Positions 1-48,904 of a stretch of DNA of 48,904 nucleotides are shown here, piece after piece. The position numbers were made by a program, and so were the translations under genes. How positions within the stretch are numbered: the stretch's first letter is position 1; every line of letters starts with the position of its first letter. Source of the stretch: Chloroflexota bacterium (GTDB lineage Bacteria > Chloroflexota > Dehalococcoidia > DSGV01); the NCBI GenBank assembly GCA_021787985.1, contig JAJYLG010000014.1, positions 1-48,904 on the forward strand, given 5' to 3'. The notes under the pieces were generated by a model. That model had not been told where the DNA came from. It made no database searches and saw only the letters and a program-made list of their open reading frames with translations.

Positions 1-462
1 CACGCGGCCTTGCTCGAGGTCTACCCGGACGTGCCGCGCCAGCGCTGCTGGGCACACAAGCTGCGCAACGTCAGCGACAAGCTGCACCGGGCCAATCAGG
101 AGGCCTGCCTCGCCCAGGCCAAGCAGATCTACCTGGCGGGCTGCCGTCGTGAAGCGCTGGCCCGCTTTGGCCGCTGGAAGCGGACCTGGGAGTCAGTCGA
201 GCCGAAGGCGGTCGCCTGCCTGGAAGCCGACCTGGAGGAGCTGCTCACCGTGTTCCGCGTCGAGCCCGCCCTCCACTCCCTGGTCCGCACCACCAACCAG
301 ATCGAGCGGTTCTTCCGCGAGGTCCGGCGCCGCACCCGCCCGATGGGCTGCTTCCAGAACATGGACAGCGCCGAGCGGGTGATGTACGCCATCGCCACCC
401 GGCTCAACGCAAAATGGGAGGCCCGCCCGCTCCCTCACTTCAAGAGTCCACACTCATCTTGA
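1..462 (+). mobile_element. IS256-family (mutator) transposase, C-terminal part, truncated by window edge
   Basis: The reading frame is open from base 1, so the N-terminus lies outside the window. The visible ~153 residues are the C-terminal part of an IS256/mutator-type DDE transposase. The motif RCWAHKLRNV near the start is the family's Cys/His block, and TTNQIERFFREVRRRTRPMG carries the third catalytic acidic residue (the Glu of N-x-I-E) and the basic helix after it. The enzyme cuts and joins the element's ends. The stop TGA is at 460-462. Bases up to about 474 (CACACTCATCTTGACGTTAC) could be the right terminal inverted repeat, but the left end is not available to prove this. Whether the copy is intact cannot be judged. 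Confidence 0.85.
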
Positions 463-512
463 CGTTACCCGGCCGCGGCGCGGTCTTGGGGTGCGGTGGC
501 AAGGCGCCGCAC

Positions 513-518
513 TACAAT
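513..518 (+). promoter_or_regulatory. Putative -10 hexamer TACAAT
   Basis: TACAAT lies between the transposase end and the first downstream gene, about 36 nt before a GAGGTGAGG ribosome-binding stretch. No convincing -35 was found. The placement suits transcription of the 572-2324 gene series. Confidence 0.4.
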
Positions 519-571
519 AGGCAGGAACCGGCGCGCACCACCGCGGCCGGGCAGTGCGGAGAGGTGAGGGC

Positions 572-871
572 GTGCGCAAGAGAACGCCGCTGATGCCCTC
601 GGCAGCGGCGGCTGGAGGATGCGCGGCGGCGCTGCGCGCGCGGCGCCGCCGGGTGTGCCTAGGGCGAACGCCCGTTCCCGATCCTCGGGCCGAGGCGGAG
701 CCGGTGCTCTCACAGGACCGTATCCAGACGCGGTATCGGCGCCTCACGCCAACGAACATCGTCAACGCCCACGCTGACGCCCGTGCGCTGGCCCGAGTCG
801 TGCGCGAGCGCCGCGGCGACCCGGCGGCCGACACGGCCGAGCACCCGCAAGGGCGGACGCGCGTCACATGA
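572..871 (+). CDS. Hypothetical protein, small and basic
   Basis: Unrecognised product of about 99 residues. GTG 572 is preceded by GAGGTGAGGGC, a plausible ribosome-binding site; GTG 554 is an alternative start. The stop overlaps the next start as ATGA (868-871), the same coupling used throughout this chromosome, and this is the main reason to consider it real. The protein is Arg/Ala-rich with no clear domain, signal peptide or membrane segment. Its N-terminal half is of low complexity and could be chance open frame in GC-rich DNA. No function is assigned. Confidence 0.35.
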   Translation: MRKRTPLMPSAAAAGGCAAALRARRRRVCLGRTPVPDPRAEAEPVLSQDRIQTRYRRLTPTNIVNAHADARALARVVRERRGDPAADTAEHPQGRTRVT

Positions 872-1386
872 GAACGATGCTGCCGCTGGAGCACGACCCC
901 GCGGGGTATGAGCACCTCTGCAAGTGGCTCAGCGAGACGGGCCACTCGCTGCAAGAAGAGCTCTGGGACCTGGACGAGGACGAGCGCCAGTCGATACCCG
1001 GTCCGGGCGAGTGGAGCTTTCATCGGCTCGCTTTCCACCTGATGGCCGTGGAGGAGGCGACGCTCGACGCCGTCGAGCTGATCTGCCGCCAACACGGGCC
1101 GGTCCTCGACGCGCGCGACCCGAACCTCGAGGCCGAGGAGGCGGACCTGGACTCCATCGACATGGAAACGTGCCTCTACCGATTGGAGCGCGCCCGTCAC
1201 GGCCTGCTGTACCACGTGTGCGACCTGACCGACCGGCTCTGGCAGCGTGCCGGCACGCATCCTTACCGGGGCCGCGTGACCATGGCCGAGCTGCTCACCG
1301 ACCTCAGCCGCCACGACCTCGAGCATCTCTGGCAGATCCGCCGCGAGAAGCAGGCCGCCAGGCTCGCCGGGCCGCGCCGGCGATGA
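868..1386 (+). CDS. DinB-like metal-binding four-helix protein
   Basis: This 172-residue protein fits the DinB/DUF664-type four-helix bundle fold. The three histidines expected to hold a divalent metal are visible: H57 in FHRLAFH, and H149 and H153 in SRHDLEHLW. DinB-family proteins include thiol-dependent S-transferases, for example of bacillithiol or mycothiol, but many members have no known substrate. The start ATG overlaps the stop of the small upstream gene, and its own TGA overlaps the start of the dihydropteroate synthase gene, so the three are probably co-translated. The family call is fairly sure; the reaction is unknown. Confidence 0.7.
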   Translation: MRTMLPLEHDPAGYEHLCKWLSETGHSLQEELWDLDEDERQSIPGPGEWSFHRLAFHLMAVEEATLDAVELICRQHGPVLDARDPNLEAEEADLDSIDMETCLYRLERARHGLLYHVCDLTDRLWQRAGTHPYRGRVTMAELLTDLSRHDLEHLWQIRREKQAARLAGPRRR

Positions 1387-2324
1387 CGAACGCCCTGCGG
1401 GCGTGCGACCGGCAGCTTCCACTCGGCCGTCGCACCTATCTCCTGGGCATCCTCAACGTCACCGACGACTCGTTCAGCGGGGACGGACTGCTCGGCGACC
1501 ACGCCCGCGCTCTCGAGGCTGCGCTGCGCATGGCCGCCGACGGCGCCGACATCATCGATGTGGGCGGCGAGTCCGCCCGAGCCGATGTGCGGCGCGTCAC
1601 GCCTGACGAGGAGATCGCCCGCGTCGTGCCCGTCATCCGTGGCCTACGCCAGCACTCAGACGTGCTCGTCTCCATCGACACGTACAAGCCGGAGGTGGCG
1701 AGGGCCGCCATCGAGGCCGGCGCCCACCTGGTCAACGACATCAGCGGCCTGCGGCTGGGCGATGAGACCGCCCGTGTGGCTGCCCAGCTCGGCGCGGCGC
1801 TGGTGGTCAACTACACCTACGAGCGCCCGAAGATCCGCCCGGACCGCGCGCCGCGCTACCATGACCTCGTCGGACAGCACCTGTCGTTCCTGCGCGCCGC
1901 CACGCAGCGGGCGCACGACGCCGGCCTGCCGCCGGACCGGCTGATCATCGACCCGGGGATCGCCTTCGGCAAGTCGCACGACGAGGATCTCGAGGTCCTC
2001 CGCCGGCTGCGCGAGTTCCGGGCGCTCGGCTACCCGCTGCTGCTCGCGGCGAGCCGCAAGCACTTCATCGGCTCGGCTACTGGGCTCGACGTCACCGACC
2101 GGCTGGAGGCGACGCTCGCCGTGACGGCGCTGGCGATCGCGGCCGGCGCCGACTTCGTCCGCGTGCACGACGTGCTCCCCAACGCGCGCACGCGCTCCAT
2201 GACCGACGCGATCGTGCGCGGCCACCTCGGCGACTGGGCAGCGACGCCCGAGAGCTGGCCGTGGGCGGCGGGCGCGCGCAGCGTACCGGGCACGCGCATC
2301 GGCGAGGCGCTCAATCCAGGCTAA
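1383..2324 (+). CDS. folP: Dihydropteroate synthase-like protein (divergent)
   Basis: A TIM-barrel pterin-binding protein of 313 residues. It would condense hydroxymethyl-dihydropterin pyrophosphate with p-aminobenzoate in folate synthesis. Landmarks: GILNVTDDSFS (22-32), DIIDVGGES (57-64), SIDT (~97-100), ND (118-119), DPGIAFGK (190-197), SRKHFIG (224-230) and RVHDV (260-264). ATG 1383 overlaps the upstream stop (ATGA), and longer in-frame extensions are shadows of the DinB gene. Unusual: the canonical MHxRG strand is replaced by VVNYTYERPK (141-150), and the RPG after GGES reads ARAD. It may be a true FolP variant or a pterin-binding paralogue. Its 3' end overlaps the convergent response-regulator gene by 14 bp. 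Confidence 0.8.
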   Translation: MTNALRACDRQLPLGRRTYLLGILNVTDDSFSGDGLLGDHARALEAALRMAADGADIIDVGGESARADVRRVTPDEEIARVVPVIRGLRQHSDVLVSIDTYKPEVARAAIEAGAHLVNDISGLRLGDETARVAAQLGAALVVNYTYERPKIRPDRAPRYHDLVGQHLSFLRAATQRAHDAGLPPDRLIIDPGIAFGKSHDEDLEVLRRLREFRALGYPLLLAASRKHFIGSATGLDVTDRLEATLAVTALAIAAGADFVRVHDVLPNARTRSMTDAIVRGHLGDWAATPESWPWAAGARSVPGTRIGEALNPG

Positions 2325-2697
2325 CAGCGGACGGGAACGCGCTGGACAGCACTGCGCGGATGGCGGCCAGGTCGAAGGGCTTCGGCAGCACGCCAGCGAA
2401 GCCGGCCGCCCGCGGATCCCCGTCCTGCAGCTCCTCCGGCCAGCCGGTGCAAACCCAGCAGGGCGTGCCCGGGCGCGCGTCGCGCACCACCTCAGCCAGG
2501 TCCCAGGCGTTCTTCCCAGGCATGTTCAGATCAGCGATGAGCAGCCCGACCGGCTGCGACCGGATGGCGGCCACCGCCTGGTCTCCGTCCGCCGCCAGCA
2601 GCACCCGGCAGCCCAGCGCCTCGATCATCAGGCGTAGCGTGACGGCCACGCCAGGGTCGTCGTCCGCCACCAGCACCAGCGGCGGTACGGACGGCAT
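2311..2697 (-). CDS. Stand-alone response-regulator receiver domain
   Basis: A single CheY-like receiver domain of 128 residues with no output domain. The acidic pocket is ADDDPG (D12-D14), the phospho-acceptor is D56 in ADLNMPG, the switch residue is T84 in CTGWP, and the conserved Lys is K106 in LPKPF. ATG 2697 is chosen because upstream residues overlap the methyltransferase-reductase gene in another frame. It lies 8 bp behind that gene on the same strand, so it is probably co-transcribed. No histidine kinase is in the window, so partner and output are unknown. The 3' end overlaps folP by 14 bp. Confidence 0.85.
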   Translation of the reverse strand: MPSVPPLVLVADDDPGVAVTLRLMIEALGCRVLLAADGDQAVAAIRSQPVGLLIADLNMPGKNAWDLAEVVRDARPGTPCWVCTGWPEELQDGDPRAAGFAGVLPKPFDLAAIRAVLSSAFPSAVSLD

Positions 2698-2705
2698 CGC
2701 GGCGG

Positions 2706-4583
2706 TCAGGCCCGCCTCTCGGCCGTCAACGTGCCGCGCGTGTTCCTCACCAGCTCCGCCGCCACCTCGTAGCGCCCAAACGACGGCATGACGTAGACGC
2801 CGCTGCAAGAGTCAATCATCTCCAGCGTGAAGTCGCGGGCCATCACCAGCCCCTCGGCGGCACCGCGGTCGCCCGCGCGGCGCATGCGTTCGCGGACCTC
2901 TTCGGGCACGACGATGCCCGGCACCTCGTTGTGCATGAACTCGGCGTGCCGGTAGCTCTGCAGGGGGAGAACGCCCAGCAGCACGGGCACGTGCACCGGC
3001 CCGAGCCGCTCGAAGAAGCGCCGCACCGTCGCCGGGTCGTAGACCGGTTGCGTCATCAGCAGATCCGCGCCGGCCTCAACCTTCTCCATCACCCGGCGGA
3101 GCTCGAGCTCCACGTCATCGGCGGTGGGATTGGCGGCGCAGGCGACGAAGAAGTCGGTCGGCCGGCCGATGGAGTTCCCTGCCCAGTCGGCGCCCTCGTT
3201 GAGGCGCTTCAGGATACGGATCAGCCCGATCGAGTCCACATCCCAGACGCCGCTGGCGCGCGCGTACTGCCCCAGCGTCGGTGGGTCACCGGTGAGCGCG
3301 ATCACGTTGCGGACCCCGAGCGCGTGCGCCCCGATGAGGTCGCTCTGCAGCGCCATCAGGTTCCGATCGCGGGTCGTGCAGTGGATGATGGTCTCGATCC
3401 CCGCGCGCTGCTGCACCAGCGCGGCGAAAGCGATCGCCGACATCCGCACACGCGCCATCGGGCTGTCGCCGATGTTGATCGCGTCCGCCCCGGCATCACG
3501 GCAGAGCGCAGCGCCCTCCAGCGCCTTGTTCGGGGTGATGCCGCGCGGCGGGTCGATCTCCACCGATATGACGAACCGCCCCGCGGCCAGCTTCTCGCGC
3601 AGGGTGTGAGGCTCACCCGCGAGCGGATGCGCCGGCTCGCGCGGCACCGGGGTGACGCGCGCCACCGGTATCTCCCGGCGTGCGGCCACCGGCTGGGCGG
3701 GCGTGGTGCGCCCCACGGCCTCACGGACGGCCTTCACGAACTCGGGCCGAGTGCCGCAGCACCCACCGATCACTCGCGCGCCCGACGACACCATCTCGGC
3801 GGCGACGCGGGAGAAGTAGCCGACCCCGGCGCCGTAGACCGCGCGGCCGCCCACGATCCGCGGCTGGCCGGCGTTGGGCATGGCTGATACGTAGCCCGCG
3901 CCGGCGCGGACCATCGCGCGCACAATCTCGAGCGCGGCCTGCGGCCCGACGCCGCAGTTGACGCCGGTCACGTCGGCTCCCGCGGCCGCGAGCACGCGTA
4001 CCGCCTCGGCCGGCGAGTCGCCCGCCAACGTCTGGCCATCCTCCTGGAAGTTGACCTGCGCCACCAGCGGCAGGTCGCACGCGGCGCGAGCGGTCGCCAC
4101 CGCCACGCGCAGCTCGGCTACGCTGGGAAACGTCTCGAAGACGAACAGGTCCACGCCGCCCTCGAGCAGCGCTTCCACCTGCTCGCGGAAGATGCCGGTC
4201 AGCTCGTGCTCGGCCACGTCGCCGGTCAGCAGCGGAGCCGAGCCGACCGGACCGATCGCCCCGGCGACGAACGCCGACGAGCCGCAGATCTCACGCGCGT
4301 CTCGCGCCAGCTTCGCCGCCTGGAGATTGATCTCGCGCACGCGAGCGGCCAGCCCGAACCGCGCCAGCTTCACCCGGTTGGCACCGAACGAATCGGTCTC
4401 GATCATTTCGGCGCCCGCGTTCAGGTAGTCCTCGTGCACACCGCGCACCAAGTCCGGAGCATCCAGCACCGCCTGTTCGGGGGGAAGAGCGATGGGATAG
4501 CCGCGCTCGTGCAGGAGCGTGCCCATCGCGCCGTCAGCGACGAGCGGGCCGCGTTCGAGCGCCTTCAGGAAAGGCGAATGCAC
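2706..4583 (-). CDS. Bifunctional homocysteine S-methyltransferase / 5,10-methylenetetrahydrofolate reductase
   Basis: A fusion of 625 residues. Roughly residues 1-290 are a homocysteine methyltransferase (BHMT/S-methylmethionine type): DGAMGT near the N-terminus, then the zinc ligands in VNCG and GGCCGT. From about residue 330, starting at FVISVEIDPPRG, is a MetF-type TIM barrel. It reduces methylene-THF to methyl-THF with FAD, and LTGDPP is the family's folate/flavin motif. Fused, the two halves supply methionine from one-carbon units, as in Bacillus YitJ-like proteins. The start is GTG 4583, with GGAG 8 nt upstream; the frame runs open further but only as a shadow of the EVE gene. It sits between the EVE gene and the receiver gene on the same strand. 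Confidence 0.9.
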   Translation of the reverse strand: MHSPFLKALERGPLVADGAMGTLLHERGYPIALPPEQAVLDAPDLVRGVHEDYLNAGAEMIETDSFGANRVKLARFGLAARVREINLQAAKLARDAREICGSSAFVAGAIGPVGSAPLLTGDVAEHELTGIFREQVEALLEGGVDLFVFETFPSVAELRVAVATARAACDLPLVAQVNFQEDGQTLAGDSPAEAVRVLAAAGADVTGVNCGVGPQAALEIVRAMVRAGAGYVSAMPNAGQPRIVGGRAVYGAGVGYFSRVAAEMVSSGARVIGGCCGTRPEFVKAVREAVGRTTPAQPVAARREIPVARVTPVPREPAHPLAGEPHTLREKLAAGRFVISVEIDPPRGITPNKALEGAALCRDAGADAINIGDSPMARVRMSAIAFAALVQQRAGIETIIHCTTRDRNLMALQSDLIGAHALGVRNVIALTGDPPTLGQYARASGVWDVDSIGLIRILKRLNEGADWAGNSIGRPTDFFVACAANPTADDVELELRRVMEKVEAGADLLMTQPVYDPATVRRFFERLGPVHVPVLLGVLPLQSYRHAEFMHNEVPGIVVPEEVRERMRRAGDRGAAEGLVMARDFTLEMIDSCSGVYVMPSFGRYEVAAELVRNTRGTLTAERRA

Positions 4584-4641
4584 AACACCGGCTCCGTTGC
4601 GGTCAAACGTAACGTCACTATAGCAGACCGGCGCCGGCGGC

Positions 4642-5103
4642 TCAGCGGCCGGCCGCCGTGCCCGCCGCCGCGCGCAGCGCGGCGTCCAGCGCCCGCGCGT
4701 CGCCCTCGGGAATGGCGTGCAAGTTCCCCTGGAAGGCCAACGTCCAGTTTGCCGCGGGCCAGCGGCGCGCGTGCTCCATCTGCCGGGCCAGCGGCTCGGC
4801 GTCCACCCAGCGGTCCTCGGGCAGCACCAGCTCCGCCTCGATACGGAAGCGGTAAGGGTAGACCTCGTTTGGCCTGCCCTCGGTCGCCCAGACGCGGGTG
4901 TGCTCCTCATACATCGGCGAGGTAACCCGGACGATTCCGGCGAACTTCTTGCGGCCAGTGATGTAGTAGAAGAGCCGGTCGCCCGGTTGGATCCGCTGCG
5001 CGAGCCTGCCGCGAGTGCTCTTGACACCCTGAACGGTGAAGCCCAGGTCCGCCGTCTTCGTCCAGTTGGTGGGTGGCGTGACGATGATCCACGCCTGGCT
5101 CAT
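4642..5103 (-). CDS. EVE-domain protein (PUA-like fold)
   Basis: This 153-residue protein begins WIIVTPPTNWTK and contains GDRLFYYITGRKKFAGIVRV, the pattern of EVE/PUA-like domains, which bind modified bases in DNA or RNA. Family members occur in modification-dependent restriction proteins and as stand-alone readers in bacteria. No nuclease or McrB-type partner is fused or adjacent here. The start ATG 5103 has GGAGGGGG upstream at good spacing. The homocysteine methyltransferase-MTHFR gene begins 58 bp downstream on the same strand. Ligand and role are unknown. Confidence 0.75.
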   Translation of the reverse strand: MSQAWIIVTPPTNWTKTADLGFTVQGVKSTRGRLAQRIQPGDRLFYYITGRKKFAGIVRVTSPMYEEHTRVWATEGRPNEVYPYRFRIEAELVLPEDRWVDAEPLARQMEHARRWPAANWTLAFQGNLHAIPEGDARALDAALRAAAGTAAGR

Positions 5104-5141
5104 GGTGTGCCCCCTCCGACGAGAACTGCCCGCAGATGCAT

Positions 5142-5169
5142 CCGCCCGGGTGCGTTTCCACCCGGGCGG
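5142..5169 (-). terminator. Hairpin downstream of erpA
   Basis: Perfect 11-bp stem (CCGCCCGGGTG with CACCCGGGCGG) around a 6-nt loop, 28 bases past the erpA stop in its direction of transcription. There is no T-run, as is common in this GC-rich sequence. It may also lie in the leader of the EVE gene. Confidence 0.5.
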
Positions 5170-5196
5170 CAGTCCTTGCTCTCCCGTGGCGCCAGT

Positions 5197-5574
5197 CTAG
5201 CAGCAGCGGCGCGGGCTGCCTCCGCCGTCCGCCGTGTCGAAGCTCTGCCCGCAAGCGCACGAGTGCGTCGCGTTCGGGTTGTAGATGGTAAAGCCGCTCT
5301 TCATCAGGTCGTCGACGTAGTCGATCTCTGCGCCCTGGAGGAATGCCGCGCTGTCGGGGTCGACGAGGATGGTGACGCCGCGCATCTGCACGGTGATATC
5401 GCCCTCGTCCGCGCCCTGCGCCAGCGCCATGCCGTACTGGTATCCCGAGCAGCCACCGCCGACGACGAAGACCCGCAACGCGCCTTCGGCCAGGCCCTTC
5501 GTGTCGATCAGGCTGCGCGCCTTCTCGGCTGCCTTCTCGGTGATGGTCACCACCGTATCCTGGGTCGTCTCCAT
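5197..5574 (-). CDS. erpA: Iron-sulfur cluster insertion protein, ErpA/IscA (HesB) family
   Basis: An A-type Fe-S carrier of 125 residues that would pass [4Fe-4S] or [2Fe-2S] clusters to apo-enzymes, of which this window has many (hemW, ilvD, the Nuo-like and PFOR proteins). The three conserved cysteines are visible: one in GGGCSGYQYGM, and two in SCACGQSF. The C-terminus adds GGGSPRRCC, an extra Cys pair. ATG 5574 is preferred over 5619 because GGAGG lies 8 nt upstream of it. The gene stands alone, with a strong hairpin downstream and no isc/suf genes nearby. Confidence 0.9.
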   Translation of the reverse strand: METTQDTVVTITEKAAEKARSLIDTKGLAEGALRVFVVGGGCSGYQYGMALAQGADEGDITVQMRGVTILVDPDSAAFLQGAEIDYVDDLMKSGFTIYNPNATHSCACGQSFDTADGGGSPRRCC

Positions 5575-5692
5575 GCCATGTCCCTCCCCTGCCGGATAAG
5601 GCAAGAAGTCGCTTCGCATTCACCCCGAGTATAGAGCGTCTGGGGCGTCACGTCACCACGAATTGTAGCCGAGCGCGGGCCGGCCGGCATCC

Positions 5693-5722
5693 TTGACCGG
5701 CCAGGGAGGCGCTTTGCATGAT
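5693..5722 (+). promoter_or_regulatory. Putative promoter of the tRNA-Trp/tRNA-Leu pair
   Basis: TTGACC (5693-5698) and CATGAT (5717-5722) are separated by 18 nt, about 20 nt before tRNA-Trp. The -10 is weak. Confidence 0.4.
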
Positions 5723-5742
5723 GATAGTGGCCTCGATCCCGC

Positions 5743-5818
5743 AGGAGCGTAGCTCAGTTGGCAGAGCAGCGGTCTCCAAAACCGCCGGTCGGGGGTTCGA
5801 GTCCCTCCGCTCCTGCCA
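5743..5818 (+). tRNA. tRNA-Trp (anticodon CCA)
   Basis: Acceptor arms AGGAGCG and CGCTCCT pair perfectly. The D-loop TAGCTCAGTTGGCAGAGCA and T-loop GGTTCGAGTCC are canonical. The anticodon loop CTCCAAA gives CCA. The 3' CCA is encoded (5816-5818). Confidence 0.97.
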
Positions 5819-5838
5819 GCCACAATCGGGCGCCACGT

Positions 5839-5925
5839 GCCGAGGTGGTGGAATAGGCAGACACGCCGTCTTGAGGGGGCGGTGCCCGTCAGGGCGTAGG
5901 AGTTCAAATCTCCTCCTCGGCACCA
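5839..5925 (+). tRNA. tRNA-Leu (anticodon GAG)
   Basis: A class II tRNA with a long variable arm (GGTGCCCGTCAGGGCGT). Acceptor arms GCCGAGG and CCTCGGC pair. The anticodon loop TTGAGGG reads GAG, and the 3' CCA is encoded. It lies 20 bp after tRNA-Trp and is probably co-transcribed with it. Confidence 0.97.
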
Positions 5926-5941
5926 GCACGTCAGCCAACGA

Positions 5942-5971
5942 CCGCCGGCCCGCCCAGTGGCGGGCCGGCGG
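5942..5971 (+). terminator. Strong hairpin after tRNA-Leu
   Basis: Perfect 13-bp G+C-only stem with a CAGT loop, followed by TTAG, 16 bp after the tRNA-Leu CCA end. It is probably the terminator of the tRNA-Trp/Leu transcript. Confidence 0.7.
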
Positions 5972-6024
5972 TTAGTAGCCGTGGTCATTGGGCTGGTCGT
6001 CGCCGCGATCGCCGAGCCACCGCT

Positions 6025-6045
6025 GGATTCCGGCTCGCGCTCGCA
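6025..6045. repeat. 21-bp dispersed repeat, copy 1
   Basis: Identical over 21 bases (GGATTCCGGCTCGCGCTCGC plus A) to 14451-14471. The second copy lies in a REP-like intergenic patch, which suggests that this is a fragment of a dispersed repeat family. Confidence 0.6.
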
Positions 6046-6069
6046 CCCGACTCAGCACGCCACATCGGC

Positions 6070-6099
6070 TTGATTCCGGCCGCCCGCGCTTGCTACGCT
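6070..6099 (+). promoter_or_regulatory. Putative promoter of tRNA-Gly
   Basis: TTGATT (6070-6075), an 18-nt spacer, then TACGCT (6094-6099). The predicted start falls 1-2 nt before the mature tRNA-Gly 5' end. Confidence 0.55.
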
Positions 6100-6107
6100 C
6101 GACATGC

Positions 6108-6182
<75 letters not shown>

Positions 6183-6196
6183 GCGTGCATCATCCG

Positions 6197-6220
6197 ACGG
6201 CCGGCCCGCGGGCCGGCCGT
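6197..6220. terminator. Palindromic hairpin between tRNA-Gly and the convergent permease gene
   Basis: A perfect 24-nt palindrome (ACGGCCGGCCC, GC, and its complement), 15 bp after tRNA-Gly and 22 bp beyond the permease stop on the other strand. It is placed to stop transcription from both sides. Confidence 0.6.
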
Positions 6221-6241
6221 TGCCGTTCCCTCCGCCCTCTC

Positions 6242-7210
6242 TCAGCCCGTCCGCGGGTTGAGCACGTCGTTGACGGCGTCGCCCAGCAGGTTGAAGGAGA
6301 GGAAGAGCACCACAAGCACCCCAGCCGGGACGAGCAGCAGGTTGGGATGGGTGCGCAGGTTCGAGAGGCCCGCGCCATCGAACAGCAACTGGCCGAACGA
6401 CGGCGTCGGGGGCCGCACGCCTACGCCCAGCCAGGTCAGCGCGATCTCGCTGCCCGCCACCGAGGCCAGACTGGCCGAGAGCACCACCACGATCAGGTTG
6501 GAGACGTTCGGCAGCAGGTGTCGCCACACCACGTGCCCGGTGCCCGCGCCCATCGCCACTGCCGCCTGCACGTACTCCGTCTGGCGTAGCGCGAAGACCT
6601 GACTGCGGATGACGCGCGCCATCCCCACCCACGAGAAGAGTGACAGAACGCCGAACACCAGGAAATAGTCAGACGCGCCGGACTTCAGCGTGCCGCCGAT
6701 GATCGGCCAGCCGTAGAAGTGCGTCATCCAGCCGTCCCATCGCGGGCGGAGCGTCGCGCTGATCATGATCAGCATCAGCAGCCCCGGCAGCGCCAGGAAG
6801 ACGTCTCCGACCCGCATCGTGATCGTGTCCCAGCCGCCGCCCTTGTAGCCGGCGAGCAGCCCCAGCCCCACACCGAGCACCAGGCCGCCCGTCACCAGCG
6901 TCGCCACGGTCACGACCACGGTCGTGCGCGACGCCCAGATCACCCGGCTGAGCACGTCGCGGCCGAGCCGGTCCGTGCCCAGCGGGTGTCGCAGGCTCGG
7001 GCCGGCAAACGTGTGGTTCAGGTCGATCTGGTCGTACGAGTGAGGGGCGATCAGCGGCGCCAGGACCCCCACCCCGTAGAAGATCAGGATCAGGCACAGC
7101 GCGCTTGCCGCGATCCGCTTGCGCAGCAGCCGCCGGAGCGCCATCCGCCACTGCGATGCCGGTGGCCGGGACGGAGCGACCGCGTCAAGCGCCGCCTCGG
7201 CGGTGGTCAT
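6242..7210 (-). CDS. Peptide/nickel-type ABC transporter permease (DppC-like)
   Basis: An inner-membrane permease of 322 residues. It has an N-terminal cytosolic stretch, a first helix (ASALCLILIFYGVGVLAPLI), the DppC/OppC signature HPLGTDRLGRDVLSRVIW, and a bundle of further helices. The EAA loop, QAAVAMGAGTGHVVWRHLLPN, would dock on the ATPase. ATG 7210 overlaps the stop of the DppB-like gene (ATGA). The extra N-terminal residues in the same open frame are a shadow of that gene. It works with 7207-8157 and the binding protein at 8170-9834. No ATP-binding subunit is encoded in this cluster. Confidence 0.92.
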   Translation of the reverse strand: MTTAEAALDAVAPSRPPASQWRMALRRLLRKRIAASALCLILIFYGVGVLAPLIAPHSYDQIDLNHTFAGPSLRHPLGTDRLGRDVLSRVIWASRTTVVVTVATLVTGGLVLGVGLGLLAGYKGGGWDTITMRVGDVFLALPGLLMLIMISATLRPRWDGWMTHFYGWPIIGGTLKSGASDYFLVFGVLSLFSWVGMARVIRSQVFALRQTEYVQAAVAMGAGTGHVVWRHLLPNVSNLIVVVLSASLASVAGSEIALTWLGVGVRPPTPSFGQLLFDGAGLSNLRTHPNLLLVPAGVLVVLFLSFNLLGDAVNDVLNPRTG

Positions 7211-8157
7211 GCAGCCGCCGACTCTCCGAGGCGGATGCGCGGGTCGATCCATGCGTAGCTGAGGTCGACCACCACGTTCGCCACGATGTAGGCCGTCGCG
7301 ATGATCAGGGTGATCGCCATCAGCACATCGTAGTCCCGCCCCTGCACCTCCTGGAACACGAACGCCCCGATCCCCGGGATGCCGAAGAGCGTCTCGACGA
7401 AGAACGACCCCTCCAGCACCCCCACCAGCGAGAGCCCGATGACGGTCACCATTGGCAGGAGCGCGTTGCGCGACACGTGCCGCCGGAGGACCGCGCTCTC
7501 CGGTAGACCCTTCGCCCGCGCGACGCGCACGAACTCCTGCCCCAAGACCTCCAGCGTCGTGGCGCGCATGAACCGCGCGACGCCCGCGATCCCTCCGACC
7601 GAAAGCGCGATGATCGGGAGCACGGCGGCCTTGGAGAGCAACCCGCTCCAGCCGGTGGCCGGGAACCAGCCCAGCTTCAGGGCGAACAGCCACTGCAGCA
7701 GCGGGATGGCGACAACCGTCGGGACAGCGGAGAAGAGCAGGAAGGTGCCGATCGTCAAGGGGTCCTGCCAGCTCCCCCGGCGCGTTGCTGCCCAGACACC
7801 GAGCGGGATGCCGAGCCCGAAAACGACCATCAGCGCGACCACGTTGAGCTGGATGGTGATCTTCAGCCGCGGGAGGATCAATGACTTCACCGTCCGGTCG
7901 GGGAAGCGATAGCTGTCGCCGAAATCCCCCCGTAGAAACCGCCCGAGCCAACGCATGTACTGGACCGGGACCGGATCGTTCAGGCCCTGGTGCTCACGAA
8001 TGCGCTCGATCGTCTGCGGGTCGGCGCGCGGCGCACGCACCTGGATGGGGTCGCCGGGACCGTATCGCCCGAGCGCGAACGTGACGACCGAAACGGCGAA
8101 CAGTACCGGGATCGCCCACAAGAGGCGCCGCACCACATACGGGGCCAGACCTTGCAC
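7207..8157 (-). CDS. Peptide/nickel-type ABC transporter permease (DppB-like)
   Basis: A 316-residue permease with the DppB/OppB layout. A first transmembrane helix follows YVVRRLLWAIPVLFAVSVVT, then comes a periplasmic segment containing GPGDPI, then five more helices. The EAA motif is RVARAKGLPESAVLRRHVSRN, and FFVETLFGIPGIG and the C-terminal DPRIRLGE are typical of the family. It lies 12 bp behind the binding-protein gene and overlaps the DppC-like gene by 4 bp, so the three form one operon. The substrate is unknown; a di- or oligopeptide is the family default. Confidence 0.92.
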   Translation of the reverse strand: MQGLAPYVVRRLLWAIPVLFAVSVVTFALGRYGPGDPIQVRAPRADPQTIERIREHQGLNDPVPVQYMRWLGRFLRGDFGDSYRFPDRTVKSLILPRLKITIQLNVVALMVVFGLGIPLGVWAATRRGSWQDPLTIGTFLLFSAVPTVVAIPLLQWLFALKLGWFPATGWSGLLSKAAVLPIIALSVGGIAGVARFMRATTLEVLGQEFVRVARAKGLPESAVLRRHVSRNALLPMVTVIGLSLVGVLEGSFFVETLFGIPGIGAFVFQEVQGRDYDVLMAITLIIATAYIVANVVVDLSYAWIDPRIRLGESAAA

Positions 8158-8169
8158 GACGCCCGCCGC

Positions 8170-9834
8170 TCAGCCGCGCTGGATCGAGATGTAGCGCAGC
8201 CAGGGGATGATCATCCCCGGCAGGAAGAATCCCTTCACGTACGGCTTCACCAGCGCGTTGTCGGCGTCGTAAGTGAGCGGCGCGACCGGCGCATCATTCA
8301 CGATGAGCTGCTCGGCCTGTGCGTAGAGCTGCTCCCGCTTCGCCTTGTCCTGCTCCGTGCGGGCTCGGACCAGCAGGTCGTCGACCTGAGCGTTGCTGTA
8401 GCGGAAGTCGTTCTGCTTGCTCTTGCTGTAGAACAGGACGTCGAGGAAGTCCTCCGGGTCCGGGTAGTCCGCCGACCAGCCCGCCACCCACATGGCGTAG
8501 CGGCCGCGCTTCGCGTCCTGCAAGAACGTGGCCGGCTCGACCTGCTGGATCTCGATATCCACGCCCAGGTTGTCCTTGAGCTGCTGCACGATCGCCTGCG
8601 TCTCGACGTCCGCGTTGGCGCCCGCGCCCGACGTATAGAGCTGCAGCCGCGGTAGCTTGCCGTTGTAGCGTGACTCTTGCAAGAGCTGCTTCGCCCGCGC
8701 GGGGTCGTAGGACAGCCCCTTGACCGCGTCGGAGCGCAGCGGCATCCCGGGCGGCAGGATGCGGTCCGCCGGCTTGGCGATGTCTTTCAGCACGACGCTC
8801 GCGATCTTGTCGCGGTCCACGGCGAGGGCGAAGGCCTCGCGTACCTTCGGATCATCGAACGGGGCGACCTGGGTGTTGAAGGCCAGATAGAAGACGCCCA
8901 GCGCCGTGCTCTCCTGGAACTGCTGGTGCAGCGGGTTGTTCGGGTCACGAATGGACTCGATGTCGTTGATCCCGACGCCGGTGATGTCGACCTCGCCGGC
9001 CTGGTACTGAGTGAGGCCGCCGCCGCCGGCCAGGTCGAAGCGCACCTCCGGCACTGCCGGCTTCCCCAGGTGGTAGCTCGAGTTCGCCTCGAGGATGAGC
9101 TGCTGGCCGACGTCATACTTCGCCAGGATGAACGGTCCCGTGCCGTCTGGCGCCAGCGTCCACCCGCGTGGGTTCTTCTCGACCTGGTCCTTGTTGACCA
9201 CGTCCGCCACGGTGTAGGTCAGCTTGTCGAGGAAGTACGGCTCCGCCTGCTTGATCGTGACCTGGAGCGTGGAGTCGTCGACCACCTTGATACCGGAGAC
9301 ATCGCTCGCCTGTCCGTCCTCGTAGGCATGCGCGCCCACGATATCGCCGAGGTAGGTGTCCGCCACCGGCGAGTTCGTCTTCGGGTTGAGCGCGCGCTCC
9401 CAGGAGTACTTGAAGTCGGCCGCCGTCACCCGGCGATGGCTACGTGAGAAGGCCACGTCCTTCCTCAAGTGGAAGGTATAGGTCACCTGACCCTGGGCGT
9501 CCGGCTGGCTCACGTCCCAGCGCTCCGCGATGTCCGGGATCACCTTCAGGTTCTTGTCGAGCTGCACCAGCCCGCCGAAGATCTCGACGATGTAGCGCGC
9601 CGAGTCCACGTCGAACGACTGCGCTGGGTCCAGCGTGAGCGGGTCGCTGCCACCCAGGCGAAAGGCGTTGCCCGCAGCGGCGGGGGGGCCGCTGTTGCTC
9701 TTCGCGGGCGACGCGCTGGAGCCACCCGAGCTGCCGGCCGCGATCAACACCACCGACACGACCACGATGGCGATCACCAGGACGGCGACCACCGCCGCCA
9801 GCACCATCAGGAGCCGGTTCGCCGAATCCCTCAC
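8170..9834 (-). CDS. Extracellular substrate-binding protein, family 5 (peptide ABC transporter)
   Basis: A family-5 solute-binding protein of 554 residues. Family-5 features are DPLTLDPAQSFD near residue 65, SWERALNP, GTGPFILAKY, FDDPKVREAFALAVDRDKI, and WSADYPDPEDFLD. The N-terminus has one hydrophobic helix (~8-33) followed by a Gly/Ser/Pro-rich linker. No lipobox cysteine follows it, so the protein looks membrane-anchored by the helix rather than lipid-anchored. The start GTG 9834 has GGAGG 6 nt upstream; an AGCATA (TATGCT on the minus strand) at 9877-9882 could be its -10. It is first in the operon with the two permeases. Confidence 0.92.
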   Translation of the reverse strand: MRDSANRLLMVLAAVVAVLVIAIVVVSVVLIAAGSSGGSSASPAKSNSGPPAAAGNAFRLGGSDPLTLDPAQSFDVDSARYIVEIFGGLVQLDKNLKVIPDIAERWDVSQPDAQGQVTYTFHLRKDVAFSRSHRRVTAADFKYSWERALNPKTNSPVADTYLGDIVGAHAYEDGQASDVSGIKVVDDSTLQVTIKQAEPYFLDKLTYTVADVVNKDQVEKNPRGWTLAPDGTGPFILAKYDVGQQLILEANSSYHLGKPAVPEVRFDLAGGGGLTQYQAGEVDITGVGINDIESIRDPNNPLHQQFQESTALGVFYLAFNTQVAPFDDPKVREAFALAVDRDKIASVVLKDIAKPADRILPPGMPLRSDAVKGLSYDPARAKQLLQESRYNGKLPRLQLYTSGAGANADVETQAIVQQLKDNLGVDIEIQQVEPATFLQDAKRGRYAMWVAGWSADYPDPEDFLDVLFYSKSKQNDFRYSNAQVDDLLVRARTEQDKAKREQLYAQAEQLIVNDAPVAPLTYDADNALVKPYVKGFFLPGMIIPWLRYISIQRG

Positions 9835-9889
9835 TTGCGCCCTCCCGCGGAGCCGGGGCCTGCTCCCGTGCCTCTAAGCATACGACCGC

Positions 9890-11653
9890 CTACTCCACCA
9901 CCCGCAGGTGGAGATCCCGGAGCTGCCGCTCATCGACCGGCGCCGGCGACCCGAGCATCGGGTCGCCGCCGCTCTGCGTCTTCGGAAAGGCCACGACATC
10001 GCGGATGTTGTCGGTCCCGCGCAGCACCATCAGCAGCCGTTCGATGCCGGTGGCGATACCGCCGTGGGGCGGCGCGCCGTGTTCGAGCGCGTCCAGCAGC
10101 GCGCCGAACCGCTGCCGAGCATCATCGGGGCTGTAGCCCATCAGCCCGAAGAGCCGCTCCTGCATCTCGCGCCGGTGGTTGCGGATGCTGCCGCCGCCGA
10201 GCTCGGAGCCGTTGCATACCAGGTCGTACTGCAGCGCGCGCACCTTGCCGGGGTCGCTCTCGAGCAACGGCTCGTCCTCCGCGTAGAAACCGGAGAACGG
10301 ATTGTGGGTCGCGTCCCAGCGCCGCTCCTCCTCGCGCCACTCGAGCAGCGGGAACTCGTAGATCCAGCAGAAGGCCAGCACCTGGGAGTCGGCCAGGTCG
10401 AGGCGCTCGCCGAGCCAGACACGGAGGCCGCCGAGAGCCTTCGCCACCACTTCAGGACGGTCGGCCACCAGCAGCACCAGATCGCCGTGCTTCGCCTGGG
10501 AGTGCTCAACGATCCCGCGGACCTCGGCATCGGAGAGGAACTTGGCGACCGGCGATCGCACCCCCTCCGCGCTCACCGCCAGTGTGGCCAACCCCTTCGC
10601 TCCGCCGGACTGGGCCACGCGGGTCAGCTCGTCCACCTGGCTCCGTGAGTAGCCGGCGCAGCCCGGCGCGACGAGCGCCTTGACTCGACCACCGGCGGCC
10701 ACGGCTGACCGGAAGACGCCGAACTCGCTCTGCGCGACCACGTCGGTCACGTCACGCAGCTCCAGCCCGAAACGCAGGTCCGGCCGATCGCTCCCGTACC
10801 GCTCCATCGCTTCTTGATACGTGAGCCGCGGGAACGGGGACGCCAGCAGCCGCTTCCCCGGCGCGCACTCGCGGGCGATCGCCGTGTACAGGTCCTCGAC
10901 GAGCGCCATGACGTCCTCGCGCCGGACGAACGACATCTCGATGTCGAGCTGACTGAACTCCGGCTGCCGGTCGGCGCGCGTGTCCTCGTCGCGGAAGCAG
11001 CGGGCGATCTGAAAGTACCGCTCGAAGCCAGCGACCATCAGGAGCTGCTTGAGGATCTGGGGGCTCTGCGGCAGCGCGTAAAAGTAACCGGGCTGAAGAC
11101 GTGACGGGACGATGTAGTCGCGCGCGCCTTCCGGCGTGCTCTTGATGAGAATCGGCGTCTCCACCTCGATGAAGTCGCGCTCGCACAGGAAGTCGCGCAT
11201 GAACTTCACGATCCGGTGCCGGAGGCGGATCGTGTCGTGCAGCGAGTCACGGCGCAGGTCGAGATAGCGATAGCGCAGGCGGAGCAGCTCTTCCACCTCT
11301 TCACCCGCGTCGGTGATGTGGAACGGCGGGATCTTCGCGTCATTGAGCACCTGGGCGCGCGCAACCCGTACCTCCACCTCGCCGGTGACCAGCCTCGGGT
11401 TCACGGTCTCCGGCGGGCGCAGGGCGACCTGGCCCTCGATTTGCAGCACCCACTCGGCGCGCGCCTGGTCGGCGACGGCGTAGGCATCGCCACGGCTGGG
11501 ATCGATCACGCACTGCACGAGGCCGGTGGTGTCGCGCAGGTCGATGAAGATCAGCCCGCCGTGATCGCGGCGGCGGTGCACCCAGCCGGCCAGCGTGACC
11601 GTGCGGCCGTCGTGCTCCCGACGGAGCTCACCGCAGTTCGTATCCTTCAGCAC
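9890..11653 (-). CDS. aspS: Aspartyl-tRNA synthetase
   Basis: This class II aminoacyl-tRNA synthetase of 587 residues charges tRNA-Asp. An N-terminal OB-fold binds the anticodon (LAGWVHRRRDHGG). Class II motif 2 is CFRDEDTRADRQPEFSQLD and motif 3 is GIATGIERLLMVLRG. The segment between motifs 2 and 3 carries the GAD insertion of bacterial-type enzymes (VFRSAVAAGGRVKALVAPG). GTG 11653 gives VLKDTNCGELR, matching the usual N-terminus, with GGGAGG about 11 nt upstream. The same frame stays open far upstream, but only as antisense to hemW. It is divergent from hemW across about 60 bp. Whether the enzyme is discriminating or also charges tRNA-Asn was not determined. Confidence 0.97.
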   Translation of the reverse strand: MLKDTNCGELRREHDGRTVTLAGWVHRRRDHGGLIFIDLRDTTGLVQCVIDPSRGDAYAVADQARAEWVLQIEGQVALRPPETVNPRLVTGEVEVRVARAQVLNDAKIPPFHITDAGEEVEELLRLRYRYLDLRRDSLHDTIRLRHRIVKFMRDFLCERDFIEVETPILIKSTPEGARDYIVPSRLQPGYFYALPQSPQILKQLLMVAGFERYFQIARCFRDEDTRADRQPEFSQLDIEMSFVRREDVMALVEDLYTAIARECAPGKRLLASPFPRLTYQEAMERYGSDRPDLRFGLELRDVTDVVAQSEFGVFRSAVAAGGRVKALVAPGCAGYSRSQVDELTRVAQSGGAKGLATLAVSAEGVRSPVAKFLSDAEVRGIVEHSQAKHGDLVLLVADRPEVVAKALGGLRVWLGERLDLADSQVLAFCWIYEFPLLEWREEERRWDATHNPFSGFYAEDEPLLESDPGKVRALQYDLVCNGSELGGGSIRNHRREMQERLFGLMGYSPDDARQRFGALLDALEHGAPPHGGIATGIERLLMVLRGTDNIRDVVAFPKTQSGGDPMLGSPAPVDERQLRDLHLRVVE

Positions 11654-11704
11654 CGCGCGTCGAACCTCCCACGGCCGGCGCCGCCAGCGCGCACCGGCAG
11701 GGCT

Positions 11705-11719
11705 TACATTGGTAGCGTG
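11705..11719 (+). promoter_or_regulatory. -10 element placed for a leaderless hemW mRNA
   Basis: TACATT (11705-11710), six bases, then GTG (11717-11719). With the usual -10 to +1 distance, transcription would begin at the start codon. There is no purine-rich ribosome-binding site. Confidence 0.5.
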
Positions 11720-12934
11720 CCTTCCATCGCCCTGTACGTCCACCTGCCGTTCTGCGAGCACCGCTGCTCCTATTGCGATTTCAATGCCTTCGCTGGCCTG
11801 GACCACCTGATCGGGCCATACGTCCGCGCCCTGCGCACGGAGCTCGCCCTTTGGGCGCCACACTTCGCCGGCTTCCGCGTGCGCAGCGTCTACTTCGGCG
11901 GCGGGACGCCGAGCCGCGTGCCGCCGGAGCTGATCGGGGACATCCTGGCGGACGTCCGCGAGGAGTATCGGCTGGCGCGAAACGCCGAGATCACCACCGA
12001 GGCCAACCCCTCGAGCGCGGAGGCGGCCCGGTTTCACGAGCTGCGCCGCCTGGGGATCACCCGCATCTCCATCGGCGCACAGTCGTTCCACGACGACGAA
12101 CTGCACGTCCTCGAGCGCACGCACAGCGCGGCCGAGGCCGAGGCTGCCGTCCGCGCCGCGGCCGATGCCGGATTCGCGAACGTCAGCGTCGACCTCATGT
12201 TCGGATTGCCGGGCCAGGACCTCCAGCGCTGGCGCGAGAACCTGGAGCGCGCGCTCTCGCTGCCCATCGCCCACCTCTCCTGCTACGCGCTGACGGTGGA
12301 GGAGGCGACACCGCTGGCGGCGCGCGTCCGCTCGGGCCGCGTCGCGCCACCGGACGACGACCTCCAGGCCGAGATGTGGGACGAGGCCGATCATGTCGCA
12401 GGGTCGGCCGGCCTGCGCCGCTACGAGATCTCCAACTGGGCGCGGCCGGGCCACGAGTGCCGCCACAACCTGGTCTACTGGCGGGCCGAGCCGTACCTGG
12501 GCGTGGGAGCGGGCGCGCACGGTTACGCCTTCGGCGTGCGCTTCGCCGACGAGCCCTCGCCGCAGCGCTACATCGCCGCGCTGGCGGCCGACCACCGGGC
12601 CGAACGGCTCGCTCCCGGCCTGCCACTCGCGATGCCGCAGGTCGCCCGCTGGGAGCGGCAACCGCCGGATCGGGAGGCGGCCGACGCGCTCTGGCTCGGG
12701 CTGCGCCGCGCGCGCGGCGTGGACACCCACGAGTACGCTCGCCGCTTCGGCCGCGCTGCCCTCGCGCGCTTCGTCGAGGACTTCGCCGAGTGCGAGGCAC
12801 TGGGCCTGCTGGCGCGTGAAGGCTGCTGGATACGCCTGACGCGCCGCGGCACGCTGCTCGCGAACGAGGTGCTCTCGCGGTTCGTCGCCCCGGACCCGGA
12901 ACCACGCGCGCGACTCCAGGGTAGCCCCGCCTGA
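11717..12934 (+). CDS. hemW: HemW-like radical SAM protein (coproporphyrinogen III oxidase-like)
   Basis: A radical SAM protein of 405 residues. Its cluster motif is C13-EHR-C17-SY-C20 followed by DF, then the SAM-binding GGGTPS, and a C-terminal HemN-type domain (~300-390). The CSYCDF form and short N-terminus fit HemW, a heme chaperone/heme-binding relative, better than genuine HemN. GTG 11717 is chosen because the family starts a few residues before VHLPFC; upstream codons in frame are antisense to aspS. No SD is visible, and a TACATT sits 6 nt upstream, so the mRNA may be leaderless. Confidence 0.9.
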   Translation: MPSIALYVHLPFCEHRCSYCDFNAFAGLDHLIGPYVRALRTELALWAPHFAGFRVRSVYFGGGTPSRVPPELIGDILADVREEYRLARNAEITTEANPSSAEAARFHELRRLGITRISIGAQSFHDDELHVLERTHSAAEAEAAVRAAADAGFANVSVDLMFGLPGQDLQRWRENLERALSLPIAHLSCYALTVEEATPLAARVRSGRVAPPDDDLQAEMWDEADHVAGSAGLRRYEISNWARPGHECRHNLVYWRAEPYLGVGAGAHGYAFGVRFADEPSPQRYIAALAADHRAERLAPGLPLAMPQVARWERQPPDREAADALWLGLRRARGVDTHEYARRFGRAALARFVEDFAECEALGLLAREGCWIRLTRRGTLLANEVLSRFVAPDPEPRARLQGSPA

Positions 12935-13217
12935 CGCGGGAGTCTCGGTCGATCGACGGGCCGGCAGTAGGTCCTGTCTCGTCAGCGCCGCTGCAAGGCC
13001 GCTCAGCCTGCCTCAATCCGTGACTTGGTTGCTTATCGGATGGGTACGCCGTCGTCTCGCGCACGAAGGAGAGCTGAGGGCAAGCTCATGCCCGAGTTTG
13101 GGCGCAGGTCTTGACAGTGCCTTGATACGCCCGCGCCTGACGATACCGGGCAAGATTGACCAATCTGATGCTGATTCGAGGGATTTGCCGCGGCTTGCGG
13201 CGGGCGGCAGGGTCCTG
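12935..13217. other. Intergenic region, no gene seen
   Basis: No convincing coding frame. TTGACA at 13111-13116 resembles a -35 box, but no good -10 follows at 16-18 nt. Base composition is less GC-rich than in the neighbouring genes, marking the start of an accessory patch. Confidence 0.4.
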
Positions 13218-14137
13218 ATGAAGAGAACCTCGCCCTTCCACGCTCTCGCGCACTGGTGTCTGCTGCTCGTGGTGATCGCGGCGAGCTCGGTGCTCGCGGG
13301 CGGCTGCAGCATGCGGATGTCCGTGCCCAGCTTGCGGCGGCCAGCCCGACGCCCGTGCTCTGGGACCAGCCGCGGGACCCGGCCGGACGCCCCCAGGTAG
13401 GCCAGGTCGCGGAGGTTTGGCCAACCTGGCTGGCCAACACCGTGGTCCACGAGCGTCTGGCCGGGGAGGTGTACGCGGCGAGCCGCGCCGCCCCCGAAAA
13501 CGGGCAGCTCGTGACCACGGATATCTGGGCTCGGCTGGGGCCGGATGCGCGCCTGACCCTACTGCTGGAGATCAGGCGCGTGCCCGACGGCTCCCTCCTT
13601 TCGGTCATGCCGGTTACGCGGAGCGAGCGCGTGAGCTACGGCAGCACTCCGCCACTCCTGCCGTCCTATCTGCCGCCGGCGACGAGGACGCAGCTCGAGA
13701 AGGCACACCCGGGCTTCGCGAGCTGCAGGACGGGCCCAGAGCCGTACACGGACCTCGCCCAGGGCGGGCCACTCGTTCCCTTCACGACCCCAGCGCTGCT
13801 GGCGGCCGGCGGGTACCAGACGAGCGGGTCATCCTCGATGCCGCCTGCCCCGGCTGCCTCCCCGTTGTCTGGGACCGCGCCGGTTCGGATCTACCCGATG
13901 CCCCAGCGACTGGAGTTCTTCCACGAGAGCATCGCCGGCGGCTCGACCGCGATCGACGAGTGGACCGCGATCGATCCCGCCAGCGGGCGGATGGTGGCGG
14001 GCCGCGCCGTCACGCGTGAGAACGGCAAGGTCGCCTTTCTGAACGCCGCGACGTCGGGGGACGTGGAGGTCTATCCGCCCGAGGCAGTACCGGATTCGAT
14101 CTTCGACGTCACGGCCAGGCCGGTGTGCCATGCGTAG
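13218..14137 (+). pseudogene. Lipoprotein gene with an apparent frameshift
   Basis: ATG 13218 opens a clear lipoprotein signal: MKRTSPFHALAHW, a hydrophobic core (CLLLVVIAASSV) and lipobox LAGGC. This frame soon turns into nonsense and stops at 13400. From about 13310 the frame offset by one base continues as a coherent ~270-residue secreted-type protein (VLWDQPRD, EVWPTWLANTVVHERLAGEVYA, TAIDEWTAIDPASGRMV) that ends at 14137. One single-base indel between about 13310 and 13345, right after the lipobox Cys, would join them. It is either a young pseudogene or a sequencing error. The body shows no recognised domain. Confidence 0.6.
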
Positions 14138-14334
14138 GACGCGCGCTTCTGTTCTCCTCGCAGCGGCCTTCTCGCTCGCCGGTGACCAGCGTCGGACAAC
14201 CCCTGACCGAGCGTGAGCGCTGGTGCCGGCGCGTCGGGCATCCGGGCCGCGCAGCCGGCTCGGCCGAACGGAACCGAAGCTACTGCCGCTCGCCGCCCGC
14301 CCGCACTCCCTGCGTCATGCGCGCGCGGAGTCCT

Positions 14335-14421
14335 ACCCCCGCCTTCGCGGGGGTTCGGCATTCCCGCTCCCCGCTCGTCATTCCCGCGAAGCCTGCCCCC
14401 ACGGAGGTGGGGGGCGGGAAT
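14335..14421. repeat. REP-like palindromic elements
   Basis: The first hairpin is ACCCCCGC/GCGGGGGT (14335-14354) with a CTTC loop. The second is built of ATTCCCGC (14380-14387) and GCGGGAAT (14414-14421) enclosing CCCCCAC-GGAG-GTGGGGG. A third ATTCCCGC unit lies between them. The units resemble the ATTCCCGC...GCGGGAAT intergenic repeats found in many bacteria. Confidence 0.65.
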
Positions 14422-14450
14422 CCACCGCGAGCAGACTGCTCCCGACCGCC

Positions 14451-14471
14451 GGATTCCGGCTCGCGCTCGCA
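14451..14471. repeat. 21-bp dispersed repeat, copy 2
   Basis: Identical to 6025-6045. The flanks continue with partial similarity (CCACTC here, CCGACTC there). Confidence 0.6.
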
Positions 14472-14592
14472 TCCACTCGCTTGGCCGGAATGTCAGACGC
14501 GCGCCGCCTGAGCGCTTCCGTAAAGCTGGCAAGAGGACTTGTAGCGTGCCCGCAACCGGACTAGTATGGGTGTTGCTTTACTGGCCGGTGAA

Positions 14593-14608
14593 AGAGCCCC
14601 CGGGCTCT
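14593..14608 (-). terminator. Hairpin downstream of the DUF3800 gene
   Basis: AGAGCCC/GGGCTCT inverted repeat with a very short centre. On the minus strand it is followed by TTTC. It lies 47 bp past the stop of the 14655-15329 gene. Confidence 0.45.
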
Positions 14609-14654
14609 GCTGATCACGGAGGTGCTCAGCTAGCCGGCCTTCTTTGTGTCTGCC

Positions 14655-15329
14655 TCAGCAATGAATCTTCTTGCCCGCCCGGAACACGTCGAACTCGGTC
14701 CCGATGCGATCGCGGATCAGCTCGTAGCTGCGAGGATCGTTTCGCTCCCACTTCCGCTGAATGGCCCAGCAGCAGTAGTCAGCCGCCCAAAGGCACGGGT
14801 CGCTTGCCGCCGCCCACGAGGCCGTGCGAAATCGAACCCCGGGGATCACTTGCGAAACGACATCATGAATCGCGTCATGGAACGTGGCTCTGCGCTTCTT
14901 CGTGCCGAGGCTCGCGGCAACCACGAGCATCTCGCCGGAGTCGCCCAGCACGCGAGGGGCAACGAACTTGAAGTGCAGGTACCAGGCGGTCTTGTAGAAA
15001 CGGAGCTCGTTTGCCTGTAGGCGAGGCTCAGTCTTCCGCTTTTCGAGTATGGTGGCATCCACCCGGAAGTCGACCCCGGCCAGCTCGGCGAACACTCGGT
15101 CGCGCACCTCCTGACGCTCCTCGGTAGCGTGAAAGTCGTCCGTTGCCTGCTCAATACCTTCCCACGCAAGCTCGCGTCGCAGGCGCAACAGCGTATCGCC
15201 GACTCCGAAGCCGTCGTGAGTGACCGTCGTGAGAATGAAGTAGCGGGACGCGCCAGGATTGCGCGAGAAGTCGAAGTTACCGGCTTCGTCCGCGAACAGA
15301 TGCACGCGCCCCATGCGCTCAGACCACAC
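14655..15329 (-). CDS. DUF3800-family protein
   Basis: This 224-residue protein has the DUF3800 hallmarks. HLFADEAGNFDF near the N-terminus is the family's D-E-[SA]-G strand. AADYCCWAIQRKWERND near residue 185 is its second acidic element (D-Y with a basic helix). DUF3800 is predicted to have an RNase H-like fold and often accompanies mobile or phage DNA; its function is not established. GTG 15329 has GGGGAGAG about 9 nt upstream, and ATG 15314 is an alternative. It follows the deacetylase gene by 18-33 bp on the same strand and borders a repeat-rich patch, suggesting acquisition. Confidence 0.75.
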   Translation of the reverse strand: MWSERMGRVHLFADEAGNFDFSRNPGASRYFILTTVTHDGFGVGDTLLRLRRELAWEGIEQATDDFHATEERQEVRDRVFAELAGVDFRVDATILEKRKTEPRLQANELRFYKTAWYLHFKFVAPRVLGDSGEMLVVAASLGTKKRRATFHDAIHDVVSQVIPGVRFRTASWAAASDPCLWAADYCCWAIQRKWERNDPRSYELIRDRIGTEFDVFRAGKKIHC

Positions 15330-15347
15330 TCGCGCTCTCTCCCCGCC

Positions 15348-16364
15348 CTACTGCCCCACCAGCCTGAGCAGCGCTTCCACCGTCTCGCGCGTGTCCGGCC
15401 GGACCGCGCCGCGCGGCTCGTCCGCGGGCGTCTCGCCGAGCAGCACGCGTAGCGTCGCGGACACGCTGCGCGCGAGCGCCTCGTGGTGGTAGCCGCCCTC
15501 GAGCGCGAAGACGGCCCGTCCGCGACAGCACTCCTCGGCCCAGCGGCGGATGCGCGCGGCCAGACCTGCGTAGCCGGCTTCCGTCGCCACCAGCCCGGCC
15601 AGTGGGTCGGCCACATGCGCATCGTAGCCGGCCGACACCAGGATGAGATCCGGCCGGTGCTCGAGTACGGCTGGAGCGAAGGCCCGGTCGAACGCGAACC
15701 AGAGGTCCGCGTCGGCCCCGCCCGACGCCAATGGCACGTTGCGCGTCTTGCCGTAGCCGGCGCCCTCGCCGAGCTCCCGCCAGCCGCCCGTCCCCGGGTA
15801 GAAGGGGTACTGGTGCGTCGAGCAGTAGAGCACGGATGCGTCACGCCAGAAGATGTCTTGCGTCCCGTTGCCGTGGTGCACGTCGAAGTCGACGATGGCG
15901 ATCCGTTCCAGCCCGAGCGTCTGCGCGTAGCGGGCCGCGACGGCGACGTGGTTGACCAGACAGAAGCCCATCGCCCGCTGCGAGGTCGCGTGGTGGCCCG
16001 GCGGACGCACCGCCGCGAACGCGCTCGTCACCCGCTCGTCCGCCACTGCTTCCACGCAGCGCAGGACGGCGCCGCAGGCCGTGAACGCCGCCGACAGGCT
16101 TCCCGGCACCATCACCGTGTCCGGGTCGAGGTAGGCGCCGCCCATTCGCTCGACCTTGTCGAACAGCTCGAGGAGCGCGGGACGATGCACTCGCAGCACC
16201 ACGTCACGGCTGGCGGCCACCGGCTCGATCGGCACGAGCTGCTCTGCCAGTCCGCTCGCGCGCAGCCCGCGCAGCACCGCCTCGAGCCGCGCCGCCTGCT
16301 CGGGGTGCTCGCCGGTGTCGTGCTCCACATGATCCCGGTTGTACGAGAAACCCACGCGCTCCAC
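15348..16364 (-). CDS. Histone deacetylase-family protein (AcuC/HDAC-like)
   Basis: A zinc-dependent class I/II-type deacetylase of 338 residues, as in acetoin-utilisation AcuC or acetylpolyamine amidohydrolases. Active-site landmarks are RPPGHHA (tandem His ~124-125), DFDVHHGNGTQ (159-169, metal-binding Asp and His), GYDAHVADPLAGL (second metal Asp, ~247) and EGGYHHEAL. The natural substrate, acetyl-lysine protein or acetylpolyamine, cannot be told. GTG 16364 is chosen because VERVGFSYNRDH matches the family start and CACAAT lies exactly 6 nt upstream, suggesting a leaderless mRNA. It is divergent from selB. Confidence 0.9.
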   Translation of the reverse strand: MERVGFSYNRDHVEHDTGEHPEQAARLEAVLRGLRASGLAEQLVPIEPVAASRDVVLRVHRPALLELFDKVERMGGAYLDPDTVMVPGSLSAAFTACGAVLRCVEAVADERVTSAFAAVRPPGHHATSQRAMGFCLVNHVAVAARYAQTLGLERIAIVDFDVHHGNGTQDIFWRDASVLYCSTHQYPFYPGTGGWRELGEGAGYGKTRNVPLASGGADADLWFAFDRAFAPAVLEHRPDLILVSAGYDAHVADPLAGLVATEAGYAGLAARIRRWAEECCRGRAVFALEGGYHHEALARSVSATLRVLLGETPADEPRGAVRPDTRETVEALLRLVGQ

Positions 16365-16370
16365 GCTGCC

Positions 16371-16376
16371 ATTGTG
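16371..16376 (-). promoter_or_regulatory. -10 element for a possibly leaderless deacetylase mRNA
   Basis: CACAAT on the minus strand, six bases before GTG 16364. It has the same geometry as hemW and the LLM gene at 45896. Confidence 0.4.
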
Positions 16377-16419
16377 CCGCAGCGACGCCCGCTGTCGCAC
16401 ACGGGCCGGATCCTCACGC

Positions 16420-16425
16420 TAGACT
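16420..16425 (+). promoter_or_regulatory. Putative -10 of the selB-nurA-herA operon
   Basis: TAGACT, 18 nt before GTG 16444, with AGGAGGG in between. Unlike several neighbours, this gene has both a leader and a strong ribosome-binding site. Confidence 0.5.
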
Positions 16426-16443
16426 GGCCGGCAGGAGGGACGC

Positions 16444-18315
16444 GTGTTTGTCATCGGCACCGCCGGCCACATCGACCATGGCAAGTCGACGCTGATCCAG
16501 CGGCTGACCGGCATCGACCCCGACCGCCTGGCCGAGGAGAAGGCGCGTGGCGTGACCATCGACCTGGGATTCGCCTGGCTACGACTGCCCGACGGCCGCG
16601 AGGTCTCGATCGTCGACGTCCCCGGGCACGAGCGATTCGTGCACAACATGCTCGCCGGCGTCGGCGGCATCGACCTGGCGCTGCTCGTCGTCGCGGCAGA
16701 CGACGGAGTGATGCCCCAGACCCGCGAGCACCTGGCAATCCTCGACCTGCTCGGCATCGAGCACGGCCTGGTGGCCCTCACCAAGATCGACCTCGTGGAC
16801 GACCCCGGCTGGGTCGAGCTGGTGGCAGAGGACATCCGTGCGCTGCTCGCCGACACGAGCCTTGCCGGCGCACCGATCGTGCCCGTATCCGCCGTGACCG
16901 GCGCGGGACTCGACGAGCTCCTCGCGGCGATCGCATCGCTGCTCGGCGCGCTGCCGCCTCGGCGCGACCTCGGCCGCCCGCGTCTGCCCATCGACCGCGC
17001 CTTCATCGTCGAGGGCTTTGGCACCGTGGTGACGGGCACCTTGCAAGACGGACACCTGCGCGTCGGTGACGAACTGGCGGTCGAGCCGGGCGGCCGGCGC
17101 GCGCGGGTGCGCGGCCTACAGACGCACCGCAAGCGCGTCGAGGGAGCCGAGCCCGGCACCCGCGTCGCCGTCAACCTGGCCGGCGTCGCTCGCGAGGACC
17201 TGGCCCGCGGCATGGTGCTGACCAGCCCGGGATGGCTCCAGCCGACGACGGCCCTGGACGTCCGGGTCCACGCCGTGCGCGAGCTGGCGAAGCCGCTGCG
17301 GCACAACCGCGAGGTCTCGGTCCACGTGGGCGCGGCCGAGACGCGCGGCCGGCTGCGCCTCCTCGATCGTGACGAGCTGGCGGCGGGCGAGGAGGGCTGG
17401 GCGCAGCTTCGCCTGGCCGAGCCCGTGGCCGCGGCCGCGGGCGACCGGCTGGTGTTGCGCACGCCGGTTACCACCGTCGCCGGCGGCCTGGTCGTCGACG
17501 CGCACCCCGGCCGCCACCGGCGCCGCCACCCGGCGACGATCGCCGCGTTGACCAGCCTGGCACGCGGCAGCGACGAGGACCGCGTGGCCGCTGCGCTGGC
17601 CGCCGGGCCGCTTTCCGCGGCGCAGGTGGCCGAGCGCGCCGCCGTCGACCTCGCGACAGCGCGCCGCGCCCTCGCCGCGCTCGCCGCTTCGGGCCGAGCC
17701 GCCCACCTGTCGAGCTCCGAGCGGTGGGCGCCCTCGACCTGGCTCGATCGCCTGGCCGACGCGGCCGGCGGCGCGCTGCGCGCCTACCACCGCCAGTTCC
17801 CCATGCGCCCGGGAATGTCGCGCGGCGAGCTCCGGACCCGCCTCGGCCTCGACGCCCGTGCCTTCGACGACGTGGTCGCCCTGCTCGCGGACCGCGGCGT
17901 CCTGCTCGACGCGCGCAGCCACCTGCGCGCGCCGGACTTCGTGCCGTCGCTCACCGCCCAGCAGCGGACCGAGGCTGACCGCTACCTTGCCGCGCTGGAG
18001 CGCAATCCGTTCACCACCGAGCCACCCCAGCCGCCGCCGGCCGAGGTGCTGTCGTTCATGGAGTCGGCCGGCGAGCTCGTCCGCTGCCAGGACGACACGG
18101 TCTTCCACGCCACCGTGTTCCACCGCTCGGCGCACCGTGTGCTCGGCCTCATCCGCGACCACGGCACCACGACGCTGGCCGAAGTGCGCGACGCGCTCGG
18201 CGCCAGCCGCAAGTACGCGCAAGCGCTGCTCGAGGAGATGGACACGCGCGGGCTCACCCTGCGGCGCGGAGACGCGCGCGTCCTCGGCCCGCGGGCGCCG
18301 GAGTTCGCGGCATGA
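16444..18315 (+). CDS. selB: Selenocysteine-specific translation elongation factor SelB
   Basis: A GTPase of 623 residues that carries Sec-tRNA to the ribosome at UGA codons followed by a SECIS hairpin. The GTP-binding motifs are GHIDHGKST (8-16), DVPGHE (58-63) and TKID (113-116), with EF-Tu-like barrels up to about residue 345. The C-terminal ~270 residues are the winged-helix array that binds SECIS RNA ([19 protein letters not shown] and the final [20 protein letters not shown]). The start GTG 16444 has AGGAGGG upstream. Its TGA overlaps the nurA ATG. No selA, selC or selD is in the window. Confidence 0.95.
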
Positions 18316-19571
18316 CACTCGACCTGGAGCAGATCGCCGCGCACCTGCCGGCCCTGCGCGAGCGTCAGGCCGAGGCAGCTCGCGAGCGGCAAGCGCGCTT
18401 GCAAGCCGCGCTCGCCCAGGCGACCGGTCCGCTGGCCGAGCCCGGCGCGCTGGTCGCCCGGATCGGCGAACCGCGGACGAGCTGGTCTTGGGCACAACCG
18501 CTCGATCGGCTCGACGCACGCTGTCGCTCAACCGCCCCGCCGGCCCGCTACACCGTGGTCGCCACCGACGGCTCGCACGTCGCCCCCGACCGTCACGCGT
18601 CGCTCGCCTACTACGTCGTGAACGTCGGCCGCGTCCGTCTTCACTACGGCGTCGAGCCGTCCGCCACGCTCGACTCGGTCGCCGTGCTCGAGGACCGCGA
18701 GGACGCGCTGATGGTGCGCTCCAGCGCCGACGCCAGCGCGGAGGAGCGCGTCTCCGGCGCCCTGCTCGGCGGACTGCGCGCGGTACGCGAGCTGCAGGCC
18801 GTGGCCGACCTGGCCGAGGCGGAGCCGGGCGACTGGCCGGTCGTCGGGCTGCTCGACGGCACGCTCGTCCCTTGGGCGCTCGCGCCGCTGGTGTCCGGCA
18901 CAGGCCGCGAAGAGGTGCGCCGCATGCTGATCGACGAGGGCGTGGTGCAAGCCCTCGATCGGCTGCGCGCGGTCGCCGCGCGTCGCCAGGTGGTAGTAGC
19001 GAGCTACATCAGCAACCCCAACGCGTCCGAGGTCGTCCATGCCCTGCGCCTCGCCTCATGTCCGCTCCTCGATCGCGGCTCTCCGACCGAAGGCGTCGCC
19101 TGGTGCGAGCGCTGTCCGCGGGGCGGGCCGGCCGGCGGGCGCGACTGCGACCGCGTCGGCGCGGAGCCGGACGCCCGGCCCTTCCGCCGGCTGCTCGCAC
19201 CGGGCGAACGCAGCGGCGTCTTCCTCCGCCGGAACGTGAGCCGCGACGCGGTCGAGGCGCTCGTCGAGCGTGCGGGCCACCCGGTGGGATTCGCCTATTG
19301 CAACGTCGGGCCGGAGGTCGCTCGGCTCGAGTTCCCGCTCTGGGCCCTGCAGTCCGGCGGCGCGGCCGACCTGCTGCACGCGGTGGTGCAGGACCAAGCG
19401 ACCCAGGGCGCCGGCTACCCGGTGGCGCTCCAGGAGGCGCACGAGCAAGCTGTCATCACCGCCCACGACCGTGGCGCGCTCGACGGGCTGCTCGAGCGGA
19501 CCGTCGGCGCGGCGCTGGGCTGGGGAGACGTGGGCGCGAAGCGGCGGAGCAAGCTGCGGAGGGCAGTGTGA
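18312..19571 (+). CDS. nurA: NurA-domain nuclease
   Basis: A NurA-fold 5'-3' exonuclease/endonuclease of 419 residues that works with the HerA motor at 20188 to resect DNA ends. Predicted Mn-binding acidic residues are D86 in ATDGSH and D182 in GLLDGT. A conserved C-terminal histidine region (VITAHDRGALD) is present. The N-terminal ~50 residues are an amphipathic, possibly coiled helix. A Cys-containing insert around residues 255-285 (CPLLDRG, WCERCPRG, DCDR) is unusual and could bind a metal. ATG 18312 overlaps the selB stop, and its own TGA overlaps the next GTG. The NurA call is strong; polarity is inferred. Confidence 0.85.
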   Translation: MTLDLEQIAAHLPALRERQAEAARERQARLQAALAQATGPLAEPGALVARIGEPRTSWSWAQPLDRLDARCRSTAPPARYTVVATDGSHVAPDRHASLAYYVVNVGRVRLHYGVEPSATLDSVAVLEDREDALMVRSSADASAEERVSGALLGGLRAVRELQAVADLAEAEPGDWPVVGLLDGTLVPWALAPLVSGTGREEVRRMLIDEGVVQALDRLRAVAARRQVVVASYISNPNASEVVHALRLASCPLLDRGSPTEGVAWCERCPRGGPAGGRDCDRVGAEPDARPFRRLLAPGERSGVFLRRNVSRDAVEALVERAGHPVGFAYCNVGPEVARLEFPLWALQSGGAADLLHAVVQDQATQGAGYPVALQEAHEQAVITAHDRGALDGLLERTVGAALGWGDVGAKRRSKLRRAV

Positions 19572-20191
19572 ACGAGCGCATGGGCGAGGCGCCGTGGTAC
19601 GGGCGCGTCACGTCGGCCACGGTCAGCGGCTTCACGGCGGAGTGCTGGAGCGAGGACACGGAGGGTGCGCGGGTGCCGCGCTTCGGCGAGCTGGTCTGCG
19701 CGGTCGACGGCCCGGCGCCGGTCTACGCGCTCGTCACGGACGTCGCCACCGGCCCGGCGGACAGCACCCGGCCGGTCCAGCTCCGAGGCGCGCCGGGCGT
19801 GCCGTTGGAGGAGGTTCACCGCCAACACCCGCACGTCCTCCCGCTGCTGCGTACCGGCTTCTCCGCCACGACCGTCGGCCACGGTCGGGACGGCACTCTG
19901 CGGCCGTCCTTGCCCGGCAGCCCGCCCCCCGTGCTGGCCGGGGTGCGCGGCTGCACCGACGACGAGCTGGCGCAGGTCTGCCGCTCGCCCGACTTCGTGC
20001 CGCTCCTGATGCTGACGGGCGTGCTGGGCGACCAGGCGCTGGCCGCGCTCGTCCGGCGCGCGGCGGCGACACACCCCGACCCGAGTGGGGAGCTGGTACG
20101 GCTGTGCCGCGAGATCGGCGCGCACTACGCTGGCGACCCGCAGCGCTGGATGACCTTGCTGCGGCTCGTGGACCCTGGAGGCGAGGCATGA
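19568..20191 (+). CDS. Small HAS-barrel-like protein between nurA and herA
   Basis: Product of 207 residues. The first ~100 (YGRVTSATVSGFTAECW, VPRFGELVCAV, PVYALVTDV) resemble the HAS-barrel that begins HerA-type ATPases, here without the motor. The rest (LAGVRGCTDDELAQVC, DFVPLLMLTGVLGDQALAALVRR) is mainly helical. GTG 19568 overlaps the nurA stop as GTGA; ATG 19580 is an alternative. The TGA overlaps the herA ATG, so the protein is made together with both. It may be an adaptor that mixes with the HerA hexamer or docks NurA. Fold assignment is by eye. Confidence 0.65.
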   Translation: MNERMGEAPWYGRVTSATVSGFTAECWSEDTEGARVPRFGELVCAVDGPAPVYALVTDVATGPADSTRPVQLRGAPGVPLEEVHRQHPHVLPLLRTGFSATTVGHGRDGTLRPSLPGSPPPVLAGVRGCTDDELAQVCRSPDFVPLLMLTGVLGDQALAALVRRAAATHPDPSGELVRLCREIGAHYAGDPQRWMTLLRLVDPGGEA

Positions 20192-21888
20192 ACGGTCCCC
20201 AGCCGGCGTCCCGGCTCCTCGGCTACGTCACGGCCGGCTCGCTCGAGCGCGGGCTCGAGGTAACGCTGGCGCCCGAGACGCCGTTCGACGACCCGGCGAT
20301 GGTCGGCGTGGGCTATTACGTCGCCATCGAGAGCGGCAGCCTCGCCTACCTGGGCATGGTGACCGACGTGCGACTGGCCTCCGGCAACGGCATCGCCGGG
20401 CTGCCAGCCGCCACCGCGTCGCCGTTCGTGCGCAAGGCGCTCAGCGGCGCGGGCGTGTACGGTCAGCTCGCCGTTCGGCCGTACGTGGTGATCGCCGCGC
20501 GGGGCGCCCGCGAGGCGGTCGCTCGTGCGCGAACGATCCCGGGGCATTTCGCGCCGGTGCGTCAGGCGTCACGGGCGGAGATCGCACAGGTGTTCGGGGA
20601 GGAGGGCGACGACCGCATCTACGTCGGCACGCCGGTGGACCTGGAGGACGCGCCGATCTGCCTCTCGTACGATGCGCTGCTCGAGCGCTCGATCGGCGTC
20701 TTCGGCCGCACCGGCACGGGGAAGTCGTTCCTGACGCGGCTGGCGCTGGCCGAGCTACTCGTCCGGGGGAAGGCCCAGGAACGCGCGGCGCGACGCGCTG
20801 TCGGGCTCATCTTCGACCTGCACGGGGACTACGGCTGGGAGGGCCAGGCCGACCCCCTTTCCGGCTCCGTCAAGCCGCCGGGGCTGAAGCAGCTCTTCCC
20901 GCAGGATGTCTCGGTGTTCGCGCTCGACCCGAACGCCGGCCCGGCCAAGCGCAGCAACGCCGAGGAGCTACACATCTGGCCGGGCGAGATCGAGCCGGAG
21001 GACCTCGACGCCTCCCGCGAGGCGCTCCGCCTCACCGAGCAGGCCGTGATGGCGGCGTTCGAGCTGCAGCGCCGTTACGGCGCCCGCTGGGTGCTGCGCG
21101 TGCTGGAAGAGGCGCAACGCGACGAGACCGACGACGGCGAGTCGGCGACAAGCCCGCTGAACGCGCTGGCCCACGACTTGAACTTCCAACCCGGCACGAT
21201 CACCAACCTGCTGCGCGTCCTGCGGCTGCTCAGCCGGGCAGCCTACTGGCGCGCCGAGCGCCCGGCACACGGCACGGCGAAGGACGCCATTCTCGGGCGC
21301 CTGCAGTCTGGTCAGTGGGTGATCGTGGACTTCAACGCCCGGCTGGTGCCGCGCGAGGCGCACTACGTCTTCCTGGCGAACTTCCTCACGCGCCGGATCT
21401 ACGACCAGTGGCGGCGCAAGGCTGAGGAGGAGCCGGGCGACTCGCCGGCCTACCCGCCGCACCTGGTGGTCGCGGTGGAAGAGGCGCACAACTTCCTCAG
21501 CCGCCAGCTCGCCGGGCTCACGGCCTTCGGCCAGATCGCCCGCGAGCTGCGCAAGTACAACGTGACGCTGCTGGTGATCGACCAGCGGCCAAGCGATATC
21601 GACCCGGAGGTGATGTCGCAGATCGCTACCCGCTTCGTGCTCAAGCTCGACAACGAGCGAGACGTGGAGGCCGTCCTCGAGGGGCAGGAGGACCGGGGCG
21701 GCCTGAAGGCGATCGTCAACCGGTTGAACACGCAGCGGGAAGCCGTGATCGTCGGCCACGCGGTCCCGGTCCCGGTGGTGGCGCGCGTCCGCATGTGGGA
21801 CCAGGCCGAGCAGCGGAAGATCGTAGAGCGGCGCAGGAGGACCGTCGGCGCGGCCGGCGCCACGGCAGACGACCTCTACCGCCGCTGA
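20188..21888 (+). CDS. herA: HerA-type hexameric DNA-translocating ATPase
   Basis: A FtsK/HerA-superfamily pump of 566 residues. The N-terminal ~150 residues form a HAS barrel (LLGYVTAGSLERGLEVTL). Walker A is GRTGTGKS (173-180). Walker B is HLVVAVEEAHN (425-435) with catalytic Glu at 431/432. The later LLVIDQRPSDIDPEVMSQIATRF is the conserved sensor/Arg-containing block. A helical insertion lies at ~250-330. ATG 20188 overlaps the preceding stop, so upstream open frame is nurA shadow. With NurA it should form the end-resection machine seen in archaea and some bacteria. Repair or defence cannot be decided from sequence. Confidence 0.93.
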   Translation: MNGPQPASRLLGYVTAGSLERGLEVTLAPETPFDDPAMVGVGYYVAIESGSLAYLGMVTDVRLASGNGIAGLPAATASPFVRKALSGAGVYGQLAVRPYVVIAARGAREAVARARTIPGHFAPVRQASRAEIAQVFGEEGDDRIYVGTPVDLEDAPICLSYDALLERSIGVFGRTGTGKSFLTRLALAELLVRGKAQERAARRAVGLIFDLHGDYGWEGQADPLSGSVKPPGLKQLFPQDVSVFALDPNAGPAKRSNAEELHIWPGEIEPEDLDASREALRLTEQAVMAAFELQRRYGARWVLRVLEEAQRDETDDGESATSPLNALAHDLNFQPGTITNLLRVLRLLSRAAYWRAERPAHGTAKDAILGRLQSGQWVIVDFNARLVPREAHYVFLANFLTRRIYDQWRRKAEEEPGDSPAYPPHLVVAVEEAHNFLSRQLAGLTAFGQIARELRKYNVTLLVIDQRPSDIDPEVMSQIATRFVLKLDNERDVEAVLEGQEDRGGLKAIVNRLNTQREAVIVGHAVPVPVVARVRMWDQAEQRKIVERRRRTVGAAGATADDLYRR

Positions 21889-21919
21889 TCCTGCACGGGA
21901 AGGGCCGGCCCCGCCCCGC

Positions 21920-21925
21920 TACAAT
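21920..21925 (+). promoter_or_regulatory. Putative -10 of def
   Basis: TACAAT 28 nt before GTG 21953, with CAGGAGCG in between as ribosome-binding site. Confidence 0.5.
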
Positions 21926-21952
21926 GACACCAAGAGTCCCCAGGAGCGCACC

Positions 21953-22462
21953 GTGACCGTCCGCCGCATCCGCGTGATCCCGGACCCGGCCCTTCGCCAG
22001 AAGGCGAAGCGGGTCACCCGCATCAACGACTCGACTCAGCGGCTCATCGACGACCTGGTCGAGACGATGCGGGCGGCGCCTGGCGTGGGGTTGGCGGCGC
22101 CCCAGGTAGGCGTCTCGCTGCGCGTCATCGTCGTCGAGGTGCCCGAGGAGCCGCTCTACACGCTCGTCAACCCCGAGGTCGTCAAGAAGAGCGGGGAGCG
22201 GCGCGTCGAAGAGGGCTGCCTGAGCGTGCCCGGCTACAAGGCGACGATCACGCGCTCCGTCTCCGTCACGGTCAAGGCCCAGGACCGCACGGGCAAGCCG
22301 TGCCGCATCAAGGCGACCGGCCTGCTCGCACAGGCGCTCGAGCACGAGATCGACCACCTCAACGGCATCCTCTACATCGACTACCTGAGCTCGATGGACG
22401 AGCTGGTGCCGGTGGGCGCGTCCGAGACCGAGGGAGAAGGGGCGCTGACCAGCGGGATCTAG
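21953..22462 (+). CDS. def: Peptide deformylase
   Basis: A metallo-deformylase of 169 residues that removes the N-formyl group from nascent proteins. All three motifs are present: GVGLAAPQVG (motif 1), EEGCLSVPG (motif 2, metal-binding Cys) and HEIDHLNG (H131-E132-H135, motif 3). GTG 21953 has AGGAGC 7 nt upstream. The last residues (EGALTSGI) and the TAG stop run into the left end of a palindromic element starting at 22459, so the original C-terminus may have been altered. Confidence 0.96.
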   Translation: MTVRRIRVIPDPALRQKAKRVTRINDSTQRLIDDLVETMRAAPGVGLAAPQVGVSLRVIVVEVPEEPLYTLVNPEVVKKSGERRVEEGCLSVPGYKATITRSVSVTVKAQDRTGKPCRIKATGLLAQALEHEIDHLNGILYIDYLSSMDELVPVGASETEGEGALTSGI

Positions 22463-22638
22463 CAGGCCGCTGAACAAGGGGAGCGCAGAGGGGCCAAGCC
22501 CCTCCGGCGGGGTCTGCCCCCGCGATCTGGCCGGGCCGTGGGGGTGTCCCCCAGATACATAGCCCACCCCCTCCCTGGTCTGTACGCCAGGAAGGGGGCA
22601 GGGGGATGGTCGAAACAGATTACTCGACACCCTGCTAG
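22459..22638. mobile_element. MITE-like palindromic element between def and cca
   Basis: A block of about 180 bp bounded by CTAGCAGG (22459-22466) and its complement CCTGCTAG (22631-22638). Inside are further GC-rich inverted repeats (GGCCAAGCCCCTCC, CCCCCTCCCT, AAGGGGGCAGGGGG). No transposase is encoded. The left end supplies the stop codon of def, and the right end lies where the N-terminus of cca should start. Confidence 0.55.
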
Positions 22639-24115
22639 AACGCCTGTCCCACCCGAGCTCGCGGCCGCGTTCGACGAGCACCTTGGCGTGCGCTGGTGGT
22701 GCGTCGGCGGCGCTGTGCGCGACGCCCTCCTTGGCCGACCGGCGCGCGACGTGGACCTGGTGGTAGACGGCGACCCGATCGCCGCCGCCGCCCGCCTCGC
22801 CCGGCGACTGGGCGGCACCGCCGTCACCCTCGACGCCGATCTCCCGGTGGAGCGTGTCGTGCTGGGGCGGCCCATCGCCGGCGTGCGGACCATCGATCTC
22901 CAGCCCCCGCGTGGCGACCTCGCGCACGACCTGCGTGAGCGCGACTACACCGCAAACGCCGTCGCCTGGGACCCGCGTGCCCCCGCCACGCTGATCGACC
23001 CGCTCGGCGGCACGGCCGATATCCGCGCGCGGCGCCTTCGCATGGTCTCGCCGGCGAACCTCGACGCCGACCCGTTGCGACTGCTGCGCGCGGTTCGGCT
23101 GTTCGCGGAGCGCCTCTTGCGACCCGACCCCGAGACCGCGACCGCCATCCGCGTCCGCGCCGGGATGGTGACGCGCGCCGCGCCAGAACGGCTGCAGTAC
23201 GAGCTGCGCGTCACCCTCGCCAGCCACCGCGCCGCCCGCGCCCTGCGGCTGGCCGACACCCTCGGCCTCATCGACCCTCTGCTCCCCGAGCTGGCCGAGG
23301 GCCGGGGCTTTCGCCAGCCAAAGGAGCACTACTACAACGTCCTCCAGCACCAGCTCGCGGCGGTCCAGGCGCTCGACCGCCTGCTTGCGCCACGGGCCAC
23401 CGGCGCGAAAGCTCGGCGGCTGCGGGCCGTGACCTGGCATCCAGAGCAGGGCTTGGGGCCCTGGCGACGGCGCTGGGCCGGGGCGGCCGACTCGCCCGGC
23501 GGCCGGCGCCGCGCGATCCTCAAGCTCGCCACCCTGCTCCACGACGTCGCCAAGCCACGCACGCGCGGTTGGCGGCCGGACGGCCGAATGCACTTCTTCG
23601 GCCACGCCGAGCAGGGCGGCAAGATCGCGCGCGCGGCCCTCGCCCGGTTGCGCTTCTCACGCGCGGACCAGGAGGTCGTCGCCTTGCTCGTCACGGAGCA
23701 CCTGCGACCGCTGCAACTCTCGTCCGGCGAGCTGCCGACGCGACGGGCGGTGTTCCGCTTCGTGCGCGACCTCAGCGGCCTGGAAGTCGATGCCCTGCTG
23801 TTGTCGCTCGCCGACCACGTCGCCACCGTCGGTCCGCGCCTCACGCCGGACGACCTCGTGTCGCACGTGGCCTACAGCCGCTGGCTGCTGGACACGGCCG
23901 AGGAGATCGCCGCTGGCACGGCCACCCGCAAACGGCTGCTGGACGGTGGCGTTCTCATGCAGGCGCTCGGCCTGCAGCCCGGGTCGGAGGTCGGACGCCT
24001 GCTTCGCGCCGTCGAGGAGGCCTGGGCGGCAGGCGAGATCGGCACACTGGACGAGGCGCTGACACTGGCGCGACGCTTGCATGAGCAAGGCGAGGCGAGG
24101 CGAGGTGAGCCGTGA
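22538..24115 (+). CDS. cca: CCA-adding tRNA nucleotidyltransferase / poly(A) polymerase family with HD domain
   Basis: Adds or repairs the 3' CCA of tRNAs. The nucleotidyltransferase head is VGGAVRDALLGRPARDVDLV (the DVD acidic pair is catalytic), followed by RDYTANAVAW and the RNA-binding domain around RLLRAVRLFAERL. A C-terminal HD phosphohydrolase domain contains LLHDVAKP and GHAEQGG. The start is uncertain. Frame-consistent GTGs at 22538 and 22544 lie inside the palindromic element, and the next, GTG 22688, would remove the N-terminal helix PPELAAAFDEH. The last 27 codons lie in a ~240-bp segment repeated at 25211. The stop is TGA 24113-24115, overlapping the next GTG. Confidence 0.88.
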   Translation: MGVSPRYIAHPLPGLYARKGAGGWSKQITRHPARTPVPPELAAAFDEHLGVRWWCVGGAVRDALLGRPARDVDLVVDGDPIAAAARLARRLGGTAVTLDADLPVERVVLGRPIAGVRTIDLQPPRGDLAHDLRERDYTANAVAWDPRAPATLIDPLGGTADIRARRLRMVSPANLDADPLRLLRAVRLFAERLLRPDPETATAIRVRAGMVTRAAPERLQYELRVTLASHRAARALRLADTLGLIDPLLPELAEGRGFRQPKEHYYNVLQHQLAAVQALDRLLAPRATGAKARRLRAVTWHPEQGLGPWRRRWAGAADSPGGRRRAILKLATLLHDVAKPRTRGWRPDGRMHFFGHAEQGGKIARAALARLRFSRADQEVVALLVTEHLRPLQLSSGELPTRRAVFRFVRDLSGLEVDALLLSLADHVATVGPRLTPDDLVSHVAYSRWLLDTAEEIAAGTATRKRLLDGGVLMQALGLQPGSEVGRLLRAVEEAWAAGEIGTLDEALTLARRLHEQGEARRGEP

Positions 24116-24271
24116 AGCTGAAGCTAGGTGTGATGGGTTCATCGGGCGGGGCCATCGCGCCCGAGCTGCTCGAACAGGCGTACGTCCTTGGGCGCGCGGC
24201 CGCCCAGCGCGACCTGGTGGTCATCACCGGGGCGTGCCCAGGCCTGCCCTTGGCCGCAGCCCGCGGCGCGC
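24032..24271 (+). repeat. Direct repeat, left copy (cca 3' end plus LOG 5' end)
   Basis: Nearly identical to 25211-25450 at a constant offset of 1179 bp; only a few single-base differences are seen, clustered near the right end. It covers the last ~27 codons of cca and the first ~50 codons of the LOG gene. Confidence 0.9.
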
Positions 24272-24420
24272 TCCGGCGGCGGGAAGCCGCGTTCCCGTCT
24301 GTGGTGTGGGCCGCCCGGCCTGCGCCGGCATCCTCACCTGCCAGGAGGGCTGTCCGGCCTGCCACGGCTGTGGCTGCAACAGGAGCGGGTGACCGGCGCG
24401 GGCAGCCGAGCGACGGCTAA
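24112..24420 (+). pseudogene. Truncated first copy of the LOG-family gene
   Basis: The first ~52 residues (LGVMGSSGGAIAPELLEQAY through ITGACPG) match the intact gene at 25291-25875 almost exactly. After about 24271 the frame leaves the family and continues as unrelated Ala/Arg-rich sequence to a stop at 24420. It lacks the GGRSGTLGEF phosphate-binding and catalytic motif, so it cannot be a working LOG enzyme. It is the left product of a duplication or insertion event. It may still be translated, because its GTG overlaps the cca stop. Confidence 0.8.
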
Positions 24421-24426
24421 ACCGAG

Positions 24427-24432
24427 TACACT
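24427..24432 (+). promoter_or_regulatory. -10 element upstream of the coiled-coil gene
   Basis: TACACT, exactly 6 nt before ATG 24439. That ATG opens a 12-codon reading frame (MKGTREWSWKSV) ending at 24477, which overlaps the start of the 24456 gene. AAAGGAA within it serves as the ribosome-binding site for 24456. Confidence 0.45.
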
Positions 24433-24455
24433 GCGGACATGAAAGGAACACGCGA

Positions 24456-24899
24456 ATGGTCATGGAAGAGCGTGTAACCCGCCTCGAGGCCATCTACGAG
24501 CGGGTCGATCGTGAGCTCACCAGCATCGACCTGCGGATCGAGAACCTGCGCCAAGAGATGACGGTCGGCCATAACACGTTGTCCAGCCGCATGGACGCCC
24601 TGCGACAAGAGATGACTGTCGACCAGAATACGTTGTCCGGCCGCATGGACGCCCTGCGCCAAGAGATGACGGTCGGCCAGAACACGTTGTCCGGCCGCAT
24701 GGACGCCCTGCACCAAGAGATGACGGTCGGCCAGAACGCCCTGCGCCAGGAGATGGCGGCTGGCTTCAACACCTTGTCCAGCCGCATCGAGAAGGTATCC
24801 GACGAGCTGCACGCGCTGTCTCGCTTCATGTACGCGCAGTTCGTCGGCATCGTCCTCACCGTGCTAGCGGTGGTGCTCACCGCTATCTTCCGCCAATAG
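24456..24899 (+). CDS. Coiled-coil protein with 18-residue repeats and a C-terminal membrane anchor
   Basis: Unrecognised protein of 147 residues. After MEERVTRLEAIYERVD come four to five copies of an 18-residue unit, typified by RMDALRQEMTVGQNTLSG. They are encoded by 54-bp DNA repeats nearly identical to each other between about 24540 and 24780. The unit is strongly helical and coiled-coil-like. The last ~25 residues (FVGIVLTVLAVVLTAIF) form one transmembrane helix, so the rod would project from the membrane. AAAGGA lies 8 nt before ATG 24456. The gene is the main content of the DNA inserted between two copies of the cca-LOG junction. Confidence 0.75.
   Translation: MVMEERVTRLEAIYERVDRELTSIDLRIENLRQEMTVGHNTLSSRMDALRQEMTVDQNTLSGRMDALRQEMTVGQNTLSGRMDALHQEMTVGQNALRQEMAAGFNTLSSRIEKVSDELHALSRFMYAQFVGIVLTVLAVVLTAIFRQ
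24540..24780 (+). repeat. 54-bp tandem repeats inside the coiled-coil gene
   Basis: Unit CGCATGGACGCCCTGCGCCA plus about 34 more bases, repeated with few changes; one unit is shortened (near 24720-24745). The high DNA identity suggests recent expansion and possible copy-number variation. Confidence 0.75.
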
Positions 24900-25210
24900 C
24901 GACCGCCTTCGCGCCCAGCGACGCCGCCCACCTGTCGTGGCGGCCAGCCACCACGCCCACACGCCAGCCTGCTCCCGCAACATCGAGGCAGTTGCATACG
25001 GCTCCGGCAGCTCGTCAACGCGAGCTGGCCGGGAATCGGGCGCCCGCGATGGCGCCCGATTCCGAGGACGACCACGTGCCGCGCCCCATCTCCGACGAGT
25101 GCGGCACCATCGCCGAGCTCCCGGAGCACGTCCGCCCCTGGCAAGCGGGAGCGCCCATGCCGCCGGGCCTTGGGCGCGACCCCGAAACCCACATCAACGA
25201 GCGAACGGCG
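24900..25210. other. Inserted non-coding or degenerate segment with a hairpin
   Basis: Between the coiled-coil gene and the right direct repeat. An open frame from ATG 24992 runs into the repeated cca 3' end in the cca frame and stops at 25294 (100 residues, chimeric). No family is recognised, and it is probably not a functional gene. A perfect 13-bp hairpin (25032-25063) may end the coiled-coil transcript. Confidence 0.4.
25032..25063. terminator. 13-bp perfect hairpin
   Basis: GGAATCGGGCGCC (25032-25044), loop CGCGAT, and GGCGCCCGATTCC (25051-25063). It lies 133 bp after the coiled-coil stop and lacks a T-run, so the terminator role is tentative. Confidence 0.4.
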
Positions 25211-25450
25211 GGCGAGATCGGCACACTGGACGAGGCGCTGACACTGGCGCGACGCTTGCATGAGCAAGGCGAGGCGAGGCGAGGTGAGCCGTGAAGCTGA
25301 AGCTAGGTGTGATGGGTTCATCGGGCGGGGCCATCGCGCCCGAGCTGCTCGAGCAGGCGTACGTCCTTGGGCGCGCGGCCGCCCAGCGCGACCTGGTGGT
25401 CATCACCGGGGCGTGCCCAGGCGTGCCGCTGGCCGCAGCGCGCGGCGCCA
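25211..25450 (+). repeat. Direct repeat, right copy
   Basis: The partner of 24032-24271. Here the LOG part continues into the full gene, while the cca part is only the orphaned C-terminal codons (GEIGTLDEALTLARRLHEQG). Confidence 0.9.
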
Positions 25451-25875
25451 AGGACGTGGGCGGGCTCGTGGTCGGCATCTCGCCGGCGCTGAGCGAGCGC
25501 GAGCACGTGCACCGCTACCGCTCGCCGCTGGAGTACCACGACGTCATCATCTACACCGGCTCCGGCCTGATGGGCCGCGAGATCGAGAACATCCGCTCGT
25601 CCGATATGGTGGTCATCCTGGGCGGCCGTAGTGGCACGCTGGGGGAGTTCGCCATCGCGTTCGACGAGGCGAAGCTCATCGGCGGGCTGCGCGGCTCCGG
25701 CGGCATCGCCGATGAGCTGGAGAGCCTGGTCCGGATCTGCAACAAGCAGACGGGCGCGCACGTCCTCATGGACGACGACCCGGTGCGTCTGATCGGGCGA
25801 TTGGTGGACGGCTACGTGACGCACCACCGCATCCGACCCGACGTGTTTGCCGAGGACGTCGTGGCGGGGCTGTGA
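25291..25875 (+). CDS. LOG-family (lysine decarboxylase-like / TIGR00725-type) protein, intact copy
   Basis: A Rossmann-like LOG/YvdD-family protein of 194 residues. VMGSSGG at the N-terminus, VITGACPG, and LGGRSGTLGEFAIAFDEAK (the family's GG-x-GT-x-x-E motif, catalytic Glu in GEF) are present. LOG proteins are phosphoribohydrolases that cleave nucleoside monophosphates at the N-glycosidic bond; members of this branch are mostly uncharacterised. GTG 25291 follows GAGGCGAGGTGAGCC. The stop overlaps the MBL-hydrolase start (GTGA). A truncated copy lies 1179 bp upstream. Confidence 0.82.
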   Translation: MKLKLGVMGSSGGAIAPELLEQAYVLGRAAAQRDLVVITGACPGVPLAAARGAKDVGGLVVGISPALSEREHVHRYRSPLEYHDVIIYTGSGLMGREIENIRSSDMVVILGGRSGTLGEFAIAFDEAKLIGGLRGSGGIADELESLVRICNKQTGAHVLMDDDPVRLIGRLVDGYVTHHRIRPDVFAEDVVAGL

Positions 25876-27248
25876 GCGTCCGACTCACATTCCTCGGCGC
25901 GGCCGGCACCGTCACCGGCTCGCGATTCCTGCTCGACCATCACGGCCGGCGCGTCCTGATCGACTGCGGCCTCTTTCAGGGCGTCAAGCGGCTGCGCCTC
26001 GCCAACTGGGGCACTCCGCCCGTCGACCCCGACGAGCTCGACGCCATCGTCCTCACTCACGCCCACATCGACCATTCAGGCTACCTGCCTCGCATGTACG
26101 CGCTCGGCTACCGCGGCCCCGTTCACACAACGGATGCCACCGCCGATCTGCTGGAGATCCTGCTGGCGGACGCCGGGAAGCTCCAGGAGGAAGAGGCCGA
26201 GTACGCCAACCGTAAGGGCTATTCGAGACACCTCCCGGCGTTGCCGCTCTTCACCCGCGATGACGGCGTCGCGGCGGCCCGCCTCGTTCGGCGCCATCGC
26301 CTCGGCGACCCTGCCGGGGTGCTGCCCGGCATCGAGGTTGTCTACTACCCGGCCGGACACATCCTGGGGGCGGCCTCGGTGCTGCTTTCTATCCAGGGCA
26401 CACCCCGCCTCCTGGTCAGCGGCGACCTCGGCCCCGCCCACCCGCTGATGCTCAGGCCGGCCGCGGTCGCGCGGTCCGCGCCGGCCCTGCTGCTCGAATC
26501 CACCTACGGCAACCGCATCCGGCCGCCGGACAACGCTGCCGAGCACCTGCAGCAGGTGGTCAATGCCGCCGCCCGGCGGCGAGGCGTGCTGGTCGTACCG
26601 GCGTTCGCCGTCGGCCGTGCGCAGGAGGTGCTCTATCTGCTTCGCAGTCTGGAGGACGCGGGGCGCATCCCCGAGCTGCCTGTCTTCCTCGACAGCCCGA
26701 TGGCCAGTGAGGCTGCGCGGGTCTTCGCGCGTCACCCGGACGAGCACGCCGCCACGCTGGACGACCGGCGGGGGAAGAAGTCTCTGGTGCCGCATCGCTT
26801 CAAAGCCACCGAGACGGTGGACGAGTCCAAGGCGATCAACGGCGCAGGCCCGCCGCACGTCATCGTGGCTGGGTCCGGCATGGCAACGGGCGGCCGCGTC
26901 CTCCACCATCTGCGCAGGCTGCTGCCCGACCCATCCACCACGGTGCTGCTCGTCGGCTACCAGGCGGCCGAGACGCGCGGCCGCCGCCTGCTGGAGGGCG
27001 CGCAGTTCCTCAAGATGCACGGCGAGTGGGTCCCGGTGCGCGCCCACTTGGAGCACATCGACACGCTCTCGGCGCACGCCGACCAGCGCGACCTGCTGCG
27101 CTGGGTTCGCAATCTGCCGCAGCCGCCCGAGCGCGTCTTTCTGGTGCACGGCGAGCCGGCCGGGCTGGAAGGCCTGCGCACCGCGCTGCACCACGAGCTG
27201 GGACTGTCCGCGGACGTTGCCGGCGAAGGCGACGTGGTCGAGCTGTGA
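25872..27248 (+). CDS. Metallo-beta-lactamase/beta-CASP RNA hydrolase (CPSF-like)
   Basis: This 458-residue protein belongs to the beta-CASP nuclease family related to CPSF73/YSH1-type RNA processing enzymes. The metal-binding site is THAHIDHSG (H63, H65, D67, H68), followed by GHILGAASV (third His) and SGDLG (bridging Asp). The beta-CASP cap spans ~200-370 with VPAFAVGRAQEVLYLL and VIVAGSGMATGGR. The final motif FLVHGEP and DTLSAHADQ complete the active site. It would cut RNA in the cytoplasm, though its target is unknown. GTG 25872 overlaps the LOG stop. The distance to the yajC promoter suggests that it ends this operon. Confidence 0.9.
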   Translation: MSVRLTFLGAAGTVTGSRFLLDHHGRRVLIDCGLFQGVKRLRLANWGTPPVDPDELDAIVLTHAHIDHSGYLPRMYALGYRGPVHTTDATADLLEILLADAGKLQEEEAEYANRKGYSRHLPALPLFTRDDGVAAARLVRRHRLGDPAGVLPGIEVVYYPAGHILGAASVLLSIQGTPRLLVSGDLGPAHPLMLRPAAVARSAPALLLESTYGNRIRPPDNAAEHLQQVVNAAARRRGVLVVPAFAVGRAQEVLYLLRSLEDAGRIPELPVFLDSPMASEAARVFARHPDEHAATLDDRRGKKSLVPHRFKATETVDESKAINGAGPPHVIVAGSGMATGGRVLHHLRRLLPDPSTTVLLVGYQAAETRGRRLLEGAQFLKMHGEWVPVRAHLEHIDTLSAHADQRDLLRWVRNLPQPPERVFLVHGEPAGLEGLRTALHHELGLSADVAGEGDVVEL

Positions 27249-27281
27249 ACGCGCTGCCGCGACCCTGACGTCGCGGTGCCC

Positions 27282-27287
27282 TACACT
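27282..27287 (+). promoter_or_regulatory. Putative -10 of yajC-secDF
   Basis: TACACT in the 84-bp gap after the MBL-hydrolase gene, about 45 nt before GTG 27333. No clear -35 was found. Confidence 0.45.
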
Positions 27288-27332
27288 GGATGACGGATTC
27301 GCGCCCGTACGCGTCGGGGCGGGGGGTGGAGT

Positions 27333-27704
27333 GTGCCTGGCTCGGTGTTCCTAGCCGAAACGAGCGGCATCGCGCAGATGATCCAACTCATCATCTTCGC
27401 GGTGCTGGTGCTCGGCGGGTTCTACTTCATCCTGCTGCGGCCGGCGCTGCAGCAGCAACGCCGCGCGAAGCGAGACCTGGCGACGTTGCGTCCCGGCGAC
27501 GAGATCCTCACCGCCGGCGGGCTCATCGCGACCGTACGTGATGTGGTCCAGGGCGAGCACGGCGAGGTGGAGCTGCTGCTCGAGCTGGGCGGCGTCATCG
27601 TGCGGGCCGCGCCCTCGGTGCTCGTCAAGCGGATGCGGACCGCACCGCGCAAGGACTCAACGGAAGAGACCACCGGCTCCGGTCAGACCGGGGTCATCGG
27701 ATAG
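27333..27704 (+). CDS. yajC: Preprotein translocase subunit YajC
   Basis: A small inner-membrane protein of 123 residues with one transmembrane helix (LIIFAVLVLGGFYFILL) followed by the YajC pattern RPALQQQRR, then LRPGDEILTAGGLIATV and a short beta domain. YajC associates with SecDF during protein export. GTG 27333 has GGGGGGTGGAG upstream; ATG 27378 just before the helix is an alternative but lacks a ribosome-binding site. It lies 6 bp before secDF, which confirms the identity. Confidence 0.9.
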   Translation: MPGSVFLAETSGIAQMIQLIIFAVLVLGGFYFILLRPALQQQRRAKRDLATLRPGDEILTAGGLIATVRDVVQGEHGEVELLLELGGVIVRAAPSVLVKRMRTAPRKDSTEETTGSGQTGVIG

Positions 27705-27710
27705 GAGCAG

Positions 27711-30158
27711 ATGATCAACTACTTGCGCGAGGTTTTTCGCAACCGCGCCCGCGTCTGGTTCATCCTGATCGCCCTGGTGACGACGTTCTGCATCTATGTC
27801 GTCTGGCCGAACCAGCCCAAGAAGTACCTGCCAGGGTTCATCCCCTGGCCGAGCGGCGCCGGGCTGCACCTCGGCGGGCTCGATCGCCGCGAGATGCGGC
27901 TCGGCCTCGACCTGAAGGGCGGCACCCGCGTCGTGGTGGCCGCGGACCTTGCCGGCCGCCCAGCCGACGAGATCAACAGCACCATGAAGACCGTGGTCGG
28001 CATCCTCGAGCGCCGGGTGAACGCGCTTGGCGTGTCCGAGACCCAGATCACGCGCGAGGGCACGGACCGCGTGGCCGTCGAGATCCCCGGGCTCACCGCC
28101 GATCAGGCGCTGCGGCTGGTTGGAACCACGGCCCAACTGGAGTTCAAGGAGCTCGCGACGCCGATCAGCCTCACGCCGGGAGCCCCCAACTACCTTCCAG
28201 GGCCCTATTGCCAGACGGTCAAGGATTGGAAGCCAGCCACGGCGGTCGGCAACGGCGGCCAGACCAAGACGCTCACCGGCTCGTTCCTGAAGTCGAACGC
28301 GCGCTTGACCGCCGACCAGAACGGGCTCCCGGCCGTGGGCATCCAGTTCAACTCCGAGGGCGCGAGCATGTTCTCCCAGATCACGCAGCGGGAGCTGCAG
28401 CAGCCCGTCGGTATCTTCCTGGACAACCAGTGCATCTCCGCTCCGGTGGTGCAGAGCCACATCAGCGACGGCAACGCCATCATCACCGGCCTGCAGGTGG
28501 ACACCGGCAAGACCCTGGCCGCCCAGCTCAACGCCGGGGCGCTGCCGGTCCCCCTCCACGTGGTCGAGGAGAGCCAGGTGGACGCGACGCTCGGCTCCGA
28601 CTCAGTGTCGCGCAGCGTCCTGGCCGGGTTCATCGGCTTCGGCGTCGTCGCACTGTTCATGATCCTCTACTACCGGCTGCCCGGCGTGCTCGCGGCGCTG
28701 GCGCTGATGACCTACGCGTCGGTGGTGCTCGCCATCTTCAAGCTTGTCCCGGTGACCCTGAGCCTGGCCGGTGTCGCGGCGTTCGTGCTCTCTATTGGCA
28801 TGGCGGTCGACGCCAACATCCTCATCTTTGAGCGCACAAAAGAGGAGTTACGTACCGGCAAGTCGTTGACCGCGGCCATCGATGCCGGATTCAGCCGCGC
28901 ATGGCCGTCGATCCGCGACTCGAACGCGTCGACGCTGATCACCAGCGGCATCCTCTACTGGTTCGGCGATCAGTTCGGGAACTCGCTGATCAAGGGCTTC
29001 GCGCTGACGCTGGCCATCGGCGTCGTGGTGAGCCTCTTCTCCGCCATCCTGGTGACGCGGACCTACCTGCGCCTGATCATCGGGACTCGCTCGGCGCGCA
29101 ACCTCTGGCTCTTTGGAGCGCAGCGGCTCGCGCCGCTCCCCGAAGGGGCGCCGCGGCCGAAGCTGCCCGGCTGGCTCAACCTGGTGGGGAAGCGCAAGTG
29201 GTACTACGTCCTCTCGGTCGCGATCATGGTCCCGGGCCTGATCTCGCTCGCGGCGCCGCCGCACCTGCGCCCCGGGATCGAGTTCACCAGCGGCACCACG
29301 TTCACGCTCAAGTTCTCCAACCCGCCGAGCTCGCCGGCGCTGCTCTCCGAGCTGTCGCGCCTCGGCTACGGCGACGCGCAGGTGCAGAAGTCCGGCTCCA
29401 ACGCGTTCATCGTGCGAACCCGTCCGCTCGAGGCGGCGACCAGCCGTCCGGTCACCGGCCCCGCCCCGCCCAGTGACCTCGACCGCATCCGGGCGGACCT
29501 GGCGAACAAGTTCAACTCGCAGGTCACGGTGCCCGAGCTCTCGACCGTGTCACCGATCGTGAGCGCGCAGATCGTGCGCCAAGCGGCAATCGCGGTGCTG
29601 GTCGCCACCTTGGGCATCCTGTTGTACATCGCCTTCGCCTTCCGGCAGGTCAAGCACCCGGTGCGCTACGGTACGTGCGCGGTGATCGCCTTGCTGCACG
29701 ACGTGGTCGTGGTCGTCGGGCTGTTCTCGATCTTCGGGCGGCTCTTCCACACCCAGGTGGACACCTTATTCCTGACCGCCGTCCTCACCGTCATCGGTTT
29801 CTCGGTCCACGACACGATCGTGGTCTTCGACCGCATTCGCGAGAACCTGCACCGCTCGCACGACACGTTCTTCGATCACACCGTGAACGAGAGCCTGATC
29901 CAGACGCTCGACCGCTCGGTCAACACCAGCATGACGGTGCTGTTCGCGCTGCTGGCGCTGCTGCTGTTCGGCGGCGTAACGATCCACGAGTTCGTGCTCG
30001 CGCTGCTGATCGGCATCGCCTCCGGCACGTACTCGTCGATCGCCATCGCCAGCCAGTTGCTGGTGGAGTGGCACCACGGCAACTTCAGCCGGCCGTTCCG
30101 CCGGCTGCGCAACCAGCTCCGCCGGCGTGCACCGTCCGTGGCCCAGCCGGCGCCCTGA
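27711..30158 (+). CDS. secDF: Protein translocase SecD-SecF fusion
   Basis: A fused membrane protein of 815 residues that uses the proton gradient to help pull exported proteins through SecYEG. The SecD half (~1-455) has a first helix, RLGLDLKGGTRVVV, a periplasmic domain and five helices including GMAVDANILIFERTKEE. The SecF half (from about RKWYYVLSVAIMVPG, ~485) has its own first helix, then PGIEFTSGT, then five helices with GFSVHDTIVVFDRIREN, the SecF signature. ATG 27711 is preceded by AGGAG at very short spacing. A strong hairpin follows at 30188. Confidence 0.96.
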   Translation: MINYLREVFRNRARVWFILIALVTTFCIYVVWPNQPKKYLPGFIPWPSGAGLHLGGLDRREMRLGLDLKGGTRVVVAADLAGRPADEINSTMKTVVGILERRVNALGVSETQITREGTDRVAVEIPGLTADQALRLVGTTAQLEFKELATPISLTPGAPNYLPGPYCQTVKDWKPATAVGNGGQTKTLTGSFLKSNARLTADQNGLPAVGIQFNSEGASMFSQITQRELQQPVGIFLDNQCISAPVVQSHISDGNAIITGLQVDTGKTLAAQLNAGALPVPLHVVEESQVDATLGSDSVSRSVLAGFIGFGVVALFMILYYRLPGVLAALALMTYASVVLAIFKLVPVTLSLAGVAAFVLSIGMAVDANILIFERTKEELRTGKSLTAAIDAGFSRAWPSIRDSNASTLITSGILYWFGDQFGNSLIKGFALTLAIGVVVSLFSAILVTRTYLRLIIGTRSARNLWLFGAQRLAPLPEGAPRPKLPGWLNLVGKRKWYYVLSVAIMVPGLISLAAPPHLRPGIEFTSGTTFTLKFSNPPSSPALLSELSRLGYGDAQVQKSGSNAFIVRTRPLEAATSRPVTGPAPPSDLDRIRADLANKFNSQVTVPELSTVSPIVSAQIVRQAAIAVLVATLGILLYIAFAFRQVKHPVRYGTCAVIALLHDVVVVVGLFSIFGRLFHTQVDTLFLTAVLTVIGFSVHDTIVVFDRIRENLHRSHDTFFDHTVNESLIQTLDRSVNTSMTVLFALLALLLFGGVTIHEFVLALLIGIASGTYSSIAIASQLLVEWHHGNFSRPFRRLRNQLRRRAPSVAQPAP

Positions 30159-30187
30159 CGCGGAACGACGTCCGGCCCAGATCAACA

Positions 30188-30220
30188 GGGCGTCCCGGGT
30201 GGCTGGCCCCCGGGACGCCC
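30188..30220. terminator. Bidirectional hairpin between secDF and ilvD
   Basis: Perfect 12-bp stem (GGGCGTCCCGGG with CCCGGGACGCCC) with a 9-nt loop, placed between two convergent genes 30 bp from each stop. Confidence 0.75.
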
Positions 30221-30252
30221 CTCGATCGTGCCGCTGAGCCCGGCGTCGGGCG

Positions 30253-31941
30253 CTAGCCCGCGCCCGGGTCGCGAAGCACCGCGCCGGTGTTCGCCGAGGT
30301 GACCATCGCGGCGTAGCGGCGCAAGTAGGCGCTTGTCACGCGCGGCCTCCACTCTGGGAGGCGAGACAGCCGCTCCCGGATCTCGTCGTCGCTCAGCTCT
30401 ACGTCCAGCCGGTGCTTCGGGATATCGATCCGGATCCGGTCCCCGTGGCGCAGCGCGGCGATCGGGCCGCGGGCCGCGGCCTCGGGAGACACATGTCCGA
30501 TGCAGGCTCCGCGCGTGCCGCCGCTAAACCGCCCATCGGTGATCAGCGCCACTTGCTCGCCCAGCCCCTGGCCGGCGATGGCGGACGTCGGGGCGAGCAT
30601 CTCCTGCATCCCCGGCCCGCCGCGTGGACCTTCGTTGCGGATGACCACCACCTCGCCCGCCTGCGCCTCGCCCGCGAGGATGCCATCAACCGCCTGCTCC
30701 TGCGACTCGTAGATCCGCGCCGCCCCGCTGAACACCTGCATGCCCGGGGCGACGGCCGCCGTCTTCACCACCGCGCCTTCCGGCGCCAGATTCCCGTACA
30801 GGATCGCCAGTCCTCCCTGCTCGCTGTACGGCCGCTCGACCGTGCGGATGACGCGGCCGTCCGGCGCCGGGGCGGCGGCCACGTTCTCGCCCAGGGTGCG
30901 CAGCGTGACCGTCGGCCGATCGAGGCTGAGCGTGCCCGGCCGCCGCGCTATCTCCTTGAGGATCGCCGAGATGCCGCCGCCGCGGCCGACGTCCTCCATG
31001 TGGACGGTCGGCTCGGACGGCGCCACCTTGCAGACGCAGGGCACGCGGGCGGCGACCTCGTTCAGCCGCGACAGCGGGTAGTCGATGCCTGCCTCATGCG
31101 CGATGGCGATGGTGTGCAACACCGTGTTCGTCGACCCTCCCATCGCCATGTCGAGCGCGAACGCGTTGTCGATCGAGTCGGCGTTGACGATCTTGCGCGG
31201 CGTGAGGTCTGCATCGACCAGACGGAGGATCTGCTGGGCGGCGCGCCGGTAGAGGTCCTTGCGCTCCTCACTCTCGGCCAGGATGGTGCCGTTGCCCGGC
31301 AGCGCCATGCCCAGCGCCTCCATCAGGCAGTTCATCGAGTTGGCGGTGAACATGCCAGAGCACGAACCGCAGCCTGGGCAGCTCACCTCTTCCAGCACCT
31401 GCAGCTCTTCCCGTGTGATCTTGCCAGCGCTGACCGCGCCCACCCCTTCGAAGACCGTGATCAGGTCGCTGGACCGTCCGTCGGGCAGCCGGCCGGCGCG
31501 CATGGGACCGCCTGAGACGAACACGGCTGGGATGTCGAGGCGCATCGCCGCCATCAGCATGCCGGGCACGATCTTGTCGCAGTTGGGGATGCACACCATG
31601 CCATCGAACTGGTGCGCCGCCACCATCGTCTCCACCGAGTCGGCGATCAGCTCGCGGCTCGGCAAGGAGTACTTCATCCCCAGATGGCCCATGGCGATGC
31701 CGTCGTCGACACCGATGGTGTTGAACTCGAACGGCACGCCGCCTGCCTCCCGGATCGCCTCCTTGACGATCCGCCCCACCGCCTGCAGATGGGCGTGACC
31801 CGGAACGATATCGACGTACGAATTGACGACCGCGATGAACGGCTTGTCGAAATCGCTCGCATCGCGGATCACGCCGGTGGCGCGCAGGAGCGCCCGGTGG
31901 GGCGCGCGCTCGTAGCCCTTCTTGATCGCGTCGCTCCGCAT
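30253..31941 (-). CDS. ilvD: Dihydroxy-acid dehydratase
   Basis: An Fe-S dehydratase of 562 residues that makes the 2-oxo acids leading to valine, isoleucine, leucine and pantothenate. Cluster ligands are in VCIPNCDK (C117, C121) and [17 protein letters not shown]. The substrate-binding stretches GGSTNTVLH and [20 protein letters not shown] are also typical. The length is normal for the family. The start ATG 31941 follows GAGGAAGGAAGGG. It stands alone on the minus strand, divergent from the 32142 gene over 200 bp. I looked for a T-box or attenuator in that gap and saw none. Confidence 0.96.
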
Positions 31942-32141
31942 TCAGCAAGCCCTTCCTTCCTCAAAGCTCTGTGCGCACAGCGTATCCGCGTGCCAGGCGA
32001 CCGGCAACCGACGCCCGAGCTCGACCGTATCGGGCAATACCCCCGGCCGCGGCAGGCGCTCGGTCCTGGCGGGGGAATACGCCATCTGTCGGAGTGCCCG
32101 TTGCGATGCCTCGCGTTATTCTGGGGCCGTAGGTAGGGGGA

Positions 32142-33794
32142 ATGGCGGACGAAGAGCCACCGCCGGACGAGTTCATGCGGCGGCGAGACGAGCGGGCGCT
32201 GACACGGCGGCGGTTGCTCGTCACCGCCGGCGCGGGCGTCGTGGCCGCGGCGTGCGGCGGCCGTGTCAGCACGCTGCCGCGCCTCGCGCCGTCTCCCAGC
32301 GTCACTGCTACCGCGACCGCCGCACCGACCGCCTCGTCGGCGGCCGCGCCCGCGGGAGTCCTGCCCGGCGAGGCACCGCGGCAGGTCATCCCCTCGCTCG
32401 TCAGTCCCGCCATGGAGCGCGAGAATCGCGAGCACGGGGAAGTGTGGCGGTTGCGCGCCCCCGCTCGCTTTGGCGAGGTGTCCGCGTATTGCTCGGAGAC
32501 CACCTACCGCCCCGGTGACCGGCTACGGCTGTACGCCTCGGTGCGGCCAGGCGAGGGCAACCTGAAGATCGCGGTCTTCCGGCTCGGCTGGTACGCCGGC
32601 GCCGGCGGACGGCTGATGACCACGGCCGCCGTCCCCGGGCCGCGTCAGGGCCACTGGACCCCGCGCACCGGGATGGTCGACGTCCAGCGCGTGGTCAGCC
32701 AGCCGAAGTTCGGCTGCGTGGAGCTGCAGTGGGAGCCGGCGTGGGAGCTCGACATCCCCACCTCGTGGCCCACCGGCGTTTACCTGGTCAGGCTGACGAC
32801 GACTATCGGCCGGCAGAGCTACGCGCCGTTCGTCATCGACGACGGCAAGCCTCACGCGCTGCTGATGGTCCTGCCCTGGACCACGTACGTGGCCTACAAC
32901 CCTTGGGGCGGCAAGAGCCTGTACGAGTACAACAGCTCGCCCGCGCGCACCGTCGCCGGCACGCCGCGGGCCGTGCGCGTCTCCCTCGACCGGCCGTTCG
33001 AGTACGACTTCGGCACGGGCTTTCTGCTGCGCTACGAGATCAGCACCATCCGCTGGCTCGAGTCGCAAGGCTTCGATGTCGGCTATCTGACGAGCTGCGA
33101 CCTGGACGCCGCCAACGACCTGCACCGACGCGCTCGCGCCCTGCTCTTCCATGGCCACGACGAGTATTGGTCGGCGGGGATGCGCAGCGCGGTCGAGGGC
33201 GCGCGCGACGGCGGCACGGGCCTCTGCTTCCTCAGCGGCAACACCATGTACTGGCAGATCCGTTGCGACGAATCGAGCCAGGGCCGAGCACGCCGAGCGC
33301 TGGTCTGTTACAAGGACGCGCGCATCGACCCCGCCGCGCGCATCGCGCCCCCGATGACCACGGTCCGCTGGATCGACCCGCCCGTCTCAGACCCCCAGTC
33401 GCTCGTCACCGGGCTGACGTACGGCGGGAGCATCCAGCCACCGGCCCAGGACTGGGTGATCGACGACCCGGGCCACTGGGTCTTCGCGGGACTCGGCGTG
33501 CGCAAGGGCGAGCGGGTCCCGGGCGTCGTCGGCTACGAGTTCGACACGGCTGCACCCGCGTCAGCCACCCCCCAGGGCCTGCAGATGGTCGCCCGCAGCC
33601 CCGTCCGCGGGGCGGACGGCCCTGTCCCATACCAGGCGACCACCGTCTACCGGGCGGCGAGCGGCGCATGGGTCTTCAACGCCGGCACGATCCAGTGGTG
33701 CTGGGGGCTCGACAACGCGTACCAGCGCTTCGCCGATCAGCGCATCCAGCGCGCGACGCTCAACGTCCTGAAGCGCATGACGGAGTCTCGATAG
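32142..33794 (+). CDS. Tat-exported lipoprotein with N,N-dimethylformamidase-like domain
   Basis: A 550-residue exported protein. The N-terminus has a twin-arginine-type run (LTRRRLLVTAGAGVVAAAC) ending in a lipobox-like AAAC at about residue 38, then a Ser/Thr/Ala/Pro linker. The body, from RENREHGEVWRL, resembles the large subunit of N,N-dimethylformamidase: LGWYAGAGGRLM, LPWTTYVAYNPWGGKSLYEYNS, LLFHGHDEYWSAGMR, LSGNTMYWQIR. Catalytic ability is unproven, as most homologues are annotated by domain only. ATG 32142 has GGTAGGGGG upstream. Its last 48 bp recur at 36096-36143. Confidence 0.75.
   Translation: MADEEPPPDEFMRRRDERALTRRRLLVTAGAGVVAAACGGRVSTLPRLAPSPSVTATATAAPTASSAAAPAGVLPGEAPRQVIPSLVSPAMERENREHGEVWRLRAPARFGEVSAYCSETTYRPGDRLRLYASVRPGEGNLKIAVFRLGWYAGAGGRLMTTAAVPGPRQGHWTPRTGMVDVQRVVSQPKFGCVELQWEPAWELDIPTSWPTGVYLVRLTTTIGRQSYAPFVIDDGKPHALLMVLPWTTYVAYNPWGGKSLYEYNSSPARTVAGTPRAVRVSLDRPFEYDFGTGFLLRYEISTIRWLESQGFDVGYLTSCDLDAANDLHRRARALLFHGHDEYWSAGMRSAVEGARDGGTGLCFLSGNTMYWQIRCDESSQGRARRALVCYKDARIDPAARIAPPMTTVRWIDPPVSDPQSLVTGLTYGGSIQPPAQDWVIDDPGHWVFAGLGVRKGERVPGVVGYEFDTAAPASATPQGLQMVARSPVRGADGPVPYQATTVYRAASGAWVFNAGTIQWCWGLDNAYQRFADQRIQRATLNVLKRMTESR
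33738..33785. repeat. 48-bp direct repeat, copy 1 (3' end of the dimethylformamidase-like gene)
   Basis: Identical over 48 bases to 36096-36143. It encodes QRIQRATLNVLKRMTE here. Confidence 0.9.
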
Positions 33795-33948
33795 CCGAGA
33801 GATCGCCCGGCAACGTGATGCGCGTCGCGCGTGGCAGGGGCCAGCGACACCTGTGCGGCGCAGCGGCGGCAGCCCACGCGGGACACACCGGCCGAGCGAG
33901 AGCCCCGTCGGCCCACCAGAACGAGGACTTCGATGGCTCTTGCCGCGG

Positions 33949-33987
33949 CGGGCGCAGAGGATTGACATGCTCTTCTCTCTGCGCCCG
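33949..33987. terminator. Hairpin between two convergent genes
   Basis: Perfect 11-bp stem (CGGGCGCAGAG with CTCTGCGCCCG) and a 17-nt loop, 25 bp from the stop of the BNR protein gene and 155 bp from the stop of the + strand gene. Confidence 0.6.
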
Positions 33988-34011
33988 CTGCCTATCCACG
34001 CCTCGCCGAGT

Positions 34012-35802
34012 TCAATCGCCGCCGGGCGCCGGGACCGTGCTGGTAAAGATGTCCGAGTCCTGTTTGCCCGGCGTCACACCCGTCCAGACCGGATGGCTGT
34101 AGCCGCCGGAGTCGATCGCCAGGCCGTTGTAGTCGCCGATAAACCGGCCTGTTCCGAAGAAGGCGTCGTCGAAGTTGGACGCGAAGCCGGACGCGGCCGT
34201 CGCCGTCCAGTGCTTGCCGCCGTCGGCCGACTGCGCCAGGGTAGTCCACGCCAGCTTGTTCTTCGAATCCTTGCTGCGATCGTAGAAGACGACGTCCACG
34301 CGCCCCTTGGCGCCCGCGGCGACCCACGGGAACCACTGGTCGTTTTTCGCCTGGGCCGCCTCGGGCGTGATCTCCTTCCACGACTTGCCGCCGTCGGTCG
34401 ACGCGAGCAGGTAGACGTCGGTGTTGGTGCTCTTGCCGGCGGGGCAGGCGTAGCCCGAGGCGCGATTGCCGACGTAGGTTGGGTACGGGAACTGCCCGGC
34501 CTGGGACCTGTCGTCCGAGTACGTGACGTAGAGGTTGCCGGCCGCGTCGACGGCAAGGTTGCCGGCCGAGTTGACGCGGAAGTTGCTGTTGCATAGCGTT
34601 TGCCGGCCGTCCTGGTTGATGGGGTAGTCGTTGATGCCGTCGTACAGGTCGGCGACATGGTACGGACCGCCGACGACGACGCCGTTCGGGCCAACGACCG
34701 TCATCAGGTACTGGTCGCGGTAGCCCTGGTTGAAGCCGGCGCCCTGGTCGTTCTCGAAGGCGACGGCGACGTTACCGTTGGCCAGCACCACCGGGACGGA
34801 GAACTGGTTCTCGACGCAGTGGCCGGCATTGCCCGGCGCACTCTCGTTCGGGCACCAGGTCATCGAGTCGCCGCTCACCTGGACGGGCGTGCTGAAGGTC
34901 GTGCCGTTGTCGTCCGACCAAGCCATCATGATCGGCGACCGCAGGTAGTTGCCCAGGCGGTCGAACAGGAACTTCGTCCACGTCACGTAGACACGACCGT
35001 CGTGCGGCCCGCCGCTGTTGTCGACGGCGATGTACTCCTTGTCGTGGAACACGGTGCAGTCGGAGGCCAGGCCCTGGTAGGCGACGAAGCCGACGCCGCC
35101 GGGCACGACGGTGGGCACGAACGTCCGGTTCCAATCGTGGCCGTCGTCGAGCGAGCGTGCCACCTGAACTCCGTTCTCGCAGTTCTGCGCGCTGAACGCC
35201 AGCGAGCCGTAGTAGACGACGGGCGTGCCAGGTTTGATGCCGGGTGTGCCCGGGCGCGCCCGGCCGTACGCCACGGCGGGGTCGCCCGTGCCCACCGGCG
35301 GCTCGACAACGCCGTCGGTCGTCACCAGCAGGGGGAACGGTGGGAAGTAGGTGACGCCGCTGCTGGTGTACGCGCCGCCGCCGATGGGGACGCCGATGCC
35401 GTAGTCGTTCGCGCCGATGACCCAGGTGCCGCTGGCGCCACTGGTCCCGGGCCGGATGGCGATGGACGTCTCGTCCTGCGGCCGCAGGTTGTAGTCGGCG
35501 TTGGCCTGCCTGACCGCGACGCCGACCTCCGCCTGGTTCTTCTCGTACTTGGCCTCATCCTCCTCGAGCTGGCGCGCGTGCTCAGCGCCGGGCACATCGT
35601 TGCGACGGGCGAAGCCGGAGAAGAGGGCTGCCTCCGACAGGGGCAGCCCCTTGTGGTCGCCCTTGGGCGGCCCGAGGCTCGCGGCGGTGGGCGATGCTCC
35701 CGTACCGCGCCGCGCCGACGTGCCGAGCGCCCCCAGCACGACCAGCGCGGCGGTCAGAAGTAGGCCGAGCAGCACGGGCCTCCCACGGAAACGAGCGCTC
35801 AT
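34012..35802 (-). CDS. Secreted BNR-repeat (sialidase-fold) beta-propeller protein
   Basis: A 596-residue exported protein. The signal peptide is VLLGLLLTAALVVLGALG near the N-terminus. Asp-box (BNR) repeats S-x-D-x-G-x-x-W are visible several times: SLDDGHDW, SDDNGTTF, STDGGKSW and SADGGKHW, the hallmark of six-bladed sialidase-type propellers. The arginine triad of true sialidases could not be identified, so an enzymatic role is not claimed. A short helical segment (QLEEDEAKYEKNQAEV) precedes the propeller. ATG 35802 has AGGAGGAAGGAG upstream and a consensus promoter further up. It ends against the hairpin at 33949-33987. Confidence 0.8.
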   Translation of the reverse strand: MSARFRGRPVLLGLLLTAALVVLGALGTSARRGTGASPTAASLGPPKGDHKGLPLSEAALFSGFARRNDVPGAEHARQLEEDEAKYEKNQAEVGVAVRQANADYNLRPQDETSIAIRPGTSGASGTWVIGANDYGIGVPIGGGAYTSSGVTYFPPFPLLVTTDGVVEPPVGTGDPAVAYGRARPGTPGIKPGTPVVYYGSLAFSAQNCENGVQVARSLDDGHDWNRTFVPTVVPGGVGFVAYQGLASDCTVFHDKEYIAVDNSGGPHDGRVYVTWTKFLFDRLGNYLRSPIMMAWSDDNGTTFSTPVQVSGDSMTWCPNESAPGNAGHCVENQFSVPVVLANGNVAVAFENDQGAGFNQGYRDQYLMTVVGPNGVVVGGPYHVADLYDGINDYPINQDGRQTLCNSNFRVNSAGNLAVDAAGNLYVTYSDDRSQAGQFPYPTYVGNRASGYACPAGKSTNTDVYLLASTDGGKSWKEITPEAAQAKNDQWFPWVAAGAKGRVDVVFYDRSKDSKNKLAWTTLAQSADGGKHWTATAASGFASNFDDAFFGTGRFIGDYNGLAIDSGGYSHPVWTGVTPGKQDSDIFTSTVPAPGGD

Positions 35803-35837
35803 GGCGGTTCTCCTTCCTCCTGGTCAAATCTGGGCAA

Positions 35838-35867
35838 ACTTTAGTGCGCCCCGCCGCGCCGTGTCAA
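35838..35867 (-). promoter_or_regulatory. Sigma-70-type promoter of the BNR-repeat gene
   Basis: On the minus strand, TTGACA (35862-35867), an 18-nt spacer, then TAAAGT (35838-35843), 35 nt before the start codon. This is the best -35/-10 match in the window. Confidence 0.7.
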
Positions 35868-35978
35868 CTGTTACCTTCCCCGGGGACGACACAACGTACC
35901 GTGTTCTTTTATGTCATGAGCATCTTTGCGGCGAGAATCCGACCAGCTCCCGTCGAGGGGAAGCCCAGCGCCCCCACG

Positions 35979-36027
35979 GCCTGCCTGCCGGCAGGCAGGC
36001 GTCTGCGGCCTCCGGCAAGCGGAGGCC
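35979..36027 (-). terminator. Two adjacent palindromes after the SGNH gene
   Basis: A perfect 22-nt palindrome made of GCCTGCCTGCC and its complement (35979-36000), and GGCCTCCG/CGGAGGCC with loop GCAAG (36007-36027). They lie 90-140 bp past the stop on the minus strand. Related CTGCC/GGCAG palindromes occur at 47834 and 48743. Confidence 0.45.
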
Positions 36028-36095
36028 GGCGCTCGCGGGCAAGGAAGAATACCGCCAGTCCACCCTACGATGCTGGCGTGCCTGGAGGCCAAGCT

Positions 36096-36143
36096 CAGCG
36101 CATCCAGCGCGCGACGCTCAACGTCCTGAAGCGCATGACGGAG
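36096..36143. repeat. 48-bp direct repeat, copy 2 (scar)
   Basis: A perfect copy of 33738-33785 without the rest of that gene. Bases 36118-36143 double as the antisense coding end (PSCASGR and stop) of the SGNH gene. Confidence 0.9.
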
Positions 36144-37212
36144 CAGCGTCGCCCGAGCGCAGCGCGTCCAGCGCCACCCGCACCACGTCCGGCGTGAAGA
36201 CAGCCGCGCCCTTGTCGTTCAGGTGCGATGGGTCGAGCCAGTCGTCGTGCGGGTAATTGACGTTATGGTAGTCGGCGAACGGCACGCACTCGCGCTGCGC
36301 GATCTGCCGAACCTCGTCCACGTAGGCGGTGTACGGTACGCCCGGCGGCATCGCCTGCTGGATCTGCCGGTGAGCCGGGAAGGCGATCGTCACCACCGGG
36401 ATGCCGCGTTCCTTCAGCGTGCGCAGCGAGCTGCTGAACGCGCGCGCCTGCTCGCCACCGAGCACGAAGGGCGACAGCAGGCCCGTGCGATAGCCCTGAA
36501 CCGTGTCCTGCCACCAGCTCGCCGGCATCGTCAGGTTGTTGTTCTCGCGGAACTCGTGCCGGTCGCAGCGCTCGGCGTCCGGCCGCCGGATCAGGCCGCG
36601 CAGGACGCACTCACCCGCGCGCAGCAGCGGCATCCGGTAACCGTACGCCGGCAGGAGCTTGTTCGCCAGGAAGTCCGTGCGGAAGTTGAGCGATGTCTCG
36701 TAGCGGAACAGGTGGCTCAGGTCCACGACCGAGGTGGTGGACGTGTAATAGTGCATGAACGTATTGATCGCGTTGTTGAACTCGAATTCGCTCGTGGCAT
36801 AGATCACCAGCTTCGGCCGAGCCTTGGCGCTGCTGATGATGTCCACGACACGGTGCAGGGCGACGGCATCGGGCGCATCCACGCCGAAGTTGAAGACGGT
36901 CGGCCGGTGGCCGAACGCGGGCGCGAGCTCATCGGCGACCATCCCGGCGTCCACGTCGCGGATCATGCGGCTGCTGCCGACCAGCACCACCTCCGGTGGC
37001 GCGGGTAGCGCCCGGTAGGCGTGCAGCCGAGCCAGTACCGACTCGGCGCTCCCGTAGCGAAGCTGAGCCATCGGCCCAAGCAGCGAGGCGACCTCTTGCA
37101 GCAGCAGGAAGCACAGCACGCCCGCCAGCACCTGCAGGATCAGCCGCCGCCGCCGGTGTGGCCGGACGACCGCCGGCCCAGGGCCGGCCCGCGGCGCTGT
37201 ATCGACCGCCAT
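36118..37212 (-). CDS. SGNH-hydrolase-like protein, partner of an MBOAT acyltransferase (AlgX/DltD-like role)
   Basis: A 364-residue protein with one N-terminal transmembrane helix (LILQVLAGVLCFLLLQEV) and an extracytoplasmic domain. VLVGSSRMIRDVD carries the GDSL-like nucleophile Ser, and DPSHLNDKGA near the C-terminus carries the D-x-x-H pair, the pattern of SGNH proteins that pass acyl groups to surface polymers. ATG 37212 overlaps the stop of the MBOAT gene (ATGA). The last seven residues and the stop are read from the reverse strand of a 48-bp repeat, so the original C-terminus was probably replaced. Confidence 0.75.
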   Translation of the reverse strand: MAVDTAPRAGPGPAVVRPHRRRRLILQVLAGVLCFLLLQEVASLLGPMAQLRYGSAESVLARLHAYRALPAPPEVVLVGSSRMIRDVDAGMVADELAPAFGHRPTVFNFGVDAPDAVALHRVVDIISSAKARPKLVIYATSEFEFNNAINTFMHYYTSTTSVVDLSHLFRYETSLNFRTDFLANKLLPAYGYRMPLLRAGECVLRGLIRRPDAERCDRHEFRENNNLTMPASWWQDTVQGYRTGLLSPFVLGGEQARAFSSSLRTLKERGIPVVTIAFPAHRQIQQAMPPGVPYTAYVDEVRQIAQRECVPFADYHNVNYPHDDWLDPSHLNDKGAAVFTPDVVRVALDALRSGDAAPSCASGR

Positions 37213-38660
37213 CAGAACTGGAAGTAGAGGAAGCGCTGCGCCGCGCCTCCCCCGAGCAGCAGGACGATGGAGGCCAGCGCGGCCCAGGCGATCGGCCGCG
37301 CCCACTCACGCAACGGGGAGAGCGTCTGCGCCAACGGGTGCGCGTGCACGCTGCGCAGCCATGTGACGGCGAGCTCCACCGCGAACGTTCCGGCCGTTAC
37401 GCCGATCACGCCGCGGCGCATCCCGGCCGAGAGCTCGAAGCCGCCCGCGGACGGCGTGCCCGGCAGCAGGTGCCGGTAGATGGTCAGAGCGCCGCCCAGG
37501 TCGGCGGCGCGGAACAGCACCCACCCCAGCGCCACGGTGAGGAAGGTCGCCAGGACCCCGGTCACGGCCAAGACACGCAGCACCAGCGGCGAGCGTAACG
37601 CGCGCCCCAGCGGCTTGACGACCGGGCGCCAAGAACGCAGCCCGGCGAGGCCGCCGCCGTGGTACGCGCCCCAGACGGCGAAGTGCCACGCCGCGCCGTG
37701 CCACAGGCCGCCGAGCACCATCGTGATGAACATATTGAGCTGCGTGCGGAACCCACCCTGCCGATTGCCGCCCAGCGGGATGTAGAGATAGTCGCGCAAC
37801 CAGTTGGAGAGGGTGATGTGCCAGCGGCGCCAGAACTCCTGCAGGTTCGGCGCGAGGTACGGCATGCGGAAGTTCTCCGGCACGCGGAACCCGAGCATCT
37901 GCGCGCTGCCGCGGCCGATATCCGTGTAGCCGGAGAAGTCGAAGTAGAGCTGGAAGGTGAAGGCAAGCATCCCAGCCCAGGCGTCCACCGCGCTCAACCC
38001 AGAGGCGTGCGAGAAGGCGAGGTCCGCCGTGCCGGACAAGTGGTCGGCGATCGCGACCTTCTTGAAGAGCCCGAGGATGACCAGCTCGAGCCCGTCACGG
38101 AAGAGCGTCATGTTGAACCGCGGTCGCGCGTAGACCTGGGCGGTGAAGTCCTGGTAGCGCTTGATCGGCCCGGCGATCTGCGTCGGGAAGAAGGCCGGGA
38201 AAAGGGCAAAGACCAGCGGGTTCTTCACCGGCGGATGGCCACGGTAGACGTCCACGACGTAGTGGATGAACTCGAAGGTGAAGAAGCTAATGCCGAGCGG
38301 CAGGATGATGTTCAGCAGGCGGTCCTGCTGCACCGAACCAAATGGCGCGAAGATCTCGTAAAGCGTGGACAGCGCGAGGTTTGCGTACTTGAACACCCCG
38401 AGAGTCGCCAGGTTCCCGGCGACCGTCAACGCCAGCCACCAGCGACGTCCGGTTCGCACGCGGGCGAGCCACAGCCCGGCGAAGTAGTTCCACACGGTCA
38501 TCAGCAAGATCAGGAGCAGGTACTGTCGCCGCCAGTACGCGTAGAAGATGTAGGACGCGAACAGCAGGAACGCCGGTCGGAGCCGCGCAGGGACGACGAG
38601 CCAGTAGACGAGCAGGACGCTGGGCAGGAAGACCAGGTAGGCCCCGCTGTTGAAGAGCAC
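37212..38660 (-). CDS. MBOAT-family membrane O-acyltransferase (AlgI/DltB-like)
   Basis: A polytopic protein of 482 residues. It carries the MBOAT motifs PLGISFFTFEFIHYVVDVYRG, FPTQIAGPIKRYQDF, FQLYFDFSGYTDIGRGSA, RRWHITLSNWLRDYLYIPLGGNR and GGLWHGAAWHF (catalytic His). MBOAT proteins of this branch move acyl chains, usually acetyl, across the membrane to exopolysaccharide or teichoic acid. Together with the overlapping SGNH gene it would O-acylate a surface glycan. The polymer is unknown, as no glycan synthesis genes are in the window. It is divergent from the NuoI-like gene over 206 bp. Confidence 0.92.
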   Translation of the reverse strand: MLFNSGAYLVFLPSVLLVYWLVVPARLRPAFLLFASYIFYAYWRRQYLLLILLMTVWNYFAGLWLARVRTGRRWWLALTVAGNLATLGVFKYANLALSTLYEIFAPFGSVQQDRLLNIILPLGISFFTFEFIHYVVDVYRGHPPVKNPLVFALFPAFFPTQIAGPIKRYQDFTAQVYARPRFNMTLFRDGLELVILGLFKKVAIADHLSGTADLAFSHASGLSAVDAWAGMLAFTFQLYFDFSGYTDIGRGSAQMLGFRVPENFRMPYLAPNLQEFWRRWHITLSNWLRDYLYIPLGGNRQGGFRTQLNMFITMVLGGLWHGAAWHFAVWGAYHGGGLAGLRSWRPVVKPLGRALRSPLVLRVLAVTGVLATFLTVALGWVLFRAADLGGALTIYRHLLPGTPSAGGFELSAGMRRGVIGVTAGTFAVELAVTWLRSVHAHPLAQTLSPLREWARPIAWAALASIVLLLGGGAAQRFLYFQF

Positions 38661-38824
38661 GAAGGGATCATACCCGCAGGCCGTGCGGCGCCAACAGCCC
38701 CCGTTGCCGGTCCTTGATGCTCGCTCTCAGGCTGGATGCGTGGTGGCTGCGGCTCGGCCCGCCGCTCGCGGTTTCTCGCATAATTTGCTGTCAAAATGCG
38801 CTTCCGGGCACGGCGGGACCCCGC

Positions 38825-38830
38825 TACACT
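38825..38830 (+). promoter_or_regulatory. Putative -10 of the NuoI-like/NuoG-like operon
   Basis: TACACT 36 nt before ATG 38867. Confidence 0.45.
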
Positions 38831-38866
38831 GGCGTCGGACCCAGACTGGGCTGCACGAGGTGTGGG

Positions 38867-39349
38867 ATGTACGGATTCGGCATCGCCAAGGGAATGGCCA
38901 CCACGTTCAAGCAACTGTTCCGCAGGCCATTCACCGTCCAGTTCCCAGAAGAGGTCCGCACAATCCCGGCCCGCGCCCGCACCAACCTGCTCTGGTTCGA
39001 CGAGCGCTGCACCGGCTGCTCCACCTGCGCCCAAGCCTGCCCGGACGGCTGCATCCTCGTCGAGACCCGTCCCACGCCCGACGGCCGCCTGGAGAAGGTC
39101 CGCTACGAGATCGACTTCCGGCTGTGCATGTACTGCGGCCTGTGCGTCGAGGCCTGCCCGTACGAGGCCATCCAGGCCGGCGGGCCGCTCGACGACGCTG
39201 TCTACGTGTTCGATCACATGTGGCGCGATAAGCGCGCGCTGACGAGAATGGCACGTGAGTACCTGGGAGCTCACGACAATGTCTATCCGAACGGCATGAA
39301 GGCGCCCTTCGACGACGACCGAGCCGAAGCCGTCCGACAGATCGCATAA
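38867..39349 (+). CDS. NuoI-like ferredoxin with two [4Fe-4S] clusters
   Basis: A 160-residue protein resembling complex I subunit NuoI. KGMATTFKQLFRRPFTVQFPE is the typical N-terminal amphipathic stretch, followed by two cluster motifs, CTGCSTCAQACP and CMYCGLCVEACP. It would pass electrons between the neighbouring NuoG-like protein and another partner. ATG 38867 has GAGGTGTGGG directly upstream; longer frames are excluded because they run antisense into the MBOAT promoter region. It lies 9 bp before the NuoG-like gene. It is not part of a full nuo operon, since no nuoA-H/J-N genes are seen. Confidence 0.9.
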   Translation: MYGFGIAKGMATTFKQLFRRPFTVQFPEEVRTIPARARTNLLWFDERCTGCSTCAQACPDGCILVETRPTPDGRLEKVRYEIDFRLCMYCGLCVEACPYEAIQAGGPLDDAVYVFDHMWRDKRALTRMAREYLGAHDNVYPNGMKAPFDDDRAEAVRQIA

Positions 39350-39358
39350 GAGGTCGCC

Positions 39359-42031
39359 ATGGCCACAATCACCATCGATGGGCGCACCGTCGAGACCACG
39401 GACGGTGCGACGCTCCTGGAAGTCTGCCGGCACAACGGGGCATATGTCCCCTCGCTGTGCTACCTCGAGGGTCTCCCGCCCTATGCCGGCTGCCGCATGT
39501 GCCTGGTCGAGATCGACGGCGCCCGCGGCCTCCAGCTCTCATGCAGCACCAAGGTCACCGATGGGATGGTCGTGCGCACCCACACCGAGGAGGCCCGGCA
39601 GGCCCACAAGCAGGTGCTCTCGCTCATCCTGGCCAACCACAGCGACCGCTGCCTCACCTGCCACCGCCGCGAGCTGTGCCATCCGGGCGACATCTGCCTG
39701 CGCGACCAGGTGGTGACGCACCGCTGCATTACCTGCCCAAAGAACTACCGCTGCGAGCTGCAGGCCACCTGCGAAGTGGTCGGCATGGCTAACTACGAGC
39801 CGTGGGAGGGCGAGGCGCGCTCCTGGTACGCCATGGCGTCCCACCCGCCGGCCGACGAAGGCAACCCGTTCTTCGAGTTCGACCCCAAGATGTGCATCCT
39901 CTGCACGCGCTGCGTGCGCGCGTGCCAGGACATCCGCCACACCGGCGCCATCACCCTGGCCGGCCGCGGCTTCAGCGCCCACATCGCATTCGGCGGCGGC
40001 GGACCGATCCACGAGTCGAACTGCGACTTCTGCGGCGCCTGCATCGACGTGTGCCCGACCGCGACCCTGCTGGACCACCCCCACAAGTGGGTCTCCAAGC
40101 CCGATCAATGGGTGAACACGGTCTGCCCGTACTGCTCGGTCGGCTGCACCATCCGCCTCGGCGTTCGCCAGGGACAGGGGATCATCGTGCGGCCGAGCAG
40201 CGCGAACCCCATCTCGTTCGACCAGATCTGCGTGCGCGGTCGCTACCACTACGACGCGCTTCGTGAGCGGGACCGCATCGCCCGGCCGCTGATCCGTCGC
40301 GGCGATGTTCACGCTCCCCTCTCGTGGGAGGAGGCGATCGCCCAGGCTGCCGGTGCGCTGAAAGCCGCGCGCGACCGACACGACCCATCCGCCGTCGGCG
40401 TCCTCGTGTCGCCGCTCGCCTCGAATGAGGAGGCGTACCTGGCGCAGAAGCTCGCCCGCACGCTGCTGCACACCGGCAACGTCGACAGCACGGCCGGTCC
40501 CGTGGCGCGCGCGGTCGCCGGCGCCGTGCGTGACGTGTTCGGTACCGAGGTGCTTCCGGCCGACCTGACCCGGCTGGCGCAGGCGGACTACGTGGTGGTG
40601 GTAGCCGACGACCTGGAGGCGTCTCACCCGGTCGCCGCGCTGCGGGTCAAGGATGCGGTGGCACGCAACTTCGCTCGCTGCGTGGTCGTCGCCGGCCGCC
40701 AGGGCGAGGTCAGCGATTTCGCCCACGCCTGGGTGCGACCGCGGGCCGGCGGCGAGGTCGCCGCGCTCAATGCGCTCGTCGCCGCGCTTGCCACCGATCC
40801 CGAGCTAAGAGCGCTGCGCACGTCCCAGGGCGTCCAGGGGCTCGAACGACTGGCTGCTGGGGACGCCCCGGCCGATGCCGAGGCGTTCTCGCTGCTCCGG
40901 GCCGCCGCGCTCGGCGACAAGGCCGCCGTCGCGGTGGTCTTCGCCCCCGCACCGACAGCCACCTGGCGCAATGACGCGCTCGCCCGCGCCGCGCTCGACC
41001 TGACGATCCTGCTCGCGGGGCCTGCGCGCGCGGCCGAAGCGTTCTACTACCTGCCAACCGAGGCGAACGTCCTCGGACTGCGCGACATGGGTGCGACCGC
41101 CGACCTGCTGCCCGGCGCCCATCCGCTCGCCGATGCGGTCTTCCGCGACGACCTCGCCGCCCGCTGGGAGTCCCCCGTGCCGGCCGAGGGGCTGACGGTC
41201 ACGCAGATGGTCGCCAACGCCCGCGTCGGCAGGCTCAAGGCACTCCTCGTCGTGGGCGACAACCCGGCCCTCTGGTTGCCCGGCCGGACCGAGGTCCTCG
41301 ACGCCCTCCGCCGCCTTGACGCGCTGGTGGTAATCGACCAGCTCATGACCGACACGGCCGCCGAGGCGCACCTCGTGCTGCCCGACGTCGACGTCTACGG
41401 CAAGGACGGCACCTTCACCAGCGCCGATCGCCGGGTCCTCCGCCGCATGGCCGCCGTGGCACCCCAGGGCGACGCGAGGCCCGCGCTCGCGACGCTGGCC
41501 GCACTGGCGGAGGCGCTAGGCGGCAGCCCCGACGCGTTCCCATCCGACGCCGCGCGCGTGATGGACGAAGTCGCGTCCTTCCTCCCGCCGTACGCCCACG
41601 CGCGCTACCCGGAGCTGCTCCTGCACGAGCGCGAGTCGCTGCCCGACGGACCGGCGGCGACAACTCCGGTGGACCTGCTGCCAACGCCGGCGGCCGCGGC
41701 CGACGGCCTCCTGCTGCTCACCGCTCGCACGCTCTACACCAGCCTCGAGTCCGCCGCGCTGCACCGGCCCGACGCGGACAAACTCGGCCGCGAAGCGTTC
41801 GTGGAGATGAGGCCCGAGGATGCCGCCCGGCTCGGCGTGGCCGACGGCCAGCCCGTGTCGGTGGAAGCGAACGGCGCTGTGCTGCCAATGACAGCCAAGG
41901 TCACGGCCGACGTCCCCGCGGGCGCTGCCTTCATCCCCCTGCTGTACGACGGCGGCGCGGTCATGAAACTGCTCCCAGCGGACGGTTCGGACGCACACGT
42001 CCGCGTGCGGGCGGCCGTGCCTGCCGGCTGA
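39359..42031 (+). CDS. NuoG / formate dehydrogenase alpha-like iron-sulfur protein, without visible Cys/Sec metal ligand
   Basis: 890 residues. In order: a [2Fe-2S] domain (CYLEGLPPYAGCRMCLVEI, then LSC, ~33-62); a Cys-rich His-Cys segment (NHSDRCLTCHRRELCHPGD to RCITCPKNYRCELQATC, ~97-140); two [4Fe-4S] motifs (CILCTRCVRACQ, CDFCGACIDVCP); a further [4Fe-4S] motif (CPYCSVGC, ~258) that opens a molybdopterin-oxidoreductase domain; and a C-terminal dinucleotide-binding barrel. Where formate dehydrogenases have the Cys/Sec after N-V-D, this protein reads NVDSTAGPVARA, so it probably lacks molybdenum catalysis and acts as an electron conduit. No in-frame TGA suggests selenocysteine. Confidence 0.85.
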   Translation: MATITIDGRTVETTDGATLLEVCRHNGAYVPSLCYLEGLPPYAGCRMCLVEIDGARGLQLSCSTKVTDGMVVRTHTEEARQAHKQVLSLILANHSDRCLTCHRRELCHPGDICLRDQVVTHRCITCPKNYRCELQATCEVVGMANYEPWEGEARSWYAMASHPPADEGNPFFEFDPKMCILCTRCVRACQDIRHTGAITLAGRGFSAHIAFGGGGPIHESNCDFCGACIDVCPTATLLDHPHKWVSKPDQWVNTVCPYCSVGCTIRLGVRQGQGIIVRPSSANPISFDQICVRGRYHYDALRERDRIARPLIRRGDVHAPLSWEEAIAQAAGALKAARDRHDPSAVGVLVSPLASNEEAYLAQKLARTLLHTGNVDSTAGPVARAVAGAVRDVFGTEVLPADLTRLAQADYVVVVADDLEASHPVAALRVKDAVARNFARCVVVAGRQGEVSDFAHAWVRPRAGGEVAALNALVAALATDPELRALRTSQGVQGLERLAAGDAPADAEAFSLLRAAALGDKAAVAVVFAPAPTATWRNDALARAALDLTILLAGPARAAEAFYYLPTEANVLGLRDMGATADLLPGAHPLADAVFRDDLAARWESPVPAEGLTVTQMVANARVGRLKALLVVGDNPALWLPGRTEVLDALRRLDALVVIDQLMTDTAAEAHLVLPDVDVYGKDGTFTSADRRVLRRMAAVAPQGDARPALATLAALAEALGGSPDAFPSDAARVMDEVASFLPPYAHARYPELLLHERESLPDGPAATTPVDLLPTPAAAADGLLLLTARTLYTSLESAALHRPDADKLGREAFVEMRPEDAARLGVADGQPVSVEANGAVLPMTAKVTADVPAGAAFIPLLYDGGAVMKLLPADGSDAHVRVRAAVPAG

Positions 42032-42065
42032 CGAAGACCCCGAGCCCCGCGCCTCCCGAGTCTGC

Positions 42066-42089
42066 GCGCCCCGGCCGACACCGGGGCGC
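42066..42089 (+). terminator. Hairpin after the NuoG-like gene
   Basis: GCGCCCCGG/CCGGGGCGC 9-bp stem with loop CCGACA, 35 bp after the stop. A 211-bp gap separates this gene from the next, so the PFOR genes may have their own promoter (TAGGAT at 42114-42119 is a weak candidate). Confidence 0.5.
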
Positions 42090-42242
42090 AGCCGTCTGCC
42101 GCCGAAGTGCGATAGGATTTGTCTATGGACTGGATTTACGCGGCCGATTGCTCTATGGTGAGCACAGAGGCCCTGGCGCGGTGACTTGCGGCGACGACCT
42201 CCCGGCCGCGCCGGGCGGCCGCCAGGGCGGAACGGAGTGGTG

Positions 42243-44216
42243 ATGGTCGCAACACTGGAAGGCGCAACTGCTGCTCCCGTCCCCTTCCCCGGCATCCCCG
42301 TGACGACTGACGGCGCCGGCATGATCGTCTGGGCAGAGACCCACATCGCCCAGGGCGCGTGCGCGTACCCGATCACGCCCAGCACGACCATGGGCCAAGG
42401 CTTCGAAGCCGCGGCCGCCAACGGCCAGGTCAACCTCTGGGGCGATCGGCTGGTCTTTCTCGAGCCCGAGTCGGAGCACAGCTCCGCGTCCGCCTGCGAA
42501 GGATTCGCCGCAGCGGGCGGCCGCGTGGCCAATTTCACCTCCGGCCAGGGCCTCGTGCTCATGAAAGAGGTCCTCTACACGATCAGCGGCAAGCGGCTTC
42601 CGGCCGTCTTCCACATCGGCGCCCGCGCGCTCACGTCTCATTCGCTTAACGTCCACGCCGGGCACGACGACGTGATGGCCGTCGCCGATTGCGGCTGGGG
42701 CATGCTCTTCGCCCGCAACGCGCAGGAGGTTGGCGACCTCGCCCTCATCGCCCGACGCGCGGCCGAAGACTCGCGCACGCCCTTCTTCACGGTCCAGGAC
42801 GGCTTCCTGACCACGCACACGATCGAGGTCGCGTTGCAGTGCGAGCCCGAGATGATGCGCCAGTTCGTGGGCGATCCGCACGGACGCCTGGTGAACCTGA
42901 TGGACCCTCGCCGTCCGCTCCAATCGGGCGTGGTCCAGAACCAGGACTCGTACATGAAGGGCAAGATCGCCCAGCGCTTCTACTACGACCGCCTGCCTGA
43001 CCTCCTGCGCGATGCGATAGACGAGTTCGGCAGGCTCACCGGTCGTCACTACGACTTCGTGATGCCGTACCGCATGGAGGACGCGGAGTACGCCGTGGTC
43101 GGCATGGGCTCGATGATGGAGACCGCGATGGCCACCGTGGACTGGCTCCGCGCGCGCGGCGTCCGTGCCGGGGCCGTCGACGTCAAGCTGTTCCGCCCGT
43201 TCCCGGGGCCGCAGCTCGTCGCCGCCCTGCGCAACGTCCACGCCGCCGCTGTCGTCGAGCGCATGGATGACCCGCTCGCCGAGAGCAATCCGCTCGCCGC
43301 CGAGTTGAAGGCGGCGTTCGCCGACGCCCTGACCGGGCACCCGGCCTTCCCGTTGGTCGAGCGCGTGCCCGTGATCATTGGCGGCTCGGCCGGTCTGGGC
43401 AGTCGCGACGTCCGGCCCGCCGATTTCGTCGCGGTGTTCGAGGCGCTGCGGCAGCCCGAGCCACCGCGTTACTTCTGCCTGGGCATCGACCACCCGCTCG
43501 CGCTGCCACGCACGATTGACCCGGACGTGCGGCCGGCCGCCGCGTTCAGCATGCGTGGGCACTCCGTGGGCGGCTTCGGCTCCGTAACCACCAACAAGGT
43601 GATCGCCACCGTGGCGGCCGACCTGTTCGGCGTCCACGTGCAGGCCTTCCCCAAGTATGGTTCGGAGAAGAAGGGCCTGCCCACGAACTACTACCTGACG
43701 CTGGCGCCCGAGCACATCCGCCTTCACTGCGAGCTCGAGACCGTCGAGTTCGTCGCGCTGAACGACGTCAACGCCTTCAACCTCGGCAACCCGCTGGCTG
43801 GGCTGACCGAGCACGGCCTGGTCTTCATCCAGTCCAGTCGCGAGCGGCCCGAGGACGTGTGGAACGACATCCCCCGCCACGCCCGCGATCTGGTGCGTGA
43901 GCGCCACCTGCGCGTGCTGGCGCTCGACACGATCCGCATCGCGCGCGAGGTGACGAGCCAGCCAGACCTGCTGCAGCGCATGCAGGGCATCGTGCTGCTG
44001 GGCGTCTTCCTGCGCGCCACGCCGTTCGCCCGCGCGCTCGGCGCCTCGTTTGGCGAGATGGCGCCGGCCGTGGAGAAGGCGCTGCGCAAGTACTTCGGCC
44101 GGCGGGGCGAGCAGGTCATCGAAGACAACATGCGGTGCGTGCGACGCGGCTTCGAGGAGGTCGCGGAGATCCCTGCGTCGGTGATCCACGCACCCGAGGC
44201 GAGCGCGGCCGCTTGA
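42243..44216 (+). CDS. Pyruvate:ferredoxin oxidoreductase-type 2-oxoacid oxidoreductase, alpha-gamma chain
   Basis: A 657-residue chain equal to the first half of single-chain PFOR. Domain I (~20-260) begins with GACAYPITPSTTMGQ, the pyrimidine-side TPP motif. Domain II (~265-380) has DFVMPYRMEDAEYAVVGMGSM, with the family's GSM-type loop. The gamma domain follows (~430-600): MRGHSVGGFGSVTTNKVIA and KYGSEKKGLPT. ATG 42243 is preceded by GGAG at 5 nt; upstream in-frame codons are GC-rich spacer. The delta-beta partner begins 24 bp downstream. The complex would oxidise pyruvate (or another 2-oxoacid) to acyl-CoA and reduce ferredoxin. Confidence 0.88.
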   Translation: MVATLEGATAAPVPFPGIPVTTDGAGMIVWAETHIAQGACAYPITPSTTMGQGFEAAAANGQVNLWGDRLVFLEPESEHSSASACEGFAAAGGRVANFTSGQGLVLMKEVLYTISGKRLPAVFHIGARALTSHSLNVHAGHDDVMAVADCGWGMLFARNAQEVGDLALIARRAAEDSRTPFFTVQDGFLTTHTIEVALQCEPEMMRQFVGDPHGRLVNLMDPRRPLQSGVVQNQDSYMKGKIAQRFYYDRLPDLLRDAIDEFGRLTGRHYDFVMPYRMEDAEYAVVGMGSMMETAMATVDWLRARGVRAGAVDVKLFRPFPGPQLVAALRNVHAAAVVERMDDPLAESNPLAAELKAAFADALTGHPAFPLVERVPVIIGGSAGLGSRDVRPADFVAVFEALRQPEPPRYFCLGIDHPLALPRTIDPDVRPAAAFSMRGHSVGGFGSVTTNKVIATVAADLFGVHVQAFPKYGSEKKGLPTNYYLTLAPEHIRLHCELETVEFVALNDVNAFNLGNPLAGLTEHGLVFIQSSRERPEDVWNDIPRHARDLVRERHLRVLALDTIRIAREVTSQPDLLQRMQGIVLLGVFLRATPFARALGASFGEMAPAVEKALRKYFGRRGEQVIEDNMRCVRRGFEEVAEIPASVIHAPEASAAA

Positions 44217-44240
44217 AGCGCCGGCGGGATGGAGCAAGCA

Positions 44241-45824
44241 ATGACTGAAGCAACCGAGACGCGGGCGGCGCCAGCGCCCCTGCCGCTGCTCGACCTGGAC
44301 GAGTTCCGCGACCGGGTCGTGCTCCCGTACAACCGCGGCGCCGGCGACAAGGAGCTGCCTGCCGACCTGGCCACCGCCACCAGCATCACGCCGGCCGGCA
44401 CCGGCGCCTTCCGCGACTTCTCCTACATCGCGCCCGAGATCCCGGTGTTCGACCCCGACCGCTGCGTGGGCTGCATGCTCTGCGTCGCCGAGTGCCCCGA
44501 CACCGCGATCCTGGCCCGTGTCGCCGAGCCGGACGCGCTCGAGCAGCGGCTCACGACCGTGCCGGACGGAGAGCAGCGCGAGCATCTCCGCGGCCAGTGG
44601 GTGCGCACGAGCAAGTACTGGGACGCGTTCGACAAGAAGGGCGAGCAAGGCGGGCTGTTCGGGATCTTCATCGATCCCACGAAGTGCAAGGGCTGCGGCG
44701 AGTGCGTCGAGGTCTGCGGCGTGCACGACGCCTTGCACATGCGGCAGAAAGCGCCGGGCACGGTCGAGCGTTACCGCGACGACTTCCAGTTCTTCCTGCG
44801 CATGCCCGAGACCCCGGAGCGCTTCGTCAACGAGCGTTCCCTGGTGGACATCATGCTGGTGCACCGGTCGCTGCTCTACGTCGGCGGAGCGGGGTCGTGC
44901 ATGGGCTGCGGTGAGGCGACGGCCATCCGCATGCTGCTGGCCGCGACCGGCTTCGTCTACGGCACGGAGGGCGTGGGCATCGTGGCGAGCACGGGCTGCA
45001 ACACCGTCTACGGGAGCACCTACCCGTACAACCCGTACACCGTTCCGTGGACGAACTCGCTGTTCGAGAACGGCCCGACCGACGCCATGGGCATCCGGGC
45101 GCGCTGGGACCAGGCCGGCTGGAAGGACAAGCGTCTCTGGGTGATCGGCGGTGACGGCGCGATGCTCGACATCGGCTTCGGCTCGCTCTCGCGCATGCTC
45201 GCCTCGGGCATGGACATCAAGGTGCTCGTGCTCGACACGCAGGTGTACAGCAACACGGGCGGCCAGGCGTCCACCGCGTCATTCATGGCGCAGGACAGCA
45301 AGCTCGCCTCGTTCGGGCAGCTCCACCACGGCAAGCGCGAGAACCGCAAGGAGCTCGGGCTGATCGCCATGATGCACCCGTCGGTCTACGTCGCGCAGAC
45401 GGTGACCTCCGACCCGAACCACTTCTACAAGGCGATTATGGGCGCGAACGAGTTCCCCGGGCCGGCGGTGGTGAACGTGTACGCGACCTGCCAGCCTGAG
45501 CACGGCGTCGGCGACAACGCGGCCCAGCAACAGTCACGCCTCGCGAAGGACTCGCGCACTTTCCCGGCCTTCCTCTACGACCCGCGCAAGGGAGCGGGCA
45601 TCGCCGAGCGTCTTAGCCTGACCGGCAACCCGGCGATGCGCGACGACTGGTGGACAAACCCGAAGACGGGCGAGCCGCTGACCTTCATCGACTTCGCCCG
45701 CACCGAGGGCCGCTTCGCCAAGCATTTCGACGAAGGCGGCAACCCGTCGGTCGAGCTGCGGCGCGCCGAGCAGGAACGCCTCCAGTACTGGCGGATGCTC
45801 CAGGAGCTGGCCGGCCTGCGCTGA
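44241..45824 (+). CDS. Pyruvate:ferredoxin oxidoreductase-type 2-oxoacid oxidoreductase, delta-beta chain
   Basis: A 527-residue chain equal to the second half of single-chain PFOR. An 8Fe ferredoxin (delta) domain carries CVGCMLCVAECP and CKGCGECVEVCG, the latter ending in Gly instead of the usual Pro. The beta domain has the proximal-cluster cysteines (CMGCGE, STGCNTVYGSTYPYNP, and YATCQPEHG). The TPP/Mg motif is GDGAMLDIGFGSLSR with QVYSNTGGQAS. The last motif favours pyruvate-type enzymes. ATG 44241 has GGAG 6 nt upstream; ATG 44229 is less well placed. Confidence 0.9.
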   Translation: MTEATETRAAPAPLPLLDLDEFRDRVVLPYNRGAGDKELPADLATATSITPAGTGAFRDFSYIAPEIPVFDPDRCVGCMLCVAECPDTAILARVAEPDALEQRLTTVPDGEQREHLRGQWVRTSKYWDAFDKKGEQGGLFGIFIDPTKCKGCGECVEVCGVHDALHMRQKAPGTVERYRDDFQFFLRMPETPERFVNERSLVDIMLVHRSLLYVGGAGSCMGCGEATAIRMLLAATGFVYGTEGVGIVASTGCNTVYGSTYPYNPYTVPWTNSLFENGPTDAMGIRARWDQAGWKDKRLWVIGGDGAMLDIGFGSLSRMLASGMDIKVLVLDTQVYSNTGGQASTASFMAQDSKLASFGQLHHGKRENRKELGLIAMMHPSVYVAQTVTSDPNHFYKAIMGANEFPGPAVVNVYATCQPEHGVGDNAAQQQSRLAKDSRTFPAFLYDPRKGAGIAERLSLTGNPAMRDDWWTNPKTGEPLTFIDFARTEGRFAKHFDEGGNPSVELRRAEQERLQYWRMLQELAGLR

Positions 45825-45883
45825 CCAGTGGCACGGGCTTCAGCTCGCGGCGACGACGCGTGCCCCGCAACCGGACAATCCGC

Positions 45884-45896
45884 TAGTCTGACGCCG
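45884..45896 (+). promoter_or_regulatory. -10 element placed for a leaderless LLM oxidoreductase mRNA
   Basis: TAGTCT (45884-45889), six bases, then GTG 45896. No ribosome-binding site is visible. Confidence 0.5.
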
Positions 45897-46813
45897 TGGA
45901 GCAAGCGCGTGTCACGTTCGGCGTCGTCCCCCGCGGCCACGGCTTCCGCGAGACGGTCGAGAATGCCGCGCTCGCCGAGCGCCTCGGCTTCCACTCCGTG
46001 TGGGCCGGCGACCACATCCTGTGGCACGCCCCAACGCCCGAGGCGGTGGTCATGCTGTCCGCCTTCGCCGCGCGCACCGAGCGCGTGCTCCTCGGAAGCG
46101 GCGTTCTGCTGGCCGCGTTGCGCCCGCCGGCTGTGCTGGCGAAGCAGTGGGCCACGCTGGACCGCGTCTCCGAAGGCCGCACGATTCTGGGCGTCGGCAT
46201 CGGGGGTGAGAACCCGCTGGAGTACGCCAACACCGGCGTCCCGCTGCGCCAGCGCTCCGGGCGGCTGGACGAAACGATCGTCGTCCTGCGACGCTTCTGG
46301 AGCGGCGAAACGTTCGACCATGACGGTCGCTACTTCCACCTCGAGCGGGCGCGGCTCGACCTGCTGCCGGACCAGCGACCGGCCCCGCCCATCTGGGTCG
46401 GCGGGCGCGCACCGCTCAGCCTGCGCCGGGCGGGCAGGCTGGGCGATGGCTGGCTCGGCTTCGTCGTGGCGCCCGAGCGCTACGCCGAGAGCTGGGCCGC
46501 GGTCCAGGCGCACGCGCGCGACGCCGGCCGCGACCCGGACGCCCTGACGCCGGCCTTGCAAGTCTGGACGCAGTTCGACCCCGAGCCGGACGTCTCGCGC
46601 GCGCTGCTTGCGCCGTCCATCGAGCGCATGTATCAGGTGCCGTTCGAGAGATTCGCGCCGTACCTCATCACGGGGAACGCGGATACGTGGGCCGAGCGCA
46701 TCGAGGCGTACGTACGCGCCGGGGTGCGCCACTTCACGCTCATCCTGGGCGCAGGCGAGCCGCGGGAACAGATCGAAGCGATCGCGCGCCACGTTCTGCC
46801 GCGGTACGGCTGA
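45896..46813 (+). CDS. LLM-class flavin-dependent oxidoreductase (F420/FMN type)
   Basis: A luciferase-like TIM-barrel protein of 305 residues. It has AERLGFHSVWAGDHIL near the N-terminus, LLGSGVLLAALRPPAVLAKQ, TLDRVSEGRTILGVGIGG, and PPIWVGGRAPLSLRRAGRLGDGW, the usual cofactor-side pattern. LLM proteins use FMN or F420 for diverse redox steps; the substrate cannot be predicted. The start GTG 45896 lacks an SD and has TAGTCT 6 nt upstream. It converges with a second LLM gene only 16 bp away; the two proteins are related but not close copies. Confidence 0.9.
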   Translation: MEQARVTFGVVPRGHGFRETVENAALAERLGFHSVWAGDHILWHAPTPEAVVMLSAFAARTERVLLGSGVLLAALRPPAVLAKQWATLDRVSEGRTILGVGIGGENPLEYANTGVPLRQRSGRLDETIVVLRRFWSGETFDHDGRYFHLERARLDLLPDQRPAPPIWVGGRAPLSLRRAGRLGDGWLGFVVAPERYAESWAAVQAHARDAGRDPDALTPALQVWTQFDPEPDVSRALLAPSIERMYQVPFERFAPYLITGNADTWAERIEAYVRAGVRHFTLILGAGEPREQIEAIARHVLPRYG

Positions 46814-46829
46814 CCGAGCACGGGGCACT

Positions 46830-47723
46830 TCAGGCGACGGCCGGCCACACCGCCGACATGAACCGCTCGAGCTGCCGGCGCGCGGCCGTCAGGTCGGCCG
46901 CGGCGAACTCCAGCACCACCTGTCCGGCCCCCTGCGCGCGCAGCCTGCGCAACGCCGCCACGGCCTGCTCGGCCTCATCATCGTCCGCCCAGCGCAAGCG
47001 GACCTGGACGGAGAGCAGGAGCGCCGCCGCATCACGACCGGCTGCCCGCGCTTCGGCCCGCACGCGCTCCCAGCCCGCCGCGATCTCGCCGTCGCTCAGC
47101 CCGGCCGGTTGCCACCCGTCACCCACCCGCCCGGCGCGCCGTAGCGCCCCCGGGCTGGCGCCGCCCACGACGAGCGGCGGGTGAGGCCGCTGGGCAGGCT
47201 TGGGGAAGCAGCCCACATCGTCCAGGTCGTAGTAACGGCCGTGGAACCCCGTGTGTCGCTCCGTCCAGCAACGGCGGATCACCTCCAGGTACTCGTCCGT
47301 CCTGCGGCCGCGGTCGGCGAACGGCGTGGCGAGCGCGGCGAACTCCTCCGGCCACCAGCCGGCGCCGACGCCGACGATCAGCCGGCCGCCGGAGAGCACG
47401 TCCAGTGTCGCGAGCTGCTTCGCGGTCAGCACCGGGTTGCGCCACGGGACGACCAGCACACCCGTCCCCAGCCGCAGTCGTCGCGTCACGCCCACCAGGT
47501 AGCCGAGAACCGTCACGGCTTCCAGGAAAGGCGTCTCGGGCGCGACGGGGAAGCGCCCGTCGCGGCTGCGCACGTATGGCCGGCTCTGCTGCCACGGGAT
47601 GACGACGTGGTCGTTCACCCAGGCGGAGTCGAAGCCGAGCGCCTCGATCATCTGCGCCAGGTCGCGCAGCCCTGCCGCCTCGGCCAGCGGTCCAACCTGA
47701 GGCAAGAAGACTCCCAGCTTCAT
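46830..47723 (-). CDS. LLM-class F420-type oxidoreductase
   Basis: A 297-residue luciferase-like protein: MKLGVFLPQVGPLAEAAGLRDLAQMIEALGFDSAWVNDHVV at the N-terminus (read in two parts: the TIM-barrel strand KLGVFLPQ, and SAWVNDHV), then RLRLGTGVLVVPWRNPVLTA, LDVLSGGRLIVGVGAGW, EFAALATPFADRGRRTDEYL, and PPLVVGGASPGALRRAGRVG. This pattern is common in F420-dependent members (TIGR03619-like). ATG 47723 lies 7 nt after GGGAGGGG; ATG 47726 is adjacent. The substrate is unknown. It is convergent with the other LLM gene. Confidence 0.9.
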   Translation of the reverse strand: MKLGVFLPQVGPLAEAAGLRDLAQMIEALGFDSAWVNDHVVIPWQQSRPYVRSRDGRFPVAPETPFLEAVTVLGYLVGVTRRLRLGTGVLVVPWRNPVLTAKQLATLDVLSGGRLIVGVGAGWWPEEFAALATPFADRGRRTDEYLEVIRRCWTERHTGFHGRYYDLDDVGCFPKPAQRPHPPLVVGGASPGALRRAGRVGDGWQPAGLSDGEIAAGWERVRAEARAAGRDAAALLLSVQVRLRWADDDEAEQAVAALRRLRAQGAGQVVLEFAAADLTAARRQLERFMSAVWPAVA

Positions 47724-47833
47724 CATGACCCCTCCCCCGTGACTGTCCACGAGCGCGGGGTTGAGGGCAAGCGGGGGACGCGAGACGCCGCCCTGTCGCG
47801 GGGGCGGGGCGGCGACGATGACGCGCGGTTCGG

Positions 47834-47851
47834 CTGCCTGCCAGCAGGCAG
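47834..47851 (-). terminator. CTGCC-type palindrome after the DUF2795 gene
   Basis: CTGCCTGC-CA-GCAGGCAG, 6 bp past the stop of the gene at 47857 on the minus strand. Similar in sequence to the palindrome at 35979. Confidence 0.4.
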
Positions 47852-47856
47852 GCGGC

Positions 47857-48069
47857 TCAGGGCGAGACCTGGCCCGCTTTCTGCAGCGCTTCCTTGAGGG
47901 ACTCCAGCGAGGCCAGCGGGCGCGACCCGAGGCAGTCCAGGGCATCGACGACCGCGTCGGCGGCATCATGGTCGAGCGCCCAGGTGATCAGGTCCGAGCG
48001 GTCGGGCTGCGCGACACGCTCGAACACCGGCGCGACCGCCGCGCGCACCTCGTCCCAGGTGATTGCCAT
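47857..48069 (-). CDS. DUF2795-like small protein
   Basis: A 70-residue protein. ITWDEVRAAVAPVFE opens it, and RSDLITWALDHDAADAVVDALDCLGSRP plus SLESLKEALQKAG match the two-helix pattern of DUF2795 proteins (L-x-x-W-A-x-x-x-x-A-x-x-x-V-x-x-A-L). The function of that family is not established. ATG 48069 overlaps the thioesterase stop (ATGA), with GGAGGAG upstream inside that gene. A CTGCC-type palindrome follows. Confidence 0.6.
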   Translation of the reverse strand: MAITWDEVRAAVAPVFERVAQPDRSDLITWALDHDAADAVVDALDCLGSRPLASLESLKEALQKAGQVSP

Positions 48070-48533
48070 CACGTCTCCTCCTGCATGTAGGTCTGGTTGC
48101 CGCCGAGCCGGCACATGGGCAAGTAGCCGGTCACCGCGCTCGCAAGCTTCTGAGGAACGCGAACGATGCGGCCCGCGCCTGTGTCCACGAAGGCGAACGT
48201 CTTGTCGCACACCGCCGCCAGGCGGCCGTCCTCGGCGGTGCGCGCCGTGTAGCGCACCGTGAACCTCACCCGCGTCATCTCCACAACCGCGACCTCCACG
48301 TGCAGCACGTCGTCCAAGCGAACGGGCGCGTGGTAGGTGATCGCCATGCGGGTGGCCACCGAGGCGACGCCGCCGGCAAGCATGTCGGCGTGGGTGTACC
48401 CCACGGCGCGGAACGCCTCCATGTGGGCGTCCTCGCACAGGTCGGCCCAGCGACCGTGATAGACGACGCCGAGGGCGTCGGTGTGCTGCAGCCGGACGCG
48501 CACAGGCACGACATGCGGAGGGAGCGCGGCCAT
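48069..48533 (-). CDS. Acyl-CoA thioesterase, YbgC/4HBT hot-dog fold
   Basis: A hot-dog-fold protein of 154 residues. LQHTDALGVVYHGRW near the N-terminus is the 4HBT active-site motif (Asp with VVYH). The rest (YHAPVRLDDVLHVEVAVVEMTRVRFTV split over two strands, and DKTFAFVD) fits YbgC/FadM-like thioesterases that hydrolyse acyl-CoAs. ATG 48533 is chosen because upstream codons overlap the zinc-ribbon gene in another frame; its ribosome-binding site is weak. It lies 13 bp after the zinc-ribbon gene and overlaps the DUF2795 gene by 1-4 bp. Confidence 0.88.
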   Translation of the reverse strand: MAALPPHVVPVRVRLQHTDALGVVYHGRWADLCEDAHMEAFRAVGYTHADMLAGGVASVATRMAITYHAPVRLDDVLHVEVAVVEMTRVRFTVRYTARTAEDGRLAAVCDKTFAFVDTGAGRIVRVPQKLASAVTGYLPMCRLGGNQTYMQEET

Positions 48534-48546
48534 CGACGGGGAGGTC

Positions 48547-48876
48547 TCAGCGGGCGACGGCGCGGATACGGGCGTAACAGCTATCGCAAAGGACGGGGCG
48601 GTTGCCGATCGGTTCGAAAGGCAGCGCAGCCTCGCCGCCGCAGCCGGCGCAAACGCCGACGTATACGGTCGGCGCGGCGCTCCGCCGCGGCTGGGCCTGG
48701 CGCTCGGCGACCGGCTCATCCCCGGCGCGCTTGCTCCGGCGGGCCTGCCGGCAGGCGGAGCAGCGCTTCGGCTGGTTCTGGTACCCCTGAGACGCGTAGA
48801 ACTCCTGGTCGCGGGCGCTGAAGGTGAAGGCGTTGCTGCATTCTTGACAGGTCAAGGTGAGGTCTTCGTACGCCAA
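48547..48876 (-). CDS. Double zinc-ribbon protein (zf-trcl type)
   Basis: A 109-residue protein with two Cys4 knuckle pairs. The first is YEDLTLTCQECSNAFTFSARDQ with CSACRQARR, the treble-clef pattern of the zf-trcl family. The second is CAGCGGEAALPFEP with LCDSCYAR, as in CxxC-CxxC 'CDSC' ribbons. Such proteins are thought to bind nucleic acid or another protein, but their role is unknown. TTG 48876 is chosen because AGG lies 7 nt upstream and MAYEDLTLTC matches the family start; TTG 48882 is the alternative. It is first in a three-gene series. Confidence 0.78.
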   Translation of the reverse strand: MAYEDLTLTCQECSNAFTFSARDQEFYASQGYQNQPKRCSACRQARRSKRAGDEPVAERQAQPRRSAAPTVYVGVCAGCGGEAALPFEPIGNRPVLCDSCYARIRAVAR

Positions 48877-48904
48877 GCACAACCCTCCCGATGGAAATCT
48901 GGCC

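Follow-up and report, generated by a model that had tools for sequence, protein, structure and literature searches.

In the window (the whole 48,904-nt stretch of Chloroflexota DNA analysed here), a 2,309-bp segment carrying a single beta-propeller gene lies between two identical copies of a 49-bp sequence, called N below. We favour, at about even confidence, the reading that this segment was inserted between two convergent genes, encoding a DMFA2_C protein and an SGNH-like protein, and that 49 bp of the target were duplicated in the process. Insertion is supported by the exactness and isolation of N, by the native character of its first copy, by the compactness of the segment with its single gene and by four comparable arrangements in the same genome, and judged from its anatomy the locus is probably a case of insertion with long target duplication. 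An earlier note on this DNA had already offered the idea that the propeller gene was inserted between two copies; it is kept as the best reading, with the same anatomy recurring four times in the sampled genome, and the insertion event itself is what we infer from that anatomy. The locus contains the following features:

32142-33794, plus strand: gene of the DMFA2_C protein (N,N-dimethylformamidase beta-subunit-like), 550 aa, PF20254 (E 5.8e-105)
33737-33785, plus strand: first copy of N, encoding QRIQRATLNVLKRMTE, a conserved C-terminal stretch of the DMFA2_C protein
33786-36094, no strand: proposed insert of 2,309 bp, one gene with flanks of about 226 bp and 292 bp
34012-35802, minus strand: BNR-like beta-propeller gene, 596 aa, PF13088 (E 2.6e-07, 30.7 bits against a gathering score of 31.4, thus just under it)
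36095-36143, plus strand: second copy of N, identical DNA, whose antisense strand gives the last 7 SGNH codons and the stop
36118-37305, minus strand: gene of the SGNH-like protein, 395 aa (DUF1574), PF07611 (E 1.1e-08), with its 3' end inside the second copy of N
36144-36197, plus strand: continuation of the DMFA2_C frame as it would read without the insert, 17 codons and then TGA at 36195-36197 (open frame to 36197; flanks joined in a script), with an 80-bp overlap with the SGNH gene
37212-38660, minus strand: MBOAT acyltransferase gene beside the SGNH gene, PF03062 (E 3.3e-28)

The two copies of N (33737-33785 and 36095-36143) match at 49 of 49 positions. The repeat had been described before as perfect over 48 bp, which was right as to its exactness and one base short as to its length. 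In 40 simulated windows (dinucleotide Markov) the longest exact direct repeat measured 15-20 bp (median 17), which rules out a repeat of 49 bp by chance. Outside the two copies, the 60 bp on either side show no relationship (25% and 40% identity). The source genome, a draft in 189 contigs totalling 3.5 Mb, has a completeness of 95.56% and an estimated contamination of 3.88%; a search of it with the 151 bp around N (E <= 0.001) found N in these two places only, with no third match. The left part of the segment (33786-34011) had no match elsewhere in this genome and the right part gave only short palindrome matches; N as a multi-copy repeat or a mobile element was rejected for want of a third match of N and of any match of the left part. 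Terminal inverted repeats were not found at the ends of 33786-36094. A perfect 22-bp palindrome, GCCTGCCTGCCGGCAGGCAGGC, was observed at 35979-36000, and the same or similar palindromes occur in contigs C92, C120 and C11. Elsewhere in the window, a 243-bp repeat with 98% identity (24027-24269 and 25206-25448, 1,179 bp apart; exact stretches of 142 and 69 bp) precedes a 54-bp tandem repeat (24534-24790).

The DMFA2_C protein matches PF20254 with 352.2 bits, above the curated cut-off of 27. The first copy of N had been taken for the 3' end of this gene, which holds for the region near the end and not for the very end: beyond N the gene continues for 9 unrepeated bp (TCT CGA TAG) to a stop at 33792-33794, and its last two codons end in T and A, which is unusual in a gene with a GC3 of 0.905. 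Read in the DMFA2_C frame, N has a codon index of 0.943 and a GC3 of 1.0, whereas the seven codons that it contributes to the SGNH frame have a non-native look (index 0.212, GC3 0.286). Immediately beyond N the SGNH frame returns to normal codon use (20 codons, GC3 0.9, index 0.742), and the DMFA2_C frame beyond the edge of the second copy is poor (17 codons, GC3 0.529, index 0.358). Homologues of the DMFA2_C protein were read by eye at 31 loci; about 10 of the 31 end no more than roughly ten residues from the QRIQRATLNVLKRMTE stretch, 7 have a longer tail, 13 run on or off the locus and 1 diverges earlier. Since the homologues share this stretch and the two frames differ in codon index and GC3, N is native to the DMFA2_C gene, with the SGNH gene merely reading into it; as judged from codon use and conservation, the first copy is native DMFA2_C sequence.

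That the SGNH protein takes its tail PSCASGR and its stop from the second copy, as first noticed in the earlier note, was confirmed, with the TGA at 36118-36120. Counted by hand, 29 residues separate the HLN motif from the edge of N, with seven more inside N, and homologues end 25-32 residues past HLN (seven readable tails at 22-29% identity, repeated or unreadable rows omitted). A PSCASGR ending without the repeat, which would speak against the proposed origin of the tail, was sought and found in none of these seven tails, all from distant homologues (22-29% identity). An MBOAT gene adjoins the SGNH gene at six of ten SGNH loci, some of which overlap.

In the proposed course of events, the ancestor would have carried the order DMFA2_C gene, N, SGNH gene, the 3' ends of the two convergent frames sharing about 80 bp. 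The target would have been cut by two nicks, or by a staggered break, at a spacing of 49 bp; a piece of DNA would have been captured, and filling of both single-stranded ends would then have doubled N. Because N was doubled, both neighbouring genes would have stayed intact: the DMFA2_C gene would have kept its conserved end and would now stop after two codons of the insert, 17 possible codons being replaced by SR and a stop, and the end of the SGNH gene would be unchanged. Convergent overlaps of at least 60 bp were found in 4 of 95 convergent pairs in the sampled source genome by a crude gene call, so that the ancestral overlap would be uncommon but not outlandish. Classical bacterial end joining is unsupported, as no Ku gene was found: a search with PF02735 gave 0 matches in the source genome, and the control search matched one of 14 genomes, that of Bacillus subtilis. 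Ku-dependent end joining was consequently rejected as the maker of the insertion, within the limits of a draft that is 95.56% complete.

To place the locus among others of its genome, 1,239,831 bases of the source genome (58 pieces) were scanned for exact direct repeats of at least 24 bp, lying 250-20,000 bp apart, present in two copies only and with unrelated flanks. Eight rows were returned, from which three were dropped by eye: one at C22 (35 bp), in which two neighbouring HAD-like frames share a motif, and two CRISPR-like rows at L101. Two different CRISPR-like arrays were seen by eye in this genome, at L101 (about 6828-7750) and at L069 (about 75-470). The five rows kept, all isolated exact repeats, are the window and the following four:

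L076: copies of 111 bp enclose 1,274 bp with an HNH-like frame and lie upstream of a gene that resembles leuS by eye
L097: copies of 74 bp enclose 1,752 bp, in which a DUF6941 frame overlaps one of no assigned family; an open frame has its 3' end in the repeat
L099: copies of 88 bp enclose 866 bp, in which an NYN frame lies; the repeat is the start region of an adjoining CAP-domain gene
L120: copies of 40 bp enclose 1,798 bp, in which DUF433 and DUF5615 frames lie; an open frame again has its 3' end in the repeat

The HNH-like frame lies below the Pfam cut-off and has a weak IscB-like match, and at L099 the gene on the far side looks by eye related to the CAP-domain gene. In the seven frames measured inside these four segments the codon index is 0.39-0.59, compared with 0.66-0.80 in nine neighbouring genes, two of which also belong to the reference set. 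The propeller gene is unlike these four cargoes in having a native composition (GC3 0.918, index 0.747). Excision of the segment from L097, L099 and L120 leaves close and ordinary gene neighbours (frames read by eye). The repeat lengths at the five sites of this one genome are 40, 49, 74, 88 and 111 bp, and the copies at L120 have diverged, the repeat extending there to 68 bp with 95.6% identity and three mismatches.

The same scan of control DNA gave 0 cases in 1,139,710 bases after one overlap of contig ends had been dropped. These controls comprised 400,000 bases of G059, a one-contig genome of the same class (0 cases), 289,710 bases of G055, a draft genome of the same class (no internal case), and 400,000 bases of pSymB and 50,000 bases of E. 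coli K-12 (0 cases each). The row dropped from G055 was a 141-bp overlap between the two ends of a 3,293-bp contig; this contig, L180, which shares 141 bp at both ends, is probably circular. The probability that all five cases fall in the source genome's share of the bases was calculated by hand as 0.521^5 = 0.04, or about 0.07 without the window; the excess over the controls is a hint only, because the rule was made after the data had been seen.

A looser self-comparison, which allowed mismatches, gave 29 rows in the source genome, 3 in G059, 4 in G055, 3 in pSymB and 0 in K-12. Many of the rows of the source genome look like related genes, and besides those already kept five were inspected, L065 among them. 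At L089, a 348-bp repeat of 94.5% identity (3107-3453 and 6685-7032) surrounds 3.2 kb of lower-GC DNA, whose frames have no assigned family, and may represent another and older insertion of this kind. In contig C60, a stray 71-bp fragment of a methyltransferase-like frame (92731-92801 and 95168-95238, 94.4% identity, by eye) lies 2.4 kb from the copy whose frame continues on both sides. L161 has a 51-bp repeat with 92% identity (11603-11653 and 13968-14018, 2.3 kb apart) with a GC-rich, hairpin-like stretch (by eye), and the row at L092 comes from two frames that contain similar stretches. Of the four rows of G055, three were inspected; these fall within a single frame or in frames related to each other.

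The distribution of the three genes was compared among relatives. The propeller protein is patchy, with matches in 5 of 60 genomes of a relatives sample (source genome counted) and in 75 of 400 genomes of a phylum sample (partial matches and source genome counted). DMFA2_C matches were obtained in 3 of the 60 and in 121 of the 400 genomes, many of them partial or weak. Among 393 genomes of the class the SGNH protein was found in the source genome only (0 of 392 others), and in the phylum sample in 8 of 400, the seven besides the source genome being weak matches. In view of this patchy occurrence, all three genes look accessory in this class. A second dimethylformamidase-like gene beside an MBOAT-SGNH pair, which had been suggested as something to look for, was absent from the 31 DMFA2_C loci, taken from more than 100 matches listed; likewise, no SGNH, MBOAT or propeller gene lay near DMFA2_C at any of these 31 loci, with flanks of mostly up to 1.5 kb on each side. 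Three of the seven other phylum genomes with an SGNH match (G421, G429 and G474) also have DMFA2_C, either on a different contig or at least about 92 kb away. Together with the 31 loci, this separation ruled out a conserved DMFA2_C-SGNH pair. No genome of the relatives sample (n=60) is nearer than the same class, and a genome-contig search gave one distant locus; none of these being a close relative, the locus was not observed in its state before the proposed insertion.

Two features of the locus fit insertion less comfortably. The right edge of N coincides almost exactly with the switch from DMFA2_C-like to SGNH-like codons and with the point at which the SGNH protein reaches the length of its family, a match that insertion leaves to coincidence. 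Under insertion it would also take luck for the DMFA2_C frame to meet a stop no more than three codons past the junction. The case is further weakened by the native composition of the propeller gene and by the position of four of the five cases on short pieces of DNA. A doubtful but serious alternative is that the order DMFA2_C, propeller, SGNH is old and that the 49 bp from the end of the DMFA2_C gene were copied as a templated filler onto a broken or deleted 3' end of the SGNH gene. The SGNH gene would then have lost its own stop and gained a seven-codon tail from antisense DMFA2_C DNA 2.3 kb away, a consequence that we regard as no less doubtful. Such copying explains the shared edge of N and the SGNH coding part, where SGNH-like codon use and family length both finish, and the native propeller gene better than insertion does; the DMFA2_C protein is also of usual length at its end for the family, and the fragment in contig C60 is a comparable stray copy in the same genome. 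It explains less well than insertion the nearness of the stop and the foreign frames within the other repeats: a piece copied from a random source is unlikely to end 9 bp before the DMFA2_C stop, the final codons TCT CGA look non-native, and the four other repeats around compact foreign segments are not accounted for. The idea of the earlier note that a gene end has been remade holds under both explanations, the gene being DMFA2_C if the segment was inserted and SGNH if the end was copied.

An artefact of assembly, or a mixture of strains, in the 189-contig draft is improbable. Besides the draft state and the contamination estimate, it is favoured by the finding of four of the five cases in pieces shorter than 19 kb, which hold 331,849 of the 1,239,831 bases (27%; threshold chosen afterwards), and by one repeat copy that begins 19 bases from a contig end. 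A fixed word length of the assembler is no explanation, since the repeats differ in length; the copies at L120 have mutated apart, and the bases sampled from the draft genome G055 hold no internal case. The bias towards short pieces does not decide the matter, because sites that vary in the population would break an assembly too. A tandem duplication of about 2.36 kb (the DMFA2_C end and the propeller gene), after which a deletion reaching to the SGNH end removed the second propeller and spared N, is very improbable: the duplication followed by loss that the earlier note had proposed beside insertion would yield the identical final order, but it requires two events, the second of which would have to finish just short of the copied DMFA2_C stop, and a remnant of a second propeller is absent from the repeat scan of the window. 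Integrase islands insert at the 3' ends of genes, with direct repeats of the gene end flanking the insert and the gene restored. We give hardly any credence to such an island with N as its attachment core, since, although the repeats in the window, L097 and L120 lie at gene 3' ends and the target gene is restored, no integrase or transposase was found among eight Pfam-scanned frames of the five segments, the targets and repeat lengths differ from site to site, and the five N sequences and the five segments are mutually dissimilar (best terminal inverted match 0.46). An integrase element or an insertion sequence was rejected on the same eight frames and on the lack of common ends.

Insertion with target duplication, the reading that we prefer, has known counterparts. 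Insertion with long target duplication was reportedly first described by Nobusato, Uchiyama, Ohashi and Kobayashi (Gene, 2000). In the accounts cited here it was derived from two Helicobacter pylori strains and frequently involved restriction-modification genes (PMC1643837, PMC3031569, PMC4978471, PMC3154945). As in those accounts, a gene-sized segment lies here in long direct repeats of target DNA of variable length, without a short duplication of the transposon kind. In contrast to them, where insertions were deduced by comparing two strains, a single genome is considered here and the insert is deduced from its anatomy. The cargo also differs from the restriction-modification genes of those accounts, being a propeller gene in the window and HNH-like, NYN, DUF6941 and DUF433/DUF5615 frames elsewhere; matches to a defence library in the five segments were weak and restricted to the HNH and NYN frames. 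Traits shared with this class of insertion are the long direct repeats (49 bp around 2,309 bp), a variable repeat length and the lack of insertion sequence or transposon ends. In the account available for Arabidopsis, transposed non-transposon genes are flanked by direct repeats of more than 30 bp, mostly host sequence, and in 13 of 18 cases the repeat is present at the orthologous target site; the likeness lies in moved genes flanked by direct repeats without a transposon, the difference in that the organism is a plant and that its cases are chiefly explained by excision of circles and re-integration by homology (PMC2869330). A partial search of the literature gave no report of such insertions from this kind of organism, and a 2010 follow-up on H. 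pylori may cover other bacteria. Bacteria also have homology-facilitated or short-patch illegitimate recombination, by which short stretches could be copied or joined with no transposon involved; it is not known to leave a whole gene between copies of a duplicated target.

Movement of genes with long target duplication and without a transposon is rare and already described. In our judgement, the entry of single genes into bacterial genomes without transposon, integrase or flanking homology is poorly explained. Speculatively, and at low confidence, the five sites may belong to a lineage in which single accessory genes are actively inserted at gene boundaries without transposase or integrase, and with no Ku found in the draft. 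It is a similarly tentative and rather unlikely proposal that one and the same route brought in genes of 0.9-2.3 kb, some of them nuclease-like, with target duplications of 40-111 bp and with survival of both neighbours, even overlapping ones. With the target duplicated, neighbouring genes that are tightly packed or that overlap could both survive the arrival of DNA between them. If, instead, the end of the SGNH gene was copied from the DMFA2_C gene, the locus would show on a small scale how the antisense strand of one gene can supply the tail of another protein. This genome carries several such scars, of which some are exact and one or more have diverged, and it offers sites at which the idea may be tested.
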